From IMG/VR virus record IMGVR_UViG_3300046692_000091, positions 250,815 through 314,814 of that record: 64,000 nucleotides of DNA. One strand, written 5' to 3'. The DNA comes from a virus. Position 1 is the first letter of the stretch, and each line of letters opens with the position of its first letter. A model generated the notes under the pieces. It worked only from the letters and a program-made list of their open reading frames with translations. It was not told where the DNA came from and made no database searches. Positions 1 to 64,000 of the stretch are shown here, piece after piece. Made by a program: the position numbers and the translations under genes.

Positions 1-2
1 TC

Positions 3-329
3 GTACCGAAAAGCGAAACTCGATTCACCCCGACTGAGATCGGCGAGTTCCTGTTCCATCACACCAAGCGTGAACCAGCTCGTTTGGAAGGTTTGGTCAT
101 TACCTGGAACGTCGATGCCTCTAAGGCACGTACTGTCAACTTCAAACATGGCACGACACTCGACCTTACACTGTCAGCCCAAGTCCACTGGAAAGAAGAT
201 GCGAACTTCGTGGATTTCTGGGTAGAGCAGAATATCAATGAACTTGCACACTTCGATGTCCAACGTTTGATTGCCTTCCATTTGACTGACGCATACAAAC
301 AAAAGATCCAAGCGCTATGGGATCGATGA
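3..329 (+). CDS. C-terminal part of unknown protein (5' truncated by window)
   Basis: The frame is open from the first bases of the window to a TGA at 327-329, giving about 108 residues of a longer protein. The visible part is mixed polar/hydrophobic with aromatic residues (FLFHH, NFVDFWVEQN) and ends in QALWDR. I see no signal peptide, membrane segment or catalytic motif and cannot assign a family. A TTG at 84 could be read as a start, but the same frame continues upstream with sensible codons, so truncation is likelier. A terminator hairpin follows at 385-411, making this the last gene of its unit. Confidence 0.6.
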   Translation, partial: VPKSETRFTPTEIGEFLFHHTKREPARLEGLVITWNVDASKARTVNFKHGTTLDLTLSAQVHWKEDANFVDFWVEQNINELAHFDVQRLIAFHLTDAYKQKIQALWDR

Positions 330-384
330 AACAATACTGACGACCACAACACTCTGTGAATGTTTGTTGATGTGAAACTCTTGA

Positions 385-411
385 AGTGCTACTTCGGTGG
401 CACTATTTTTT
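385..411 (+). terminator. TTCG-loop intrinsic terminator
   Basis: An 8-bp stem AGTGCTAC/GTGGCACT (one T-G wobble) closes a TTCG tetraloop and is followed by ATTTTTT. It ends the unit of the truncated first gene. It also covers a GTG at 397 in frame with the polymerase gene, which argues that this GTG is not the start codon. Confidence 0.85.
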
Positions 412-444
412 CCTGAGTATCCGTTGACGCCTACAGAGGTGTAT

Positions 445-2592
445 ATGGCACTACCAGAATTACCAAATCCTTTTATGTTGCCAACCAATGCGTACAAACG
501 CGATCTGGACATCATTGAAGGGGCAATTGCCGACAACGCAAGGTACTTGCAATTAATGACCTTGGCTGACTACGATAAGTGTGCAGTCTGGGTACGGGAT
601 CAATTCCGGGCAACCGGTAAGTTCCCATTGGTCGATCCCAAGACATTCGTTCTCGATAAGAACATGAATGGTGATCGATCTAAGAAAACAACTTCGTTCA
701 TGGGCTTCATCAAACGAGTTGAGAAACAGAATCTATTGTTGTCACCATCATTGACAGCATATCTGCCAGAATCCGTTCGCCAATCTACTCACGCTATCTA
801 CATCAAAGAAGGTGTAGCTAACCGTAAGAAGGTTAAAGGACAACAGATGGCAGCAGAACAAGATGGTGATTTCGAACTTGCTTCCGTCCGTAAGGGTGAG
901 CAAGAGAACTTCAAAATTAACAATAACTCCTATTCAGGAGCTACGGTTAGTGCTGCCACCATTCTGTACTACAAGTCTACTCACTCTTCATTGACTTCGA
1001 CCTGCCGTGTTGCAACGTCGTATGCTAACGCAAACAATGAAAAGTTCTTGATGGGTAACCGTCATTATTACAACCCGGAAATCACCAAGGCAAACTTGGT
1101 ATCGATCATTAACAACACCGACTATGTTTTACTACAGACGGCGATCGATAAGTACGAACTAGTTTACCCCACAGCTGAAGACGTTGTAGAGATGTGTCTC
1201 TACTCGACTAAGCATTACTGGCAGAACCGTGTGTTCACTCAACACATCCGTCAGATGGCTATGGGTATGACTCCAATCCAACGTGCAGCTGTTATGTACG
1301 TAGGTGATCTGTATCACCTGAATAAACACAACCCAATCCCAACTCGTCGGTTCTTGGAATCGATTGCTCAGATTGGCGATAACACAAACACCATGTCCCA
1401 GGAAGAATACGATAGCATTCGCGATGGTGACTTGAAGTTGTTGGTCAAGTTTCTGTGTTTCGAACAAGTCCGTGGTCGTTCTGATGAACGTTTGGAGAAA
1501 GAGAACCCTGAGGTCTTCGATCTGTTGCGCTCAACCTGTAAGACGGTTGTAGACGGTCTAGACTATCATCGTGATCTGATCAACGCGTTGTATCTGACTA
1601 AGAACATTCCTCACTCGATTCATGCATTTAAAGACTCGTATCGTCGTGCTGCAGTTATCTCTGACACCGACTCTACAATGTTTACGATGCAGTTCTGGGT
1701 AGAAGAGTTCCACGGTCGTATCTGCTTTACTCCAGAAGCTAAACGTCTGGTGTTTGGTCTAGTGTTCCTGGTATCTGAAGTTGTAATGCACATCCTGGCG
1801 ATTCAATCGGCCAACATGGGTGTGGGTGAAGACAAGCTTCGTCTGCTGGCGATGAAGAACGAATACTACTTTGCTGTGTTGTCATTGACGACTCGGTCGA
1901 AGCACTACTTTGCATCTCAGGATGCGGTAGAAGGTATCATGTTCGAAATCTCTCGAATGGAAGTTAAGGGCGTAGGTCTACGAGATTCTAAGGTTCAGCC
2001 GTTCGTTAACAAAGCGGCTAAGAAACTGATGGGTCACATCATCGATTCGGTGAAGACTGAAACTCCGTTGGATTTGCCTTCGATCCTGAAAGACATCGCT
2101 GATATGGAACGTCGCATTTACGTTTCTGTTCGTACAGGTAAAGCAGAGTATCTGACCACTGGTCAGTGCAAACAAGCGAATGCCTATAAGTCTGAAGAAG
2201 ACAACGACACGTATAAGAAGTATCTGTTCTGGAAAGATGTATTCGGTCCATCGTACGGTGAAATCCCACCACCACCATATTCGTTTGTTAAGATCTCGCT
2301 TACGGCATCTAACCGAACGAAGATGAACGAGTGGTTCGATAGTATCGAAGACAAACGTCTTGGTATGCGACTGAAGGAATGGGCACTGGCGAATAACAAG
2401 ACAGGCTTGACCTCGATTAACGTTCCTGCTTCTGTTGTAGAAAACATGGGCGTGCCAGAAGCGATCACTCGTGTAGCTGACGTACGTACCATTATCTCTA
2501 ACACCATGGGTGTGTTCTATCTCATCATGGAATCCCTGGGGATCTTCCTGATTGATGCGAATAACTCCCGTCTGATCTCGGATTTCTATTAA
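445..2592 (+). CDS. Family B DNA polymerase, C-terminal half (palm motif C, fingers)
   Basis: A 715-residue protein with the C-terminal hallmarks of a family B DNA polymerase. There is a motif B-like KINNNSYSGA at residues 157-166 (family form Kx3NSxYG) and motif C ISDTDS at 405-410, whose aspartates bind catalytic metal. No exonuclease motifs and no motif A (DxxSxYP) are present; both lie in a separate minus-strand gene at 39699-41654. I infer the two products form one replicative polymerase acting in the phage replication compartment. The ATG at 445 has AGAGG just upstream; the in-frame GTG at 397 lies in a terminator stem and is rejected. The stop overlaps the next start as TAATG. Polymerase identity is strong; physical pairing of the halves is inference. 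Confidence 0.85.
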   Translation: MALPELPNPFMLPTNAYKRDLDIIEGAIADNARYLQLMTLADYDKCAVWVRDQFRATGKFPLVDPKTFVLDKNMNGDRSKKTTSFMGFIKRVEKQNLLLSPSLTAYLPESVRQSTHAIYIKEGVANRKKVKGQQMAAEQDGDFELASVRKGEQENFKINNNSYSGATVSAATILYYKSTHSSLTSTCRVATSYANANNEKFLMGNRHYYNPEITKANLVSIINNTDYVLLQTAIDKYELVYPTAEDVVEMCLYSTKHYWQNRVFTQHIRQMAMGMTPIQRAAVMYVGDLYHLNKHNPIPTRRFLESIAQIGDNTNTMSQEEYDSIRDGDLKLLVKFLCFEQVRGRSDERLEKENPEVFDLLRSTCKTVVDGLDYHRDLINALYLTKNIPHSIHAFKDSYRRAAVISDTDSTMFTMQFWVEEFHGRICFTPEAKRLVFGLVFLVSEVVMHILAIQSANMGVGEDKLRLLAMKNEYYFAVLSLTTRSKHYFASQDAVEGIMFEISRMEVKGVGLRDSKVQPFVNKAAKKLMGHIIDSVKTETPLDLPSILKDIADMERRIYVSVRTGKAEYLTTGQCKQANAYKSEEDNDTYKKYLFWKDVFGPSYGEIPPPPYSFVKISLTASNRTKMNEWFDSIEDKRLGMRLKEWALANNKTGLTSINVPASVVENMGVPEAITRVADVRTIISNTMGVFYLIMESLGIFLIDANNSRLISDFY

Positions 2593-3392
2593 TGGATTTT
2601 GAAACGCTGCATCCTTTGCCACAAGACATCTATGCACGGGTTGTTAAAGAACTTCGTCGTATCGAGACAGATTACAATGTGACTGTCTTGTACGCCTGTG
2701 AGTCTGGCAGTCGTGCATGGGGCTTTGCTTCCATCAACAGTGATTTCGATGTACGCTTTGTCTATGTGCCGAAGATTGACTGGCACTTGGATATCGACAA
2801 GCAACGGAACGTGATCGATTCACAGATCCCAGAGTTCGATCTGGACATGAGTGGGTGGTCCTTGGGTAAAACCTTGGGCCTGTTGCGTAAGTCTAATCCA
2901 GCTCTACTGGAATGGTTGGGTTCACCGCTGGTGTACATGTACCGTCCAGAAAGACAGGATCTGAAAGAACTGGCTCTCCGTCAATTCAATCCTGATGCAG
3001 CATTCAACCACTACCTGAACCTGGCTAGTGGTACTTGGAAGCGTTTCATCTGGGATCATGATGACGTCATCTATAAGAAGTACTTCTACGCACTCCGTCC
3101 GTTGTTCGCAATCGAATGGGTGTTGAAGTATGGAATGATGCCTCCGACCGAATACGAGAAACTAGTTGCTGACTTCTCACCATCGCCAACATTGCAAGCC
3201 GCAATGGATGAACTGATGGCATTGAAGATGTCCGGTGATGAAACCCGTGTCGGCCCACGTATCCCAGAATTGGATAACTTCATCTGGAACCAGTTGGATA
3301 AGTTCAAAGGCATGTTGGTTAAAGCACCAGAAAAGCCTGACGATGAACCATTGAAAGAGTTCTTCCGTAAGACCGTTCGCAAATACGATTGA
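2592..3392 (+). CDS. Predicted nucleotidyltransferase (RlaP/YcgL-like fold)
   Basis: A 266-residue protein with the nucleotidyltransferase signature GS (residues 39-40) followed by DFD (51-53), within GSRAWGFASINSDFDVRFVY. This pattern is typical of the predicted nucleotidyltransferase group including RlaP/YcgL (PF10127-like). Such enzymes move NMP from NTP to RNA, protein or a small molecule; the substrate cannot be read here. It is coupled to the polymerase gene by a TAATG overlap, so the two are probably co-expressed. A terminator follows at 3399. The fold call is firm, the biological role unknown. Confidence 0.8.
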   Translation: MDFETLHPLPQDIYARVVKELRRIETDYNVTVLYACESGSRAWGFASINSDFDVRFVYVPKIDWHLDIDKQRNVIDSQIPEFDLDMSGWSLGKTLGLLRKSNPALLEWLGSPLVYMYRPERQDLKELALRQFNPDAAFNHYLNLASGTWKRFIWDHDDVIYKKYFYALRPLFAIEWVLKYGMMPPTEYEKLVADFSPSPTLQAAMDELMALKMSGDETRVGPRIPELDNFIWNQLDKFKGMLVKAPEKPDDEPLKEFFRKTVRKYD

Positions 3393-3398
3393 TTCATG

Positions 3399-3418
3399 GC
3401 CTCACCTTCGGGTGGGGC
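3399..3418 (+). terminator. TTCG hairpin followed by TTATG
   Basis: GCCTCACC/GGTGGGGC (8 bp, one wobble) closes a TTCG loop, directly followed by TTATG at 3419-3423. There is no long T tract. It separates the nucleotidyltransferase unit from the gene starting at 3440. The TTATG may be a late-type promoter for that gene (see findings). Confidence 0.7.
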
Positions 3419-3439
3419 TTATGTCCACAAGGAAACAAC

Positions 3440-3844
3440 ATGCGACATTTTCCACCTGATGTAATCCTGCATGTCGGTGACAAAGTAAACTTCATTGTCA
3501 ACGTGCAGATCAAACCAAATCTTGCTTTACCCTCAGAAGAACGTGACCATCACAATCATCTTACGGTAGGAAAGGCATACCCTGCGATAGTCGTCACTTC
3601 GAATTACTATAACACAGAAGTCGAACTGGTAAATGACTTGGGGGAAAATGCCATCCACTGGGCCGGATATGGTATTTGCCACGAAGGCATGAAAACCGTA
3701 ACATCACAAATGCCAGATGACATAATCCAAGCACGCAAGATTGTCTGGATTGATGGGATCGAAGAAAAGACCACCACCGAGTATAAACGCGTACTGGCTT
3801 CATTGCAAGAACAACGTGATCAAATCAACAAAGGTGAAATATGA
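3440..3844 (+). CDS. Small unknown protein, paralog-like to its neighbour
   Basis: 134 residues, no recognised family. The start ATG at 3440 has AAGGAAA eight bases upstream; a TTG in frame at 3389 is rejected because it precedes and reads through the terminator hairpin. A central stretch (GKAYPAIVVTSNYYNTEVEL) looks like a small beta-barrel and resembles the matching stretch of the next gene (AKWYDVIVAATHGTAMTLML), suggesting an old duplication. The C-terminal third is charged and probably helical. The stop overlaps the next start as ATGA. Confidence 0.75.
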   Translation: MRHFPPDVILHVGDKVNFIVNVQIKPNLALPSEERDHHNHLTVGKAYPAIVVTSNYYNTEVELVNDLGENAIHWAGYGICHEGMKTVTSQMPDDIIQARKIVWIDGIEEKTTTEYKRVLASLQEQRDQINKGEI

Positions 3845-4245
3845 ACTATAACGTCATCTTTAAAGAAGGCGAGCCATGCAAGTGGCGTTGCATGGTAGAT
3901 AACGAATGCCGTGATAATGCAGAGGAGATCATATCTGCAAAGTGGTATGATGTTATCGTGGCAGCCACGCATGGTACCGCTATGACGCTCATGCTTACTA
4001 ATGAACATGGCAAAGAACAACTTGTCCCACATTACGCTTATGGCACCTGGGCGGACTGTTCTCAAATCGGTATCCTTAATCCAGAACTGGCTACTGAACG
4101 TATGCGCGCCTATGTTCAGAAACAAATTAACGAACAAAAAGCCCACCATCAAACTCGGATGAATAACCTGCGTCATGAGATGCGGACTATCAACATTAAA
4201 GGATTCGTAGATGAGCCAGCTGTACTTGTGGAAACTAACGCGTAA
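3841..4245 (+). CDS. Small unknown protein
   Basis: 134 residues, starting at the ATGA overlap with the previous gene, so translational coupling is likely. It has an N-terminal beta-rich domain resembling the upstream protein and a C-terminal basic helical region (VQKQINEQKAHHQTRMNNLR). No signal peptide, membrane segment or catalytic motif is seen. It overlaps the following start by 35 bases. Confidence 0.75.
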   Translation: MNYNVIFKEGEPCKWRCMVDNECRDNAEEIISAKWYDVIVAATHGTAMTLMLTNEHGKEQLVPHYAYGTWADCSQIGILNPELATERMRAYVQKQINEQKAHHQTRMNNLRHEMRTINIKGFVDEPAVLVETNA

Positions 4246-4555
4246 AGGCGATGTAGATTACGATCAATTTCGTGGGATGGTTGTATGTGCATCATCAGAA
4301 GACCTAGCACTGCATCATATCGCTCGTGAAGGACGTTGGTCTACTGATACCGATAGATCCCTGGCTGATAAAGTTTCAGACATCTTAGAAGTAGGTCTCC
4401 CTACCTCGGTTGAAGAATACCTGGCTTACGAAATGAGTGGGTTCGATGAAACGGATGAAATGTTTCCCCGTGCACACTGGACAGTACAATGCATTGGTAT
4501 AGTGATGACCGGTATAACACCAGGAATAATTCTCTCCGACATGCGCCACGGATAA
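4211..4555 (+). CDS. Small acidic unknown protein
   Basis: 114 residues beginning MSQLYLWKLTRKGDVDYDQF, overlapping the preceding gene by 35 bases in another frame. The opening (beta strand, then a region that could sense or bind something) and the mid-protein acidic stretch (FDETDEMF) resemble small phage proteins, but I recognise no family. It ends 44 bases before the next gene; no terminator hairpin is visible in that gap. Confidence 0.7.
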   Translation: MSQLYLWKLTRKGDVDYDQFRGMVVCASSEDLALHHIAREGRWSTDTDRSLADKVSDILEVGLPTSVEEYLAYEMSGFDETDEMFPRAHWTVQCIGIVMTGITPGIILSDMRHG

Positions 4556-4599
4556 CTAAAGAAATACCCATAACCCCCATTTAATGTAAGAGGTTTGTT

Positions 4600-5781
4600 A
4601 TGCACGATCCAATCGACGATGTAACGGAAGATGAAGAACTACTTATCTTTCACGCATATCTCGACGAACAAAACAAACTACAATCATCATTCGCAATAAA
4701 TCATACACTCAAGGAAAATGGACTCATGCAATCCCTCAATGTAGAAACTGGTTCCCAAGCTGCAGAACTCGCTGGTATCTCGGCTAACCAAATGCTGGAA
4801 ACCAATGATGGCGATGGTTGGTTTGAAGGTCAAGACATGCTGGATATTCTGGCTCAACCTACCCCAGAACTCCAAGCCGCTAAAGTACAAGAGATCCGTA
4901 CTTCACGTCAAGCTGATGCAGAACTCAACGTAATGGATGGCGCACAGGCTGCAGAGTTCGCATCCATCTCAGCCAATCGGCCGATCATTTCTTCCGGTGC
5001 TGTGCACGCATCAGTCCCGAAAGACTTCGTCTACGATACTGAAGGTACATTCCTTAAGCCTGTGGAAATTATCGGCATGACTGATGAGAAGAATTTCAGT
5101 GGTGCGTCACTGGCTGAAGCTTTCCTGCAAGCTAAAGAAAGCCTGGGTGGCGATGACGTAGTTAAAGAATCCCTGGAAGATGTAGTTGCTGCTACTGCAA
5201 CTAACTCCACCATCAAGCCTCTGACTAAGAAACAGCTGAAGGCACAGAAGCACATGCAAAAGAACATGCAGGGTTACATGAAGAAAGCGCAAAAACAAGC
5301 GCAGACTCAGCATATCCTGAACAAGCTGTACACCCACTCGATCCGTACCCCTGAACAAGCTCGCCAGATCCATGCAGCTCAGTTGGCTAAAGCTGAAATC
5401 GTCTCGATCCTCGGTCAGCGTCAAGCAGATGCATTCTTCGCTGCTAAGCCTGGTACCAAGTGCCATGACTTCTTCCCGAAGGCTACTGTTGCAGCTAACC
5501 CAACTCTGATGACTTCGGTACAAGGTGAATCCCGTACTCTGGAACAAGTCTACGAATACTTCATCTACAAGCACTTCATGCTGCTGAGCAAGAAAGCAGA
5601 AACCCCATTTGAAGGTGATCTGAATACTTCCGTAGATTGGGAGAACACTGAAGTTAAACCATACGTGGTTTACGAAGGTGCTGAAACTACTCAAATCGAT
5701 CCAGACGCAAAAGGTGATGACGTTGAAGAAGCACAGCCCGAAACCACAGAAAGTTCGTACGAAGAAGACCAAGCCGCTTGA
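4600..5781 (+). CDS. Unknown 393-residue protein with an internal repeat
   Basis: The start has AAGAGG upstream. The N-terminal 30 residues are acidic, then a motif is duplicated: GSQAAELAGISANQ near residue 50 and GAQAAEFASISANR near residue 113. A Lys/Gln-rich helix (about residues 205-235: KKQLKAQKHMQKNMQGYMKK) precedes a compact C-terminal domain and an acidic tail (TTESSYEEDQAA). A second good ribosome site (AAGGAAAA) precedes an internal ATG at 4726, so a shorter form is possible. No function recognised. Its TGA sits in GCT-TGA-T and the +1 frame stays open (see the next entry and findings). Confidence 0.7.
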   Translation: MHDPIDDVTEDEELLIFHAYLDEQNKLQSSFAINHTLKENGLMQSLNVETGSQAAELAGISANQMLETNDGDGWFEGQDMLDILAQPTPELQAAKVQEIRTSRQADAELNVMDGAQAAEFASISANRPIISSGAVHASVPKDFVYDTEGTFLKPVEIIGMTDEKNFSGASLAEAFLQAKESLGGDDVVKESLEDVVAATATNSTIKPLTKKQLKAQKHMQKNMQGYMKKAQKQAQTQHILNKLYTHSIRTPEQARQIHAAQLAKAEIVSILGQRQADAFFAAKPGTKCHDFFPKATVAANPTLMTSVQGESRTLEQVYEYFIYKHFMLLSKKAETPFEGDLNTSVDWENTEVKPYVVYEGAETTQIDPDAKGDDVEEAQPETTESSYEEDQAA

Positions 5782-5818
5782 TACTTACAGCCATCGCATT
5801 GGCCCAGGTAGTGGTTCA

Positions 5819-5971
5819 ATGATCGCCTCGAAGGTATGGGGTAGCATTAAACGTGCACAAGTCGGTCACAAAGAACGTACGTTCTCTGAGTCGATGGATC
5901 GCGCTAGTACATTGCCAACTTCTGGGATCTTCCATCCGGAATATGAAGCGCATGATTGCTTGACGGTTTAA
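5819..5971 (+). CDS. Possible small ORF or +1-frame extension of the 393-residue protein
   Basis: A 50-codon reading frame starting MIASKVWGSIKRAQ with codon use like the neighbouring genes. The same frame is open back through the stop codon of the 4600-5781 gene, one base ahead of its frame, and the in-between residues (DTYSHRIGPGSGS) also look coding. Either it is a small gene with a weak ribosome site (AGG eleven bases upstream of ATG 5819) or the C-terminal end of the upstream protein reached by +1 frameshifting. I cannot separate these from sequence alone. Confidence 0.45.
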   Translation: MIASKVWGSIKRAQVGHKERTFSESMDRASTLPTSGIFHPEYEAHDCLTV

Positions 5972-5980
5972 CAGCATAAA

Positions 5981-6000
5981 GCCTTCCCCTAGGGGAAGGC
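5981..6000. terminator. Bidirectional hairpin between convergent genes
   Basis: A 20-bp perfect palindrome (GCCTTCCCCTAGGGGAAGGC) between the plus gene ending at 5971 and the minus gene ending at 6003. It can terminate both strands. GCATAAA precedes it on the plus strand (TTTATGC on the minus strand) and CTTATG follows it on the plus strand. Confidence 0.8.
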
Positions 6001-6002
6001 GC

Positions 6003-7082
6003 TTATGTCAAGTCACGGATTAGGTCTTCTACATCTTTAACCAAACGTTGCATCATTGGCGATGAACCATTCATCTTAAGTGATTGCGAATGGATAGACT
6101 CACGGAGTTCATAAAGGATCTCGTTGGTCTGTGTCTTATCGTAACTGGGTGCTTGCTTTAAGCTATCTACTAGGTACTTGATGAATGGAACTCGCGCTAA
6201 TGCTAAGGCCCACTCGTTTTGCAGTGTCACAGGTCCCTTAGGGAGTTGTAGGACTTGATACAGAGAATCCTTAAGCAGCATAGGGGTCATCTGTGCAAGC
6301 TCTACCACCATGCCTGTACGCATTGTCCGTTGACTTAATGTATTCTTAGCCATGCCGTCTGTTACAGGGGTAAGGTCAGGAATATAGAAAGGATGCGGTA
6401 GTGGGTACTTGGTATTTGGCAACTTGTACGCCATGCGGGATAATCGGTTGAAATACGCAATCTCCAAATAGGATTCCAAGCAATTAACCAAAGCGTAGGA
6501 GCCAATGAATTTGTACATGTTAATCGCTTCGGGTTCAACTGTGCCGAAGTTGCTAAACACCCAGTGTCGATATTGAACCATCAGCATTGGAATGTTAATA
6601 AGCAGTACGCCATAGCCTTTACCCGGAGTACGGTTATTCATGATGGGTAAGTTGATATCACTACGAGAGTGATAAAGATAGCGTAAAGGTTTTAGATCCC
6701 TCCAACTAGCTTTCAAGTTAGTCGTAGGGAATCGTTCGATGGATGAGATCACCACTTCTTCACATTGTGGACCGAGTGTTGCTCCAGCCTCGAATATCTT
6801 TCCTCTATTAATAGCATCACATAGTCCAAGAGTTCGAGTCAGGCCTCTGGCTTGATCCTCTACCTTCTTGGCCCATGTGGCGTCATCACTCCGAAACTCC
6901 AATACGAAATGATTAATAATCATTGCGAGAAGATTTTTGCTGTCCACTATCTTAGGGAAACGCCGATAGTAGTTTGTTACGTCCTGGATCTGCTGCTTTA
7001 CTTGCCGCTGGATATAAGGACGTTTGGGATCATACGTGACCCCCTTGCTACCAATTGGGTCTTCTCTGAAGAGTGCGTACAT
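6003..7082 (-). CDS. Unknown 359-residue protein
   Basis: A minus-strand gene; the ATG at 7082 has GGAA seven bases upstream. A TTG six codons earlier is possible but weaker. The product is mostly helical with basic N-terminal segments (RQVKQQIQDVTNYYRRF) and a hydrophobic middle (GYGVLLINIPMLMVQYRHWVF) that is not a convincing membrane helix. No family recognised. It diverges from the plus gene at 7154 across an AT-rich palindromic promoter region, and shares a bidirectional hairpin with the gene to its left. Confidence 0.75.
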   Translation of the reverse strand: MYALFREDPIGSKGVTYDPKRPYIQRQVKQQIQDVTNYYRRFPKIVDSKNLLAMIINHFVLEFRSDDATWAKKVEDQARGLTRTLGLCDAINRGKIFEAGATLGPQCEEVVISSIERFPTTNLKASWRDLKPLRYLYHSRSDINLPIMNNRTPGKGYGVLLINIPMLMVQYRHWVFSNFGTVEPEAINMYKFIGSYALVNCLESYLEIAYFNRLSRMAYKLPNTKYPLPHPFYIPDLTPVTDGMAKNTLSQRTMRTGMVVELAQMTPMLLKDSLYQVLQLPKGPVTLQNEWALALARVPFIKYLVDSLKQAPSYDKTQTNEILYELRESIHSQSLKMNGSSPMMQRLVKDVEDLIRDLT

Positions 7083-7106
7083 GTGAATGTTCCATTGCAA
7101 AAAAAG

Positions 7107-7120
7107 TCAGATATATATCA
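7107..7120. promoter_or_regulatory. Palindromic AT-rich promoter-like element (divergent junction 1)
   Basis: TCAGATATATATCA lies between the divergent starts at 7082 (minus) and 7154 (plus). Its core GATATATATC is a perfect palindrome, so it presents the same sequence to both strands. The identical 14-mer occurs at 24075-24088, again between divergent genes. It resembles AT-rich early promoters of phiKZ-type phages; promoter function is inferred. Confidence 0.55.
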
Positions 7121-7153
7121 TTAAACTGCTAATCCCAGCTGTAAGGATTCTTG

Positions 7154-8350
7154 ATGTTTACAAATGCTTATAAAGCAGCATGTGCTAATGGCTTCGTCGG
7201 TGACGTTGACCAGTTCATTACCGCTCTTCGTCAATCCCCGAAAAAGGAACAAACCATGGACTACGGTCAAACCAAACTCTCTTCTGTCTCCGCTCAGGAA
7301 CATGCTGTGAATAAAGTAACCCCTGGTAACGATTCCTTCATCCGCCTGTTGGCTAGCTTGTTTGGCCCAGAAATCTTCTCGAGTCTGCAGCCAGTTGAAC
7401 TCGATGTTCCTCGTCCAACCATGCAAGGTGTTGAAGACATGGGTATGTACCAGTTGCATCCTGAGTTGTTCATGTCGGAAAAGAACTATGAAATCCCGGA
7501 AAAGGTTGTTGCTTCTGGCCAACCAGAAACCATCCAGAACTACATCACCCTCAAGATGATTCCTGCCTTCCTGCAGAAACTGGCAGAAGCAATCGAGACA
7601 CACAAAGGTAAGGGCTTCGATCTGCTGCGTGAACAACGTAAACTGATCAATCGCCTGAACAAGCTGATGAGCTACCAAGCTCGTCCAATGAGCATTATCC
7701 CAACTGCAATCCATGACGAATACGAACTGGCGATCTACAAGAACTATGTCGCTCAACAGATCTGTTCGACTAACTTGACCTTGGACAAAGGCCTGGATCT
7801 GGTTAATGCCGCTGCAAACGGTCTGGCTGACCGTCAGGAAGCTTGCCGTATCAATGAAGAGAAGCAAGCAGCAGCCAAGTTCGATAAAGCCAAGCGCACG
7901 GCTACCGAAGAGGTACTGCGTGATCTGGTAAGTAATATTGGTTCTGTGCCAGCTGATGAACTGGCATTGCGTCTGCGTGGCATTGCTGAAGAGTTTGCTC
8001 CAGCCAAGCCAGTGGATGCCTTCAAACAAGGTTTCAAGGAAGTAATGGATGCAGCTGCCCCAAATCGTTCTGATGTAAAAATCAGCCTCGATCCAAGTGA
8101 TAGTCGTCCACTGGATAAGATCGTGCCTTCGTTCCAACGTCAGCTCATGGGTAGTCTCCGTACCATGACACCAGAAGACATTGCTCGATTGGTAAATAGT
8201 TCTATTGTTCCTGAAGATATCCGTGGATGGAACCCAGGCAATCGCGGGCAAACTAACCTGGGTGGTTTTCTCTGCCGCCCAAGCTTGCATCCAATGGATG
8301 GCCCAATGGGTCAAGGCATGATGTCCCATCACTTCGCTAATCGGGATTAA
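7154..8350 (+). CDS. Unknown 398-residue protein upstream of the shell gene
   Basis: ATG 7154 is preceded by AAGGATTCTTG, a good ribosome site. The N terminus (MFTNAYKAACANGFVGDVDQ) leads into a globular domain (LASLFGPEIFSSLQPVELDV) and a long helical region rich in Ala, Glu and Lys around residues 215-300. The tail is Pro/Gly/Met-rich (HPMDGPMGQGMMSHH). No family recognised. It lies directly before the putative ChmA gene, as an uncharacterised gene does in phiKZ relatives (recollection). The gap to that gene (8351-8620) holds hairpins and an early-type promoter. Confidence 0.75.
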   Translation: MFTNAYKAACANGFVGDVDQFITALRQSPKKEQTMDYGQTKLSSVSAQEHAVNKVTPGNDSFIRLLASLFGPEIFSSLQPVELDVPRPTMQGVEDMGMYQLHPELFMSEKNYEIPEKVVASGQPETIQNYITLKMIPAFLQKLAEAIETHKGKGFDLLREQRKLINRLNKLMSYQARPMSIIPTAIHDEYELAIYKNYVAQQICSTNLTLDKGLDLVNAAANGLADRQEACRINEEKQAAAKFDKAKRTATEEVLRDLVSNIGSVPADELALRLRGIAEEFAPAKPVDAFKQGFKEVMDAAAPNRSDVKISLDPSDSRPLDKIVPSFQRQLMGSLRTMTPEDIARLVNSSIVPEDIRGWNPGNRGQTNLGGFLCRPSLHPMDGPMGQGMMSHHFANRD

Positions 8351-8379
8351 AATACTGACAGCTATCATTTAATACAGGA

Positions 8380-8506
8380 GATTGCCGAAAGGTTCTCGAA
8401 TGGTTAAGTGTATGGCCCGCACTCTAGGCGAGTTCACTTAAGTGTGTTAATGTGTGCTTATTATATAGCAGACAAACTCGTCTGAAACCTTAGCGCTTAT
8501 TGCGCT
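8380..8506 (+). other. Structured intergenic region upstream of the shell gene
   Basis: It contains a GNRA-type hairpin (GAGA..CCGAAAGG..TCTC, 8380-8397), a 7-bp stem TTAAGTG/CACTTAA (8404-8410 with 8435-8441) with an inner ACTC/GAGT stem, then small hairpins CAGAC/GTCTG (8469-8484) and AGCGC/GCGCT (8492-8506). A nine-codon mini-ORF (ATG 8412 to TAA 8441) lies inside the 7-bp stem. It is upstream of the TATATTAC promoter, so it is read from an earlier promoter or is a separate small RNA. Not a tRNA. Confidence 0.4.
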
Positions 8507-8524
8507 GTAGTTATAGCCTGAATA

Positions 8525-8554
8525 GAAAAAATCTCAGATCTATATTACTACTTT
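8525..8554 (+). promoter_or_regulatory. Early-type promoter of the shell gene (repeat copy 1)
   Basis: A 30-nt sequence found identically at 18750-18779. It contains TATATTAC (8541-8548), the motif I recall as the phiKZ early (virion RNAP) promoter element, behind a run of six A and AGATCT. The shell gene starts 72 bases after the motif. Exact duplication of only these 30 bases, with divergent flanks, supports a regulatory role. Confidence 0.7.
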
Positions 8555-8620
8555 GAATCTATCCAGCAATTGAATAGACTCTTCTTGATCAAGAAAACGA
8601 AATCGTAAAAGGAAAGCAAC

Positions 8621-10522
8621 ATGTCGGTAAATTCTAGCAAAACTGCAGCTCTGAACGTTCAGCCAACCATGGCTCCTGCTGCACCAGTAGTAACTCCACA
8701 ATCCCAACCTGCTCAGGTAACACAAACAATGCAACCAGCTCTCCCAGTTTCCAATGGTATCGGTGGTCTCAACCGTACCTTCAGCCGTTCCGGTCGTGCC
8801 GATGGCAATGATGCCCGCACCACCAAGGCTTTCGTAGCATTCAGCGAAGCACAGAAAGAAGCAATCGAACAGCAAGACCTGTCGGATACCTTCCACCTGT
8901 TCCGCTTCGACCGCACTGCTCACCAAGTAGCAATGGCGTCGATCCTGGTTCTGAAACTGGTTGATAACCGCGGTAAGCCAGCAATCCTGGTTAAAGCTCT
9001 GCCGATCGTCGATGCTTCCGCAATCGTCAAGCCGAAGACTTTCCAGATCGCTAACGGTTTCAGCACTTTCGACAAGTTCGAATCCAAGCCTGATTCCGGT
9101 GACATCTTCACTCCGCTGTACTGGGGTCGGATCGTTGCTCACGTTCGTCAAGTAACTGGTCACCCAGATGCTACCGTTTACAACGCTGGTCCACAGGACA
9201 TCCACGCTGAGTTCGACTTCGAAGACAAGATTGCCGTGCGCAACCTGTTGATCAAAGCAGTTAACTCGGTTGAAGACACCATGGCTCGCCTGAGTGATGA
9301 GCGTCCGTTCTCCCTGGCTACCGACATGCAATCCGCTGACGAAATCCTGGCGGCTACCATCGACTATACCGGTACTCCGGTTGAATCGAACACCGGTATC
9401 CCACAGCGTGCGGACATGGTCGTAAGCCTGCAGCGCCGTAAGAAGCACAGCAACCAACAGGTTCAGGAAAACGAGTACTACGATGCTGACTCTCAGCTGA
9501 ACTCGGTTTCGATGTTCGTCGATCTGGAATACTCGCCTCAGCAAGTACAACAAGTCTTCGGCATGCCAGCTGGTCCACTGCCACCTCCGTTCATGCCAGC
9601 TCTGGTAATCACGGCTGTTAAGCAAGCGAACTGGATCATGGCTAACACCCCAGAAATGTACTTCTTCGCTCTGGGTAACGCATACCGTGCAACCAACGGT
9701 CAAGGCTGGGCTAAACAGTTCCTGCCAACCATCGGTCGTATCAAAGATCCACGTGACATCGGTGCTGTTGGTTACCTGACTGCAAATGGTCTGAAAGTTG
9801 AGACCAAGTCCGAAACCTTCACCGAGCAAGACTTCGCTGGTCTGATGTTCTCCCAAGTTCAGCAGAACCCAGTCATCATGATCGACCTGAACCGCATGGG
9901 TGATAACTCGTTCATCGAAACCATGATCATCGATTCGATGGGTGGTCCAAACGAGCAAGCTGCTAAAGCTGGCCTGGTACGTATCTTCTGCAACCTGTAC
10001 GGTCGTGAGAACTTCACCTCGCTGTTCGATGTGAACAACGAATGGCTGTTCCGTCCATACGGCACCGACTTCCACCTGGGTTACTACCCAGATGAGAATG
10101 GCGAGCGTCGTGACCGTCGTGATCTGGATACCCTGTACGCACTGAACGCATGTGATGGTGTTGTTGCAGAGTTCATGGATTGGTACGCAGCTAAGTGCAA
10201 CCCTAACGTCCACGCTGAAGTTCGTCTGAAGAAGTCGGAACAGTACGACAAGCAATACCTGGGTAACGTAACTTACGCTGGCCGTGTTACTCGTGCCATC
10301 GTCAACCCGAAACTGATCGCTGCTATGGATGCTGCACAAGCGAAAGCTGGTATCGCAGTCACCATGGACAACATCGGTTCCGTGTTCGGTGGTCAGCGCT
10401 TCCAGGGTAACGTTGGTCTGGTTGGCATGAACGTTCAAGGCATTGCCTCGGTCGCTTCCTACATCCAGAACCAAAACGTCTACGCTCCGGCAGTAGGTGG
10501 CATGACTGGTCTGATGTACTAA
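8621..10522 (+). CDS. chmA: Putative phage nucleus shell protein (ChmA/PhuN-like)
   Basis: A 633-residue protein, close to the roughly 600-630 residues I recall for chimallins, which self-assemble into the proteinaceous shell around replicating phage DNA. It has a flexible low-complexity N terminus (about residues 1-50, Ala/Pro/Gln/Thr-rich), a large globular body and a Gly/Met-containing C-terminal tail; chimallins likewise have disordered ends used for tiling. It is unpaired in function with any enzyme motif. Context supports the call: an early-type promoter and strong AAGGAAAG site precede it, and the RNAP beta' N-terminal gene follows, as gp54-gp55 in phiKZ. Identity rests on size, layout and synteny, not a search. 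A major virion protein is the main alternative. Confidence 0.65.
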   Translation: MSVNSSKTAALNVQPTMAPAAPVVTPQSQPAQVTQTMQPALPVSNGIGGLNRTFSRSGRADGNDARTTKAFVAFSEAQKEAIEQQDLSDTFHLFRFDRTAHQVAMASILVLKLVDNRGKPAILVKALPIVDASAIVKPKTFQIANGFSTFDKFESKPDSGDIFTPLYWGRIVAHVRQVTGHPDATVYNAGPQDIHAEFDFEDKIAVRNLLIKAVNSVEDTMARLSDERPFSLATDMQSADEILAATIDYTGTPVESNTGIPQRADMVVSLQRRKKHSNQQVQENEYYDADSQLNSVSMFVDLEYSPQQVQQVFGMPAGPLPPPFMPALVITAVKQANWIMANTPEMYFFALGNAYRATNGQGWAKQFLPTIGRIKDPRDIGAVGYLTANGLKVETKSETFTEQDFAGLMFSQVQQNPVIMIDLNRMGDNSFIETMIIDSMGGPNEQAAKAGLVRIFCNLYGRENFTSLFDVNNEWLFRPYGTDFHLGYYPDENGERRDRRDLDTLYALNACDGVVAEFMDWYAAKCNPNVHAEVRLKKSEQYDKQYLGNVTYAGRVTRAIVNPKLIAAMDAAQAKAGIAVTMDNIGSVFGGQRFQGNVGLVGMNVQGIASVASYIQNQNVYAPAVGGMTGLMY

Positions 10523-10531
10523 GACCTGATT

Positions 10532-10635
10532 AACCAGTTGGTAAATTGGTGTATTGCCGAAGCGTCACGATAAAGAGCGGAGGGAAGTTTCGTGAACGAC
10601 AATACATCAGTCCAGGCTCCGTTGGTGGACTGGTT
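10532..10635 (+). ncRNA. Structured RNA 3' of the shell gene
   Basis: Three sets of complementary arms: outer AACCAGT (10532-10538) with ACTGGTT (10629-10635); TGTATTG (10550-10556) with CAATACA (10600-10606), extended inside by CGTCACGA with TCGTGaACG; and CAGTCCA (10608-10614) with TGGACTG (10626-10632), which overlaps the outer 3' arm and so competes with it. The long-hairpin loop contains GCGGAGGG. A terminator follows at 10654. It may be a 3' UTR element or a small RNA processed from the shell transcript. Confidence 0.5.
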
Positions 10636-10653
10636 GATAAGTTAGATAGGAAT

Positions 10654-10671
10654 GGCTCCCTTCGGGGAGCC
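10654..10671 (+). terminator. TTCG hairpin with downstream T tract
   Basis: GGCTCCC/GGGAGCC closes a TTCG loop, followed by CACTCTTATTTCTTTTTT. It ends the shell-gene transcript. Confidence 0.85.
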
Positions 10672-10711
10672 ACTCTTATTTCTTTTTTGTTAGTTTGTAT
10701 CGAGGTATGAA

Positions 10712-12232
10712 TTGGGTCTACATGCTGAAATTGTCGATCACGATCAACTATTAGCGAGTCAACGAGGAATCGTAAAGTTCGCTAACGATTACAATGCATC
10801 CAATACTGAGTCGAAAGAAGAGTTCCAACGAGCTCTATATTCTCACTTCGATAACGTAGATGCCATTGAAGTATCGGCTAGTTGTGAATGTGGTCATATG
10901 GACGAGGCTTATGACCTCGGCGTTGTGTGCAGTAACTGTAGTACACCTGTAGTATCCACAGCAAGCCAACCGATTGTGCCATCCATGTGGATGCGTGCAC
11001 CAGAAGGCGTTCGATCGATGATCTCTCCGGAGTTATTGATCATGTTGCTGGGACACATGCAGGGCAAGGAGTTCAACTTCCTAGCGTACTTCATGGATAC
11101 GACGTATCAATTTGATGCTAATACCATTTCCTCTCGCGAAACAGATCGCAAGGTAAAGCGACTGCTGCAACAAAACATTCCACGGGGCTTGAACTATTTC
11201 ATCGACAACTTCGATGCGATCATTAAGTTCTGTATGGACTGCGGTATCATTGGTACTGGCAAACATGAGTTCTATGAATTCTTGGTGCAGAATAAGCATG
11301 CCTTGTTCCCAACAGCTATTCCGATTCCAACCAAACTCTGCTTCGTCGTAGAATCCACAACATCGGGTTCCTATATCGACAAGCCTATCGGTCCTGCGAT
11401 CGATGCTGCTCTCACAATGGGTGGTATCCAACATAGCCCGATTCCACTGAAACCAATCACAGTACAGAACCGTACTGCGAAAGCATTGTTACTCATGGCG
11501 ATGTTCCATGAGAACTATAACAAGCAGCGTATCGCACAGAAGCCTGGTCTGGTTCGTCGACACGTATTGGGTGGCCGTCTCAACTTCACCGCTCGGGCAG
11601 TAATTACATCGATCAGTGCACCGCACCGTTATGATGAACTTCACATCCCATGGGGCGTTGCATGTCAGCTGTTTAAATATCACATCTTGAACAAGCTCAA
11701 GCGTCAAGGCATGACTACAATGGAAGCCCTGGGTTTCCTGTATTCGAATGTGTTGCAGTATAACGATCGGTTGAATAGTGTCTTCCTGGAACTCATCGCA
11801 GAAGCGAAAGAGATTGGTCCAGCATCCACCTTCCACCGAAATCCAACTCTGCAGCGTGGTTCTACTCAGCAGTTCTTCATCACGAAAATCAAGACAGACT
11901 TGACCGATAACTCGATCTCGATGTCCGTGCTGTGTTTGAAAGCACCTAACGCCGACTTCGATGGCGATCAGCTCAACCTGACCCTGATGCCAGATAACTA
12001 TCTGACTGATGCTACGGAACGAATCGCTCCACACACGTGGGTATTATCGATTGATGATCCACACGAAATCTCTGGTAACCTGGAACTTCAAGGGCCAGTG
12101 GTAGAAACGATCGTGAACTATGCTCACGAAGATTATCTGGGTGCTCCTCCTGAAGCATACCGTCACTTGCTGGATGAGGAGTGGACTGAGTTCGTTCCAT
12201 TCAAGCAGGCCAAGTATGAATTCACTGGATAG
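10712..12232 (+). CDS. RNA polymerase beta'-like subunit, N-terminal part
   Basis: A 506-residue protein carrying the invariant catalytic motif NADFDGD (residues 413-419), whose three aspartates hold the active-site Mg in all multisubunit RNAPs, and an N-terminal zinc-binding set (C58, C60, C73, C76). It stops soon after the catalytic region; the rest of beta' is in a separate gene, probably 26269-28242. By synteny it corresponds to the phiKZ non-virion RNAP subunit next to the shell gene. The start is TTG 10712 with GAGGT upstream; the ATG at 10707 is out of frame and closes after a few codons, and the next in-frame ATG would cut into the zinc site. Confidence 0.9.
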   Translation: MGLHAEIVDHDQLLASQRGIVKFANDYNASNTESKEEFQRALYSHFDNVDAIEVSASCECGHMDEAYDLGVVCSNCSTPVVSTASQPIVPSMWMRAPEGVRSMISPELLIMLLGHMQGKEFNFLAYFMDTTYQFDANTISSRETDRKVKRLLQQNIPRGLNYFIDNFDAIIKFCMDCGIIGTGKHEFYEFLVQNKHALFPTAIPIPTKLCFVVESTTSGSYIDKPIGPAIDAALTMGGIQHSPIPLKPITVQNRTAKALLLMAMFHENYNKQRIAQKPGLVRRHVLGGRLNFTARAVITSISAPHRYDELHIPWGVACQLFKYHILNKLKRQGMTTMEALGFLYSNVLQYNDRLNSVFLELIAEAKEIGPASTFHRNPTLQRGSTQQFFITKIKTDLTDNSISMSVLCLKAPNADFDGDQLNLTLMPDNYLTDATERIAPHTWVLSIDDPHEISGNLELQGPVVETIVNYAHEDYLGAPPEAYRHLLDEEWTEFVPFKQAKYEFTG

Positions 12233-12452
12233 GCTTAACAAATATGAACCCTACACAACAGGGTACGTGGTATTAGGGGACCGATGGAGTAGATGGTGGG
12301 TACCTGCAATTATCCTTGGTCGTGTAAACGGTCATCGGAGAGTTGTGGATTACGACGGTAACCATTGGTTCATTGATGTCGAAGAGCAATTCAGTCTGAC
12401 CCAACCATGGCGTGGTAAGCGAACCAACTTATACTCCGTGAGCAAAATCTAA
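12216..12452 (+). CDS. Small unknown protein, SH3-like pattern
   Basis: 78 residues, overlapping the RNAP subunit gene by 17 bases, with AGG seven bases before the ATG. It is Trp/Tyr-rich (RWSRWWVPAIILGRVNGHRRVV) with an alternating strand pattern typical of a small beta-barrel. No family recognised. Its placement suggests co-translation with the RNAP subunit, but no role can be read. Confidence 0.65.
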   Translation: MNSLDRLNKYEPYTTGYVVLGDRWSRWWVPAIILGRVNGHRRVVDYDGNHWFIDVEEQFSLTQPWRGKRTNLYSVSKI

Positions 12453-12466
12453 AGAGGAACAGGCTT

Positions 12467-13075
12467 ATGATGCAGGCACATGGTGTCGACCTTTTGGACA
12501 TCTGTGCAGGTGGCCATTTGGATATGAATACCCAGTCTTGGCTGGGTGACAGATCTGATGCACTACGTGCAACAATCTCTACAACAGCTACAAACTTCTT
12601 TAACCAAGCAGCAACCCTGTACACCATGATCTCCACGAGCGATGCTGTACAAGCTCTGCGTAACCTCACGGTTAAGACAGAGAATGCATGGCAGTCTAAC
12701 GTAGTGACGTATCTGCAGACAATCGAGCAAGTGCAGTGCGCACCGCTAGTGATGCAGCGATACATCATGGCTCAACCAGATATTCGTCAGATGTATCTGA
12801 ATGGCGAAGTGTCTGGTTATGGCGAAAGCTATGAGAACCTGCATGGTGATGGAATTGCAGCGAAGCATTATGATTGGCGTCAAGTCATGAGTGGCATTGC
12901 TGTAGTAGAAGACGACAGTTGGCAGCATACCACGTATGTAGAAGATACTCGTGACGACACAGAACTGACTGTGTTCGAGAAGGTGGACATTCTCCGTACC
13001 TGGAACGTAGTGCAATCTGCGTTGAGTGCAGCTGAACAAGATCCAACTTCACCTGAAGGGTTGATGCTGGGTTAA
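12467..13075 (+). CDS. Unknown 202-residue protein
   Basis: The start at 12467 has AGAGGAACAGG upstream; a second ATG follows immediately. The protein is mainly helical (TNFFNQAATLYTMISTSDAV) with an acidic C-terminal region and no membrane segment or recognisable motif. It ends the unit that begins with the RNAP subunit; a strong terminator follows at 13087. Confidence 0.7.
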   Translation: MMQAHGVDLLDICAGGHLDMNTQSWLGDRSDALRATISTTATNFFNQAATLYTMISTSDAVQALRNLTVKTENAWQSNVVTYLQTIEQVQCAPLVMQRYIMAQPDIRQMYLNGEVSGYGESYENLHGDGIAAKHYDWRQVMSGIAVVEDDSWQHTTYVEDTRDDTELTVFEKVDILRTWNVVQSALSAAEQDPTSPEGLMLG

Positions 13076-13086
13076 ACAACATAATC

Positions 13087-13110
13087 GCCTATCCTTCGGG
13101 ATAGGCTTTT
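13087..13110 (+). terminator. TTCG intrinsic terminator
   Basis: GCCTATCC/GGATAGGC (8 bp) closes a TTCG loop, followed by TTTT. Confidence 0.85.
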
Positions 13111-13121
13111 GAGGGCTTCAT

Positions 13122-13403
13122 GTGGAACTGAAATATTCGAATCGGTTAGAACTGTTCGTGCATCAAACAGATGGTCGTCCAGTTAGTTTGGATCTGAGTA
13201 AGCTGGACCAACCAGGAAAAGCAAGTCTGCGGGATAGTGTTCGCACTTACCGTGTAGATGGATTGGAGCTGATCTGCGAACGCACTCGTGATGGCAATTG
13301 GCAACTCAGTGAAGCTATTAATAGCAAAGGCTTCATCTCTGATGTCCTTGTGGTTGCAGAAGACATGAAACTCCATGCGGCTATCCGAGGTACAGATGTT
13401 TAA
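13122..13403 (+). CDS. Small unknown protein (GTG start)
   Basis: 93 residues. GTG 13122 is preceded by GAGGG at good spacing; the nearby ATG at 13120 is out of frame and closes after three codons. The protein alternates strands and turns (VDGLELICERTRDGNWQL). It resembles in layout the two genes that follow, and the three may be diverged copies. Confidence 0.65.
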   Translation: MELKYSNRLELFVHQTDGRPVSLDLSKLDQPGKASLRDSVRTYRVDGLELICERTRDGNWQLSEAINSKGFISDVLVVAEDMKLHAAIRGTDV

Positions 13404-13791
13404 TCCAATTCGTCACCCGTACCAAATCGGTGTAGAAGACGGCGGTGGTTCCATTCACTGCAATCGCATGTATTCGCCCCCAGAGAAACTGGTACAGCTC
13501 CGTTATCATGAAACCTTCCAACACTGGGTACATGGCCCAGAAGGTCGCATTGTTCTCGCATTCATGGGCGATGCACCAGAACCAGTTTGCGCAATCAATG
13601 AAGTGATCACTATTAAAATACGTGATTACGTTATTGAATGTAAGAAGACTGCCCCTGCACAGTTCATGATTCTAAAGATCAAAGCTAGCAATGGTGCACT
13701 TTTCAATACGTTGCAATTGCATCACACTGACCCACTCGTTAAAATGATTCGCGCCTTCGTGACGGTACCTGTCACTGACATGTATAAATGA
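13396..13791 (+). CDS. Small unknown protein
   Basis: 131 residues from ATG 13396, chosen over an earlier in-frame ATG at 13375 because CGAGG lies six bases upstream. It overlaps the previous gene by eight bases. Its end (DPLVKMIRAFVTVPVTDMYK) parallels the end of the next product (SPIKEWIRVILELPVEKALR), which points to common ancestry. No known family. Confidence 0.65.
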   Translation: MFNPIRHPYQIGVEDGGGSIHCNRMYSPPEKLVQLRYHETFQHWVHGPEGRIVLAFMGDAPEPVCAINEVITIKIRDYVIECKKTAPAQFMILKIKASNGALFNTLQLHHTDPLVKMIRAFVTVPVTDMYK

Positions 13792-14285
13792 TCATTGAGA
13801 TCGACACGCATGGGCGTGAAACATATGTGATGCACAAAAACCCCGGTGCACTCTCAATCAAATTCGCTGATCAACAGGAAAGAAGAATGACTACTCCAAC
13901 CGCAGAACAAACCGTACCAACACCTGCCGCTAAACGGGGCCCTCGTTCTTTCGAAGGAGAAGTGTTCACTCTGGTCTACAATCCAGAAACCAGTCATTAC
14001 GACCTGGCGTTTGAAGGTAAGCAATTCCCGATTCGTTTCCAAGCTCCTGAGGCATTCGGTGCTTTGATCAACCCACTGGCCGCTGGCATGAAGCACAAGT
14101 CGGGCCGCCATACCTTCAAGCTGGAATTCGAAGAAGATCGTCTGTCGTTGATCACCAATGATGATAACGTAGATGCCGATACTGCGTTGACTCGTTCGGT
14201 AACAGTTCGATTCGATTCGCCAATCAAAGAGTGGATTCGTGTAATCCTGGAACTGCCTGTTGAAAAGGCACTGCGCGCCAAGTAA
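13788..14285 (+). CDS. Small unknown protein with two possible starts
   Basis: 165 residues from the ATGA overlap at 13788. A second, stronger ribosome site (AGGAAAGAAG) precedes an in-frame ATG at 13887, giving a 132-residue form starting MTTPTAEQ. Codons upstream of 13887 still look coding, so both forms may be made. The body is a beta-rich domain (FKLEFEEDRLSLITND). No family recognised. A terminator follows. Confidence 0.65.
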   Translation: MIIEIDTHGRETYVMHKNPGALSIKFADQQERRMTTPTAEQTVPTPAAKRGPRSFEGEVFTLVYNPETSHYDLAFEGKQFPIRFQAPEAFGALINPLAAGMKHKSGRHTFKLEFEEDRLSLITNDDNVDADTALTRSVTVRFDSPIKEWIRVILELPVEKALRAK

Positions 14286-14291
14286 TACATC

Positions 14292-14307
14292 GGGGACTTC
14301 GGTCCCC
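14292..14307 (+). terminator. TTCG hairpin terminator
   Basis: GGGGAC/GTCCCC closes a TTCG loop; a T-rich tract (TTGTTTTTTCTTT) follows. CTATG at 14335-14339 then precedes the next gene and may be its promoter element. Confidence 0.8.
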
Positions 14308-14365
14308 AACCCTTGTTTTTTCTTTCGGCTTACTCTATGACTCAATAAGAGAATAGGGTAATACC

Positions 14366-14773
14366 ATGGCCGAAAAATATATCCCCACGATGAGTATCAA
14401 AGGTTGGATTGATCACCCTGAAGATAAAGCTGACTATGTCATCTCTTGCTTCATGGAATCGAACTATTCGATGTCTGTACTCCATCGTGACCAAAACATT
14501 TCATTACAATATCTGTTGAAGGTCTATGCTAACCGGATGTTAGATCTGGAAACTAGATTGCAAGATGAACTTGATGCCAAACTGAAAGCATCGTTTAATG
14601 AGCAGTCTAATGCAAACGTAACGGTTGTGGAAGATCCAGAGAATCCTAACCAATACACGATCAACTTTACAGGTTATGTAGTGACCGCTGAGAAAACGTT
14701 CACTGTGGGTTGGATGGTACAATTCCAAGACTCACGTGTACTCAAAATTGCCAAACTGAATAACGGTGTTTAA
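14366..14773 (+). CDS. Unknown 135-residue protein
   Basis: The ATG at 14366 follows AGGGT. The central part is a long helix (VYANRMLDLETRLQDELDAKLKASF) and the C-terminal part a beta sheet-like region (YTINFTGYVVTAEKTFTVGW). The stop is immediately followed by the ATG of the next gene, so the two are coupled. No assigned function. Confidence 0.7.
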   Translation: MAEKYIPTMSIKGWIDHPEDKADYVISCFMESNYSMSVLHRDQNISLQYLLKVYANRMLDLETRLQDELDAKLKASFNEQSNANVTVVEDPENPNQYTINFTGYVVTAEKTFTVGWMVQFQDSRVLKIAKLNNGV

Positions 14774-15289
14774 ATGACTGATGCAGCTGTAGAACCAACC
14801 AGCCTGGAACAAGAAGAATCGCAAAACATGCGTATCCGTAATCTAGAGAAACGTATCCACCTGCTGGAAGAACGTCTCCTAGTAACCGATTCTGCACTGG
14901 AACGCGTTATCTCCCTGGTGCGTGAGAATGCCCAAGCCCAAGCGCGTAAGATGCTGGAAACTCTGTCCGGCGTATTCCATGGTCTGTCTGATCAACTGTC
15001 CGCTATCTCCGCTATCCCAACTGTTGAACAATACGGTGTGCAGCGTGTAGATGAAGGTACTCCGGGTAGTGTAATCGTTTCCCGTAAAGGGGATGTCTAC
15101 ACCTTCGCTAATAGCGACGCTCCAGAAGTCCTGATCAACCAAGGTACTGAAATCCTGGTAGATGTATTCAATCGCAAACAATGTCTCGCTGATGGGGATA
15201 CCGCTTGGTTTACCCTGTTCCTAGATAGCAAGGTGCCAAATGACGGAATTCCCGCAACCCCAGAAAGTGCAGACGAAGTCAGCGCGTGA
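14774..15289 (+). CDS. Unknown coiled-coil protein
   Basis: 171 residues. A clear coiled coil lies at about residues 18-60 (RIRNLEKRIHLLEERLL), followed by a helical linker and a C-terminal domain rich in beta strands (GSVIVSRKGDVYTFANSD). It probably oligomerises. The start abuts the stop of the previous gene, and the end overlaps the next gene by 50 bases. No family recognised. Confidence 0.7.
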   Translation: MTDAAVEPTSLEQEESQNMRIRNLEKRIHLLEERLLVTDSALERVISLVRENAQAQARKMLETLSGVFHGLSDQLSAISAIPTVEQYGVQRVDEGTPGSVIVSRKGDVYTFANSDAPEVLINQGTEILVDVFNRKQCLADGDTAWFTLFLDSKVPNDGIPATPESADEVSA

Positions 15290-15887
15290 TGAACGCATTG
15301 CACGGGAACTAGGGGAGCGTCCGAAAGAATACGCTTCTAAGATCCTGGACTTCGTGGATGAGCATCTACCGACTATTAATGAATCGGCATTTATTAAGCA
15401 AGTAGTTCCATTGCTTGAGAAGATCCTGGTTCCGGCTAACCGCAAGGCGTATCAACGTTTTGTGGTTGACCTGATGATGCCTCTCAAAGTCGTGGATGAC
15501 CATGACAAGACTAAAGTAGTACACGTCGTACCAGCTTTGTCTCGAACACCCCGCACTACGATCCCACAAGCGGATGGTGGCTTATCTGTGGGTGATGTCA
15601 TCCACAACATGAACCGTTACCGGGATCTGCATCGGATAGATCTGATTGATGATACAATGCGAGGTTTCTTGCAGCGTATTACAATCCTACCCGACACCAT
15701 CGACGATATTCTTTTACCTATCCACCGTATCTTACAGGTGTATGGCAGAGAACTCGATGTTACTGCAGATGCCAAAAACCCATTGGGTAAAGATGCACTT
15801 CCTCCGTCAGCGGATGTCAGGGGGGAGCTCGTCTCTACTCTGTCGCCACCATCCAGCTGTTTTACTGACGAAGAAGATGAAGACTGA
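15240..15887 (+). CDS. Unknown 215-residue protein
   Basis: It starts inside the preceding gene in another frame, with AAGGTG just upstream. Helical segments in the first half (EYASKILDFVDEHLPTINES) are followed by a Pro-rich and then strongly acidic end (CFTDEEDED). It overlaps the SbcD-like gene by 11 bases, so it may be co-translated with that nuclease. No catalytic motif is visible. Confidence 0.65.
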   Translation: MTEFPQPQKVQTKSARDERIARELGERPKEYASKILDFVDEHLPTINESAFIKQVVPLLEKILVPANRKAYQRFVVDLMMPLKVVDDHDKTKVVHVVPALSRTPRTTIPQADGGLSVGDVIHNMNRYRDLHRIDLIDDTMRGFLQRITILPDTIDDILLPIHRILQVYGRELDVTADAKNPLGKDALPPSADVRGELVSTLSPPSSCFTDEEDED

Positions 15888-17016
15888 TAGAACCAAAATG
15901 CCAGGCGTCTTTCGTTATCTAAGTTTAGGCGATGTCCATCTCGGGCATCGTTCTACTCCAGCTAGTATGATTATCCGTAACTTGGAACTTACCATTACGG
16001 ATGAACTATTAAAAGAAGTAGACATGTTGATCATTACAGGTGACCTGTTCGATCGACAGCTGAACAATGGTGATGAAGTCGTACACCAAATCAACCGTTG
16101 GATTACATTACTGATGCTGCGTTGTGCAGCGTACAAAGTAATGATCCGGATTGTTGAAGGTACACCAAGCCATGACCGTGAGCAATCACGATTCTTCACC
16201 GAACAACGTATCAACGCAAACATCGACGTTGATCTGCACTATACCAAGAATCTGTCCATCGAATACATCGAGAGATTAGATTCATATTTCCTTTATGTTC
16301 CCGATAAGCATAATCCGTCCACTGATGTGACACTGAAAGAAGTGAAGCAACAGATGGCTGAGCTAGGTATTGAGCAAGTTGACTTTGCAATCATGCATGG
16401 TGCTTTCTCTTATCAGCTCCCAGCTATCGTTCCTGAGCCGACTCACAACGAGGAAGAATACCTCAAGTTGGTTAAGCATCAGATCCTAATCGGCCATGTT
16501 CATTTAATGACCATCAACGAAAGGATTTTGGCAGCCGGTAGTTTTGATCGGATCTGTCACAATGACGAAATTGCTAAGGGGATGTTTAAAGTTACCGTTA
16601 AAGAAGACGGGACTTGGGAACGTGTGTTCATTGAAAACAGAGGGGCAAAGAAATACGTCACTCTAGAATGTCATGGCATGGATACCAAACAACTGAACTA
16701 TGCGATTAGAGAATTCATCAAGGATCTGCCAAAAGGATCTTCGGTGCGTTTACGTTGCAATCCGAATGACGTAGCCAATGGCGACATTGATACGTATCGG
16801 CGTGAATATGTTCAGTTGGATTGGCAAATCACAGTCGACAAAATAGAATCGAAAAAGAACTCGGTGGCTGAAACGTTCCAAGCCTTTGATATGGCTCAGT
16901 TCAAAGAAATCACTCGAGATTCTATCAAGGAACTCCTGGTACCCGCGTTGGCTAAGTTTGCTCCTGATGAAGCTGCCATCATGCGATGCCTGCAACGACT
17001 GGACGGCTTAGCCTAG
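15877..17016 (+). CDS. SbcD/Mre11-like metallophosphoesterase nuclease
   Basis: About 379 residues with the ordered metallophosphoesterase motifs of SbcD/Mre11/T4 gp47 nucleases: GDVH (18-21), GDLFDR (55-60), a variant GTPSHD (95-100) where the family has GNHD, MHG (173-175) and GHVH (206-209). These residues bind two metals for DNA end and hairpin cleavage. Its usual partner is an SbcC/Rad50 ATPase; none is in the window. I chose ATG 15877 (GAAGAAG upstream, overlapping the previous gene) over ATG 15898, which lacks a ribosome site. Likely used in phage DNA processing or recombination. Confidence 0.85.
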   Translation: MKTDRTKMPGVFRYLSLGDVHLGHRSTPASMIIRNLELTITDELLKEVDMLIITGDLFDRQLNNGDEVVHQINRWITLLMLRCAAYKVMIRIVEGTPSHDREQSRFFTEQRINANIDVDLHYTKNLSIEYIERLDSYFLYVPDKHNPSTDVTLKEVKQQMAELGIEQVDFAIMHGAFSYQLPAIVPEPTHNEEEYLKLVKHQILIGHVHLMTINERILAAGSFDRICHNDEIAKGMFKVTVKEDGTWERVFIENRGAKKYVTLECHGMDTKQLNYAIREFIKDLPKGSSVRLRCNPNDVANGDIDTYRREYVQLDWQITVDKIESKKNSVAETFQAFDMAQFKEITRDSIKELLVPALAKFAPDEAAIMRCLQRLDGLA

Positions 17017-17025
17017 AGGCATTAA

Positions 17026-17859
17026 ATGGACATCATCGAAAGAGACGTAGGGCAGATACCGGTCAGTATCGGCACCTCTCTTGCATTCGAAGGTTTACTG
17101 GGAATCCACCCGAACCAACCAATACAACCGACTAACGTCAAAACCATTCAGACCATCTGGGTTAACATCCGTACTCTTTCGCGAAATCTGTTTCAGGCTG
17201 TGCCAACAGAGAAAGCGTTAGAGATGGATTATACCAACTCAGTGCAAGTGCTACTGAACGAGACTCAAGTTCTCCCAGTGGCACTTGCACAACAAGGGTA
17301 TACCGGTAAGATCCGTTACTACCTAGCCTCTAAGGATGCAGTCAAATGGGCTTTCCCCAAGGCTAACTTCAAAGAGCTCAAGTCACCTAAACAAATTGCA
17401 TACGACATGTTCGAACGTTTTGTTAGCATTGAACTTTATCAACAGATGAAGGCTGCTAACATGGATGTGATGGAGATTGACCGTAAGCCTAAGTCTGGTG
17501 AAGGTATCGTAGCGATCTTAACGCATTACCCACATGAACTGTTGTGGAAGCCTCAGTTCAGCCGCCTGTTGCTATTGGAATCCCACACAGGGAAACTGAA
17601 GACTTACAACACGTGGTATACGAAGTTAAACGGCATCAGTGAAAACGAATACCCCATGCCATTCACCGAGTTTACACTACAAGTGTTCGGTGATGGCGAA
17701 CTCATAGCTCCGCAACAACCACGTAAGATCCTGACAGAACTCAAACAGCTTTCTAAGGATAAGAAGTGGACAGGTATTACGACTCCAGACAAACTCTATC
17801 ACGATGTCATGAGTTCGTCTAAGGAATTGAAAGACCTGTATAAGCTACTCAGGAAATAA
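17026..17859 (+). CDS. Unknown 277-residue protein
   Basis: ATG 17026 follows GAGG at six bases. The protein has a mixed alpha/beta pattern and a basic C terminus (SSSKELKDLYKLLRK). It lies between the SbcD-like nuclease and the SSB-like gene, so a role in DNA metabolism is possible, but I see no motif. A 16-bp palindrome lies in the gap behind it. Confidence 0.7.
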   Translation: MDIIERDVGQIPVSIGTSLAFEGLLGIHPNQPIQPTNVKTIQTIWVNIRTLSRNLFQAVPTEKALEMDYTNSVQVLLNETQVLPVALAQQGYTGKIRYYLASKDAVKWAFPKANFKELKSPKQIAYDMFERFVSIELYQQMKAANMDVMEIDRKPKSGEGIVAILTHYPHELLWKPQFSRLLLLESHTGKLKTYNTWYTKLNGISENEYPMPFTEFTLQVFGDGELIAPQQPRKILTELKQLSKDKKWTGITTPDKLYHDVMSSSKELKDLYKLLRK

Positions 17860-17890
17860 TACTGGGTAGCCCAATGTTACGAGACTAAAT

Positions 17891-17906
17891 CTGCATGCGC
17901 ATGCAG
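17891..17906. repeat. 16-bp perfect palindrome upstream of the SSB-like gene
   Basis: CTGCATGCGCATGCAG is its own reverse complement and lies 39 bases before the ATG at 17945. It has no T tract behind it, so it is a poor terminator. It could be an operator or a translational-control hairpin for the SSB-like gene. Confidence 0.6.
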
Positions 17907-17944
17907 CTAACTAAAAAAGCAAACATTCCGATCGGAGAAACACC

Positions 17945-18694
17945 ATGTCCCAAGGCAACATGCCAGCACCAATTCTGAACGCATTCTCGGTCATGTCGAC
18001 CTGGCTGTACGCAGCTCCTGTTCAGGGTTCTACCAAACGTCCATCGATCCGCTTTGCTGTTCGTGGTAACGTACCGACGATCTTCACCAAGACCGGGGTA
18101 GATGGCGATGAGAACCATGGCAAGATCGACTTCCGTATGGATCTCGCAACCTTCGCTGCGGCAATGCATTACATCAAGCAACTCGTGAACAAAGTTGAAG
18201 GTGTTCCAACCAAACGTATTTTCATCTATCAGGATGACTTCCTGGCAGGTAAGAAACTGGACAAAGTAATTCCTCTGTCCAAGTGGGAAATCGGTCGTGC
18301 ACAAGACGGTCGTGTATACATGGCAGTGCTGTCTACCAAGACCAGTCGCCCACGTATCCCATTCTACTTCGGTCCATCCAAGTATCACTCCATCCAGAAT
18401 GGTGATGGTTCTGAGATCACCCCGGTAGAAATGTCTGAAGCCTATGCAATGGGTTTCATGGTCCCAGCTGAAGCAATCGTTTACAACCTGATGGTTTCCT
18501 CGTTCGACGAGAATGCCAAGAACGTTGCTAACCCAGCCAACTTCGCTGGTGGTAGTGGCGGCGGTGGCGGTAATCGTGGCGGTAACTTCGGTGGTGGTGG
18601 CCAACGTAGTGGCGGCAATAGCTACAGTGGCGGCGGTAGCAGCTCCCCTGCCCCAATGGCAGATGCTGGCTTCGGCGATGTAATGGATTTCTGA
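17945..18694 (+). CDS. Single-stranded nucleic acid-binding protein (SSB-like or ChmC-like)
   Basis: 249 residues: a beta-rich N-terminal domain of about 185 residues with basic/aromatic strands, then a Gly/Ser/Asn-rich linker (GGSGGGGGNRGGNFGGGG) and an acidic hydrophobic tip (GFGDVMDF) like the partner-binding tail of bacterial and phage SSBs. Binding of ssDNA during replication is the default reading. Its position just before the gp68-like gene also suits the ChmC RNA chaperone of nucleus-forming phages, and Gly-rich tails suit condensate formation. The sequence does not separate the two. Good GGAGAAAC ribosome site. Confidence 0.7.
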   Translation: MSQGNMPAPILNAFSVMSTWLYAAPVQGSTKRPSIRFAVRGNVPTIFTKTGVDGDENHGKIDFRMDLATFAAAMHYIKQLVNKVEGVPTKRIFIYQDDFLAGKKLDKVIPLSKWEIGRAQDGRVYMAVLSTKTSRPRIPFYFGPSKYHSIQNGDGSEITPVEMSEAYAMGFMVPAEAIVYNLMVSSFDENAKNVANPANFAGGSGGGGGNRGGNFGGGGQRSGGNSYSGGGSSSPAPMADAGFGDVMDF

Positions 18695-18706
18695 TAAAAG
18701 TATAAG

Positions 18707-18726
18707 GCGTCCTCATTAGAGGATGC
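18707..18726 (+). terminator. Hairpin after the SSB-like gene
   Basis: GCGTCCTC/GAGGATGC (8 bp, one wobble) with an ATTA loop, followed by TCTATG. It separates the SSB-like gene from the early promoter at 18750. Confidence 0.6.
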
Positions 18727-18749
18727 TCTATGCCCCAACTGCGGGACTG

Positions 18750-18779
18750 GAAAAAATCTCAGATCTATATTACTACTTT
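18750..18779 (+). promoter_or_regulatory. Early-type promoter (repeat copy 2)
   Basis: Identical over 30 bases to 8525-8554, including TATATTAC at 18766-18773. It drives the small Cys-rich gene at 18802 and probably the genes after it. Confidence 0.7.
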
Positions 18780-18801
18780 AGATATCTGAAGAGTAAAAAC
18801 G

Positions 18802-18972
18802 ATGGCAATGTCTGACTGTATCAAATGTTGGGAAACACCATGCTGCTGTGGCCACGAATACAAAACGTATCCGTTGTCTAAGCTGCTTGAGATCTACGAT
18901 GTGGTAAAGAAAGAACTCGTCAGTCGGGGTAAACTTCCGGAAGAAGAGAATGTAACACCACCGCAACAATGA
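18802..18972 (+). CDS. Tiny Cys-rich protein (possible zinc knuckle)
   Basis: 56 residues (MAMSDCIKCWETPCCCGHEY then a helical, charged tail). It has five Cys and one His within residues 6-18 (C6, C9, C14, C15, C16, H18), a plausible Zn site. The ribosome site GAAGAG lies upstream, and the gene sits right behind the second early promoter copy and eight bases before the next gene. Codon use is normal for the region. No homolog recognised; it may be an early regulator or host-takeover peptide (inference). Confidence 0.65.
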   Translation: MAMSDCIKCWETPCCCGHEYKTYPLSKLLEIYDVVKKELVSRGKLPEEENVTPPQQ

Positions 18973-18979
18973 GGGCTCC

Positions 18980-20554
18980 ATGCAATTATTGGTTTCTGGT
19001 ATTCAAGGTAGTGGCTTCACAGAAGTAACTGCAGAACACAAGGGTAAAAGGCTTGCGTTCACCACAAAGATCTACTGCAAGGTAAAACTAGCAGATCAAC
19101 AACGAGTCTTTAAGGAGATTAATAGTTACTGGGAATTCCTCGGTGAAGCGCCTCAAGAGAAGATCTGGGAATCTTATCAGAAGATCCATGAGATTCTGAA
19201 CATGTCGTTGGATTCCATGCGAGTAGCAATGTCGCTGAGACATTACATTCGTGAACTATATACACACATGCCAATGAACGGCATGCGTCGTTGGTTGTCG
19301 ACAATGGGTAACTTGTTTATCCCAGTTGAAATCGAACGTGTGATTACAGCTGAGTCCCGTTACAACAAGAAAGACCAGACGTATCTCGAGCACGAATATA
19401 TCAACCTGGCAACTGTCTCGTTGGCTATCCGTCCGATGATTCCGATCTTTGGTGAGTATCTCGAAAGCAGTTCCGAGTATGACCATAACAAAGAAACGGA
19501 AGTGTTGGGTCTGCTGCATGATTGTGAAGTAGCGAACTGGCCGTTGAATGAAGTTGGTCCTCATGGCGAGGAAGTTGATACCGCATTCGATAAGCTTGCT
19601 GGTTATGTGCAGTTCTGTGTGGAAGATGAACCGACCACACTCGGTCGACTGTGGCGTGGGATGTCCTCGGTAGAAGTACCAGTACACTTGCGATCCAAAG
19701 TTCTGGTTCGTCGATTGACGATTGTTCCTCTGGATGACATTACATCGTTCTCCATTGTAGCAAACGCATACCGCTACGTTCGTTCTATCATCAACCCGAA
19801 TGAACGAACCACAGCGGAACGAGTCAATGAAAAGAAACCCGAGTCTGGTGGAGATGAAGATGAAAAGACTTCCTTTCTCGAAGCGCACAAAACCAAGCAT
19901 CGGGTGCCACCAGGTGACATTGAAGCCTTCAACATCGACACTTACGATCATGTCAAACTCGCCCAGCGGGTTGATCCTACAGTTTGTCTGAAGAAGCTTC
20001 AGCAGTGCCTGAGTGCAATGAAGAATGTTCAAGGTGTGGCAATCAATCCACATCAAGTCAAGATTGCCCAATGGGTAATGGCGAAAGCATTCCCAGCCAA
20101 AGCATTCTATCACACCAACAAGATCGCTACGAACAACATGCTTGCAACTTCTCAAGCATTGCTCTGGCATTGGGGCTTCCTGGACATCGCGGTGTTCCAG
20201 CAAGTTGAACTACTCAAGCAAGGTGAATCGGGTTCTCAATTCCAATTGGGTTCTACTCGAACGAACTCTCGCATTCCGAATCGTTATAAAGACGAACTGA
20301 ATGAACTGTTCCCTCACCAGAAGGCGCCACAGTATACCAATGCCGGTGTACCGATGCGTACTGAGAATATGGCAGGCACTGCAATCAGTACTGCTACCGC
20401 ATCTATCCATGCTTCCAATTGGATCTATCGCGGACCGGATGAACTGTATAAAGAAGCTGGTCAAGTGACTAGCAACCAAGTGCTGGTGATTCCGCAGACA
20501 ATCAAGGCTACGCTGACAGAACTCGTTCTGCATCTGGGCCGTCTTAATAAGTAA
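18980..20554 (+). CDS. Possible fifth subunit of the non-virion RNAP (gp68-like by synteny)
   Basis: 524 residues, mostly helical, with an acidic disordered insert near residue 295 (NEKKPESGGDEDEKTSF). No motif of known enzymes is visible. It lies two genes before the RNAP beta C gene, as phiKZ gp68, the promoter-recognition subunit of the non-virion RNAP, lies before gp71-73. Its length is also close to what I recall for gp68. The assignment rests on position and size only. GAGGG precedes the ATG. Confidence 0.45.
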   Translation: MQLLVSGIQGSGFTEVTAEHKGKRLAFTTKIYCKVKLADQQRVFKEINSYWEFLGEAPQEKIWESYQKIHEILNMSLDSMRVAMSLRHYIRELYTHMPMNGMRRWLSTMGNLFIPVEIERVITAESRYNKKDQTYLEHEYINLATVSLAIRPMIPIFGEYLESSSEYDHNKETEVLGLLHDCEVANWPLNEVGPHGEEVDTAFDKLAGYVQFCVEDEPTTLGRLWRGMSSVEVPVHLRSKVLVRRLTIVPLDDITSFSIVANAYRYVRSIINPNERTTAERVNEKKPESGGDEDEKTSFLEAHKTKHRVPPGDIEAFNIDTYDHVKLAQRVDPTVCLKKLQQCLSAMKNVQGVAINPHQVKIAQWVMAKAFPAKAFYHTNKIATNNMLATSQALLWHWGFLDIAVFQQVELLKQGESGSQFQLGSTRTNSRIPNRYKDELNELFPHQKAPQYTNAGVPMRTENMAGTAISTATASIHASNWIYRGPDELYKEAGQVTSNQVLVIPQTIKATLTELVLHLGRLNK

Positions 20555-20569
20555 TCAAGAGGTAGATCA

Positions 20570-22243
20570 ATGTACAACGCCATGACTGGTATGGGCAACC
20601 CTAACGTTCGTATTGGTAATCTCGTTCTGGTTCAATCCGGTACTTACCAAGAGCAACACATGCGTCCATTCCAAATGAACGTGTCTAATGATGCAATCAA
20701 TGCATTGCATTCTGCTACTCGGGGTGGTATGAACCTGGGTGTATCGGCAGTGCAGGATATTGCTGGCACGATCGTTCAGCCTGCAGCTATGACCGAAGGT
20801 GTCGTAGGCATCTGTGGTGAAGGTTGGCAGTCCCGTCGTTTCCGTGGTATGGTTCGTGTGCATGAAGAACACCCGATTGTTAAGGGTACTTCTACCCAGC
20901 GCATCTTCTTCATCTATACCGATCAGTGCGATGTGTCGTTGGGTAATCTGCTCGACCCACGCATGCGTGTCTATTTCAACTCCGAAACTGTAATCGCTGA
21001 GAACGTGAAGCAAACCCCAATGGGACTGCAGAAGTTCGCGAAAGTAGTATCGGCTAACCAGATCGTAACTCCAGTTGACATGATGGCTGGTGGCAATGGT
21101 CTGTTCAGTGCTCCATCGTCTCACCTGATCCGTCCTGAAGATATCTTCTCGATCGGTCAGACTGGTGCTATCGTAGAACGTCTCCAGAACTCTGGTCGTT
21201 TCGCCGGTACTATCAACCGCATGCATGATCACCGGACTATGGTTGGTGAGTGCGGGGCTTATCAGTATTCCCATCGGCAGGATACTTCTCCAGTTCGTTA
21301 TGTATCCAACACCCTGAGTGCATTCCAGCATTCCGTGCGTGAAGCAGACATGCTGGGTGATGATCAGTTCGGTAACACTGCAGCTAACTCGAAAGAGCAT
21401 CTGTATGGTGAAGCTCAAGCATTCTCCGCTAACCAGAACATTCACTCTAACTCCTTCTTGGCTATTCTGAAGGAACGTGCGAATTACATGGAACGTGGTT
21501 TCGTGACTTGGGGTGAGCTGTGTGCATTGTTCCCAGAACTGGTACAGCAACACGGTTGCGCACAATGGTCGATGGACAATGGTCAGTCGATGCGGAAAGT
21601 GAACTTCGCTGATCACTCGATGCACTTCCATGGCGCAGACATGACTTCCATCGCGGCGTCTACTCTGGCTCAAACCATTCCATCGCTGATGATGGATACA
21701 TTCCTGCGACATGTAAGTTTCGCAGTAACCAATGGTGACATGCCTGGGCAGTATCGTTTCGAGTTCCATGGTGAAGGCGTTAAGTCTATCATGGAAGGTG
21801 TAGACATGCGTCCGTATCTGGTAGAGTTCGAACGTCGTCTGGCAACAGATTGCTTAAACACTATCTCGATGAACAATCAGATCCCATTCCAACTGTCCAT
21901 GTCCTCCGACCTGGCTGGTGATTCGGTAATCGATATCTCGCTACAAGGTGAATCGATCATTCGCTATGTAGCTCCGACTTTCACCGATGGTCTGTTCGCT
22001 CCAATCATTACCCGCGATCCTGCGAAGGCAAGCAAAATCGCATGCGACATGCTGTATCTGGTGTCGGAAGTTGTACCGAATGCTCCGAAGGCATCTGCGC
22101 TCCAAGCAATGGCTCAAGGTGGCGCAATGCAAGAACAGTTCATGGTTACGCCATACATGCATCCAACCATGCCAGCTGCTCAATATAACCCTGCTCAAAT
22201 TCAACAAGGTGCTCTGAATGCTGTCTCTTTCGAAGGTCTATGA
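20570..22243 (+). CDS. Unknown 557-residue protein; candidate nuclear import factor (Imp1/PicA-like by synteny)
   Basis: A well-expressed-looking gene (AGAGG site) with a compact alpha/beta body and a Met/Gln/Pro-rich tail (HPTMPAAQYNPAQIQQG). No catalytic motif is visible. It occupies the position of phiKZ gp69, the protein reported to select cargo for entry into the phage nucleus. I cannot confirm this from sequence. A virion role is less likely given its neighbours. It overlaps the next gene by 26 bases. Confidence 0.4.
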   Translation: MYNAMTGMGNPNVRIGNLVLVQSGTYQEQHMRPFQMNVSNDAINALHSATRGGMNLGVSAVQDIAGTIVQPAAMTEGVVGICGEGWQSRRFRGMVRVHEEHPIVKGTSTQRIFFIYTDQCDVSLGNLLDPRMRVYFNSETVIAENVKQTPMGLQKFAKVVSANQIVTPVDMMAGGNGLFSAPSSHLIRPEDIFSIGQTGAIVERLQNSGRFAGTINRMHDHRTMVGECGAYQYSHRQDTSPVRYVSNTLSAFQHSVREADMLGDDQFGNTAANSKEHLYGEAQAFSANQNIHSNSFLAILKERANYMERGFVTWGELCALFPELVQQHGCAQWSMDNGQSMRKVNFADHSMHFHGADMTSIAASTLAQTIPSLMMDTFLRHVSFAVTNGDMPGQYRFEFHGEGVKSIMEGVDMRPYLVEFERRLATDCLNTISMNNQIPFQLSMSSDLAGDSVIDISLQGESIIRYVAPTFTDGLFAPIITRDPAKASKIACDMLYLVSEVVPNAPKASALQAMAQGGAMQEQFMVTPYMHPTMPAAQYNPAQIQQGALNAVSFEGL

Positions 22244-23651
22244 AGGTATCCTGAAGTCCATGCAATATGACGTGGACGAAACAGGACTGGTGAGTATCAT
22301 TACTCCCACAGGTACTAAGGCCGAAGCAACCGTAGGCGGCGCCCGTCTGGTAGTTCCAACTCAGAAGCGTCTGCGTGATGGCTTCACGGAAGACCTGCAA
22401 CCGTATCACCCATTGTGCGAGTCCATCTCGCGCCGTGGTACTTCCCCAGTACTGCAACACATGCAGCGTTCGGTAAAACAGCATCTGGGTTTCCTGGTGT
22501 CGTTCCTGGCCGATGCTTTGGTGAAGATGTCTCTGAATACCAGCATCCATAAAGACCTGCCACCCGACATGTCCGATGTGCTGATGAAGCTTACCGGTGT
22601 AACTGATAAGACTCAGTCGATCCTGGACAAGCTGATCCCTGCTGCACACAAACAGAATAAGCTGGTAACAGTTTATCTGAAAGGCGCTGGCACATTCCAA
22701 GGTCAGAAGGTTAATCGGATTGCTGTAATCCGTTTCCCGATCCTGGATGAGTTGGACAATGATTCTGATAAAGACATGGTCCTCGGTGTTAAGGTTCCAG
22801 CCAAGCAGCGTAAAGTGATCTCTGGTCTGCTGCGTCTGATCATTCCATTCGGTGATAGCCCTGAAGAATATTCGGCTGGTACCATCAGTCGTGTAGCTCC
22901 ATTCTTCACAGCGTTCCTGCAGGCGTATCACAAGATCGCAACCCGCATGAACCAATCGATCAATCGTTTCGCTGGTCCTCTGGCATTGCCTCTGAAACCA
23001 ATCGAACTGTTCCCACTGGAATGGATCGACCAGTTCCCAGCAATCTACAACCAGATCCCATCGTTGAATGGTAATGATGGCGGTACCGATGAAGTAGCTG
23101 AGGAAACTCAAGCAGCTCCACAAGTACAGCAACAGCGTCAATCACAGAACAATGTGGTTACTCCGACTCTGCAGAATACCATGCCGCAGATTGGTAGTCA
23201 CATCGCTAACCAGTTCAACTTCAACCAGCAGCCAGTGGTTCCACAGAACCAACGACCAGCAGCAGCTTCTGCACCACAGAACCAGAAGCCTAAGCAAACC
23301 GTAGCTGATCTGATGCGTGGTACTACTCCACAAATGCCTCAGATGCCGCAGTATGCTCCACCGCAACAAATGTATCAGCAACAACAGCAATACCCACAAC
23401 AGCAGATGGTTAACCAATATGGCCAGATCATCCAGCAGCAGATGCCTCAGATGCATGCAGGCGGTCAGGCTCAACTGCCATGGGTAATGCAACAGCAACA
23501 ACAGATGCAACCACAGAACCCGTACTTGCAAGTGTTCCAACAGCCTCAGATGCAACAGCAACAACCGCAGGTGATGCAGTACGGCCAATACCCACAACAA
23601 CAGATGTTCCAACAACCACAACAAGTCCAATACGGAAGTAACGGACTGTAA
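22218..23651 (+). CDS. Unknown protein with a long Gln-rich low-complexity tail
   Basis: 477 residues. Residues 1 to about 285 are globular (KDMVLGVKVPAKQRKVISGL and similar). The last 180 or so are a Gln/Pro/Met/Tyr-rich prion-like tail (QMYQQQQQYPQQQ is typical). Such tails drive self-association or condensates. It sits next to the candidate import factor, in the position of phiKZ gp70. The start at 22218 lies inside the previous gene with AAGGTG upstream. Confidence 0.6.
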   Translation: MLSLSKVYEGILKSMQYDVDETGLVSIITPTGTKAEATVGGARLVVPTQKRLRDGFTEDLQPYHPLCESISRRGTSPVLQHMQRSVKQHLGFLVSFLADALVKMSLNTSIHKDLPPDMSDVLMKLTGVTDKTQSILDKLIPAAHKQNKLVTVYLKGAGTFQGQKVNRIAVIRFPILDELDNDSDKDMVLGVKVPAKQRKVISGLLRLIIPFGDSPEEYSAGTISRVAPFFTAFLQAYHKIATRMNQSINRFAGPLALPLKPIELFPLEWIDQFPAIYNQIPSLNGNDGGTDEVAEETQAAPQVQQQRQSQNNVVTPTLQNTMPQIGSHIANQFNFNQQPVVPQNQRPAAASAPQNQKPKQTVADLMRGTTPQMPQMPQYAPPQQMYQQQQQYPQQQMVNQYGQIIQQQMPQMHAGGQAQLPWVMQQQQQMQPQNPYLQVFQQPQMQQQQPQVMQYGQYPQQQMFQQPQQVQYGSNGL

Positions 23652-23657
23652 CGGCAT

Positions 23658-23681
23658 ATTGGGAGCCTTAGGGCTCCCAAT
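23658..23681. terminator. Bidirectional hairpin between convergent genes
   Basis: ATTGGGAGCC/GGCTCCCAAT (10 bp, TTAG loop) between the plus gene ending at 23651 and the minus gene ending at 23684. CGGCAT precedes it on the plus strand. Confidence 0.8.
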
Positions 23682-23683
23682 TG

Positions 23684-24049
23684 CTATTTAAATTTTCTAC
23701 TCATATAGAGTCGAACGATGTTGTCAATCTGGTTTTGGTTAGGCCTGATCAACACTGGTCGAACCAATGGGTTACTCGGATCACGCATTTCTTTAGCGAA
23801 TTGATTCGGATTAGTCATTCCATTTATACGCAGATGAATGAAGTGGTATTCTGGAGGAATGCCCTTCTCCACTAGGTAACCGTAAAAATCACCTTCATAC
23901 TGATAGAAGAGATCCAATGGGATGTCCTCTACTGCTGCGGCCCGGTTGATTAGTAAGTTGAGATGCGTCTCTAACACCAATCGGAAATCCGAGTCGTAAT
24001 ATAATTCCGATCCCGGTTTAGCCATTTTGTTGAAAATCGTGAAGGCCAT
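23684..24049 (-). CDS. Unknown 121-residue protein
   Basis: A minus-strand gene with AGGA eight bases before its ATG. It contains a helical N terminus and a compact C-terminal part (YHFIHLRINGMTNPNQFAKE). It diverges from the RNAP beta C gene over the shared palindromic promoter element. No family recognised. A TATATTAC-like sequence on this strand at 23996-24003 lies within codons and is not treated as a promoter. Confidence 0.7.
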   Translation of the reverse strand: MAFTIFNKMAKPGSELYYDSDFRLVLETHLNLLINRAAAVEDIPLDLFYQYEGDFYGYLVEKGIPPEYHFIHLRINGMTNPNQFAKEMRDPSNPLVRPVLIRPNQNQIDNIVRLYMSRKFK

Positions 24050-24074
24050 TGTAGTTTTCCTATTGCATTGGATT

Positions 24075-24088
24075 TCAGATATATATCA
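24075..24088. promoter_or_regulatory. Palindromic AT-rich promoter-like element (divergent junction 2)
   Basis: TCAGATATATATCA, identical to 7107-7120 and again between divergent genes (minus start 24049, plus start 24114). The GATATATATC core is palindromic and could serve both directions. Confidence 0.55.
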
Positions 24089-24113
24089 CACTATTGCTAA
24101 CCAAACAGGAGCA

Positions 24114-26261
24114 ATGCCAACAGTGTATCAAGTCTCTGAAGCATATCAACAAAAACTGCGTGATCGTAACATTGATGAAACGCTATTGGGTAATGCGTGT
24201 CTCGATCCGTTTTATGGAACGACATCGTCTGCACGTGGTGCCATGTTCTTGTCGCACATTGGCCAATCCCCAGAGTCTGAAGGTTGTGAACCTCGCCGAT
24301 TCCAGGCTGGTATGGAAATGCAGTTTGGTGAATACACATTCGATGTGAAGTTCCCAGTAGACTGTGTGATCCTGAACGTTATTCGTAAGTATCCTACCTC
24401 GGGTATGGGTTCTGCGATTCGACGTAACCCAGTGACTACAATCATCTTCGAACATTATTACGATAAGCATAAGACGAAAGATGTCTTGCATATCAGTGAC
24501 TATTGCTCGATGCACCAGGACTTCGGTTTCAAGCTCGAAAAGAACAAGAAGGTAATGGAGAACCTGGTCCCAGGCCAGATGTTTGCCAAAGGTACTGTCA
24601 TCGCACAAACCCGTGCTGTTCGTGAAGACGGAATGTGGGGTGGCGGTGTAAACATGAATGCCATGTTCATGTCGATGCCTGGTACTATTGAAGACGGATT
24701 CGTGTTCTCTGATCGTGCATTGGAGAAGCTCAGTCCCCGCATCTATAACGATGCGATCGGTAACGCTGGTCGTAAAGCATTCTTCCTGAACATGTATGGC
24801 GATGAGAATCTCTATAAGCCATTCCCAGACATCGGTGATAAGATCCGTCCTGACGGTGTGGTCTTCGCTCTACGGGATCTTGATCCAGATCTGTCTCCAG
24901 CAGACATGACTTCTCGGGCACTGATGACACTCGACCGAACATTCGATCGGGCTACTATCGGTATCCCAGGTGCAACTGTAGTTGATATCAACATCTATCG
25001 TGATGATCGGGTTAACCCATCGCACACACCACTCGGTATGGATGAACAGCTCGTTAAGTATCACACGGCGCTGTCGAACTATTATCGAGAGATCATGAAA
25101 GTCTATCAAGGACTCTATGGTCGTTGGAAAGAATCGCTACGGATCACTCCAGCATTCCACCAACTGGTAGTAGAAGCTCAGATCCATCTACCTGTTAAAC
25201 AAGAACAGCGTAAGCTCAGCCGGATGTATCGTCTGGAGCCATTGGATGAATGGCGTGTAAGTCTCACCTATGAAGCTATCAAGATGCCTGGTGGTGCTTA
25301 TAAAGCTACCGACTGGCACGGTGGTAAGGGTGTAGTCTGTGAAGTGAAGCCATGGCAGGATATGCCAGTAGACCAATGGGGTAACTATGCCGACGTTGTG
25401 ATCTTCGGTGGCTCTACCATGCGACGGTCGAACTATGGTCGACTGTATGAACAAGGTCTAGGTGCAGCTGCACGAGATCTGGTACAGCGTCTGCGTGTAG
25501 AGAAAGGCCTGGATCGTCATGAGACTCCAACTGAAGCCCAGTTGAAAGCAGTAATGGCAGATCGGGAATGGGTTGACTATGCTTTCAAAGAGCTGATCGA
25601 CTTCTATCACATCGTAGCGCCATCGATGCCAGAGATCTTGCTGGATCAACCTGAACCTGCACAGCATGTGTATCACGTATTGCGCGATCAGTATTATCTG
25701 TTCACCCCGGTAACAGATCAGGTAAGTCTGATGGAGTGCGTTAACAAGATCACGAACTCTCGGTTCTGCCCGAACTTCGGTCCTGTAACATATCGAGATC
25801 AAGCTGGGCGTGTAGTGACTACGGTCAAGAACGTCTTGAGTGGTTATCTGTATATCATGCTGCTGGAGAAGATCGGTGAAGACTGGTCCGCTGTAGCTTC
25901 TGTGAAAACACAACCATTCGGTCTGCCATCGAAATTGAATAACTCTGACCGGGCATCTACTCCTGGTCGTGAAACAGCTATTCGTTCTCTTGGTGAATCG
26001 GAAACCCGCTCGTATAACTCGGTAGTCGGTCCAGAGCCTACTAACGAACTGGTAGATCAAACCAACAACCCACAAGCGCACATCGCGGTAGTTAACTCTA
26101 TCCTGACTGCGGACATGCCAACCAACATCGCCAGAGCAGTTGACCGTAAGGTAATCCCATTCGGTAACTCTCGACCAGTTGCATTGCTGAATCACTTACT
26201 GGAATGTCGAGGTCTGCGCCTCGTCTATAAACCAGACTCCGAAATCCGTTACGCTGCTTGA
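24114..26261 (+). CDS. RNA polymerase beta-like subunit, C-terminal part
   Basis: 715 residues. Two beta signatures are visible: MPGTIEDGF (188-196), matching the bacterial WxGYNYEDA region, and DWHGGKG followed by DMPVDQWGNYADVVIFGGS (from residue 400), matching RHGNKGV...EDMP..G.P.DI.LNP. The conserved GxKG-type lysine and DMP loop contact the nucleic acid scaffold in cellular RNAPs. The N-terminal half of beta is not in the window. The next gene is the beta' C-terminal part, eight bases on. ATG 24114 has AGGAGC upstream; an earlier in-frame start is rejected because it overlaps the divergent gene and promoter. Confidence 0.92.
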   Translation: MPTVYQVSEAYQQKLRDRNIDETLLGNACLDPFYGTTSSARGAMFLSHIGQSPESEGCEPRRFQAGMEMQFGEYTFDVKFPVDCVILNVIRKYPTSGMGSAIRRNPVTTIIFEHYYDKHKTKDVLHISDYCSMHQDFGFKLEKNKKVMENLVPGQMFAKGTVIAQTRAVREDGMWGGGVNMNAMFMSMPGTIEDGFVFSDRALEKLSPRIYNDAIGNAGRKAFFLNMYGDENLYKPFPDIGDKIRPDGVVFALRDLDPDLSPADMTSRALMTLDRTFDRATIGIPGATVVDINIYRDDRVNPSHTPLGMDEQLVKYHTALSNYYREIMKVYQGLYGRWKESLRITPAFHQLVVEAQIHLPVKQEQRKLSRMYRLEPLDEWRVSLTYEAIKMPGGAYKATDWHGGKGVVCEVKPWQDMPVDQWGNYADVVIFGGSTMRRSNYGRLYEQGLGAAARDLVQRLRVEKGLDRHETPTEAQLKAVMADREWVDYAFKELIDFYHIVAPSMPEILLDQPEPAQHVYHVLRDQYYLFTPVTDQVSLMECVNKITNSRFCPNFGPVTYRDQAGRVVTTVKNVLSGYLYIMLLEKIGEDWSAVASVKTQPFGLPSKLNNSDRASTPGRETAIRSLGESETRSYNSVVGPEPTNELVDQTNNPQAHIAVVNSILTADMPTNIARAVDRKVIPFGNSRPVALLNHLLECRGLRLVYKPDSEIRYAA

Positions 26262-26268
26262 GGTATTA

Positions 26269-28242
26269 ATGAATCATTACAAAGCCCGTGACTTGCTGAA
26301 TCTGTCTTATGAACAGCTATGGGCACTGCCCTCGGAATGGCACGTCATTGAGTTTGATGATGGAAAGCAGTTACTAGCTCGGGATCGGATCACTAAGCTG
26401 TCCGTTCTGAACTGGTATCCGCTGAAAGCGTATCCAGATGTACCGATCTTGAAAGAGTATCACATGGGTTCGAAGCGAGTGACTGCAAAGTCACTCATCA
26501 CCCACCTGAACAAAGTCATCTGGGGTATTCACGATCATACCAACGAAGAAGCTGATCCAGAGCACCTGGCTCGGTTAGCAATCGAAGCAACTAACTGGTT
26601 GTATAACGAATGTACGGTGAATCTATCCCCGTATGTAGCAACGCTGTCGATGTTCGATATCGCTGAAGTATATAACCACCCAGCAATCCGGGAAGCAAAC
26701 GAGAACGTAGAAGAATCCACCTATGGCATTGAATCCGTCGCGTACAAAAAGATCGGTGCAGCGTTCGATGACATTGCGAACTTTCGTGGTAACTCCATCA
26801 TTGAAGGTTATCGGTCTGGCACTCAGAAGCTGGAACAACTGCTGCAAGCATTTGGTCCACGGGGTTATCCGACTGACATCAACTCGGACATCTTCGCACA
26901 TCCGGTAACAGTTGGCTATGTAGATGGTATCTGGGATCTCTATGGTTCCATGATCGAATCTCGTTCAGGTACCAAAGCGTTGCTCTATAACAAAGAGCTG
27001 CTGCGGGTAACTGAATATTTCAACCGGAAGTCTCAGCTGATCGCTCAGTATGTACAGCGTCTCCACAAAGGTGATTGCGGTACTCCAATCCTCATCGACT
27101 TCCCGGTCCTGAAGAACACACTCAAAGCTCTGCGCGGTAAGTATTATCTGCGTGAAGATGGCGTGATGGATTGGATGCGCGGTGATGAAACGCACATGAT
27201 CGGTAAGATGATCAAGATGCGTTCGGTACTGGGTTGTACTCACCCAGACCCGGCCGGTGTATGTTCTCGTTGTTATGGTCGGTTGGCATTCTCGATCATG
27301 CGTGGGACTAACATCGGTCAGGTATCTGCCGTATCGATGGGCGATAAGATTACCTCATCGGTATTGTCCACTAAACACACCGACGCAACCTCTGCGGTAG
27401 AGCAGTTCCAAATCACTGGTGCCGTAGCACGATATCTCCGTGATGGCGATCAAAGTGAAACGTTGTATTTGAAGAAAGACTTGGCTAACCAAGGATATAG
27501 ACTAATCATCAAGACAGCTGAAGCAACATCTCTAGCCGACGTACTGATGATCAAAGACCTATCGGCATATCCAGCTGAAAGTGCATCTGAACTGACACAC
27601 ATCGGTTTGATTCGCACTGTCGAAGGAGAAGATCTGGGTGACATTCTCCCAGTGTCGTTGTATAACCGTAAGGCAAGTCTCTCCACTGAAATGCTATGTC
27701 ACGTACAACGAGTAGGCTGGATCACAGACAACCGCGATAACATCGTGATTGATCTGACAGGGTTCGACTTCGAACAACCATTCCTGACGTTGCCTTATAA
27801 GCACGTGAACATGTACGAGTTCATGAAGCGCGTACAATCGTTCCTGCACTCCGGTGACAATGGCGATGGTTCTAAGTTGTCCTCAGACAAGGTTGGCTTC
27901 ACTAGCAAAACCTATCTGAAGAACTATAAAGATCCAGTCGATGCTATTGCTGCATTCGCTGCATTGATCAATGAGAAGATTCGTCTGAACATCGTTCATT
28001 GTGAAGTTCTGGTATACGCTATGATGATCGTATCGGCGTCTGCTAAGGATTACAACTTGCCAATCCCAGGTATCACGGGTTCATTCGAGAAGTATAACAA
28101 AGTAATGGACAACCGTAGTCTTGCTGGCAAGCTGGCTTTCGAGAAGCAGCATGAGCCACTTAATAACCCAGGCAGCTTCCTGTATAAAAACAGGATCAAC
28201 CACCCTTACGATACAGCTGTAATGGGGGGTTGCATGTCCTAA
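26269..28242 (+). CDS. RNA polymerase beta'-like subunit, C-terminal part
   Basis: 657 residues. It has SRSGTKALLYN, matching the beta' bridge-helix neighbourhood (SGARG in bacteria), the zinc/trigger region VLGCTHPDPAGVCSRCYG (Cys332 and Cys335), and a trigger-loop-like STKHTD with His370 where bacteria have RTFHTGG. Together with the NADFDGD gene at 10712 it would complete beta'. Its ATG sits six bases after GAGG spanning the beta-gene stop, so beta C and beta' C are translated together. Corresponds by order to phiKZ gp74. A terminator follows. Confidence 0.92.
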   Translation: MNHYKARDLLNLSYEQLWALPSEWHVIEFDDGKQLLARDRITKLSVLNWYPLKAYPDVPILKEYHMGSKRVTAKSLITHLNKVIWGIHDHTNEEADPEHLARLAIEATNWLYNECTVNLSPYVATLSMFDIAEVYNHPAIREANENVEESTYGIESVAYKKIGAAFDDIANFRGNSIIEGYRSGTQKLEQLLQAFGPRGYPTDINSDIFAHPVTVGYVDGIWDLYGSMIESRSGTKALLYNKELLRVTEYFNRKSQLIAQYVQRLHKGDCGTPILIDFPVLKNTLKALRGKYYLREDGVMDWMRGDETHMIGKMIKMRSVLGCTHPDPAGVCSRCYGRLAFSIMRGTNIGQVSAVSMGDKITSSVLSTKHTDATSAVEQFQITGAVARYLRDGDQSETLYLKKDLANQGYRLIIKTAEATSLADVLMIKDLSAYPAESASELTHIGLIRTVEGEDLGDILPVSLYNRKASLSTEMLCHVQRVGWITDNRDNIVIDLTGFDFEQPFLTLPYKHVNMYEFMKRVQSFLHSGDNGDGSKLSSDKVGFTSKTYLKNYKDPVDAIAAFAALINEKIRLNIVHCEVLVYAMMIVSASAKDYNLPIPGITGSFEKYNKVMDNRSLAGKLAFEKQHEPLNNPGSFLYKNRINHPYDTAVMGGCMS

Positions 28243-28258
28243 GCGGAGGACGAAGTTT

Positions 28259-28276
28259 GGAGGGCTTCGGCCCTCC
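28259..28276 (+). terminator. TTCG hairpin terminator
   Basis: GGAGGGC/GCCCTCC closes a TTCG loop; a run of seven T follows at 28289-28295. It ends the RNAP unit. Confidence 0.8.
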
Positions 28277-28295
28277 ATTACTCGTTAATTTTTTT

Positions 28296-29822
28296 ATGGA
28301 ACCACTGATTACAGCCGAGAGGTATACCCATGGGGTACGCCTATCTGGTTATTCCAGGGAGACACTGTATAAACTACAGCGCTTCTTGGATACGTTACTG
28401 TTACGGGAACCAACTAAAGTCCAAGGCCGTATGGTCATGGTTACTAAGAAGAAGTACTATGGCATAACGGAAGACAACCGAAGCATCTTTATCCATCGAA
28501 ACTCTTACCCCGCTCTGGTTAAGCATCTAGCAAATGTACAAATCCCAGAAGAACGGATCAGGGTAATTGATATCGTGGTGCCTACTGCTGCACCGGCTAG
28601 GTTCGTGGTAAAAGAAAAGTTCTCAATGCGGGACTACCAGGAAACAATCCTGGAAGATATCTTGAGACCACATCTCCATTCGGCTCGGGTAGACCTGCAA
28701 ACGGGTAAAGGGAAAACGTACACAAGTCTGGAAGCTCAATCGTCTCTGGGGTGTCGTACCGTTATCATGGTTCCGCCTAAGTACTTCGGTATCTGGGAAG
28801 AAGCATTGAAAGACGTCTACGAAGATATTGACTTGCGTTACGTTCGTGTGAGTGGATCTGCAGAATTGCAAATGATGATCAACCGTGGCATCGAGAATGA
28901 CCTTGATGGTATCGATGTTATATTGATCTCTAACGTTACCTATCGTGCGTATATTGATACGTTCGAGCGCCTGGGTGACAAGATCGACACTGTTGGCTAT
29001 AATGCTCCTCCGCCTCGTTTCCACGAAGCGTTGAAAGTAGGCTTGCAGATCAACGACGAAATCCAAGAAGACCCAGGTCTGTTGTTCCGTACGGACATGT
29101 ACACCAACGTTGCAAAACAGATCTATCTGTCGGCTACTCCTTTCACGGGGAATGACTACGTTACAAAGATGATCGACTTGATGCTCCCTCCAGAGACATG
29201 CTGTCGGTTACCTAGTTACGATTCGTATATCAACGTGGTTGGTGTGCTGTACAGCGAGCCTGCAATTCAGTCTCGTGATTATCTGACTCCGTTTAAGAAC
29301 ACGTATAACCATGCGCGTTACGAAACGCAGATGATGAAATCGAAGAAACGTCTGGAAGCTTACAACCTGATGGTTTCTCGAATTCTCTATGGTCAGTATA
29401 TCTCGGATCGTATTCAGGAACAGAAAGCCCTAGTACTATGTGCTACGGTTGCTTTCATTGATCAACTTGTTAAGTACTTGAAGGTTAAGTATCCCGATAT
29501 ACAGATCAATGAACACGTAGCTGGTTCTCCTTACGCACGATTGATGTTGAACGATGTAACGGTATCGACTATTAAGTCATCCGGTACTGGTGTTGACATT
29601 CCTAACTTGCGTGAAGTGATCCTGTTACAAGCAACGGACTCGAAGAAGGATAACATCCAGATCCTAGGCCGCCTGCGTAAGTTGAAGCTGTTTGCTGACG
29701 TGGTCCCACGTATGACATACCTGGTGTGTCAACACATCCCACAACACGTCAAGTACCACAAGAACAAGGCTGACCACTTCGCTGGTAAGATCTTGAACAT
29801 GGTTCTCAGAAAAATTAGCTAG
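28296..29822 (+). CDS. SF2 DNA/RNA helicase
   Basis: 508 residues with the ordered SF2 motifs: RDYQ (112-115), Walker A TGKGKT (136-141), motif II NDEIQ (253-257) with DE in place of DEAD/DEAH, motif III LSATPF (278-283), and motif VI QILGRLRK (455-462). It should use ATP to remodel or unwind nucleic acid. The position right after the RNAP genes matches the phiKZ helicase gp75; a role in transcription, replication or repair is open. ATG 28296 lies just behind the terminator T tract with no clear ribosome site, so the start is less certain than the gene. Confidence 0.88.
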   Translation: MEPLITAERYTHGVRLSGYSRETLYKLQRFLDTLLLREPTKVQGRMVMVTKKKYYGITEDNRSIFIHRNSYPALVKHLANVQIPEERIRVIDIVVPTAAPARFVVKEKFSMRDYQETILEDILRPHLHSARVDLQTGKGKTYTSLEAQSSLGCRTVIMVPPKYFGIWEEALKDVYEDIDLRYVRVSGSAELQMMINRGIENDLDGIDVILISNVTYRAYIDTFERLGDKIDTVGYNAPPPRFHEALKVGLQINDEIQEDPGLLFRTDMYTNVAKQIYLSATPFTGNDYVTKMIDLMLPPETCCRLPSYDSYINVVGVLYSEPAIQSRDYLTPFKNTYNHARYETQMMKSKKRLEAYNLMVSRILYGQYISDRIQEQKALVLCATVAFIDQLVKYLKVKYPDIQINEHVAGSPYARLMLNDVTVSTIKSSGTGVDIPNLREVILLQATDSKKDNIQILGRLRKLKLFADVVPRMTYLVCQHIPQHVKYHKNKADHFAGKILNMVLRKIS

Positions 29823-29838
29823 TCCTTCGGGGCTAGCT
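29817..29838 (+). terminator. TTCG hairpin overlapping the helicase stop codon
   Basis: AGCTAGTCC/GGGCTAGCT (9 bp, one wobble) with a TTCG loop, followed by TTATT. The helicase TAG is within the 5' arm. Confidence 0.75.
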
Positions 29839-29859
29839 TTATTCCGTCTAGAGGTTTAA

Positions 29860-30063
29860 ATGCAATACGCTTACTTCGCTTTTCTAATAGCTATCGTCAT
29901 AACGCTAGGTGCCGTCTGGTACCGTGATTGGAAGTATCCATTCATGCAGCGTACCCCACACTGGACAAAGTCCCTGTCGCACAAGATCGCTAAGATTGCA
30001 TTCTGTGTAGCCTTGGTGTTTATGGCTACCTTCCTTTATATGTACTTCAAGGAAATGATTTAA
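29860..30063 (+). CDS. Small membrane protein 1 of 6
   Basis: 67 residues, GAGG upstream. Two hydrophobic helices: about residues 3-20 (YAYFAFLIAIVITLGAVW) and 47-62, joined by a basic/aromatic loop. Expected to sit in the inner membrane. It is the first of six consecutive genes for 67-79-residue membrane proteins. Confidence 0.7.
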   Translation: MQYAYFAFLIAIVITLGAVWYRDWKYPFMQRTPHWTKSLSHKIAKIAFCVALVFMATFLYMYFKEMI

Positions 30064-30073
30064 ATAATCTAAA

Positions 30074-30102
30074 GGACTATATTACAATCGTGAATATAGT
30101 CC
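30074..30102 (+). promoter_or_regulatory. Early-type promoter motif inside an inverted repeat
   Basis: TATATTAC at 30078-30085 overlaps the left arm of a 10-bp inverted repeat GGACTATATT/AATATAGTCC (9-base spacer). It lies 35 bases upstream of the second small membrane protein gene. It could be a promoter with an operator, or a promoter plus an RNA hairpin. Confidence 0.5.
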
Positions 30103-30120
30103 AACATAAGGAGCTCCATC

Positions 30121-30324
30121 ATGTATTGGGCACTCGTCTTCTTTGGTCCTGTTATACTCATGCTAGTTGGCTTGGGTGCAGCAGGTTCAGCTATTGCAAT
30201 GATCGCTGATAAACCACGTCGTACAATGACCTGGATTATTAGTCCGGTGATGGTTGCACTGGGTGTTGGCATCTTCTTCAGTGGTATCACACTGTTTGAT
30301 TTCGTACTCACAAGTATCAAATAA
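30121..30324 (+). CDS. Small membrane protein 2 of 6
   Basis: 67 residues with AAGGAG upstream, directly behind the early-type promoter. Two membrane helices: residues 3-28 (Gly/Ala-rich, VILMLVGLGAAGSAIAMIA) and 37-60, with a basic DKPRR loop between. No family recognised. A Gly/Ala-rich helix of this type packs well against other helices. Confidence 0.7.
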   Translation: MYWALVFFGPVILMLVGLGAAGSAIAMIADKPRRTMTWIISPVMVALGVGIFFSGITLFDFVLTSIK

Positions 30325-30333
30325 GGAACAATA

Positions 30334-30573
30334 ATGCTTTTCGCAATTATGACATTATACGCTGCCTACCGTGGTATCTGGTGGATAGTTGACTGGCAAC
30401 AAGGTAAGTTCACTGCTACTACATTTTCATGGGCGGTCAATTGCGTCATGGCATGTGTTGCAACAATTTGTGTTGTTGCAATTATCTTCTCGACCAGTAT
30501 CAACATGACCGCAGGTGAATCTGGTTTTGGTATTAACATCGTCTTCGCATATGAATTAAAAGCTAAGGAGTAA
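30334..30573 (+). CDS. Small membrane protein 3 of 6
   Basis: 79 residues, AAGGAAC upstream. A short aromatic N-terminal helix is followed by a strong membrane helix (NCVMACVATICVVAIIFSTS) and a polar C terminus ending ELKAKE. It begins nine bases after the previous gene. Function unknown. Confidence 0.7.
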   Translation: MLFAIMTLYAAYRGIWWIVDWQQGKFTATTFSWAVNCVMACVATICVVAIIFSTSINMTAGESGFGINIVFAYELKAKE

Positions 30574-30575
30574 TC

Positions 30576-30812
30576 ATGATTACCGTTCTAGGCATGCTAA
30601 TGGTTGTACTCGCTTTCTGTTTGCTGTTAGCATACCTACAAGGCTATCTGTGGCACGGACTGCCAACAGCTATACTCTGCGTTACCTTTATGGTTATCAG
30701 CTGTGGTGTGCTGGTATACGGTCTTGAAAGTGAGACTCCAGGTGGCCTCTATTATAAATCCGATCACCCACAGCTAAAGGAGGTAAAAAATGGAATACTT
30801 GTCCGTAGTTGA
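30576..30812 (+). CDS. Small membrane protein 4 of 6
   Basis: 78 residues, AAGGAG upstream. Two membrane helices: residues 3-22 (VLGMLMVVLAFCLLLAYL) and about 31-51, then a polar tail with an acidic/His stretch. The tail overlaps the next gene by 23 bases. Confidence 0.7.
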   Translation: MITVLGMLMVVLAFCLLLAYLQGYLWHGLPTAILCVTFMVISCGVLVYGLESETPGGLYYKSDHPQLKEVKNGILVRS

Positions 30813-31029
30813 TTACTTTCATGGTGCTGGTGGGATGCTGTTGATCGGTATCCTAGTAATGGTTGTCGCTTTCGTAATGCATGTTAGTGAGAACAACATG
30901 AACCATGCAGTTTATGAGTTCGTTGCTCTCATTTACATAGGTGGGACCTTAGGGTTAACCTTGTTCTTCATCGCAATTCCTACACTCTGTTTTATCCGTC
31001 CAATCTTGATGTGTTATCGGGTGATGTAA
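30790..31029 (+). CDS. Small membrane protein 5 of 6
   Basis: 79 residues with GGAGG close upstream, inside the end of the previous gene. Helices at residues 13-32 (GGMLLIGILVMVVAFVMHV) and 45-70. Ends CFIRPILMCYRVM. Stop and next start overlap as TAATG. Confidence 0.7.
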   Translation: MEYLSVVDYFHGAGGMLLIGILVMVVAFVMHVSENNMNHAVYEFVALIYIGGTLGLTLFFIAIPTLCFIRPILMCYRVM

Positions 31030-31253
31030 TGCTTTTGAATATGGCTACATTTGTATTGATGCTGATGTTTTGTCTAACTCTGCCTGGTGGGGTCTGGTTA
31101 GTCTATCGTCGTGAGTATGAACCTGAATTCATAACACGGCATCGTAAACTACTATTGTGGATTCTCTCCACAGTGACTATCCTTACGGTGGTATCAACAG
31201 GGATCTGTATGTATGAGATCTCTTTGATTCAGGAACGCTTACTTTTACCATAA
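31029..31253 (+). CDS. Small membrane protein 6 of 6
   Basis: 74 residues from ATG 31029 (TAATG overlap); a GTG at 31011 in frame is possible but lies inside the previous gene. Two helices: residues 6-24 and 43-65, separated by a charged loop (RREYEPEFITRHRK). Ends the membrane cluster before a bidirectional terminator. Confidence 0.7.
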   Translation: MLLNMATFVLMLMFCLTLPGGVWLVYRREYEPEFITRHRKLLLWILSTVTILTVVSTGICMYEISLIQERLLLP

Positions 31254-31262
31254 CGGCATAAA

Positions 31263-31284
31263 GCCTCCACCTTCGGGTGGAGGC
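31263..31284. terminator. Bidirectional TTCG hairpin between convergent genes
   Basis: GCCTCCACC/GGTGGAGGC (9 bp) with a TTCG loop. CGGCATAAA lies on its left (TTTATGCCG on the minus strand) and AATATG then a T run on its right. It serves the membrane cluster and the minus gene ending at 31302. Confidence 0.85.
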
Positions 31285-31301
31285 AATATGTTATTTTTTT
31301 T

Positions 31302-31769
31302 TTACTTCGTCTGACGATTCATGTCCCGAATATCTCGATTCATATCACGTAGAGCCCTGCTCTGCTCATCTACCTTACGCATCATGTCTGTTTCACCGAT
31401 CTCTAGAATGAATGTGGCTTCGTCATATGGGAGTTCTTTAAACTCGTTATAACTAATACCCCACTGTTCTTTGACATTGTAACGAACATACTTGCGCATT
31501 AATGAACGTACCGATCCACCTTCTACTGTATCCTCTTTGTCGAACATACGAACAACATCTAGAGGGTGCTTAGGGTGATCAGGTGGACGAATACCATAGT
31601 CGTCCAAATAAGCTTCGCGCAGAAGTATCTCTGCAGTCGATGGTCTTATGGCTCCTACCTCAGCATAAAGCTTATCCAACTTACCCCCACGGGGGCGACG
31701 CTGATGGCCGAAGCTATACTGCGTCACGTGCCCATTGGGATCAGACAGATCAACTGCCAGGCGTGTCAT
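31302..31769 (-). CDS. Unknown 155-residue protein, candidate tail component
   Basis: It follows the 547-residue gene on the minus strand by 23 bases. It has a basic N-terminal region (FGHQRRPRGGKLDKLY) and a C-terminal heptad-like segment (RKVDEQSRALRDMNRDIR) that may form a coiled coil. Ribosome site weak. Function inferred only from its neighbours. Confidence 0.6.
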   Translation of the reverse strand: MTRLAVDLSDPNGHVTQYSFGHQRRPRGGKLDKLYAEVGAIRPSTAEILLREAYLDDYGIRPPDHPKHPLDVVRMFDKEDTVEGGSVRSLMRKYVRYNVKEQWGISYNEFKELPYDEATFILEIGETDMMRKVDEQSRALRDMNRDIRDMNRQTK

Positions 31770-31792
31770 CTGTGGGTCTTTGTTCTTATGAC

Positions 31793-33436
31793 CTACTGGT
31801 TGACTTTCTGGCCCGCCAAGGTAAAAAATGTCGATACGATATCAAGAGGAATCAAGTGATCGAAACGTTCATGGAACTTCTCGGCCATTGCTGATTCACA
31901 CACGGAACAGTTCCACGAAGGAATAGCAACCATGCACAGGATAGTATCGTCGATGAATTGCAGTACAGCTGCTTCGAAAGCAGAAGCGTACTTCTTATCC
32001 GACATTACGTTGGACAGGTATTCATCAATGACTTCTTCGTTCTCGGTCAAGAGCTCTTCAGTAGAATGAGCATCTTCACGTTGATAGATAGCGTCTACCC
32101 AATGAGAGTACTGTCGTGCGCCCGTGATAGAGCCCAGGCGATCGATGTAAGCATTACGGTTAGCGTCACCAGGGGCTTCGTTAAAAGCGCTGTGTGAAGC
32201 ATCTACTACGCCGTCAATCCATCGGTTGCCAGCATCCCGTCGCTCAGCAATCGAAGGTACACGGAGACGAATGCCAATATCATCAAACCATTTGATAGGC
32301 TTTCGACCCAGAGTGGTGTCTTGTGCATATTGATCCAATTCCTCTGCGCGTAATTGACGACCGAATCGAACGTGTAGTAAATCTTTCTGACGTTCTACGA
32401 GTTGTGTGATATCGAACCAGGTAAGCGAGAACATGTCCAGCTTAGCTTCTTCAACATGGGTACACTTGGATGGATCAGCGATGCAGGTATGGCGGTAGTT
32501 AAAACCACCTGGATACATAGTCGATGCCAAACCGTGGTGCAGAATCGGTTCGTCCAATGCAGACAGACGGTGTTCGATGTCACCAGGAGAAGTAGCAGCC
32601 ATGTTAGTGTGTGTTACACACTGCAGAGCCAGATCCGTGAGAGCGTTGTTATAAACAGCAATCCGGTTAGAGAAACCTTGCCCTTTGGTAGCACGACCCA
32701 AACGAACTGCAACGTTCTGCAGTCGTTGAATCATGTTGGCTACTTCTGTGTTAGTCGGAGTACGCAACCGAATCCAGATACCAGTGTGAGGCATAGGGAA
32801 TTCATGAGTGGCACCCATACCCGATTTACGGGTAAGATATGCGAGCATATCCGATTTAGCAGGTTTGTCTGACAGTTTGATCTTCGGACGGGATGGACCG
32901 ATCTTACGACCGTTGTGTTCAAAGAACTGTACCCATTCAGAACCTTCGCGATGCGTAGCACGACGCGGTGTGGTGTTCATGTCGACGTGTTCGATAGCGG
33001 ACTGGAGTGTCTCCAGCCAATCGAGGTCGCGTTGCTCTGTGGTGATCTCACCGCCTTCAATGTCCGAGAACAAGCGGTTGTGTACACGCAATACTTCTTC
33101 AAACGTTTCAGGGTTTTCACGCATGAACGAAATGATAGAAGCCATTGCTGGAATCTTTTCCGAATCAACTGGACGGTCGATACGGAAGTTTACTTTTGGT
33201 TGCTTGGGTGTGAACGGTACCAAGACCTCTTCATCACCCGGATCAACTGGATCGTCATCACCATCTGGCGATGTAACCGGAGCAGGGACTACCGGATCGG
33301 TAGCCTCTACTTCAATAACCTTTTGCTCTGGTGCTATTTCATAAACTGGAGCAGCAACAGTTTGCGCGAAGTGAACGGCTAGTTCAGCAGGGATCTCTTC
33401 GGCGAATTCTTCATCATCTTGAATATGTTGGGACAT
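31793..33436 (-). CDS. Virion protein, candidate baseplate-hub component
   Basis: 547 residues. An acidic, Pro-rich N-terminal part (about residues 1-85) precedes a globular body. Residues near 215 (FPMPHTGIWIRLRTPTNTEV) have the look of T4 gp26-type baseplate proteins, and Cys pairs occur (CIADPSKC, CSVC) that could bind zinc. The link to T4 gp26 is a weak impression and needs profile comparison. It starts five bases after the 33442-33999 gene. Confidence 0.5.
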   Translation of the reverse strand: MSQHIQDDEEFAEEIPAELAVHFAQTVAAPVYEIAPEQKVIEVEATDPVVPAPVTSPDGDDDPVDPGDEEVLVPFTPKQPKVNFRIDRPVDSEKIPAMASIISFMRENPETFEEVLRVHNRLFSDIEGGEITTEQRDLDWLETLQSAIEHVDMNTTPRRATHREGSEWVQFFEHNGRKIGPSRPKIKLSDKPAKSDMLAYLTRKSGMGATHEFPMPHTGIWIRLRTPTNTEVANMIQRLQNVAVRLGRATKGQGFSNRIAVYNNALTDLALQCVTHTNMAATSPGDIEHRLSALDEPILHHGLASTMYPGGFNYRHTCIADPSKCTHVEEAKLDMFSLTWFDITQLVERQKDLLHVRFGRQLRAEELDQYAQDTTLGRKPIKWFDDIGIRLRVPSIAERRDAGNRWIDGVVDASHSAFNEAPGDANRNAYIDRLGSITGARQYSHWVDAIYQREDAHSTEELLTENEEVIDEYLSNVMSDKKYASAFEAAVLQFIDDTILCMVAIPSWNCSVCESAMAEKFHERFDHLIPLDIVSTFFTLAGQKVNQ

Positions 33437-33441
33437 TGGTA

Positions 33442-33999
33442 TTACTCCGATGCCACCTGACCAGCTGCGAATGTTTTGTACAGGATGTCTGCGCCTACAC
33501 CGCCTGCTTCCAGGATGGACATTTGCTTCATCAGCTCAGGGCCGACTTGGGTTTCCATTTGAGTTTGAATCTTGCTATACCCCATGGTCAGTTCAGCAAC
33601 CAGGGTCTGTTCATCTTCAGTTACCGCGCCTTCTTTACCTTCGTGTCGTTTCGACAGAGCAAGCAGTACAGAGGACATGGTGGCCAGGTCTTCTTTCAGA
33701 GCGTCGAAGCCCTTTGCGAATTCCTCGTAGTATTCACCCAGTTTGGTACGAACCAGTTCTTCTTCAGCAATAACTGGCAGAACAAACAGCTGTGTGGTTT
33801 GCAGTGCTTCACTGTTCAGCAGGAACAATTGTTTCAGGATCGACCAGCCTTCAGTAGCGAGCAAAGTCTGTGCTATAAAGGATTGGGTTTCCAGAGCTTG
33901 TTCTTTAGTCATAGCGTCACCGATTTCCACGTTGAGGGTAGTACCTTCACGAGTAACGGATTGAGCAGGAACGATCACTTCGGACATTGGGAGATTCAT
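33442..33999 (-). CDS. Unknown 185-residue helical protein
   Basis: Strong site AAGGAAACAAC before ATG 33999; a second ATG five codons on is possible. Largely helical and acidic (EEELVRTKLGEYYEEFAKGF, TMSSVLLALSKR), with no membrane segment. First gene of a three-gene minus-strand unit together with the two candidate tail genes. It may be a tail chaperone or core protein; no family recognised. Confidence 0.6.
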   Translation of the reverse strand: MNLPMSEVIVPAQSVTREGTTLNVEIGDAMTKEQALETQSFIAQTLLATEGWSILKQLFLLNSEALQTTQLFVLPVIAEEELVRTKLGEYYEEFAKGFDALKEDLATMSSVLLALSKRHEGKEGAVTEDEQTLVAELTMGYSKIQTQMETQVGPELMKQMSILEAGGVGADILYKTFAAGQVASE

Positions 34000-34029
34000 G
34001 TTGTTTCCTTAGGCAAATTTGCGGATTGT

Positions 34030-34099
34030 TAACATAGTATCACCCACTCAGTATTTTACTTCCAAGGTAAAGATCAACTCATAACGCAACACTATGTTA
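34030..34099. promoter_or_regulatory. Divergent pair of TATG-type promoter motifs
   Basis: TAACATAGT (34030-34038) and ACTATGTTA (34091-34099) are reverse complements, so ACTATGTTA faces outward on both strands: towards the minus genes ending at 31302 and towards the plus gene at 34127. TATG is the motif I recall for phiKZ late (non-virion RNAP) promoters. The ATG at 34094 is part of it and probably not a start codon. Confidence 0.5.
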
Positions 34100-34126
34100 C
34101 TAAAATCAAAGGAAGAGGGCTTTTTA

Positions 34127-34987
34127 ATGCAATTCATTATAGACAGTGTACTTACACCACTGATCACAGAAGAGCGTAAGGAGACAATCCTTAGCTGTGT
34201 AGCATCACTGGAGTCACTGGACTACCAGGCAGCACTGGATGAGCTCCACCAAGTTGTAGAGATGTCAGATGGCACTGTAGATAATGCGACTATGATCGCA
34301 CGTATTGACGATGTGATCTGGAATGCTCATGAAACTATTTTCAAACAACATGAAGTACAGGTATCGATGGAGGCTTCACAAGAAGTCCGACAATCTATCG
34401 TGGAAGTGTTGTCCAGTTTCAACAAGTATGTAATCCCCGATCAACTATTAATGTTGTTCGAAGGTGGGTTCATGCCAGAAGAGATACTAGCCCATATGTG
34501 TCAACTCTTTACTTCGGTGAAGGTAGATGAAGTGTGGCCAGAGATCAAAGATGTTTCTCCTAACCTCATGCGCACAATGCGGGATGAGATTGAACGACAA
34601 GTTCGTTATCGTGGGTTAGAAGACACTGAGACTTCCCCAGTACTGCGTGTCAAGATGGTTAACGACTACATTCGTGTATGTGGTGCAGAAACATTCTCTA
34701 TGCTCTTAGACCTGTCTAATGCTGGTGTCCGTATCGGTACCCGTGAGATCGGTCCTCTTATTCAACAATCACTGGAAGCTCTGGATCGTAAAGAGCCAGA
34801 ACACGCAGCCCTGGAAATCTTTGGATTAGTATTGATGTCTAATACTCCAGTCGCAGAGATCGAAAAGAAGGTACGTGATTTGATCGGTGATTACACAGAT
34901 AACAACATGGACAATTCCCGAATGCTTGAATCTGTCAAGCCTTTGGTGAAGCTCCTTAGCGAGTACAAAGAAGATGCAAATTCGTGA
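34127..34987 (+). CDS. Unknown 286-residue protein preceding the second RNAP gene
   Basis: The ATG at 34127 has GGAAGAGGG upstream. The earlier in-frame ATG at 34094 lies in the TATG promoter motif. All-helical in appearance, with repeated hydrophobic helices and many acidic residues (EVWPEIKDVSPNLMRTMRDE). It overlaps the next gene by 14 bases, so the product may be made and packaged along with that RNAP subunit. No family recognised. Confidence 0.7.
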   Translation: MQFIIDSVLTPLITEERKETILSCVASLESLDYQAALDELHQVVEMSDGTVDNATMIARIDDVIWNAHETIFKQHEVQVSMEASQEVRQSIVEVLSSFNKYVIPDQLLMLFEGGFMPEEILAHMCQLFTSVKVDEVWPEIKDVSPNLMRTMRDEIERQVRYRGLEDTETSPVLRVKMVNDYIRVCGAETFSMLLDLSNAGVRIGTREIGPLIQQSLEALDRKEPEHAALEIFGLVLMSNTPVAEIEKKVRDLIGDYTDNNMDNSRMLESVKPLVKLLSEYKEDANS

Positions 34988-36320
34988 GTACTTCATGAAA
35001 GGTCTAGAACTAGGCCTTCATAAGAAACGACAATGGATGAACTGTTTGTTCTCAGTGGTGTACAACATCAACGAGTTCGAGCACCACTACGACTATCGAC
35101 TTTATAAGGACGAACAAGGTTTATTCTTTTTCGTTCCTGGTTCCAAAGATCAGAAGGATTATATCGAAGGTTGGAAAGAAGACGTAGCGCTGCTGCACTT
35201 CCGGGACGAGTTCATCCTACAACCCAATGAGCTAATCAACTATAAAGGGCAGGGGCCACTAAAGACCTGTTATGGTAACGTATTCGTTAACCACCTGTGT
35301 CTGATTCTACCGTTCGGTGATATCTTCGAATTCCAAGACGGGTTGTTTAACCTGGGTAAGCTGGAAGCCGAGATCCTGAAACGAATGATCGATGATCCAC
35401 CGGGTAACGAAGATCCCACTATTCGTGCCACTGACGGTAAGTTGTACGTTAGTCAGTACTTGATGTTCTCGGAACACATCCTGACTCTTCCAGCTTATTC
35501 CGACGGCTTGGTTACAGCTACGACTAAGAAGTCCCTAATGGCTTCTCCTGATCGTAACCGCGTACGCGATGCTTGGATTGCACAGAACCCTGATCGACTA
35601 ACTGACCCTGCCGCAGTAGCCGAACTCAGTAACGTACTGAAGAAGCTCGATGACGAATATCTATCCGGTGATGAATCGGAAGAGTTCTATCGTTCTAAGA
35701 AGAAGCTCGAAGGTGCACGTAAGAAAGTACATTACATGTTCGGTGCTGAATCTGCATTCTCTGATGGCACTAAAGTAGAGCTGATTGCTAAGTCGTTGGA
35801 AGAAGGCATTGACATGGATAAACTTCCGGTCATGTTTAACTCTCTACGAGCTGGTTCTTATAACCGTGGCAAACAAACAGCATTGGGTGGTGAATCGACT
35901 AAAACGATTTATCGGATGGTTGGTACTGCACGAATCGTTGAACACGACTGCAATACCCATATCGGTGTTCCTACTACGTTGTATCCATTCATTGCTAAAG
36001 ACCTTGTTGGTTATGGCATGGTTAAGGATGGGAAGACCACAGTACTTACGCCTGAGTTGATTCATCAGCTTATGTTTAAGACTGTCGATATCCGTGGCCC
36101 AATGTCTTGTAAGACTGGTCGTGATGTAGACAAAGGGATTCTCGGTAAAGGTAAGAACGTTTGCGCTGTATGTGCTGGTTCTGCTTTGGCTGAAAACCCT
36201 AACGGTATTCCTGCAGCTGCTGCTGGGGTAGGTGGACGATTCCTCTCCCTCTTTCTTGCAAAAATGCATGCCACGGTACTCCGGACCGTACAGTGGGATA
36301 TGCAAACTCGCATCACCTAA
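34974..36320 (+). CDS. Second RNAP beta'-like C-terminal part (probable virion RNAP subunit)
   Basis: 448 residues. LRAGSYNRGKQTALGG resembles the beta' bridge region, SCKTGRDVDKGILGKGKNVCAVCAG (Cys397, Cys400 and an upstream Cys) the zinc region, and VGGRFLSLFLAKMHATV the trigger region with its His. It is distinct from the beta' C part at 26269. By order it corresponds to phiKZ gp80, a subunit of the RNAP injected with the genome to transcribe early genes. ATG 34974 lies inside the upstream gene with AAAGAAG ahead; ATG 34995 is an alternative. Confidence 0.85.
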   Translation: MQIREYFMKGLELGLHKKRQWMNCLFSVVYNINEFEHHYDYRLYKDEQGLFFFVPGSKDQKDYIEGWKEDVALLHFRDEFILQPNELINYKGQGPLKTCYGNVFVNHLCLILPFGDIFEFQDGLFNLGKLEAEILKRMIDDPPGNEDPTIRATDGKLYVSQYLMFSEHILTLPAYSDGLVTATTKKSLMASPDRNRVRDAWIAQNPDRLTDPAAVAELSNVLKKLDDEYLSGDESEEFYRSKKKLEGARKKVHYMFGAESAFSDGTKVELIAKSLEEGIDMDKLPVMFNSLRAGSYNRGKQTALGGESTKTIYRMVGTARIVEHDCNTHIGVPTTLYPFIAKDLVGYGMVKDGKTTVLTPELIHQLMFKTVDIRGPMSCKTGRDVDKGILGKGKNVCAVCAGSALAENPNGIPAAAAGVGGRFLSLFLAKMHATVLRTVQWDMQTRIT

Positions 36321-36325
36321 ATAAA

Positions 36326-36343
36326 AGGGGACTTCGGTCCCCT
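36326..36343 (+). terminator. TTCG hairpin followed by ATG
   Basis: AGGGGAC/GTCCCCT closes a TTCG loop. The 3' arm runs into CTATG at 36342-36346, 30 bases before the next gene. Confidence 0.75.
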
Positions 36344-36375
36344 ATGCTCTGATCTATAATCGATGAGGCTTTACA

Positions 36376-37713
36376 ATGAGCAAGAACATCAAGCGGCAAG
36401 CATTTCAAACTCAACCACTAGTGAAACCAGCCATGCCCTTACCAGTAACAGAACATGTCGATCCAACCACTCTCCCAACTGTTGATACCAGTGCAGTTGC
36501 AGATATAATGGAACAAGCACTGCCGGAACTTACTTCCGAGGAAACCAAATATGAAACTACCGAAGCGGCGCCAGGGGGTGATGACTCACTCGCAGTGGAA
36601 CAAACCGATAGTGGAAGCAGTGAAACGCCGGCGGAGCCAGAGTTCGACTACGCTGGGTTCCGACTCTCCCATGGAATCCCTGATACTTGGACAGATGAAC
36701 ACATCGACGGATGGATCGTCGCAGGTGGAAATGTCGTAGAGCATACCGAACGTGGTAGTATCGTAGTCGACGTTACTCGTAAAGAACGCGAGATCTCTAC
36801 TTGGGGCGTTGATGAAATCCTCGATGCCTTCGAAGGTAAACTGAATGGCGTAGACGAAGGTCAATACGGTGCACTGGCAAAAGCTTATCGCCAACTGGCT
36901 CCAGTAGATGCAGCTTGGTCTGTTCGTGATCTTATCGACTTCCTCACCCAAGGTCTGGAACCATCGAAGACTACTAACGGTGCTTGGAAACAAGACGTTA
37001 CTCGTGCACGTCGCCCTGCTCAAGATTGGACTACCCAAGAACTGGTAGCCTGGGCACTCGGTGAGATCCGTGCAGTTGGTGAAGCTACGGATCAGAAGAT
37101 CGCTATCGAGATGAACAAGCGTCTGGATCTGTGTTCCCAATCGAACAAGCCAGAAGATATCATCCGTACTTACCGGAAAATGCAGAGCAATTCTGTGAAG
37201 GTCGTGGGTGTACAACCTACTGCACCTACCCCACAGGCTACGCTTCCAGAAGCAGAGCCACAAACAGAAACACCAATCCCACAAGGGCTGAATGCAATGA
37301 ATGTAGCATACCTGAAAACACAAACTGAACGTTACCTGAAAGCCTGTGCACCTAACACCCCGATTACTCCTGAGATCGGTGCTACTGAACAACGTCAACT
37401 GGACAACCTGTTCCGCTATATCCTGAAACTGGATGACCCAGCTGGATTCTGTGGAGCAATGGGTTACTTCCGTGACTTCTATGCCAAGCATCGTGATGGT
37501 TTGTTTGAACCGACCTACGCTAGTCGTTACACTGGTTCGCTCCGTACCGAAGGCGACCTGCAAGAAACACACATCAATCTGCTGGCTATTTTCCACGTCT
37601 ATACCGACTTGAACAAAGCTGCACGCAAACAGATCGATCTCCCATTCCTACTGCGTAAGTTTCCATCTGATCGTCAAGCCTGGCTGCTGGAATTCTTCCA
37701 ACGGTATTGCTAA
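36376..37713 (+). CDS. Unknown virion-type protein with three short repeats
   Basis: 445 residues, GAGG upstream. A disordered acidic N terminus (about residues 1-90) is followed by three short helical repeats with a Trp start: TWGVDEILDAFEG (about 138), AWSVRDLIDFLTQGL (about 178), DWTTQELVAWALGE (about 218). They resemble small helix-extension-helix units. A Pro/Gln-rich linker leads to a helical C-terminal domain. Function unknown; surrounded by virion genes. Confidence 0.65.
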   Translation: MSKNIKRQAFQTQPLVKPAMPLPVTEHVDPTTLPTVDTSAVADIMEQALPELTSEETKYETTEAAPGGDDSLAVEQTDSGSSETPAEPEFDYAGFRLSHGIPDTWTDEHIDGWIVAGGNVVEHTERGSIVVDVTRKEREISTWGVDEILDAFEGKLNGVDEGQYGALAKAYRQLAPVDAAWSVRDLIDFLTQGLEPSKTTNGAWKQDVTRARRPAQDWTTQELVAWALGEIRAVGEATDQKIAIEMNKRLDLCSQSNKPEDIIRTYRKMQSNSVKVVGVQPTAPTPQATLPEAEPQTETPIPQGLNAMNVAYLKTQTERYLKACAPNTPITPEIGATEQRQLDNLFRYILKLDDPAGFCGAMGYFRDFYAKHRDGLFEPTYASRYTGSLRTEGDLQETHINLLAIFHVYTDLNKAARKQIDLPFLLRKFPSDRQAWLLEFFQRYC

Positions 37714-37720
37714 CATAAGT

Positions 37721-37739
37721 GCCTGCCTTTGGGGCAGGC
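37721..37739 (+). terminator. Hairpin followed by TTATGCCG
   Basis: GCCTGCC/GGCAGGC (7 bp) with a TTTGG loop, then TTTATGCCGTT. Confidence 0.75.
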
Positions 37740-37783
37740 TTTATGCCGTTATCTTTTGTATATGAATAATAAATGAGGCAGAT

Positions 37784-39022
37784 ATGTTCGAACTTCTCTT
37801 ATCAACGATGTACCTTATCGAAGAAGAGGATGACCACACTTTACCATTTCCCGAAGGGACTCCATATAAAGGAGTGGTGCAGTCAAAGAATTTCATTAAT
37901 GGTACATCCTTAGCATCTCGATTAGATTTGATTGAAGGTATGCCTATTAATAATGACTGTGGTTGGCTTCACTTCGTTGAGGATAATGGATACAACATTT
38001 ATATCGCTAAGAAACCACTGCGATATAATGTCACATGGAATGGAATCAATGCTGCACAAACAGGTAAAGAACTTACCATTGACGGTAAGACATTCGTGGT
38101 TGAATTCATGTCTGGCATGAAAACCAATGGGTTAAGTGCTGTCCCTGCTAACGCTGGTGGTGCCTGGAACAGATACATTTACAATCTTTACGCCGGTGAG
38201 CGTGCAGCTGAATTACCTGTCTCTCGATTGAACTGGGGATCATACACCGAAACAATGTTAGGTGTTCCTCTAGAGTCTTTAGGAAGTGTTCCCAGGGCAT
38301 CCTTTAGCTTGGTTAAAGAATCTGTAGCACAGGGTGGTTATGCTACCCGTGGTGTCAGTTATGTTAACGCGAGTGTCCCTAACGTGATGGGTGTTTGGTA
38401 TGGTATTCCGACTGATCCAGGTGAGCATTACGCATGGCGTCCAATGCTGGTAGAAAAGGGAACTGTTCCCCCTGCACCAGTGACACCATTCAAAGGTGAA
38501 ATCACTCAGGCTGACTTCATCACGTTCGATGCATTGGCTACAGCGGTAGGCATCACAACGGGTAACCCACTCAATATAACAGCCCCATGGTTGAAGATTG
38601 TTGAGAACGGTAAAACGTTCTATTGGCCTAAAGCTTCTATTCGTGGCAGTGTATTACGTGAAACACTTAATGATAGTAATTTGGTAACTGGTGATACAAC
38701 AACAGTTATTGGCGGACTCACTTACAAGGTGCGTCTGATTACCGGTCGAGCTACATCAGAATCTGGTGACATCGGCGGTGAGTGGTTGGATTGGATGACT
38801 AACCTAACTAATGGAGAATGGGCATTCTATACTCCAGCAGATTTCGTTACAGGTACAGGTGGTACTGGTAACGGCGAACTTGTCTTGGTACAAGAACTGC
38901 ATGCTAATGGTAGTTGGGCAACTAACGGCTATCCTAACTTGTTAGACTCTGGTTGGTATCAAGCAGCTAACGCTACCCATGATGGTTATGGCTGGCGTCC
39001 AGTATTGGAACTCGTTCCATAA
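37784..39022 (+). CDS. Tandemly duplicated surface/tail protein (adhesin-like)
   Basis: 412 residues made of two copies of a roughly 190-residue module. Each begins with FKG/YKG then a region near LVxSKNFI/ADFI, contains a Trp-rich core, and ends with a GWRP/AWRP motif (AWRPMLVE near residue 220, GWRPVLEL at the end). Such modules occur in phage tail and host-recognition proteins. No signal peptide is visible. Gly/Asn/Thr-rich loops suit an exposed, variable protein. GAGG upstream of the ATG; followed by a bidirectional terminator. Function by analogy, not proven. Confidence 0.6.
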   Translation: MFELLLSTMYLIEEEDDHTLPFPEGTPYKGVVQSKNFINGTSLASRLDLIEGMPINNDCGWLHFVEDNGYNIYIAKKPLRYNVTWNGINAAQTGKELTIDGKTFVVEFMSGMKTNGLSAVPANAGGAWNRYIYNLYAGERAAELPVSRLNWGSYTETMLGVPLESLGSVPRASFSLVKESVAQGGYATRGVSYVNASVPNVMGVWYGIPTDPGEHYAWRPMLVEKGTVPPAPVTPFKGEITQADFITFDALATAVGITTGNPLNITAPWLKIVENGKTFYWPKASIRGSVLRETLNDSNLVTGDTTTVIGGLTYKVRLITGRATSESGDIGGEWLDWMTNLTNGEWAFYTPADFVTGTGGTGNGELVLVQELHANGSWATNGYPNLLDSGWYQAANATHDGYGWRPVLELVP

Positions 39023-39032
39023 CGGCATAAAC

Positions 39033-39052
39033 GGCTTCCCTGAGGGGAAGCC
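39033..39052. terminator. Bidirectional hairpin between convergent genes
   Basis: GGCTTCCC/GGGAAGCC with a TGAG loop, between the adhesin-like gene and the minus gene ending at 39064. CGGCATAAAC on the left, AATATG on the right. Confidence 0.8.
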
Positions 39053-39063
39053 AATATGTTGTC

Positions 39064-39366
39064 TCAGTACTTGACGTCCATTTTAAGGATGTGTTTCTTC
39101 AGTGCAGGGCAATAGATGTCAACGTAATAAATATCTACGTCTACAGTGATCTCCATGTTGCCATGTAGACACGGCGCATGAATTGTAATCGCCCCGGTAG
39201 TCTGCAGGGACATCTCACATTCCCGGTTATACAACTTATAACTGTTGTATAGTTCTTTTGCTTTCTCACGAGAGTGATAGACAACAGCACATGAACTATG
39301 TCCATCCCAACCTACATGAGAAGCAAAGTCTAACAGACCACCGAACTCTACATCAAAATCTTTCAT
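39064..39366 (-). CDS. Small unknown protein
   Basis: 100 residues from ATG 39366, overlapping the end of the upstream minus gene by 14 bases. A beta-rich protein (ITVDVDIYYVDIYCPALKKH) with four Cys. The ribosome site is weak, consistent with coupling to the upstream gene. No family recognised. Confidence 0.55.
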   Translation of the reverse strand: MKDFDVEFGGLLDFASHVGWDGHSSCAVVYHSREKAKELYNSYKLYNRECEMSLQTTGAITIHAPCLHGNMEITVDVDIYYVDIYCPALKKHILKMDVKY

Positions 39367-39733
39367 TTAGTAACTCACAAAGGGCGCGTGCTTGTGATAT
39401 ATCAGTGGAGGCAAACTTATCAGACAACGTGTAGTCCATTAATGCGCAAGCTTCTGAGAGCTCACGCATGAGGTCCGGATTAAGATCCGCCCAGATGGTC
39501 CATAGCTTCTTGTATTCGCCCCATGTGTCAATAGACTTGTCCACAGGGGGCTTTCCTTTACCTAGCTTCCAATCACTGGAGCCAGGGGCTATTCCTTTCA
39601 CGTCACATTGATAATGTGCTTCGATGGTGCGTCCATCTGGCATAAGAGCGAACATCGCAGAGTACCGCTTATCTCCTTGCGATGAACACTCATACCCATC
39701 ATACCGCTTCCACTGATACAGTCTTCTTTTCAA
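39353..39733 (-). CDS. Conserved phage hypothetical protein (YECSSxGDKR family)
   Basis: About 126 residues with YDGYECSSQGDKRYSAMF, MPDGRTIEAHYQCDVKG and DWKLGKGKPP, a pattern I recall from hypothetical proteins of many phages. The conserved block starts upstream of the first ATG (39655), so a TTG at 39733, inside the polymerase gene, is chosen; no ribosome site is seen there and the start is uncertain. It overlaps the polymerase gene by 35 bases and probably depends on its translation. Confidence 0.55.
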   Translation of the reverse strand: MKRRLYQWKRYDGYECSSQGDKRYSAMFALMPDGRTIEAHYQCDVKGIAPGSSDWKLGKGKPPVDKSIDTWGEYKKLWTIWADLNPDLMRELSEACALMDYTLSDKFASTDISQARALCELLNERF

Positions 39734-41654
39734 CAGGTACCGATGCTGCAATAGCTTGATCCAGAGTTGGTTCAGCCATACCGATGTCTTGCATGAATGC
39801 CAACAGCATTGTATCCAAACGAGGAGCTGACATGATCTTCTGTGTAATCTCAACACAGTTGACTCGACCAGCTGTCAAGTTAACACCAGCTTCACGACGC
39901 CACAGTTCCGACACACCTTGAATCGCTGAGAATTCCATTACCGTGGTTTCACGTGCAATGTTCAGAATCTGCGATACGTTAGGATAAGTCGATACGATGT
40001 CCAAGTCAGCTACGTGAACGTAAATCAGCGTGTGGTAGTTTGGTAGATCCTTAACACACTTAATACCGTGTTGCCCTGCCATAAACGAAGGCAGTGTAAT
40101 AATCCAGTCTCTATGCGATACCACATACTGGTCGAGTTCATGAACCATCTGATCTGAAGACGAACCGATTACTTGGCCACGTTTCAAATACCAGAAGTGC
40201 ATGTCATCGACAAGACGCTTAGGGTTAGATGCGAAGTTCTTATAATCCGAAGACTTCGAGAACAAAGTAATCGAACGACCTAAGTCATTGATCTTCTCGT
40301 CCAGTTGTTCCAGACGCATGCTGTCGATGATGTTGTAAAGACCATATTTGATCTTGTGCTTGGTTTGCATCTCACGGTGCCATTCGATACCGTTGAGGTT
40401 AGCCACTGCCTCGAACTCCAGCTTACCAAAGTCAACCTTCAAACAAACAACATCACCAATCTTCGCTTCATCTAAAGTGTGAGCTCGCTCATCATTAATG
40501 AACCAGTGTGGAAATGAACCCGGTGTCTCATTCAGTTTCTTCTCACACTTCTTCAAGAATGCTAAAAGATCACCTTCTTTCTTCAGCTCGGTTTCTTCAT
40601 TAACACTAAGCTCTTTACCCAAGATGTAGTTCAGGGCATATGAAGCTTCTTTACCCTTCGCCAAACGCGTTACACGATACGTTGACATCGAGTCGATACA
40701 TTGGAACGTAGCTGGAGCTGTAATCCAATGCCATTGATCCTGAGGGCCACGAGACTTCGATACACCCGAAGCCGTAGTCATCATTGCAGCATCTTTCTTG
40801 AAATGGAAATGACGATAGTTCTTTGGTACGTCAGCATCCGAAAATACATCTTTCGGATCGATACCGTAATCATCCAGTGCTTTCAGAATTCGAGTCATGT
40901 CGAACTCCATGTTCCAGAAAGCAAAGAAATCAGGCTTCCATTCATGCAGTCGTTTAAAACACTGAATCACAATATCAGCTGGAGTCTTAACAACTTCAAC
41001 TTCAATCTTGAGATTACGGCCATGCATCAAAGCTTTCAGCTCTGGGATAGATTCCATCTCACGGTAAGTCTCACCCACCGGATCAGCAATATCATGAACC
41101 CAGTCACCTAGATAAGCCAGATACACATTCTCTTTATGTGTAACAGACATACAGATGATCTGACCATCCTTATCGGATTCGTACACGTTAGTTTCGATGT
41201 CACCACCGGCTACCGAGTTACGAGAGATCAGACCTGGATAACGTTGCTGATAATCATTCTTTAAGCAGCATGATGAACTAACGTCAGAACCGTACAGGTA
41301 TGGACTACGTGATAGGTTACGCAGACGTGGATTAGGGCCTTGTGAATAGTCCCCTAACGTCTTAGCGATATTACGTGCTAAGTTTACCTGAGTCGACTTA
41401 TAACGCTGTAGGTTCTCAAGTACCTCATAATCTTTCTTCTCGGTATGGTTACGACGACCCTTCTGAGTAACAAAGTAAGTACGTTCATAATCCTCCCACT
41501 TCACCAGACGACTAAAATTCTTGCCGCCCTTTAAATGAATTACTTCTTTAACAAAGTGAGCATCATGTTGTTTGCCGAACTGATCCGGTACGTACGTGAT
41601 GTGCTTTGCTTCACGCCCGATAACGTCTTCCGGATTAAACTCAATCGCCGACAT
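39699..41654 (-). CDS. Family B DNA polymerase, N-terminal half (3'-5' exonuclease and motif A)
   Basis: 651 residues. Exonuclease motifs Exo I DIE (152-154), Exo II NMEFD (248-252) and a likely Exo III YNIID (440-444) are followed by polymerase motif A, DLDIVSTYPN (550-559). The chain ends soon after without motifs B or C. Those are in the plus-strand gene at 445-2592. The two halves together make one complete set of family B motifs without overlap. ATG 41654 has AGGAG at good spacing; in-frame codons further up overlap the divergent gene and are rejected. Proofreading exonuclease and polymerase function in phage replication are inferred from motifs. Confidence 0.88.
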   Translation of the reverse strand: MSAIEFNPEDVIGREAKHITYVPDQFGKQHDAHFVKEVIHLKGGKNFSRLVKWEDYERTYFVTQKGRRNHTEKKDYEVLENLQRYKSTQVNLARNIAKTLGDYSQGPNPRLRNLSRSPYLYGSDVSSSCCLKNDYQQRYPGLISRNSVAGGDIETNVYESDKDGQIICMSVTHKENVYLAYLGDWVHDIADPVGETYREMESIPELKALMHGRNLKIEVEVVKTPADIVIQCFKRLHEWKPDFFAFWNMEFDMTRILKALDDYGIDPKDVFSDADVPKNYRHFHFKKDAAMMTTASGVSKSRGPQDQWHWITAPATFQCIDSMSTYRVTRLAKGKEASYALNYILGKELSVNEETELKKEGDLLAFLKKCEKKLNETPGSFPHWFINDERAHTLDEAKIGDVVCLKVDFGKLEFEAVANLNGIEWHREMQTKHKIKYGLYNIIDSMRLEQLDEKINDLGRSITLFSKSSDYKNFASNPKRLVDDMHFWYLKRGQVIGSSSDQMVHELDQYVVSHRDWIITLPSFMAGQHGIKCVKDLPNYHTLIYVHVADLDIVSTYPNVSQILNIARETTVMEFSAIQGVSELWRREAGVNLTAGRVNCVEITQKIMSAPRLDTMLLAFMQDIGMAEPTLDQAIAASVPVEKKTVSVEAV

Positions 41655-41757
41655 TAGATACTCCTTGAATATGGGTTGAACACGTAGGATTAGGAACGCG
41701 AGTATTTCCTCCAAAGCCTTATCTTTATGATTAATCAACCACCCATGGAAGCGCACC

Positions 41758-42993
41758 ATGTTAAGACAAGTAACAATCGCGAATGAGGCCATCTCCGTAG
41801 ATGTGTCCCGCGAGCTGGGCAAAATGATCCTTGCCCAAGTAAAAGAAATGCAGGAAGAATACGGTCGCTCCAGATCGTTCTCCGGCAAAGATGCAATCGG
41901 TAAACTGAATGACATTATCAACTCGACAGGTATGAAATTTAACCTACGTGTTACCAGTGACAATTTCCTGAATGCAATGTTGATCGTACCGGCCTTTGAA
42001 GGTCATCGTGGTACAGGCTTTACAACACGTGGCCCGTATACCGCATTGATTGCTGGCGGCCTACAAGAATTCATTAAGATGGATTTGGAGAAGTTACAGT
42101 TCTCGGGTAAGATGATCGATGATCACCCAATGGATCTGTATGTAACAGGTGCATGCTTCGATATTAACCGCGCAACTGCCGAAGAGACTACTGGTCTGCT
42201 ATTGCATGAGATCGGCCACAGCATCGACGTATGGGCTACACTGGGCGACTATATCTATCTCAACTACATGTTGACTGAGGGTATTGATGTACTGCTGGGT
42301 AATAAGCGTAACGTACAGAAACTAGAGATCCTCGATCAGAACTGGTTAGAGAAGAATCTTGATCCTGTAGAACGTGATGCCTTTATTAACCACCGTACTG
42401 TAGATGGTGCACGTCGTGCTATTATCTCAGCTTGGAAGAAAGCCCCACGCGGTTATCTGTTCGAGAACAACATGGCCTCTCACAAACGTGATGAGCAATT
42501 CGCTGACTGGTTTGCTGCACGTATGGGCTTTGCTCGTGCGCTAGTTACACTCAACTACAAAGCAGATAAAGAAGGTCAGTGCAATGCCCTGCGGAAAAGT
42601 TTGGTATCTGTTAACGTTGCGCATCTAGCAACGATGGTTGTCTTCTTACCATTCACCATTCTCTGGATGTTGATGGTGGGTGAAACCACCGAACTTGATT
42701 ATGGCGCTCGTTATGATTCGCCATTTGATCGTCCTAACCGACTACGTCTGGAATTGATTGCACAACTTAAGTCGATCAAAGATACTTCGCTACATGCAGG
42801 TATCATGCGTGACATCGAGATCATTGATGACATCCTGAAACAGTATAACAAAGATCGTACGCTGATGGATTTTATGGCTGACCTATCGTCACCAGTAAGA
42901 CGCCGTGAGAAAGATCAACTGCGCCATGAACAGAATTTAGAATCGCTACTCAACAATGATTTGTTTGTAGCTGCCAAACGTTTCAACTCTTAA
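41758..42993 (+). CDS. HEIGH zinc-metallopeptidase-like membrane protein
   Basis: 411 residues. HEIGH at 150-154 within TTGLLLHEIGHSIDVW is a zincin HExxH site, and DEQFADWF (Glu246) can supply the third zinc ligand. A membrane helix is likely at about 286-307 (LATMVVFLPFTILWMLMV). This would place a protease-like domain before a membrane anchor. It lies among virion genes, so possible roles are envelope or host protein cleavage at entry, or processing of virion proteins. A known family could not be named. Ribosome site GGAAG. Substrate unknown. Confidence 0.7.
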   Translation: MLRQVTIANEAISVDVSRELGKMILAQVKEMQEEYGRSRSFSGKDAIGKLNDIINSTGMKFNLRVTSDNFLNAMLIVPAFEGHRGTGFTTRGPYTALIAGGLQEFIKMDLEKLQFSGKMIDDHPMDLYVTGACFDINRATAEETTGLLLHEIGHSIDVWATLGDYIYLNYMLTEGIDVLLGNKRNVQKLEILDQNWLEKNLDPVERDAFINHRTVDGARRAIISAWKKAPRGYLFENNMASHKRDEQFADWFAARMGFARALVTLNYKADKEGQCNALRKSLVSVNVAHLATMVVFLPFTILWMLMVGETTELDYGARYDSPFDRPNRLRLELIAQLKSIKDTSLHAGIMRDIEIIDDILKQYNKDRTLMDFMADLSSPVRRREKDQLRHEQNLESLLNNDLFVAAKRFNS

Positions 42994-43004
42994 GGTAAAA
43001 GACA

Positions 43005-43445
43005 ATGAGAACTGGTTTCCTTATCGCGCGCATCATGAAAGAACTGAGCGCACCATCCAACAACGATCGTCTGGCCCGTGCCATGTTCGTTGCCTCCGCT
43101 GTTGGTTATCACGTGCCACTGTGCATGGATAAAACTGCAGCCGAATGTGCCGACTCGCACATGAAAACTTTCCGTGACATCTGTGGTTCTGTAAATGAGA
43201 ACCTGGCACTGGACACCAAGAAAGCACAAGACATTTTCCGTGAAGTTATCCGTATCCGTTTTGAACTGGTTAATGGTGTAATCGATCCGGCCATCGTTCA
43301 AGCTGCACTGTGCTCTAGCTCCGCTGAAGATGGTCTGACTCGTCAAGAGTTCGCCATGTCCGAGTGGTTGTCTTCGCGTCCAGACTTTATCCGTTGCCAA
43401 CTCGAAATTGCTGACGTGCTGAAACAGTCTACCGCTGAGGATTGA
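43005..43445 (+). CDS. Unknown 146-residue protein
   Basis: AAGG upstream. Helical, with Cys residues but no clear motif. Its stop overlaps the next start (TGATG). Sits between the metallopeptidase-like gene and a small phage-family gene. Confidence 0.65.
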   Translation: MRTGFLIARIMKELSAPSNNDRLARAMFVASAVGYHVPLCMDKTAAECADSHMKTFRDICGSVNENLALDTKKAQDIFREVIRIRFELVNGVIDPAIVQAALCSSSAEDGLTRQEFAMSEWLSSRPDFIRCQLEIADVLKQSTAED

Positions 43446-43747
43446 TGATGGTTGTCGCAAACGGAATCCCTCGCATTAATAAAGCACATGCTGAGGCACT
43501 AATTGTTGATGAACATGTTCGCTACATTAGTGAGACACGTACAACGATTTGTTCAGTCCGTTTGATAAACGAACAGACAGTCACTGAGTTCGCTACTTGT
43601 GGTGTGGACCAAACATTCGACCCCATTAAGGGTCGAACTATTGCCCGCAAGAAAGTACTGAACGAAATCATCAAACACGAACACTACCTATTACGGCAAC
43701 GTCTCTACGAAGCCAAGAAGGAAAAAGAAAATGGATCAAGAACTTGA
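43445..43747 (+). CDS. N4 gp49/Sf6 gp66-family small protein
   Basis: 100 residues. VRYISETRTTICSVRLIN and DQTFDPIKGRTIARKKVLNE fit the conserved layout of the N4 gp49/Sf6 gp66 family (PF13876), which occurs widely in phages with unknown function. Starts at 43445 (or 43448), GAGG upstream. Overlaps the next gene by 17 bases. Confidence 0.75.
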   Translation: MMVVANGIPRINKAHAEALIVDEHVRYISETRTTICSVRLINEQTVTEFATCGVDQTFDPIKGRTIARKKVLNEIIKHEHYLLRQRLYEAKKEKENGSRT

Positions 43748-45068
43748 GACTGGCCAACCCGCCACCTTTAAGGATATCTTTGCTGAAGCCACTGATGGCC
43801 TGCAGCAGATTGCACCAACCACTACCCCTGATGAGGAAGTCTCTTCTGATCTGTTAGAAGATCCTATCGATTACCCAATCGAGAATCAGGCTGAGATGGT
43901 TACACTGATCGAAGAGCCTGCCCCAATGACAACAGACGTTATTGATGGCAACCTCCAACCAGAACTAGCGATCGCTGTAGAAGCGATTAATGATCTGCTG
44001 GATCTGCATAGCACTATTAAAGTACACGGTGTTAGTTCTCATGACATGGCTGGTCTGGTGACTATTCAGAAGCGCATGATCGACAACAACATCGCTTTAC
44101 CTAAAGCATCCTTAGAAGAGTTCACTGGTTACTTTACTCCTGAACGCTCTCTGCTAAACCAAAAGGTCAGCTTGGAGAACATCGGTAAGGTTATCCTGGA
44201 CACTATCAAGGCTTGGCTGAAGAAACTGATTGACCTGGTCATGTCTGGTTATCGTTGGGTTAAAGGTCTGAAGCAGAAACACGCTGTGCTAGATGCGCAA
44301 CTGGTTAAAGCTCGTGACGTACTGATGAATGTACGTAAGATCTACATCAAGATGAAAACTCTGAATGGTGTACTGGGTAGCGAAGCAGCTAAAACAATGG
44401 CCGAGCTATCGGATACCATGTTACTGACTTCCTCATTGGAACGTAACCGTGTAACACTGTATGGTTTCTCTGATGACGCAGCTCTTAAGCAAGTGAAAGG
44501 CTTGTTCGAAGAAGCTCGTACCACCAGTAAAGCAGTTGCTGCTAAGATCACACAACTCGGTTCATTGATGGGTAACCAAGAGACTCCATCGGAAGATGAT
44601 CTGAATACGTTGCATGATGTTGCTCTGGTATTGAGCGGCACTGAAGAAATGCTAGCTATCTCTGATGATCCTAATTATCTCCTGACTAACCTCGGTAGTG
44701 ACTTCTGGGATAAAGTAGAGAAGTTCCGTAGTGCCCAGATTATCGACTTCGATGACATGGTTAAACATTACGGTTCTGCTGCTGATGCACTGGCTCGTAT
44801 TCGTTCGATCAAAATCGAAGACCCACAACAAGCAGAATTTGCTCAGTCGGTTATCGATTCTATCACGACTGCGGTTGGTCGGTTGAATACTATCATTAGT
44901 TTCTTCAACACAGCTGCCCAGTCACAAGTACGTGCCGCCAAGACTTATCGCGAGTACTACTCTAGCGCTATCGAGATCTTGCTGTTGGACTTCAAATCTA
45001 AGTCTCCTTCATCGGATTCTGTAAAAGAGATGAAGAAGATGATTGCTGAACTGCAATTGTTGAAATGA
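43731..45068 (+). CDS. Inner-body paralog 1 (acidic propeptide, helical core)
   Basis: 445 residues. The N-terminal 80 are acidic and Pro-rich. LAIAVEAINDLLDLHSTIKV marks the start of the conserved domain of this virion family, with the AVE site at its entrance. A helix with a KAWLKKLIDLVMSGYRWVKG pattern follows. The C-terminal half is long helices, matching the family plan. By analogy with phiKZ, members are processed by the prohead protease and packed in the inner body. Ends before a bidirectional terminator. Confidence 0.65.
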   Translation: MDQELETGQPATFKDIFAEATDGLQQIAPTTTPDEEVSSDLLEDPIDYPIENQAEMVTLIEEPAPMTTDVIDGNLQPELAIAVEAINDLLDLHSTIKVHGVSSHDMAGLVTIQKRMIDNNIALPKASLEEFTGYFTPERSLLNQKVSLENIGKVILDTIKAWLKKLIDLVMSGYRWVKGLKQKHAVLDAQLVKARDVLMNVRKIYIKMKTLNGVLGSEAAKTMAELSDTMLLTSSLERNRVTLYGFSDDAALKQVKGLFEEARTTSKAVAAKITQLGSLMGNQETPSEDDLNTLHDVALVLSGTEEMLAISDDPNYLLTNLGSDFWDKVEKFRSAQIIDFDDMVKHYGSAADALARIRSIKIEDPQQAEFAQSVIDSITTAVGRLNTIISFFNTAAQSQVRAAKTYREYYSSAIEILLLDFKSKSPSSDSVKEMKKMIAELQLLK

Positions 45069-45076
45069 CATAAACG

Positions 45077-45096
45077 GCTTCCCCTAGGGGAAGCCA
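45077..45096. terminator. Bidirectional 20-bp palindrome between convergent genes
   Basis: GGCTTCCCCTAGGGGAAGCC is perfectly palindromic; ATAAAC on the left and AATATGCCG on the right. Serves both the plus gene ending at 45068 and the minus gene ending at 45107. Confidence 0.8.
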
Positions 45097-45106
45097 ATAT
45101 GCCGTG

Positions 45107-48007
45107 TTATTCAGAAACTTTGTGTTCCAAGAAGTTAACAGTTACGTCATCTTCAATGGTCAACAATTGGTTAGCCAATACTACCATCTTCTTACGGATA
45201 GACAACCGTACAGCATCGTCTTCTACCGTGATGATAGGATAATTCTCTGCACCACCCAAACCACTCAGTTCGTTAGCCAATACGTCATCACCACTAGTGT
45301 CATCCAAACGGGTAACCATATTGGAACGCGAGATTGTCTTCAGCGAGATCTGATCATCCAAGATTTGTTTATCGTTATCAATCAACGAAGGACGAATTGT
45401 AGAGTTAGTGTAAGCAGCAGGTTTCAACCAGTGGGTAATCGCAAAGGCTTGATCGATCTGAATCGTGGCACGTTGACCGTCACGTACACTCACCACCGTA
45501 TCACCGAAGGTTTGTGTTGGGTATACGAACAACTTAGCTTTCTCCAGTAGTCGGTTACCAATCTCTTCGATGTCTGAACGCAACCAGCTTACGAATTCCA
45601 TTGGGATTTCTTTGCGGTATGATACAGCTGCTGTTTCAGTAGCGAAGTAGAACAAGCCATCGACCATCAAGATAGTTACTTCACGCAACAGTTTACGTGG
45701 AGCTACCAGGACTGGTTTATCATTCAACATGACTGGATCATACTTCATGTGAAGCCATTCTTGCACACCTTCTGCATTCAGTACAGGTGTACCTTTGGCA
45801 TGGATCAAGTTCATAATGACTTCGCCATTAGGGCCGATGTCTATGACAGTGTTACCATTCTCATCTGTTTCGTAAATGTTCTCAGTCCAGATCTTAGGAA
45901 CGTTCTCAGTCCATTTCTGGTAGTCTTCCTCACCCAACACAGAACGGTTACGACGCCAGATACGCGTCATGTCATAGCCCAGTGTAATCTCCAGCCGTTC
46001 ACGGGTTACCAGCATCCATTGGTTAGGCAACAGATGTGATTCAACCATGGCATCGATCTCGTTAGGCATATACCCAGGAGTCATCGAATCTACAACCAGA
46101 ATCGAGATATCGAACTCGTTAGCTAGTTTGGTCTTGAAGTTAGTTTGAGCCGAAGAGAAGATCGACATGTTCGTAGTGAACAGCTCACCACCAGTATCAA
46201 GATCGTAACTGGTATCGATATTGAATTCGAATACCCGTTCATTATTCTCAATGGCTACTTGGTGACCATTCACGGAAGCGAAGATATTCTCGCCAGTAGG
46301 ACGATAACCAATCTGACAAACAATCTGCGAGTCATCCAGTGACTGGAACTGTGCAGATGAACTCAAACGAATACGTACCAGATAACCAGTAGGAGTCCGA
46401 GAGATTTCATAAGCATCTACAGTTGCCTGTAAGTTCGAGGTGTCGTTCTCACCTACGAAAGTCTTCTCGGTGATGACAGGACTATCGAGGTAATAAGGAC
46501 GGAAGTCAAAGTTACCATCAGTAGCATCCATCACATAGTGGAATGGCGAATACACAAACCGCGATTCGTTAACCAAACGAGAGATGTCTTCTGGATCGGA
46601 AGCAATGATGCTTGCAAGTTCTGAATCGGGAACCATAGAAACTTTACCACTGGCGAATCGATATAACATCGACGGCAGGATAGTAATACGTTCACCGTTG
46701 TCTGCAGTATGTGCAGAAGCGGCAATAGATTCCATGTTGATACGTAGCTGAGACATTACACAACCCGCACCAGACACTACGTCAAGAGCTTGAGGCTTAC
46801 CCAAACGGCGAGAGGCCAGGAATTGTCGATCGGTAATGTTGTCGATGTTGGATACCAGCGTGTACCCACGTTGATCGAGTTTCGCCACCATCTGTACATC
46901 AGTAATGGGTAGATCCGGATCGCCCATTGTGTTGTCAATGGCACGATCTCGAAGAGTAACGAAATCCAAGGCATTGGCCCCACCTGTCACGCGGTTAAGG
47001 TTCAGTGCTTGCTTGATACTGAATGTGTTAAGTGGAGATACGTAAGTAGTGTCATCATCGATAGGGTTAAACATCGCCTGGAATTGATCAGGACGGAAGT
47101 CGGCCATCGATACATCTAATGCACCTTGTGAGGTATAGATGTCAACTCGGATCTTACCTGTAGCCATACCAGTGTTAGTATAGACCGTAGGGATAGCTAC
47201 CTGTAGTGATTGACCAACCACACGCAGAACAGCAGTAACCTTCAATGGGTTGTATACTTGATCAGTGTGAGTAGTTAGGATTTCAACCCAAGGGGAATTG
47301 GTACCACCATCATTCAGGTATACCCGAGCAAAGTAAAACTTATCACTGAAAGCATAAGCGTGTTCAAACAGAGTCGCTGGGCTTAGTGCATCGGTATTCG
47401 TTTGAATACGGAATTGCTTAACCGGGATCTTCAGACGAACCACTCGGTTCCGCTGCATGCGCAACATGTCCCACTTAACTTGGTTGGTCTTCAATGTTTC
47501 TACAGGAGATACCGAAGTGCCATCGTAGACGATCTGTAAGCCACCATGACGTAGTACCCGTAGTTCAATCGGATATTGCATAGTGAATGGAATCGTACCA
47601 CCCAGGAATTGAGTCAAGCGAGGAATGACTAGTTTACGTGCACCTTGATCACCATAAGGAACAGCTTTCTGAATGATCTCTTCATAACCGAGATACAGTT
47701 GGAACTCAGTTGTTGCAGGCGTACTGAATCGACCGATGTAATCATCCGACGACATGTGGTAATAAGTCTCTTCCTGGGTCAAAGCCATCCGTGCGTTTAG
47801 TTTACGCATCTGGGCTTCCATCTCAGTAATGGCCATGGTCACACCGAGCGTACCGCATTCCATAGAAGCTACGAATGGGATAGTCGCATCAGGGACATCG
47901 TAAATACCTTTGCCTTGGAGTTGTTGATCGAGTTCCTCCAGAGCAATCTGCTGCATCTGGCTAGGGTTACGTCGAGCATTATAAATCCGATCTTTATATT
48001 GACTCAT
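45107..48007 (-). CDS. Large virion structural protein (baseplate or tail candidate)
   Basis: 966 residues, the largest product of the window. It is beta-rich with regular strand/turn patterns, few Cys, and no enzyme motif. The start ATG overlaps the stop of the upstream minus gene by four bases. The two may form a tail or baseplate complex. Its size and composition fit baseplate wedge-type proteins, but I cannot name a family. Confidence 0.6.
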   Translation of the reverse strand: MSQYKDRIYNARRNPSQMQQIALEELDQQLQGKGIYDVPDATIPFVASMECGTLGVTMAITEMEAQMRKLNARMALTQEETYYHMSSDDYIGRFSTPATTEFQLYLGYEEIIQKAVPYGDQGARKLVIPRLTQFLGGTIPFTMQYPIELRVLRHGGLQIVYDGTSVSPVETLKTNQVKWDMLRMQRNRVVRLKIPVKQFRIQTNTDALSPATLFEHAYAFSDKFYFARVYLNDGGTNSPWVEILTTHTDQVYNPLKVTAVLRVVGQSLQVAIPTVYTNTGMATGKIRVDIYTSQGALDVSMADFRPDQFQAMFNPIDDDTTYVSPLNTFSIKQALNLNRVTGGANALDFVTLRDRAIDNTMGDPDLPITDVQMVAKLDQRGYTLVSNIDNITDRQFLASRRLGKPQALDVVSGAGCVMSQLRINMESIAASAHTADNGERITILPSMLYRFASGKVSMVPDSELASIIASDPEDISRLVNESRFVYSPFHYVMDATDGNFDFRPYYLDSPVITEKTFVGENDTSNLQATVDAYEISRTPTGYLVRIRLSSSAQFQSLDDSQIVCQIGYRPTGENIFASVNGHQVAIENNERVFEFNIDTSYDLDTGGELFTTNMSIFSSAQTNFKTKLANEFDISILVVDSMTPGYMPNEIDAMVESHLLPNQWMLVTRERLEITLGYDMTRIWRRNRSVLGEEDYQKWTENVPKIWTENIYETDENGNTVIDIGPNGEVIMNLIHAKGTPVLNAEGVQEWLHMKYDPVMLNDKPVLVAPRKLLREVTILMVDGLFYFATETAAVSYRKEIPMEFVSWLRSDIEEIGNRLLEKAKLFVYPTQTFGDTVVSVRDGQRATIQIDQAFAITHWLKPAAYTNSTIRPSLIDNDKQILDDQISLKTISRSNMVTRLDDTSGDDVLANELSGLGGAENYPIITVEDDAVRLSIRKKMVVLANQLLTIEDDVTVNFLEHKVSE

Positions 48008-49083
48008 TGTGGTGTCTCTTGAGTAGGATTCTGGGTAGTTGTAGGAGCCGGAGCTTGTTTAACGTTGCCCGCTTTCAAAGCTTCGTATTCATCCTTAGGT
48101 ACCCACCATTCCAGTTCCATGTTGATTGGATTGATACGGGGATAAGCCCGATAGTTGAAGTATGCTTTCTCCCAAGGGAATAATAGATGCATCACGTTAT
48201 CGCGATTGTCATCATTCATTGCCGGGTTAAAGTCTTGCTGTAAATCGTTAAACTCAAAGATCAGAATGTGGTCGTAAGTAGTAACACCATTACAACGGTA
48301 ACTAAAGTTTAACTGGCTTGAGATAACTTGTGAACCTGTTTCAGAACCATCACCTGTGTAGTTAGCAATCTCACCGGTAGGAGCATTCTCAGGGGTAGCT
48401 GCACCACAAGCAAAGATACGTGTAACGTAAGTACGAGTCTGGTCCATAACCAGTCGGTAGATCCGAGTATCGTAATCACGTTCATTCATCATTACCAATT
48501 CTGGGTAAGGCATCGTACGACCTTCCTTACCTAGACCCTGTGCCAACAACCACATGTAATGCATCAATGTTACAGGGTCACCTTCAATGTTACGATACGT
48601 CGCTTGGAGCGTAAACGTTTCGTATTGGTATGGTACGTCATCTACATAAGCCATCGAGTCACGGTAGATACCAGCGGTGGTTGTAGACATGTTAATAGTG
48701 AAGTCTGGCCAACCATTTAAAGAAATAAGGTTGTTAGACAGAATGGGAATAAAAGGAGACAGTGGATCGACCAAAGAACTTTTAAGTCTGTTTTCTACTT
48801 GAGTAGCAGACCATGGATCAAGCGTTACCCGTACTAATCTTTCAAGGCAATCTTGGTCTTCCCGTAACAACATAGACAACCTTCGGTCAACCATGCAGTT
48901 ATCGTATGATAAATTGAACAGCGGTTTCGTAAAGAACGTATAACCATGGTTCTCAGTGTTTTGTAGGAGCGGAGCATTTCGCCCTAAGATGTTGATGCCG
49001 AACGCCGCGTTGCTCAGTGCCTGGTTGCGTGGGACTTGTCCAATATTTTGTGCAATTTTCTCGATGTAACTATTTACTGACAT
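48004..49083 (-). CDS. Virion structural protein paired with the 966-residue gene
   Basis: 359 residues, GAGAG upstream of the ATG. Mixed alpha/beta with aromatic-rich strands (RIYRLVMDQTRTYVTRIF), ending in a Pro/Thr/Gln-rich tail (APAPTTTQNPTQETPQ). ATGA-type overlap with the next minus gene. Divergent from the plus gene at 49119; the 35-base gap has no recognisable TATG promoter. Function inferred from neighbours. Confidence 0.6.
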   Translation of the reverse strand: MSVNSYIEKIAQNIGQVPRNQALSNAAFGINILGRNAPLLQNTENHGYTFFTKPLFNLSYDNCMVDRRLSMLLREDQDCLERLVRVTLDPWSATQVENRLKSSLVDPLSPFIPILSNNLISLNGWPDFTINMSTTTAGIYRDSMAYVDDVPYQYETFTLQATYRNIEGDPVTLMHYMWLLAQGLGKEGRTMPYPELVMMNERDYDTRIYRLVMDQTRTYVTRIFACGAATPENAPTGEIANYTGDGSETGSQVISSQLNFSYRCNGVTTYDHILIFEFNDLQQDFNPAMNDDNRDNVMHLLFPWEKAYFNYRAYPRINPINMELEWWVPKDEYEALKAGNVKQAPAPTTTQNPTQETPQ

Positions 49084-49118
49084 TTTAATACTCTCTATTT
49101 TCTAAAAGGAAGAGACAC

Positions 49119-50393
49119 ATGGTAGCTCCAGTTTTAGCTGCTGCAGCCGCAGTCGCTACGTCATCCGCTGCTCAGATCGCCGGTAACGCGCTGATGCAGA
49201 CTGTATTAAACCTGGCTAAGAATGGCCTGCAAGTTTCTTCGCTTGCCGATCTTACCAAACCAGCACGTGTAGAACCGCTAGCAATCGTTGACTCAACTTT
49301 GATTGAACAGCCCTACATGGTTTCATTACTGAAGCTGGCAACATCTAATTTTGCAGGTTACTACCTGCAGGCAGTAAACATGATCCTGGGCGTAGGCCGG
49401 ATCGATACCCTTAAGGTATTGGACTCTCTAAACCCTGATCGTACCCTGGGTTTCGACATCAGCAAGATGTCGACTAAGGGCACACCTAGTAATGAATGCT
49501 ACGTTGCTTCTGCTTATGATCCTCGCGTCTATGCTAATGGCTTACCTTCGCTCGAAAGCTTCTCTCGCCGTATTCGGCCATCACTTCTGTTTTCATTGGA
49601 AGCCTATGGTGATGAAGACATCAAGAAAGTTGAAGAGTTCGCAGGCAAAGCAGTAGACGCCGCAGATAAGAAAGCCGCTGAAGCAGCCAAGGCTGGTTGG
49701 GGTGAAGGTACTGGTTCGCCTAAGAGCGGAATGTCGGCTGGCGATAACAAGATCCATGAGATCGAAAACCTGGCTGTTGGTAAACTGTTGAACGTCGAAA
49801 TCACTGACGGTACTAAGACAGCTAAGCTTCCAGTTCTGATTCGTATGATCCCGGCAGCTGTTCCACCTGCGTCGTTGGTTCATATGTTTAGTGCTGGCGG
49901 ACGCGATAGCTGGGCTCAGCGTATGTTCATGGTACAAACTGGTCAGATCAAATTCTGGCGTGACTTTGTACTGGGTCAGGATATGATCGATGAGCATTTC
50001 CGTGCTTTGATGAACGATAAGTCTGGCGTGTTCAAGATGATCACTGACCGTCGTCGTAATAACTCGCAGAAAGCTTTGCAGACTGGCCGTGTATCGATTG
50101 CTGATGCTTCTAACGTTGCTATCGTTTCTACCGAAACCCTGAAGATGGCTACCGGTAAGTTGTTCGGTAAGATCGAACAAGAATCCGTACGTAAGGCTAT
50201 CTTCGATAACAGCTACCTGCTGATGCTGATCGTTGTTGACGAACGCTGGCAGCGTGTGCAGATCTGGCACCGTGGTGTTGATCTGGCTACTACACACAAG
50301 TTCGATGAAATCGAACGGATGGAAAAATCGAAAGGCCCTGACATCACTGAAATGTTCAAGATGTTCAGTCGCTCCATGCAAACCAATCTGTAA
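49119..50393 (+). CDS. Virion protein with protease-site-like SLE motifs
   Basis: 424 residues, AAGGAAGAG upstream. The N terminus is Ala-rich and hydrophobic (APVLAAAAAVATSSAAQIAG) and could be membrane-active. SLESF and SLEAY sites (about residues 148 and 163) match the [A/S/G]-x-E prohead-protease pattern and precede an Ala/Lys helix. The C-terminal part is a compact alpha/beta region. Likely injected or inner-body protein; inference. Confidence 0.55.
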   Translation: MVAPVLAAAAAVATSSAAQIAGNALMQTVLNLAKNGLQVSSLADLTKPARVEPLAIVDSTLIEQPYMVSLLKLATSNFAGYYLQAVNMILGVGRIDTLKVLDSLNPDRTLGFDISKMSTKGTPSNECYVASAYDPRVYANGLPSLESFSRRIRPSLLFSLEAYGDEDIKKVEEFAGKAVDAADKKAAEAAKAGWGEGTGSPKSGMSAGDNKIHEIENLAVGKLLNVEITDGTKTAKLPVLIRMIPAAVPPASLVHMFSAGGRDSWAQRMFMVQTGQIKFWRDFVLGQDMIDEHFRALMNDKSGVFKMITDRRRNNSQKALQTGRVSIADASNVAIVSTETLKMATGKLFGKIEQESVRKAIFDNSYLLMLIVVDERWQRVQIWHRGVDLATTHKFDEIERMEKSKGPDITEMFKMFSRSMQTNL

Positions 50394-50408
50394 TAAAGGA
50401 CAGCCACA

Positions 50409-51299
50409 ATGAGACTGCTCGAATATGTCGGTTCCTTAGCTCCATTCAAAGAGCGTAAGGACCTGCTTAACCAAATCGCTGACCTGGAAGATGAATATGA
50501 TTCCACGGTAGCTCCCCTGCTTTCTGAAGTCCGTGACCTGATCCTGTCTGTTGAAGTTAAATCCCAGATTGGTCAGAAGTACATTGGTGCGATGCAACGT
50601 GCGGTTAACTACCGTGGTAACTTTCTAGAACTGTTCTTCAAGTCGATGGAAACCGTTCGCGGTAACCTAGGCATGGTCGTACAAGAAATCCGCCGTCTGT
50701 TTGCTTTCCAGTTTACCAACACCAATCTGACTATTAACCGTGCCAACATTCTGAAGTACGTTGATGCTCTGAGTTTTTACATCCGTTGGGGTCGTAAGTT
50801 CATGTTGTTCTTGGTTACTCAAGAATCGCAAGCTCGTGGTAAAGCGGCACCGTCGCATTGGTCCCCTGCTGAAACCGATTGGGTTCAGTCTAACATGGAT
50901 CAATTCATCGGTCTGTATCCAGCAATGATTCTGACTCCTAATGAACTGAAACAAAAGTTCAATCAGGCTTCGGATGCTGAGATCAATGCAGAGACCTACG
51001 ATCTGGCTACCCGTTCGTTGGGTGATGCTAAGATGGACCCACTACGGATGTCTGGCTTCTCCCCACAACAGAACCCGTTCTTAACACTCGGTAAGTATAT
51101 TGCTGAATGGCGTATTGCTCGGTACAAGGCTGCTCAAGAAGAGTACCATGCACTGCAACACCGTCTGTTGGAACTACGTGGTCAACTGCAAGGCGATCCA
51201 GCTTCTCCAGTTCTACAACGTCAGATCAAGATGTACGAAGAGCGTCTGTCCGAGTACGAATTTGACATCAACGCTACCGAAGCGGATGCTCGCGGTTAA
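50409..51299 (+). CDS. Unknown coiled-coil virion protein
   Basis: 296 residues, AAAGGA upstream. Helical throughout with coiled-coil-like segments at the start (KDLLNQIADLEDEYDSTVAP) and the end (YKAAQEEYHALQHRLLELRG). No membrane helix or catalytic motif. Sixteen bases after the previous gene; part of the virion unit 49119-55429. Confidence 0.6.
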   Translation: MRLLEYVGSLAPFKERKDLLNQIADLEDEYDSTVAPLLSEVRDLILSVEVKSQIGQKYIGAMQRAVNYRGNFLELFFKSMETVRGNLGMVVQEIRRLFAFQFTNTNLTINRANILKYVDALSFYIRWGRKFMLFLVTQESQARGKAAPSHWSPAETDWVQSNMDQFIGLYPAMILTPNELKQKFNQASDAEINAETYDLATRSLGDAKMDPLRMSGFSPQQNPFLTLGKYIAEWRIARYKAAQEEYHALQHRLLELRGQLQGDPASPVLQRQIKMYEERLSEYEFDINATEADARG

Positions 51300-51310
51300 G
51301 GGGTATCACC

Positions 51311-51832
51311 ATGGGTACGAATTCAGTTAAAATGAATAACGAATACTCTGGTGGCCAGGCACAATCACAACGTCGCTACATCACAAGTGTACGCGACGAA
51401 CGTGTGCGTGATCTGTTCCAAGAGTATACCACTTTCCCTACACGCGCTGTGTGCTGGGAATTCCGTCGTCGAGTAATCCTCGAAGCGAAACGTTTGTTCG
51501 GGGGTAACTATAACTGGTTCATCCTGCAGGACAATAACGCACAACGGATCGACTGGAACTACAAGTTCCTATTGGATACCATTCGCTTCATTGCCACTGG
51601 CCGTCGTGAACTGAGCATCCATAGCTGGCCGATGATGTTGTCTGATGAACCACCTACCGGTTTGCAACTCATCGGTGGTCGTTCTGATGTGCAAGACCTT
51701 TTCAAACAACTGGCACTGTCTACCTCTATTGAAGCAATGCTTCAGTCCTGGTGCATGCAGCCAAAAGGCTTTGACGATTTGATGTTCACCTTACACATGC
51801 TGTTTGGTAAAGCAACCGTCCGAGTCAAATAG
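51311..51832 (+). CDS. Unknown 173-residue protein
   Basis: AGGGG upstream. Basic N-terminal half with Arg-rich segments (ECRR-type, RDERVRDLFQEY) and an aromatic core (NWFILQDNNAQRIDWNYKF). Probably virion or assembly related by location only. Confidence 0.6.
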   Translation: MGTNSVKMNNEYSGGQAQSQRRYITSVRDERVRDLFQEYTTFPTRAVCWEFRRRVILEAKRLFGGNYNWFILQDNNAQRIDWNYKFLLDTIRFIATGRRELSIHSWPMMLSDEPPTGLQLIGGRSDVQDLFKQLALSTSIEAMLQSWCMQPKGFDDLMFTLHMLFGKATVRVK

Positions 51833-51841
51833 GAGTCAACA

Positions 51842-53185
51842 ATGGTTGGTGCAACCAATGCGATTGCTCCAGAGACCCCTAAATCAGTCGACGGGGTAGA
51901 ACCCGTCGATATGATCGCCTCGCTCGAACATCAGTTCGATTCTCTGGAAGAACGCACAGAGGCAACGCTACGTAAGTTAGCCCAAAGCTTGTCCTTCGGT
52001 GTTGCGTTGGAAGCTCAACGGTTAGACCCCGATGCTGGAATGTTCCAATATGCCCTGGAAAAGTATTCGACTGTAGCTCCTAATGAGTACCTCTCAATGG
52101 AGGACATTTCGAATGCGTCTAAGAAAGTATGGGACAAATCAGTAGAGTCATTAAAGCAACTACAAGCTGAAACAATCGAGTATGCCCGAGTGATTAACTT
52201 AGGTAGTGATCGATTGGTTGAAAAGACCAACATGTTGTACGAGCAATCAACTGCGATTAAAACCCCTCCTTATAAGACCGAGTTTACTCTGAAGTCCCCT
52301 AAGAAGTTCGTGATCGATGGCCGATATGAACCGAAGGATGTCACACGAATTATTTCGTTGGCTAACTCGGCATTTGCTTTCCACGATAAGATCTTTATCC
52401 AGTTCATGGAAACGGTAGCTAAGATCTTTGACAAGCTTTCATTCAACAGTGACTTCGCTGAGGAAGAAGGTATTGACTTTGCTAAGTTCTCTACGATCTC
52501 TTGGATGACTAAAGCTGAGCCTATCGAGAAAGATGATCGTTTCCGTGTGGGTTCTCCTTTGTTCCGTACTCCTGCTGTACAAGGCAATAAAGCCCTGTAT
52601 GCTTCGGGTCCGGGTGAAGCAAAAGAGAATGAACTACAGAACTGGACATATCTGGTTAATACTGTTCGAGACTTCTCGTTCCGTTATTACACTGTGCGTG
52701 AACTCAAGCCTGCTAACCAAGAAGCTCTGATTGTTGAAGTTAAGTCTATTGACGATGTACGTAAACGACTAAGCCAATTGTTAGCTATCTCGAAACGATT
52801 CCAGTCACGGAAAGGTTACGAGTCTAAGCTAGCCCAAGCACTCCGTCGGATTCAGATCACAGGTGAGAAGGTTCGTACTAAAGCTGGCCAGTTCAAAGTT
52901 GAAGAAGAAGATACACCCACGGACGATAAACCAAAAGACGACATAAAAGAAAAATCGACGAAAGGGCGTCCACCTATCTCGGATATTATCCAGTCGATTA
53001 CTTTGATGATTAACAACGTCGCTCGGATGGTCACTGATTACAACAACGCCATGGCTGGTATTCTTAGGACGCTTGGTGGATTAACGTATGTTGCTGAATT
53101 GGAACTAAGGGCTTTCCAACCTCCACTTCGCAAACCTACTCCAAATGAAATTGAAGGTACACCAAATGCACAACCTCGAACTTGA
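51842..53185 (+). CDS. Inner-body family relative 2
   Basis: 447 residues, AGGAG upstream. Contains several [A/S]-x-E sites near the N terminus (SLEH, ALEA, ALEKY, SMED) and long helices; a charged, low-complexity stretch (about residues 355-380, DTPTDDKPKDDIKEKSTKG) precedes a final helical domain. It overlaps the next gene by 20 bases. Membership in the paralog family is looser than for the genes that follow. Confidence 0.55.
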   Translation: MVGATNAIAPETPKSVDGVEPVDMIASLEHQFDSLEERTEATLRKLAQSLSFGVALEAQRLDPDAGMFQYALEKYSTVAPNEYLSMEDISNASKKVWDKSVESLKQLQAETIEYARVINLGSDRLVEKTNMLYEQSTAIKTPPYKTEFTLKSPKKFVIDGRYEPKDVTRIISLANSAFAFHDKIFIQFMETVAKIFDKLSFNSDFAEEEGIDFAKFSTISWMTKAEPIEKDDRFRVGSPLFRTPAVQGNKALYASGPGEAKENELQNWTYLVNTVRDFSFRYYTVRELKPANQEALIVEVKSIDDVRKRLSQLLAISKRFQSRKGYESKLAQALRRIQITGEKVRTKAGQFKVEEEDTPTDDKPKDDIKEKSTKGRPPISDIIQSITLMINNVARMVTDYNNAMAGILRTLGGLTYVAELELRAFQPPLRKPTPNEIEGTPNAQPRT

Positions 53186-54266
53186 ACGGATTCGACTGCA
53201 GCGTAAACTAAGCACGCTGGGCGAGATGTTGGTTTCCCTAGAATCCTATCAGACTCTTGCTAAAACAGGATTGTCTAAACAAACGGCAGCCGTAGTACAA
53301 CACGACCTGTTATGTATCGCTCGACACATCGGTAGCATGATCGTTGTTTCTCAAGAAGATGCAACCCAGATGGAAGACATAGCTGTTCAGGCTTCCAAGG
53401 AAACCGATAGCAAGTCATTAGGCGATAAGGTATTGTCTGCCATTAAGACGTTTAAAGAATGGCTGGTAAAGGCTTACAAGATGGTTAAAGACCAAGTAGG
53501 TGCTTTGCTTACTTCCTTTACTGCTCTGCGGGCTAAAGTAGATGTGTTACGAGGTGCAGTTAAGGCAGTACCTGAGAACAAGACTGAAGTTCATATCCCA
53601 GCTAAGCTCGCTAACCAAGTGTCTATCTCCGGTGATATGGGCGATGGCCATTTCCAAGCTCTGCGTAGTATTGCTAACTTTGGTGCAGTCGCTTATCCAG
53701 AAGCGATCAGTGAGTTCTACCAAGAGATTGCTGCCGTAGTGAAGAACTTCGATCCAGCATATGAAGCTTCTGGTATGGTCTCTGCTATCGAGCAGGCACT
53801 AACACCATTGAACTTCTCTAATGTCGATACTGAAACTTATCCTGGTAACGTAATGATCAGTCATGACGAAACTGGGTACAACTATACCGTCGCTGAAGTT
53901 GAAGCACGTATTGTTGAAGAAGACGTAGTCCGCCAAGTTCGTAGTTCCGCTGAACTTACTGCTGCTCTTAATAACATCGTGCGAGTCATTGAACTAGCAG
54001 AGAAGATTGAAGGCACATCCGTACAGATTGAAACAGCTATTGATAAAGTAGTTGAATTTTCTGATGCTCTGGTCGCTAAAGTAAAAGACCGAGACGAAGA
54101 TCATAAGAAGAATGCCAGTGCCATGGTAACGAGTGTATTGGCAACTACCTCAAAGGTATCCACTAACACAGCGGGTATCATCCGTTATTTGGGTCGTGTA
54201 TTGAGTGCACACTTGCAGATCATCGACCATGAAGTTAAAACCGCAACCAATTCACAGCGAGCTTAG
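53166..54266 (+). CDS. Inner-body paralog 3
   Basis: 366 residues from ATG 53166 (GAAGG upstream, preferred over 53145). VSLESYQTLAKTGLSKQTAA (about residue 20) is the conserved domain of the family with an SLE site in front. A Trp-containing amphipathic helix (TFKEWLVKAYKMVKDQVG) and a C-terminal domain with EAISEFYQEIAAVVKNFDPA follow. The near-absent acidic propeptide distinguishes it from its relatives. Likely packaged in the capsid. Confidence 0.65.
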   Translation: MHNLELERIRLQRKLSTLGEMLVSLESYQTLAKTGLSKQTAAVVQHDLLCIARHIGSMIVVSQEDATQMEDIAVQASKETDSKSLGDKVLSAIKTFKEWLVKAYKMVKDQVGALLTSFTALRAKVDVLRGAVKAVPENKTEVHIPAKLANQVSISGDMGDGHFQALRSIANFGAVAYPEAISEFYQEIAAVVKNFDPAYEASGMVSAIEQALTPLNFSNVDTETYPGNVMISHDETGYNYTVAEVEARIVEEDVVRQVRSSAELTAALNNIVRVIELAEKIEGTSVQIETAIDKVVEFSDALVAKVKDRDEDHKKNASAMVTSVLATTSKVSTNTAGIIRYLGRVLSAHLQIIDHEVKTATNSQRA

Positions 54267-54268
54267 AT

Positions 54269-55429
54269 ATGACATTCGAACAAGATTTCCTCCAGGTTAA
54301 AGGTATCACTGGTACCGAAGAAGTTTTTGGTACTGTTGATCCAGTAACTGAAGAAAAGAAAGATATGGTGCCGATCGACATGCTCGGTGCTGAGATGGGT
54401 GAGATTCAACATGAACTCGAAAACGTAGAAGATGCACGTACCTCTTTGGAGGCTTACGACAAGTTCTTGACTCAGGCTGGTCCTGATGGTATCTCTCGTC
54501 AAACTGCAGCCGCCATGTATATTGGTCTAGCTCGCATTGACCGTCAACTGAACCAGCGTTCTAATCTGGTCGCTTCCATGGAAGATAATGATCTAGCTGA
54601 AGTAGACAACCGTAACAAGATGGCTGTCGCTAAAGGCGTCGATAACAAAGGTATTGCTGGCCGTGGTCGTCAACTCTTCGAGAAGCTGAAAGAGATTGTA
54701 GCCAAGTTGATGGAGAAACTTAAGAAGGCTTGGGCTTTCTTCACCAGCAAAGTTAAAGAAGCGAAAGACAAAGCCACAGAAGTTGGCCAAAGCCTGAAGA
54801 CCTGGGCTGGTCCGAATGGTCCTAGTGGTGGTCGTAAGATCGACGTCTCCGGTGAAATTGCTACGTTCGTATTCAAGGACGGAAAGGTAATGTCTCCATC
54901 TGAACTGCAACCACTTCTGAAGTTTGCTTTCGAAGAATATCCAGGCTTCTTGATGAAGCAATTCGAACAAGTCAAAGCTGCTGTTGCTAAAGGTGGTGAC
55001 TATCCTGAGGTCGAAACCTTCTTGGCGTATGAAGGTGCGCTCCCAGATGGCTGGTCCATTGAAGATGATGGTTCGAAACGTCCTAATCCAAGATACGCTG
55101 GTGAATCCAATGCTATTGTGAAACATCAGGTTCGGGATAAGTCCACTATCGATAAAGCGATGCATGAAGTAATCGCTAACTGTGAGTACATTGGTTCCAA
55201 GATCAATGAGAATTCTGTTATCGGTAAACTCAGTAGCTCGATGCAACAGTTGTTTGATTCTACCCCTGATGATGACAGTGGTATGGAGGCATGGAACTAT
55301 CTGTTGAAAGTTAACGGTAAGTTTGCTGCCGCTTCAGGTGCCGCTGCTGACCTGGAACGAGTTGGTACTTTGGCTAACCTGGCACATACACGGCTTGCTG
55401 GTCTGGAAGTTGGACAGAAAGTAGAATAA
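54269..55429 (+). CDS. Inner-body paralog 4
   Basis: 386 residues. Acidic N-terminal 50 residues, then TSLEAYDKFLTQAGPDGISRQTAA, the family domain. The amphipathic block KIVAKLMEKLKKAWAFFTSK and a C-terminal domain with EEYPGFLMKQFEQVKAAVAK match its paralogs. Starts three bases after the upstream gene. A terminator ends the 49119-55429 unit. Confidence 0.7.
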   Translation: MTFEQDFLQVKGITGTEEVFGTVDPVTEEKKDMVPIDMLGAEMGEIQHELENVEDARTSLEAYDKFLTQAGPDGISRQTAAAMYIGLARIDRQLNQRSNLVASMEDNDLAEVDNRNKMAVAKGVDNKGIAGRGRQLFEKLKEIVAKLMEKLKKAWAFFTSKVKEAKDKATEVGQSLKTWAGPNGPSGGRKIDVSGEIATFVFKDGKVMSPSELQPLLKFAFEEYPGFLMKQFEQVKAAVAKGGDYPEVETFLAYEGALPDGWSIEDDGSKRPNPRYAGESNAIVKHQVRDKSTIDKAMHEVIANCEYIGSKINENSVIGKLSSSMQQLFDSTPDDDSGMEAWNYLLKVNGKFAAASGAAADLERVGTLANLAHTRLAGLEVGQKVE

Positions 55430-55434
55430 TACTT

Positions 55435-55455
55435 GATCGGGGCTTGTCCCCGATC
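55435..55455 (+). terminator. Hairpin followed by TTATG
   Basis: GATCGGGG/CCCCGATC (8 bp) with a CTTGT loop, followed by TTATG 32 bases before the next start. Confidence 0.75.
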
Positions 55456-55486
55456 TTATGTATCTTTTAACCTGAGGAAACCTGCC

Positions 55487-56164
55487 ATGTTGAATGTCAG
55501 AAAATATCTCCCTTCTATGGAAGACTTCGATAGTCTCCCAGATACCCTAGCAAACGACATCTCCACCGATGGTGAGAACACATACGTCGCAGGTATCCCA
55601 GAAGATCTAATTAAACCTGCTGAGAAAACTGAGCAGGATGAAGAACAAGAAGCATCTGTCTCCGGTATGGTCCATGCCCAGAAGGTTGCCCAAGACACTC
55701 GTGAGAAATTCGAGGAGTCAGATGAAAAGAAATTTGAGGAAGAGCATCCAGACGAAGAATCTACCGAAGCTGATGTAGGTGGTGATGCTAATACAGATGA
55801 CGAGTCTCAAGGTGCGGAAGATGAATCTACTGATTCAACGCAAGTTGAAGAAGAGACACCGAAGTCCACCGATGAAGAATCAACTGATGACGATGAGGAT
55901 GATAAAGAAGCCACTGAAATTAATTATGCCATCGAATCGTATTCGAAACTATTGATTAATGCTGGTAACAATCTTTCCCATCAATCAGTAGAAATGTTGA
56001 CCGTAGGTTTGGTGCGTCTCCATAAACAAGTAGCTGTTCCAATGGTATCGAATGAGTCATTTGAATCTGGTCCTGTTGCTGCTCGAACGATGACCTCTGC
56101 TGAATCATTTCTTAAGCAACTACAGCTATTGAAAGAATCCCTTGGATCGACTACAAATCTATGA
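55487..56164 (+). CDS. Inner-body paralog 5 (short form, highly acidic)
   Basis: 225 residues, GAGGAAAC upstream. N terminus MLNVRKYLPSMEDFDSLP resembles the next gene. Residues 50-145 are Asp/Glu-rich; then YAIESYSKLLINAGNNLSHQ is the family domain behind an AIE site. It ends shortly after, lacking the amphipathic and C-terminal domains of its relatives, so it is either truncated or naturally short. Confidence 0.65.
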   Translation: MLNVRKYLPSMEDFDSLPDTLANDISTDGENTYVAGIPEDLIKPAEKTEQDEEQEASVSGMVHAQKVAQDTREKFEESDEKKFEEEHPDEESTEADVGGDANTDDESQGAEDESTDSTQVEEETPKSTDEESTDDDEDDKEATEINYAIESYSKLLINAGNNLSHQSVEMLTVGLVRLHKQVAVPMVSNESFESGPVAARTMTSAESFLKQLQLLKESLGSTTNL

Positions 56165-56203
56165 TCCATTTAGCTCTACCCATTTCATTTAAAGGAACAC
56201 AAC

Positions 56204-58618
56204 ATGCTTAACCTCTCGACTTACATCCCTTCCCTGGAAGAATTTGAAGAAGTTCCTTCTCCGTTGATGGATGGTGACGTTGCTCCTGTAGTAGAGGGTG
56301 GAATCGTTGGTCAATTGCCAACTGAAGGTTTCCCCGTAGAACAATCCGTAGTAGAGCTGCCACCTGCACTCGACCCAACACCACTGCAACCTTTGGAAGC
56401 AGGTATTATCCAGGAAGAAGTAATCGCCGAGAACCTGGACGCTGAAGCTGGTCAACTGATGGGGGCACAAATTGCCCTGGAAGGTTACAGCAAACTGCTG
56501 CGTAGTGCCGGCAAGAACATGACTCGACAATCTGCAGCTTTCATGGCTGTTGGTATGCAACGTGCAAACCGTATCCTCGGTGTAACTGCTCTTGGCCTGG
56601 AAAGCGATGACTCCGGTACACAGGTCATGGCTATGCAAACATCTAAAGTAGATGAGAAAGGCCTGGGTAGCAAGCTTAAAGAAGTGGCCGGTAAGATCTG
56701 GGAATGGCTGAAGCAGAAGTGGTCTCAGTTGGTTGCATTCGCTCGTAAGCTGTCCGGTAATAAGGAAGCTGAGAAACAGAAAGTAACTTTCCTGATTGCC
56801 GCTACTAAGCCTGGTAAGACTGCTCAACTGGAAGCACCTAAAGGTCTGAAAACTGCCCAAGTACTCGACGCGATTCATGGTGAAGAGAAACGTGGCAAAC
56901 CAGTAGCCAAGACGATTATGCTTCCAGCTGCTTTAGCTGAAGGTATGGTATCTAACGGTAAGCTCGATCTCAATCTGGCCACCATTAGTCAACTGCGTTC
57001 GAAAGATGGCTTGGACTACGTTAAAGATTCCGTCGCTATGATGAAGGATCTTAAAGAGTTCATGTTGAAGATGACCAAGGACACCACTCCAGAAGAAGCT
57101 GCCGATACCGTTAACGACTTAGCTAAGAAGCACATGAGTGGTAAGAGTGCTAAACTCGTATTGCCTGGTGGCGTTGGTTTCGAACGCAGCGAAGGTAAAA
57201 TTACTTTCACTCGCTCTGAACCAGGTGAGTCCGAAGTTACTCTGCCAAGTCTGCCTGAAATTGCACAGTACTTGGAAGGTCTCAACAAGATTCTGAATGA
57301 AAATGATCTTCAAGAAGAACCAGCATTTGATGACCTAGAAAAAATGATGCAGTTCTTTACCGGTGACGAAGCGGAAAAAGCTGACCAACGTCTTCGTGCT
57401 TCTGGTAAGTCTGATGAAGACATGGATGCCATCAACCGCGAAATCGGCAAAGTACTTAGTGCTTTACCATTGGCGGATAACATCAAAGCTATCGTAACGT
57501 TCATGATGGCCTGGCGCCGTGCAGCTGTCGCTACAATGGACCACCTGATTGCAGCTCATGGCGGTATGGATGGTACCATCTCGCAAGAAGACTATGAAGC
57601 TCTTCCTTCCCGTGGTCTGTCTGTGATCCCTGGTCAAGCAGGTGGTAAGCAAGGCATTGGTGCCGCTGTTAAAGCAGCATGGGCTAAGACAAAAGAATTC
57701 TTTGCACGTCTGTGGGCACAGTTCTCGGAATGGGTAGCTAAGATCTGGGCACGTATCTTCGGAGAAGAGAAGAAAGTTGATATGCTGTTGCTGACTAACG
57801 AAGCCATCCCGGAAGAAGATGGTGCACCAAGTGGTCAACCTTTGGCTCTGCCACCGGGTACTGGTTTGAAATCTGTTGCTGCTGCCAAATCCTTGTCTGG
57901 CCCTAGTGCTCCAGGTGAAGCACCAGTCGATGTTACACCGGAACCAGTTGTCGAGACTAGTGCTTCATTACCTGCCGGTTTCATTTATACTGATGCCCTG
58001 AAGAAACTGAAACTCAGTTCAGGTTACGCTTTTGAACCGACCATTGAGGAATCCCTCATTACTTGGTTTACCGGCACCTATAACCCAGCTGTGATCAAAA
58101 TGTGGCGTGACGTTACTAGCATGACTAATAGTAACTTTGACGTTGGTGCTTTTGATGCCTGGGGTAAGGTATTGACTGACATGGCCGCTAAGGTAATGGC
58201 TGGCGCTCCGGTTGGAGAAATTCCAGGTGGTCAATCATTAGTACTCAATGAAGGGACAATTGCTTTCTCCTTCGGTGGTGGTAGTGGCACTGATTCTGAA
58301 CCAGTTAAAGCGTTGAACAAGCGTCAGATTGCACAGATCTTGGCCCGCCAGAAACGTGCTTTCCGAGGTCTGGAACTTGCACAGAAATCTACCGATGAAC
58401 AAAACCGACTACATGAGCAATTCTCTCAGGTAATCGAACGTCTGATCGATAGTGCTGATGAAGCGAAAGGTCAAGAGTATTCCGCATTCTACACCGCCGT
58501 TAATCGACTGATGTGTAATACAGCGGTGCGTCAACTGGCCACTACAATCGGTTCCCGTTTTACTGCGCGTACCGACGTTATGGATGAGATGATCGCAGCT
58601 CGTGCTAAACGTGGCTAA
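56204..58618 (+). CDS. Inner-body paralog 6 (longest, with a repeated amphipathic block)
   Basis: 804 residues, AAAGGAACAC upstream. Starts MLNLSTYIPSLEEFEEVPSP; the conserved domain IALEGYSKLLRSAGKNMTRQ follows the ALE site near residue 90. The amphipathic block occurs twice (KIWEWLKQKWSQLVAFARK near 165, EFFARLWAQFSEWVAKIWAR near 500), suggesting an internal duplication. Two helical domains follow. Likely cleaved and packaged with the genome. Confidence 0.7.
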   Translation: MLNLSTYIPSLEEFEEVPSPLMDGDVAPVVEGGIVGQLPTEGFPVEQSVVELPPALDPTPLQPLEAGIIQEEVIAENLDAEAGQLMGAQIALEGYSKLLRSAGKNMTRQSAAFMAVGMQRANRILGVTALGLESDDSGTQVMAMQTSKVDEKGLGSKLKEVAGKIWEWLKQKWSQLVAFARKLSGNKEAEKQKVTFLIAATKPGKTAQLEAPKGLKTAQVLDAIHGEEKRGKPVAKTIMLPAALAEGMVSNGKLDLNLATISQLRSKDGLDYVKDSVAMMKDLKEFMLKMTKDTTPEEAADTVNDLAKKHMSGKSAKLVLPGGVGFERSEGKITFTRSEPGESEVTLPSLPEIAQYLEGLNKILNENDLQEEPAFDDLEKMMQFFTGDEAEKADQRLRASGKSDEDMDAINREIGKVLSALPLADNIKAIVTFMMAWRRAAVATMDHLIAAHGGMDGTISQEDYEALPSRGLSVIPGQAGGKQGIGAAVKAAWAKTKEFFARLWAQFSEWVAKIWARIFGEEKKVDMLLLTNEAIPEEDGAPSGQPLALPPGTGLKSVAAAKSLSGPSAPGEAPVDVTPEPVVETSASLPAGFIYTDALKKLKLSSGYAFEPTIEESLITWFTGTYNPAVIKMWRDVTSMTNSNFDVGAFDAWGKVLTDMAAKVMAGAPVGEIPGGQSLVLNEGTIAFSFGGGSGTDSEPVKALNKRQIAQILARQKRAFRGLELAQKSTDEQNRLHEQFSQVIERLIDSADEAKGQEYSAFYTAVNRLMCNTAVRQLATTIGSRFTARTDVMDEMIAARAKRG

Positions 58619-58624
58619 ATAGAT

Positions 58625-58642
58625 GGGAGCCTTCGGGCTCCC
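58625..58642 (+). terminator. TTCG intrinsic terminator
   Basis: GGGAGCC/GGCTCCC closes a TTCG loop, followed by TTTATTT. GCTATGTTAA at 58661-58670 then precedes the next gene and is a late-promoter candidate. Confidence 0.85.
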
Positions 58643-58711
58643 TTTATTTCGATCTGTCCAATGCTATGTTAATTGCAATTAGCACAGAATAAATTCCTTG
58701 AGGAACAAAAC

Positions 58712-60229
58712 ATGAAATTGTCGAAACTGCTTAAGGCCATGGAAAACTATGAGGAAGCTCCGATTTCGGAGTCCGTAGTTGCTATCGCTGAAGGTAACAC
58801 CGTTGATCCACAAATCGTAGATATCCAAGCGCCTGTCAATGAGCCTTCCACCATCCCTGATGCTGGCGAGATGCCTGCAGGCGTACCAGAAGTATCGCCG
58901 CTACCAATTATCGAAGAAGCGCCAATCGTCGCTGCGCCGATCCCTGCACCAGCTGCAATCGAAGGCGAAGGCCCTGTAATTGCAGAGATGCCGCTGGAAG
59001 CTAGTGGTCAACTGATTATCGAATCCCCTATGGATCACGATAACACCATGGACATGATGGATCAGACTATCGTTGAATCCACGGCGATGGGTAATGACCT
59101 TACTGAAATCGTTGAAGTACAAACTGCTTTGGAATGCTACGCTAAGCTCCTGCGTCAAGCTGGACCAGATGGTATTACCCGTCAAGCTGCTGGCTTCATG
59201 CGTGTAGGCTTGGAACAATTCCAACATGACGGTCACGTCGATCTTTCTGGTCTGATCGGTTCCATGGAAGAAATGGGCGATGGCGAGAAACAACACCTAT
59301 TGCCATCCAAAGTTAAATCCGGTGGCATCGGTGATAAGATCAAAGAAGTAGCTGGGAAGATCTGGGAATGGCTGAAAGGTCTGTGGGAGAAATCCAAGAC
59401 GTTCGTACAACAGCTACTGCAAGGTGTTGTTGGCCTGGAACGTAAGCTGAACAAAGCCAAAGAAGCTGCTGCGAAAGCCGGTTCTACTGCCGGGGGCGAA
59501 TTCCAGGTACCTAACCCAGAACGCATCATGATTGGTTCGAAGATCTCGATCAATTATCCAGGTGAACTGAAAGCTGTTACCATGCTGGCTTGCAATGTTT
59601 ATCCTGAGCGCATGACCCAGTTCTACAACGCTATTGCTTCCGCCATCGGTAACTTTGATCCAGCTCATGGTGATTCCCAAGAAGTAATGGGTTTGCTAGA
59701 GAAAGCGAAAGAAGTTCTGAATGATGTTAAAACATCTGACCAAGTTCTTCCGGGTAACGTTAAGATCGATGTTGGCGATGACGGTATCTCTTATGGTATC
59801 ACTGAAGCTGGCGATTCAGAGAAACCTGAATCAGTAACTTCGAAGGCTCGTTCTGGTTCGACTATCCAATCTGATCTGACTACCATGTTCGCGGTGCTGG
59901 AAGGTCTGAAGGGTTATGGCAAGCATCACGAAAGCATGGCACAAGCTGCTGGCAAAGTTGGTCAAGCTCTGGAACACCTGAAGAAAGCTTCCGCTGGTGA
60001 AGGTATGGAAGACGGCGCTGCTCAGACTGCATCTGATCTGGAATCAGCAGTAGGTAAGCTGTTGCACTCGGCTAACCCACGTGGTAATGAGATCGTTCGT
60101 TATCTGGCACGCACCACTTCGGCTTACGCAGATGTGATCCTGGCCGAATTGAATGTAGAAGGTACCGGTTCGGATGGCGGTAAGCCTAAACAACTCGGTA
60201 ACGATTCGAAAGAAGTAGCTACCCAATAA
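58712..60229 (+). CDS. Inner-body paralog 7
   Basis: 505 residues from ATG 58712 (GAGGAAC upstream), chosen over in-frame codons further left. A long acidic Pro/Ile-rich propeptide region is followed by TALECYAKLLRQAGPDGITR, the family domain behind an ALE site near residue 142. KIWEWLKGLWEKSKTFVQQL is the amphipathic block. The C-terminal domain (MTQFYNAIASAIGNFDPAHG) matches paralog 3. Confidence 0.7.
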   Translation: MKLSKLLKAMENYEEAPISESVVAIAEGNTVDPQIVDIQAPVNEPSTIPDAGEMPAGVPEVSPLPIIEEAPIVAAPIPAPAAIEGEGPVIAEMPLEASGQLIIESPMDHDNTMDMMDQTIVESTAMGNDLTEIVEVQTALECYAKLLRQAGPDGITRQAAGFMRVGLEQFQHDGHVDLSGLIGSMEEMGDGEKQHLLPSKVKSGGIGDKIKEVAGKIWEWLKGLWEKSKTFVQQLLQGVVGLERKLNKAKEAAAKAGSTAGGEFQVPNPERIMIGSKISINYPGELKAVTMLACNVYPERMTQFYNAIASAIGNFDPAHGDSQEVMGLLEKAKEVLNDVKTSDQVLPGNVKIDVGDDGISYGITEAGDSEKPESVTSKARSGSTIQSDLTTMFAVLEGLKGYGKHHESMAQAAGKVGQALEHLKKASAGEGMEDGAAQTASDLESAVGKLLHSANPRGNEIVRYLARTTSAYADVILAELNVEGTGSDGGKPKQLGNDSKEVATQ

Positions 60230-60236
60230 AACAATG

Positions 60237-60257
60237 GACGGGGCCTAGTGCCTCGTC
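60237..60257 (+). terminator. Hairpin followed by TTATGTTA
   Basis: GACGGGGC/GCCTCGTC (8 bp, one wobble) with a CTAGT loop, then TTATGTTAGGAGG, so the promoter-like TTATG and the ribosome site of the next gene follow at once. Confidence 0.75.
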
Positions 60258-60274
60258 TTATGTTAGGAGGTCCT

Positions 60275-61438
60275 ATGGACTTTAAAGAAAAGCTCCAGCG
60301 ATTGGAAGAACGTCGGGGTGAATCAAGTGCAGAGTGGATGGCCAAATTACAGAACACCACACAAGCCGATGGCAATGAAGAGATCCTGCGTTTAGCTGAA
60401 GCTCTCGCTAATGCAGATGAGACAATGTCTGAAGAGATCGTTGACTTAGTGGGTGGCTTAGAAACTTATCGACCTTATGAATCAATTGGTGACATTCCAT
60501 TCTTTACAACTGGGCTGGAAAATGTCAGTGATACCATCGTAAGGATCTTTGACCGAATCATTGCTTTTATTAAGCGATGGATTAAAGTGTTAGCCGATGC
60601 TGACTTTAAATTATCTTTGCATACGGCTTTGCACAGTCACTCGTTAGAGAACATCCGTACAGCCATGCGTGCAACCAGTCGCCCACCTAGGCAGAATCCA
60701 CGATTCCAAGTTTCCACCCGTATTCAGAATCTGTCTGTTAACTTTCGTCCGGTATCAACTGCCGTGGCATTGATTAATGCATTGACTGTTCTGCGCACTG
60801 TGGCAACTGCTTACTTTGATGTCCATTCGGATAAAGTGTTATCTCAAGTTCGTCGGGTAATGGAAGGTGTTTCAGAACAACGCAGCTCGGATTACTTGGC
60901 TGACTTAATGTCAGTATCTAGTCCATTAAACATCACGCAACAAGCTATCTTCCGGCCGCAAGACTTACATGTTGAATCCCCACACTTGTTGGGTAACCAT
61001 CGATTCGTTATCACCAACAACAATGCTGCATCGAATAGCCCAACTGATCGTGTACAGGGCGTTCGTGTTAAACTGGAACCTTCTCAAATTACTCCAGCGG
61101 AAGCTCCTACTTATGTAAACTTCGAATACTTCGATACTAACATGATGGAAGCAGTTCTAGTTAAATGTGATGATGTCTTGCGTGTATTGGCTGAGTCTAA
61201 CAATGGACCACACCGACATTCCCGTAGACAAGCTATGCAAGGCCTTCTAAGCGCCGTGGAGCGTGTTAACGAAGAAGTGCAGCGTAACGGTGTGCGTGAT
61301 GAAGAAGACGCCCGTAAAGTGGTTGCAGTGCTTGAGTCGTATATCTCCTGGATTGCTGATCCTTATACTTCGTTCTATGCATATACCCTCCGTAATGTGC
61401 GTGCTGCTCTTAATGTGTGTGAAGCCAACATTGCTTAG
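60275..61438 (+). CDS. Inner-body family relative 8
   Basis: 387 residues, AGGAGGTCCT upstream. GGLETY and TGLEN sites (about residues 62 and 81) fit the [A/S/G]-x-E pattern; the amphipathic block is IVRIFDRIIAFIKRWIKVLA. The C-terminal half is helical. It departs further from the core family than its neighbours. Probably a packaged protein; inference. Confidence 0.6.
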   Translation: MDFKEKLQRLEERRGESSAEWMAKLQNTTQADGNEEILRLAEALANADETMSEEIVDLVGGLETYRPYESIGDIPFFTTGLENVSDTIVRIFDRIIAFIKRWIKVLADADFKLSLHTALHSHSLENIRTAMRATSRPPRQNPRFQVSTRIQNLSVNFRPVSTAVALINALTVLRTVATAYFDVHSDKVLSQVRRVMEGVSEQRSSDYLADLMSVSSPLNITQQAIFRPQDLHVESPHLLGNHRFVITNNNAASNSPTDRVQGVRVKLEPSQITPAEAPTYVNFEYFDTNMMEAVLVKCDDVLRVLAESNNGPHRHSRRQAMQGLLSAVERVNEEVQRNGVRDEEDARKVVAVLESYISWIADPYTSFYAYTLRNVRAALNVCEANIA

Positions 61439-61538
61439 TTTTACGCAATCTTGTGAAACGACGTTTCGTCCAAAATTGTCGGGCTGTGCCAAAGGACGAA
61501 CGGCATAGCCACAAATCAATCCTGTACAGGTAGAGAAC
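61439..61538 (+). other. Structured 100-base gap with competing or pseudoknotted stems
   Basis: TTCGTCC (61465-61471) pairs with GGACGAA (61494-61500); GGCTGTGCC (61482-61490) pairs with GGCATAGCC (61502-61510). The arms interleave, as in an H-type pseudoknot, but only one base joins the last two arms, so they may be alternatives. GAAAC/GTTTC (61455-61467) is a third option. The region lies just before a ribosome site and gene start. Confidence 0.45.
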
Positions 61539-63743
61539 ATGAATATTCTGAATTATCTAACTCCTTCATTCGAGGAGTTTGTTGATGCACCAGTCGGTGT
61601 TGATCAACTGGCCCACAACTCTGCTGCCACTCCTGGCACCGCAGAAGTTCCAGGTGTTGCACCCGTAGCCGATACCCAAACTGATTCGCTGGAAATTCCT
61701 GAATCCGTAGGTCCTGCTCTGGTAGCAAGTTCTGATGAAGTACAAGCTGCTACTATCGTAGAAGACCCAGGTCATTCCGAAGCAGAAGCTGCTGCAAACC
61801 AAGTATCCGATGCTGATGCCTCTGTAATTGAACAAGCACAAGTTGCTCCTGCTGAAACCGGTTCGGCTGATGCCGGGGCCGTAACTACTGATGAAGGTAC
61901 TGGCGATGTTTCCGAATCTACCGAATTGGGTGGCGATGACACTGGCGCTGCTGACAGCGTTGGTAGTGACACTGGCGACGCTGATCTGGGCACTGATGCT
62001 GGTGACCTCGGCGATACTTCTGGTGATGCTGGATCGGATGATCTTGGCGATCTGGGCGGTACCGACGAAGGTACGGCGGAAGTCGGTGGTGATGCAGAAC
62101 TGGGTAGCGAAGGTGAAGCGGACGCTGGCAGTGAAGCAGATCTAGGCGACGCTGCTGCCGAAACTGGCGACGTAGGTGAGACTGGTGATGTTGGTGAAAC
62201 CACTGACGATACCACAACCGAAGAAGATGGTCTGGGCGATGCTGGGACTGAAGAAGGTGGCGAAGATGGTCTGGGGGACGGAGCTGAAGGTGATACCGAA
62301 ACCGGTGAAGCCGAAGGCGAAGAAGAAACCGAAGAAGCGGGCGAAGCCGAAGGCGAAGAAGCCGGTAGCGAGTTCGAAGAAAGCACCGACGAGTCCGAAA
62401 CTGGCGGTGACGAAGAAGAAACCACTGAAGAAGCCGAAAGCGAAGAAGCTGATGCCTCCGAAGAAAGTGGTACTGAAGCCGATAGTGATGAAGATGACGG
62501 GGTGGAAATCGATATCCCCGACGTAGATACTGAAACTACCGAAGATGATGCTGAAGAAGCCGAAGAAGAAGCTGCTGAGAAAGTAGCTGAAGACGAAGAG
62601 CTCGATGACGAAATTATCGACACTTCTAAATCCGTTGATGAACTGGATGAAGACACTGTTGCAGTCGAAGAATTCATCGGTGTTCTGCAACACGGTATTC
62701 GTACTAAGCGTTTCTCCGCGCAGACCGTAGCCTTGGCCCAGTCACAGCTGATGAAGCTCTCGAAGAAGTGGGATAGTGAAGCTCCGTGCATTCCTTCTAT
62801 GGAAGACTACTCGGAGAAGAACCTCGACGCTTACTACACTAACTCGTTGGAATCTTTCTCTGGCTTCCTGAAGAAGATCAAACACGTTCGTGATAAGTTC
62901 CTCGATCAGTTCGCCGCAAAGATGAACGACAAGATCCACCTGAAAGCAGTTGAGACTCAAGTCGCTGCAATCAACAAAGCTCTGGATGTTCAGATTCTGC
63001 GTGTTAAAGAACTGAAGCTGGAAGAAGCGGTTAGTGTTAAGATCCCTGCAGTTCTGCGTGGTGAAGGTGGTCCAGTGAAATCTGTTACCGCTGAACTACA
63101 ATGGCTGGGTGATGTAGCTAGTATCTTCGGTCATGACAAGACTTTCTTGGAAGGCATCTCGAAACTGATCAACCAAGCTGTTAAAGAAGGTGATGCACTT
63201 AAGTCCACTGCCACTCTGAACAAAGCACTGAAGCTGGCTCTGCCATCTAAGTCTTACCCAGCTTCGATCTATCAAGGTTCTAAGTTGGCTTCGTTTAGCT
63301 TCGAGAAAGTAGACCGTAAAGCTTCTGGCTCGATGGTTGAAGACATGAAGACTCTGGCTGATCGCGCTATTCCTGAATCGAAACAATTCGATGTAGGTAT
63401 GGGTAAAGGTCCAGACACAGCAATGTTGAAGAAAACCGATCTGGTTAAAATGCTTCAGCTGGCTAAAGTTCTGATCGGTCTGTCTCGTGGTACAGCTGCT
63501 GCCGCTGGTAAAGGCATCGTTGAATCCATCGGTGTTGTTAACGCATCGAAGTCTGAACTGAACCAGAAAGATGATAAAGCAGGTGATGGAGAAACTCGTC
63601 GTAGTAACGATGCAGCTATGAATCAACTGGTGCATCAGTTCTGGGTTGCCCTCTACAACTCTACCGAGAACTACTCTGGTTTCCAATGGCACGTTATTCT
63701 GCTTGCAGATAACCTGGTCAATCTGGTACAGAAAGTCAAGTAA
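61539..63743 (+). CDS. Inner-body paralog 9 with a very long acidic repeat region
   Basis: 734 residues, AGGTAGAG upstream. N terminus MNILNYLTPSFEEFVDAP resembles paralogs 5 and 6. About residues 100-365 are almost only Glu, Asp, Gly, Ala, Ser and Thr, with short imperfect repeats (DVGETGDVGET type). The conserved domain VAVEEFIGVLQHGIRTKRFS follows an AVE site, then a helical core and a C-terminal domain (SVTAELQWLGDVASIFGHDK) like the others. The acidic part is probably a scaffold-like propeptide removed in the prohead. Confidence 0.7.
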   Translation: MNILNYLTPSFEEFVDAPVGVDQLAHNSAATPGTAEVPGVAPVADTQTDSLEIPESVGPALVASSDEVQAATIVEDPGHSEAEAAANQVSDADASVIEQAQVAPAETGSADAGAVTTDEGTGDVSESTELGGDDTGAADSVGSDTGDADLGTDAGDLGDTSGDAGSDDLGDLGGTDEGTAEVGGDAELGSEGEADAGSEADLGDAAAETGDVGETGDVGETTDDTTTEEDGLGDAGTEEGGEDGLGDGAEGDTETGEAEGEEETEEAGEAEGEEAGSEFEESTDESETGGDEEETTEEAESEEADASEESGTEADSDEDDGVEIDIPDVDTETTEDDAEEAEEEAAEKVAEDEELDDEIIDTSKSVDELDEDTVAVEEFIGVLQHGIRTKRFSAQTVALAQSQLMKLSKKWDSEAPCIPSMEDYSEKNLDAYYTNSLESFSGFLKKIKHVRDKFLDQFAAKMNDKIHLKAVETQVAAINKALDVQILRVKELKLEEAVSVKIPAVLRGEGGPVKSVTAELQWLGDVASIFGHDKTFLEGISKLINQAVKEGDALKSTATLNKALKLALPSKSYPASIYQGSKLASFSFEKVDRKASGSMVEDMKTLADRAIPESKQFDVGMGKGPDTAMLKKTDLVKMLQLAKVLIGLSRGTAAAAGKGIVESIGVVNASKSELNQKDDKAGDGETRRSNDAAMNQLVHQFWVALYNSTENYSGFQWHVILLADNLVNLVQKVK

Positions 63744-63753
63744 CAACATAGAC

Positions 63754-63773
63754 GCCTTCCCTTCGGGGAAGGC
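63754..63773 (+). terminator. TTCG hairpin followed by TTATGCCG
   Basis: GCCTTCCC/GGGAAGGC closes a TTCG loop, followed by TTTATGCCG. Confidence 0.85.
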
Positions 63774-63818
63774 TTTATGCCGAATCTTATGACTTTCAAA
63801 ACTTAACGAGGGATTACC

Positions 63819-64000
63819 ATGCCTCATGCACTAATGGTTCTACCCGATACGTACGATTCTGTTATTCGTCGTGTTGCCGTAGATCTGACAGAACAACTGT
63901 CAAATATTATCGATATCCCTAAGAGTACCCATGTGTATCTCCCAGGTAACTCTGATAAGGTACCGCTAGACAAAGGTAACTTTGGCGCTTGCTGCTCTAC
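63819..64000 (+). CDS. Unknown protein, 3' truncated by the window
   Basis: The ATG at 63819 follows GAGGG. About 60 residues are visible (MPHALMVLPDTYDSVIRRVA...), opening with a beta strand/loop pattern, and the frame runs off the end. TTATG at 63787-63791 is a possible promoter element. Unassigned; probably another virion gene by location. Confidence 0.6.
   Translation, partial: MPHALMVLPDTYDSVIRRVAVDLTEQLSNIIDIPKSTHVYLPGNSDKVPLDKGNFGACCS

What the first reader, a model, noticed from the sequence alone, without database searches (positions are those of the whole stretch)
39699..41654. Family B DNA polymerase split into two genes about 37 kb apart on opposite strands
The minus gene at 39699-41654 carries Exo I (DIE), Exo II (NMEFD), Exo III (YNIID) and motif A (DLDIVSTYPN) and then ends. 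The plus gene at 445-2592 carries motif B (KINNNSYSGA) and motif C (ISDTDS) and lacks the others. Together they make one full set. The break falls between two catalytic aspartate motifs, so neither half can polymerise alone, and assembly in trans must be exact. I recall polymerase fragments being annotated separately in some phiKZ-like phages, so this may be a lineage trait.
Basis: partly seen in the sequence, partly recalled or inferred. Interest (0 to 1): 0.75.

Follow-up and report, generated by a model that had tools for sequence, protein, structure and literature searches.

The report
Two-gene DNA polymerase of phiKZ-type phages
This giant phage makes its DNA-copying enzyme as two proteins from two distant genes, each holding part of one active site; the split is real, shared by the whole phiKZ-type phage lineage, and already described in the literature.

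Summary
The window is the end of a 314,814-bp IMG/VR record of a phiKZ-type jumbo phage that carries chimallin; among named phages its polymerase halves are closest to Psa21. The minus gene 39699-41654 carries Exo I, II and III and motif A. The plus gene 445-2592 carries motif B, motif C and KxY. All these catalytic residues are invariant in 55-56 diverse relatives. Both halves independently find RB69/T4 polymerase by profile and by fold, covering adjacent, non-overlapping parts. No other polymerase of families A, B or C was found in the genome by the Pfam models tried, and no fused form occurs among 159 relatives. The same cut, between motif A and motif B, recurs across about 270-286 phage records, including Bacillus, Staphylococcus and Yersinia jumbo phages.

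[quoted passage not shown] A 2025 Nature screen finds phenotypes for both phiKZ genes.

My models add that the C-half folds well alone, while the motif A stretch of the N-half does not. Less documented side-observations: group I introns inside the motif A codons of relatives, and a two-residue nucleotide-pocket change shared across the halves.

The parts
39699..41654 (-). N-terminal half of the family B DNA polymerase (651 aa): N-terminal domain, 3'-5' exonuclease domain, first palm segment with motif A
   Evidence: phrog_3011 E=2.5e-227; profile vs T4 gp43 residues 183-432 E=1.1e-12; Foldseek top hits RB69 gp43 E=2e-12
41193..41201 (-). Exo I D152-I-E154
   Evidence: D and E 56/56 in relatives
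40899..40913 (-). Exo II N248-M-E-F-D252
   Evidence: N and D 56/56
40323..40337 (-). Exo III Y440-N-I-I-D444
   Evidence: Y and D 56/56
39981..40007 (-). Motif A D550-L-D552-I-V-S-T-Y557-P558; D552 matches T4 D408 / RB69 D411
   Evidence: D550, D552, Y557, P558 56/56; T4 DLTSLYP at 408; AlphaFold pLDDT below 50 over residues 544-575 when this half is folded alone
445..2592 (+). C-terminal half of the family B DNA polymerase (715 aa): fingers, rest of palm, thumb
   Evidence: PF20286 E=2.8e-289; phrog_2927; Foldseek top hits RB69 gp43 E=5e-4, but low TM-score
913..939 (+). Motif B K157-INN-N161-SYS-G165 (canonical Tyr of KxxxNSxYG replaced by Ser)
   Evidence: K, N, G 55/55; S164 54/55
1663..1674 (+). 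Motif C D407-T-D409-S410
   Evidence: 55/55
1900..1908 (+). KxY motif K486-H-Y488
   Evidence: K and Y 55/55

Best explanation
The two genes encode the two subunits of one replicative family B DNA polymerase with proofreading. The N-subunit supplies the N-terminal domain, the 3'-5' exonuclease and the first palm segment, with the catalytic motif A aspartate (D552). The C-subunit supplies fingers (motif B), the rest of the palm (motif C, D407/D409) and thumb (KxY). Each is translated separately. They then associate non-covalently so that motif A packs into the palm of the C-subunit, completing the two-metal active site in trans; since the phage carries the nuclear shell protein, replication presumably takes place inside the phage nucleus. 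[quoted passage not shown] Shown here: the motifs, their conservation, homology of each half to adjacent parts of T4/RB69 polymerase, the same cut site in all lineages sampled, and no other polymerase found by the models tried. Inferred: physical association, mutual need for activity, import of both into the nucleus.
For: Complementary, non-overlapping homology to T4/RB69 gp43 and other PolBs and the same top structural match for both halves. Full catalytic set only when both are combined, invariant in 55-56 relatives per half. The C-half has no invariant acid upstream of motif B that could replace motif A. The motif A stretch of the N-half is predicted unstructured when folded alone (residues 544-575 below pLDDT 50, against above 90 for most of the exonuclease part), while the C-half alone is well predicted (88.2), as expected if the palm is completed in trans. 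The cut site is constant: 72-102 aa after motif A (149 in FLC9) and 139-168 aa before motif B in 22 phages. No other polymerase found in the genome. Published: antisense knockdown of phiKZ 050 and of 082 each reduces phage propagation (PMC12571901 Table 1); SPN3US gp18 and gp44 called DNA polymerase subunits (PMC5694885).
Against: No complex structure, co-purification or enzyme assay of the two halves was run here or found in the papers I could read. The r=0.99 correlation of pairwise distances between the halves follows from shared descent alone. The C-half's Foldseek matches have good E-values but low TM-scores (0.2-0.3), so its palm-thumb arrangement in isolation is not reliably modelled. 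Iyer et al. (PMC7824862) present the C-half as a complete divergent polymerase with the exonuclease as a separate protein. The Nature 2025 screen also reports that knockdown of 082 induces transcription of the Pf4 prophage, which its authors read as a possible further role.
Confidence: 0.92

Rival explanations
1. The C-half is a complete, self-sufficient divergent polymerase, and the 39699-41654 protein is a stand-alone proofreading exonuclease that only associates with it (the presentation in Iyer et al. 2021).
For: [quoted passage not shown] The C-half folds confidently alone.
Against: The 'exonuclease' protein also carries motif A with D550/D552/Y557/P558 invariant in 56/56 and aligns to T4 gp43 through D408. 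The C-half has no conserved acid that could replace it: the best column before motif B is 45 of 55.
Confidence: 0.05
2. The halves are rejoined into one chain by a split intein (as reported for Nanoarchaeum equitans PolB, from memory) or by trans-splicing of the RNA.
For: Split family B polymerases joined by inteins exist elsewhere (from memory). Group I introns do interrupt these genes in some relatives.
Against: Here the N-half ends about 30 aa after the last homologous residue, and the C-half begins at most about 10 aa before the conserved NPF; there is no room for intein halves. No group I intron or other RNA family in the window. Each gene has its own start, stop and ribosome-binding site.
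Confidence: 0.01
3. Only one half matters: the polymerase is a decayed relic, or the split is an assembly or frameshift artefact, and replication uses another enzyme.
For: None found.
Against: Both genes are intact and under strong constraint in hundreds of phages. The PolA, PolB and PolIII-alpha models find nothing else in the genome. Knockdown of either gene in phiKZ impairs infection (PMC12571901).
Confidence: 0.01

Closest known systems
Split-subunit DNA polymerase of phiKZ-related phages (phiKZ gp082 + gp050; SPN3US gp44 + gp18; OBP gp99 and its partner; first recognised in OBP by Cornelissen et al. 2012, as cited in PMC5694885 and PMC5105663)
   Same: Same two proteins, same cut site, same division of motifs, genes tens of kb apart and mostly on opposite strands
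   Different: Nothing of substance; 64% (N) and 63% (C) identity to phiKZ in the MAFFT alignments, 92% / 91% to Psa21. In phiKZ the two genes lie on the same strand
RB69 / T4 gp43 (single-chain family B replicase)
   Same: Same domain order and catalytic motifs; top profile and fold match of the N-half and top fold match of the C-half
   Different: One chain in T4; low sequence identity (9-15% in the fold alignments); RB69 L415 and Y567 positions are T/S/A and S here
PF20286 divDNApol / the PhiKZ cluster of PolBs (Kazlauskas et al. 2020, PMC7544198)
   Same: The C-half is a full-length member (profile positions 3-705 of 705)
   Different: The Pfam family covers only the C-half; motif A and the exonuclease are in phrog_3011
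Split B-type polymerase of Methanothermobacter thermautotrophicus (Kelman et al. 1999, cited in PMC3984812)
   Same: Precedent for one PolB encoded by two genes
   Different: Unrelated host and origin; where its cut lies was not compared here
Split multisubunit RNA polymerases of the same phages
   Same: Same lineage habit of splitting large enzymes into separately encoded pieces (PMC5694885); several such subunits lie in this window
   Different: RNA polymerase, unrelated fold

Membership tests
Family B DNA polymerase | Motif A DxxSLYP-type, catalytic Asp | tested here: met
   D552-IVST-YP, aligned to T4 D408; 56/56
Family B DNA polymerase | Motif B KxxxNSxYG | tested here: met
   KINNNSYSG; K, N, G invariant; the Tyr is Ser in chimallivirus types but Tyr in PBS1, SA1 and phiR1-37
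Family B DNA polymerase | Motif C DTDS | tested here: met
   55/55
Family B DNA polymerase | Exo I/II/III carboxylates | tested here: met
   D152, E154, D252, D444 56/56
Family B DNA polymerase | PolB fold | tested here: inconclusive
   N-half: RB69 gp43 E=2e-12, TM 0.45. C-half: RB69 gp43 E=5e-4 but TM about 0.27, a model of an isolated half.
phiKZ-type split DNA polymerase | Two separate genes, cut between motif A and motif B | tested here: met
   same cut in 22 compared phages
phiKZ-type split DNA polymerase | C-half in PF20286, N-half in phrog_3011 | tested here: met
phiKZ-type split DNA polymerase | SH3-fold gene (phiKZ049) upstream of the C-half | tested here: met
   L001:389-805, 47% identical to phiKZ049, E=1e-36, just before the window start; one 132-aa ORF lies between
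phiKZ-type split DNA polymerase | The two subunits form one active enzyme | not testable with these tools
   Needs co-purification, assay or complex prediction; knockdown of each gene has a phenotype in phiKZ (PMC12571901)
Chimalliviridae (nucleus-forming phages) | chimallin (ChmA) | tested here: met
   window 8621-10522, phrog_4795 nuclear shell protein E=1e-146

The most novel reading that the evidence does not exclude
Beyond the known split, the nucleus-forming branch may have a distinctly loosened nucleotide-binding pocket built from both subunits. The motif A position of RB69 L415 is T/S/A and the motif B position of RB69 Y567 is Ser in essentially all chimallivirus-type polymerases, while the Gram-positive and phiR1-37 branches keep L/M and Y. 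In RB69, L415A lowers base selectivity several-hundred-fold, and L415A and Y567A are two of the four changes in the mismatch-accepting quadruple mutant (PMC3799440). So these phages may replicate with low intrinsic selectivity that depends on the split exonuclease subunit, or have restored selectivity by other residues.
Probability: 0.2. Interest if true: 0.5.

Novelty: already known. Interest (0 to 1): 0.25.

Why it matters
It confirms that the core replicase of an entire jumbo-phage lineage is a two-gene enzyme whose active site must be assembled in trans, presumably inside a phage nucleus in the chimallin-bearing members. It also shows that database labels mislead: the C-half alone is labelled the polymerase, and the N-half is often 'hypothetical', although it holds a catalytic aspartate. 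As a discovery it is not new; its use is as a clean case for studying split polymerases and the effect of the altered nucleotide pocket.

Tried and rejected
Fused or unsplit relatives: none among 79 C-half and 80 N-half IMG/VR loci, and the N-half profile finds nothing within about 6 kb of any C-half there; genome-contig scan with the C-half found none. Split intein: rejected, no room. Group I intron or other Rfam family in the window: none. Second polymerase in the genome: four Pfam models, none. Full text of Cornelissen 2012 and of the two earlier Kazlauskas replication papers is not held; the 2012 attribution rests on PMC5694885, which names it, and on PMC5105663, which cites it by number. 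Mirror-tree correlation of the halves (r=0.99) was computed but is not used as evidence of contact, since all core genes of the lineage share descent. phiR1-37 is an exception to the 30-40 kb spacing: its halves lie 1.7 kb apart, divergently transcribed.

Full report
Setting. The window is positions 250,815-314,814 of a 314,814-bp IMG/VR virus record. It carries the nuclear shell protein chimallin at 8621-10522 (phrog_4795, E=1e-146) and several split RNA-polymerase beta-type subunits, so it is a nucleus-forming phiKZ-type jumbo phage. Among named phages the two polymerase halves are closest to Pseudomonas phage Psa21: 92% for the N-half and 91% for the C-half.

Observation. Both ORFs are at the stated coordinates, with good ribosome-binding sites. 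The N-half (651 aa) carries Exo I DIE (D152, E154), Exo II NMEFD (N248, D252), Exo III YNIID (Y440, D444) and motif A DLDIVSTYP (D550, D552, Y557). The C-half (715 aa) carries motif B KINNNSYSG (K157, N161, G165), motif C DTDS (D407, D409) and KHY (K486, Y488). Family searches agree: phrog_3011 'DNA polymerase' for the N-half, PF20286 'Divergent Family B DNA polymerase' and phrog_2927 for the C-half, with E-values from 2.5e-227 to 2.8e-289. Every catalytic residue named above is identical in all 56 (N) or 55 (C) sequences of broad alignments.

Two halves of one enzyme. A profile of the N-half aligns to T4 gp43 residues 183-432, through the motif A aspartate D408 (E=1.1e-12), and finds RB69 polymerase in the PDB at E=2.7e-15. 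A profile of the C-half finds the motif B region of Pol zeta (3e-10) and other PolBs, and the KxY region of RB69; against T4 alone it aligns to residues 614-751, though weakly (probability 17%). The two never overlap. AlphaFold models of each half alone were compared with the PDB: the top matches of both are RB69 gp43 (N-half E=2e-12, TM 0.45; C-half E=5e-4, TM about 0.27). In the N-half model the exonuclease part is confident, but the motif A stretch 544-575 is not (all below pLDDT 50). The C-half is confident overall (88.2). This is what one expects if the palm is completed only when the halves meet. The C-half has no invariant acidic residue upstream of motif B (best 45 of 55), so it cannot easily replace motif A.

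No other replicase. Models of DNA_pol_B, DNA_pol_B_exo1, DNA_pol_A and DNA_pol3_alpha find nothing in the phage record, while they find their targets in control genomes. PF20286 and phrog_3011 each occur once.

Lineage trait. tblastn finds the N-half in 279 and the C-half in 286 phage records at E<=1e-3, and weaker searches reach Bacillus PBS1, Staphylococcus SA1 and PALS_2 and Yersinia phiR1-37. In 22 phages compared, the cut lies 72-102 aa after motif A (149 in FLC9, with a long tail) and 139-168 aa before motif B; T4 has 149 aa between the two motifs. The constant cut site argues for one ancient fission. None of 159 IMG/VR loci has a fused ORF. From the contig positions listed, counted by hand, 19 of 21 IMG/VR contigs that hold both genes have them on opposite strands, mostly 30-45 kb apart. 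phiKZ and PA7 have them on the same strand, and phiR1-37 has them 1.7 kb apart, divergent.

Literature. [quoted passage not shown] PMC5105663 says that phiKZ's 'split subunit DNA polymerase' was identified ten years after its genome. PMC7824862 describes the C-half as a divergent PolB without a fused exonuclease, the exonuclease being encoded elsewhere; the present data show that the exonuclease-bearing protein also holds motif A. PMC12571901 lists phiKZ 050 and 082 both as DNA polymerase, with knockdown phenotypes for each. I found no biochemical study of the pair in the held library.

Mechanism. The best reading is a two-subunit PolB with proofreading and a composite palm. Homology, motifs and conservation are shown here; association, interdependence and nuclear import are inferred. 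The SH3-fold gene that PMC7824862 proposes as a possible extra subunit is present just upstream of the window (L001:389-805, 47% identical to phiKZ049).

Side observations. (1) In chimallivirus-type pairs the motif A residue at RB69 L415 is T, S, A (once G) and the motif B residue at RB69 Y567 is Ser (54 of 55). PBS1 keeps L and Y in the two halves, phiR1-37 keeps M and Y, PALS_2 keeps L in its N-half and SA1 keeps Y in its C-half. The two positions lie in different subunits but in the same nucleotide pocket in RB69; L415A there lowers base selectivity several-hundred-fold (PMC3799440). (2) In PhiPA3 a group I intron interrupts the N-half gene inside the motif A codons (L060:2815-3120), and the same place is interrupted in several IMG/VR relatives; the phiR1-37 C-half also carries a group I intron.

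Verdict. The finding is real and correctly read, but already known: interest 0.25.

Noticed in passing
N-half residue T556 (39987-39989) and C-half residue S164 (934-936): Nucleotide-pocket positions equivalent to RB69 L415 and Y567 are T/S/A and Ser throughout chimallivirus-type polymerases, but L/M and Tyr in Gram-positive and phiR1-37 relatives: a paired change across the two subunits.
   Followed up: partly
L060:2815-3120 (PhiPA3), L195:7419-7675, L161:7443-7896; similar breaks in L159, L160, L198, L213: The N-half gene of several relatives is interrupted exactly inside the motif A codons; Rfam calls group I introns in PhiPA3, L195 and L161. The annotated PhiPA3 gene 085 therefore ends inside motif A.
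   Followed up: partly
L061:4611-5010 (phiR1-37): Group I intron between g167 and g164 splits the C-half of phiR1-37 after motif C, so three annotated genes there (g164, g167, g170) make one polymerase.
   Followed up: partly
L043:1638-3556 (Staphylococcus PALS_2): The PALS_2 N-half reading frame starts upstream of the annotated CDS, in the region after an HNH homing endonuclease gene, suggesting another interrupted or misannotated N-half.
   Followed up: no
window 8621-10522: Chimallin (nuclear shell protein) gene lies 6 kb downstream of the C-half.
   Followed up: no
window 10712-12232, 24027-26261, 26269-28242, 34974-36320: Several separately encoded RNA polymerase beta-type subunits, the other split enzyme of this lineage.
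   Followed up: no
window 2592-3392: A nucleotidyltransferase-family gene (phrog_14344) starts on the last base of the C-half stop codon, suggesting translational coupling with the polymerase C-subunit.
   Followed up: no
L059 (Pseudomonas phage vB_PQ1): N-half annotated as several short 'DNA polymerase' CDSs in a 184-kb record with 488 features; probably sequencing frameshifts.
   Followed up: no
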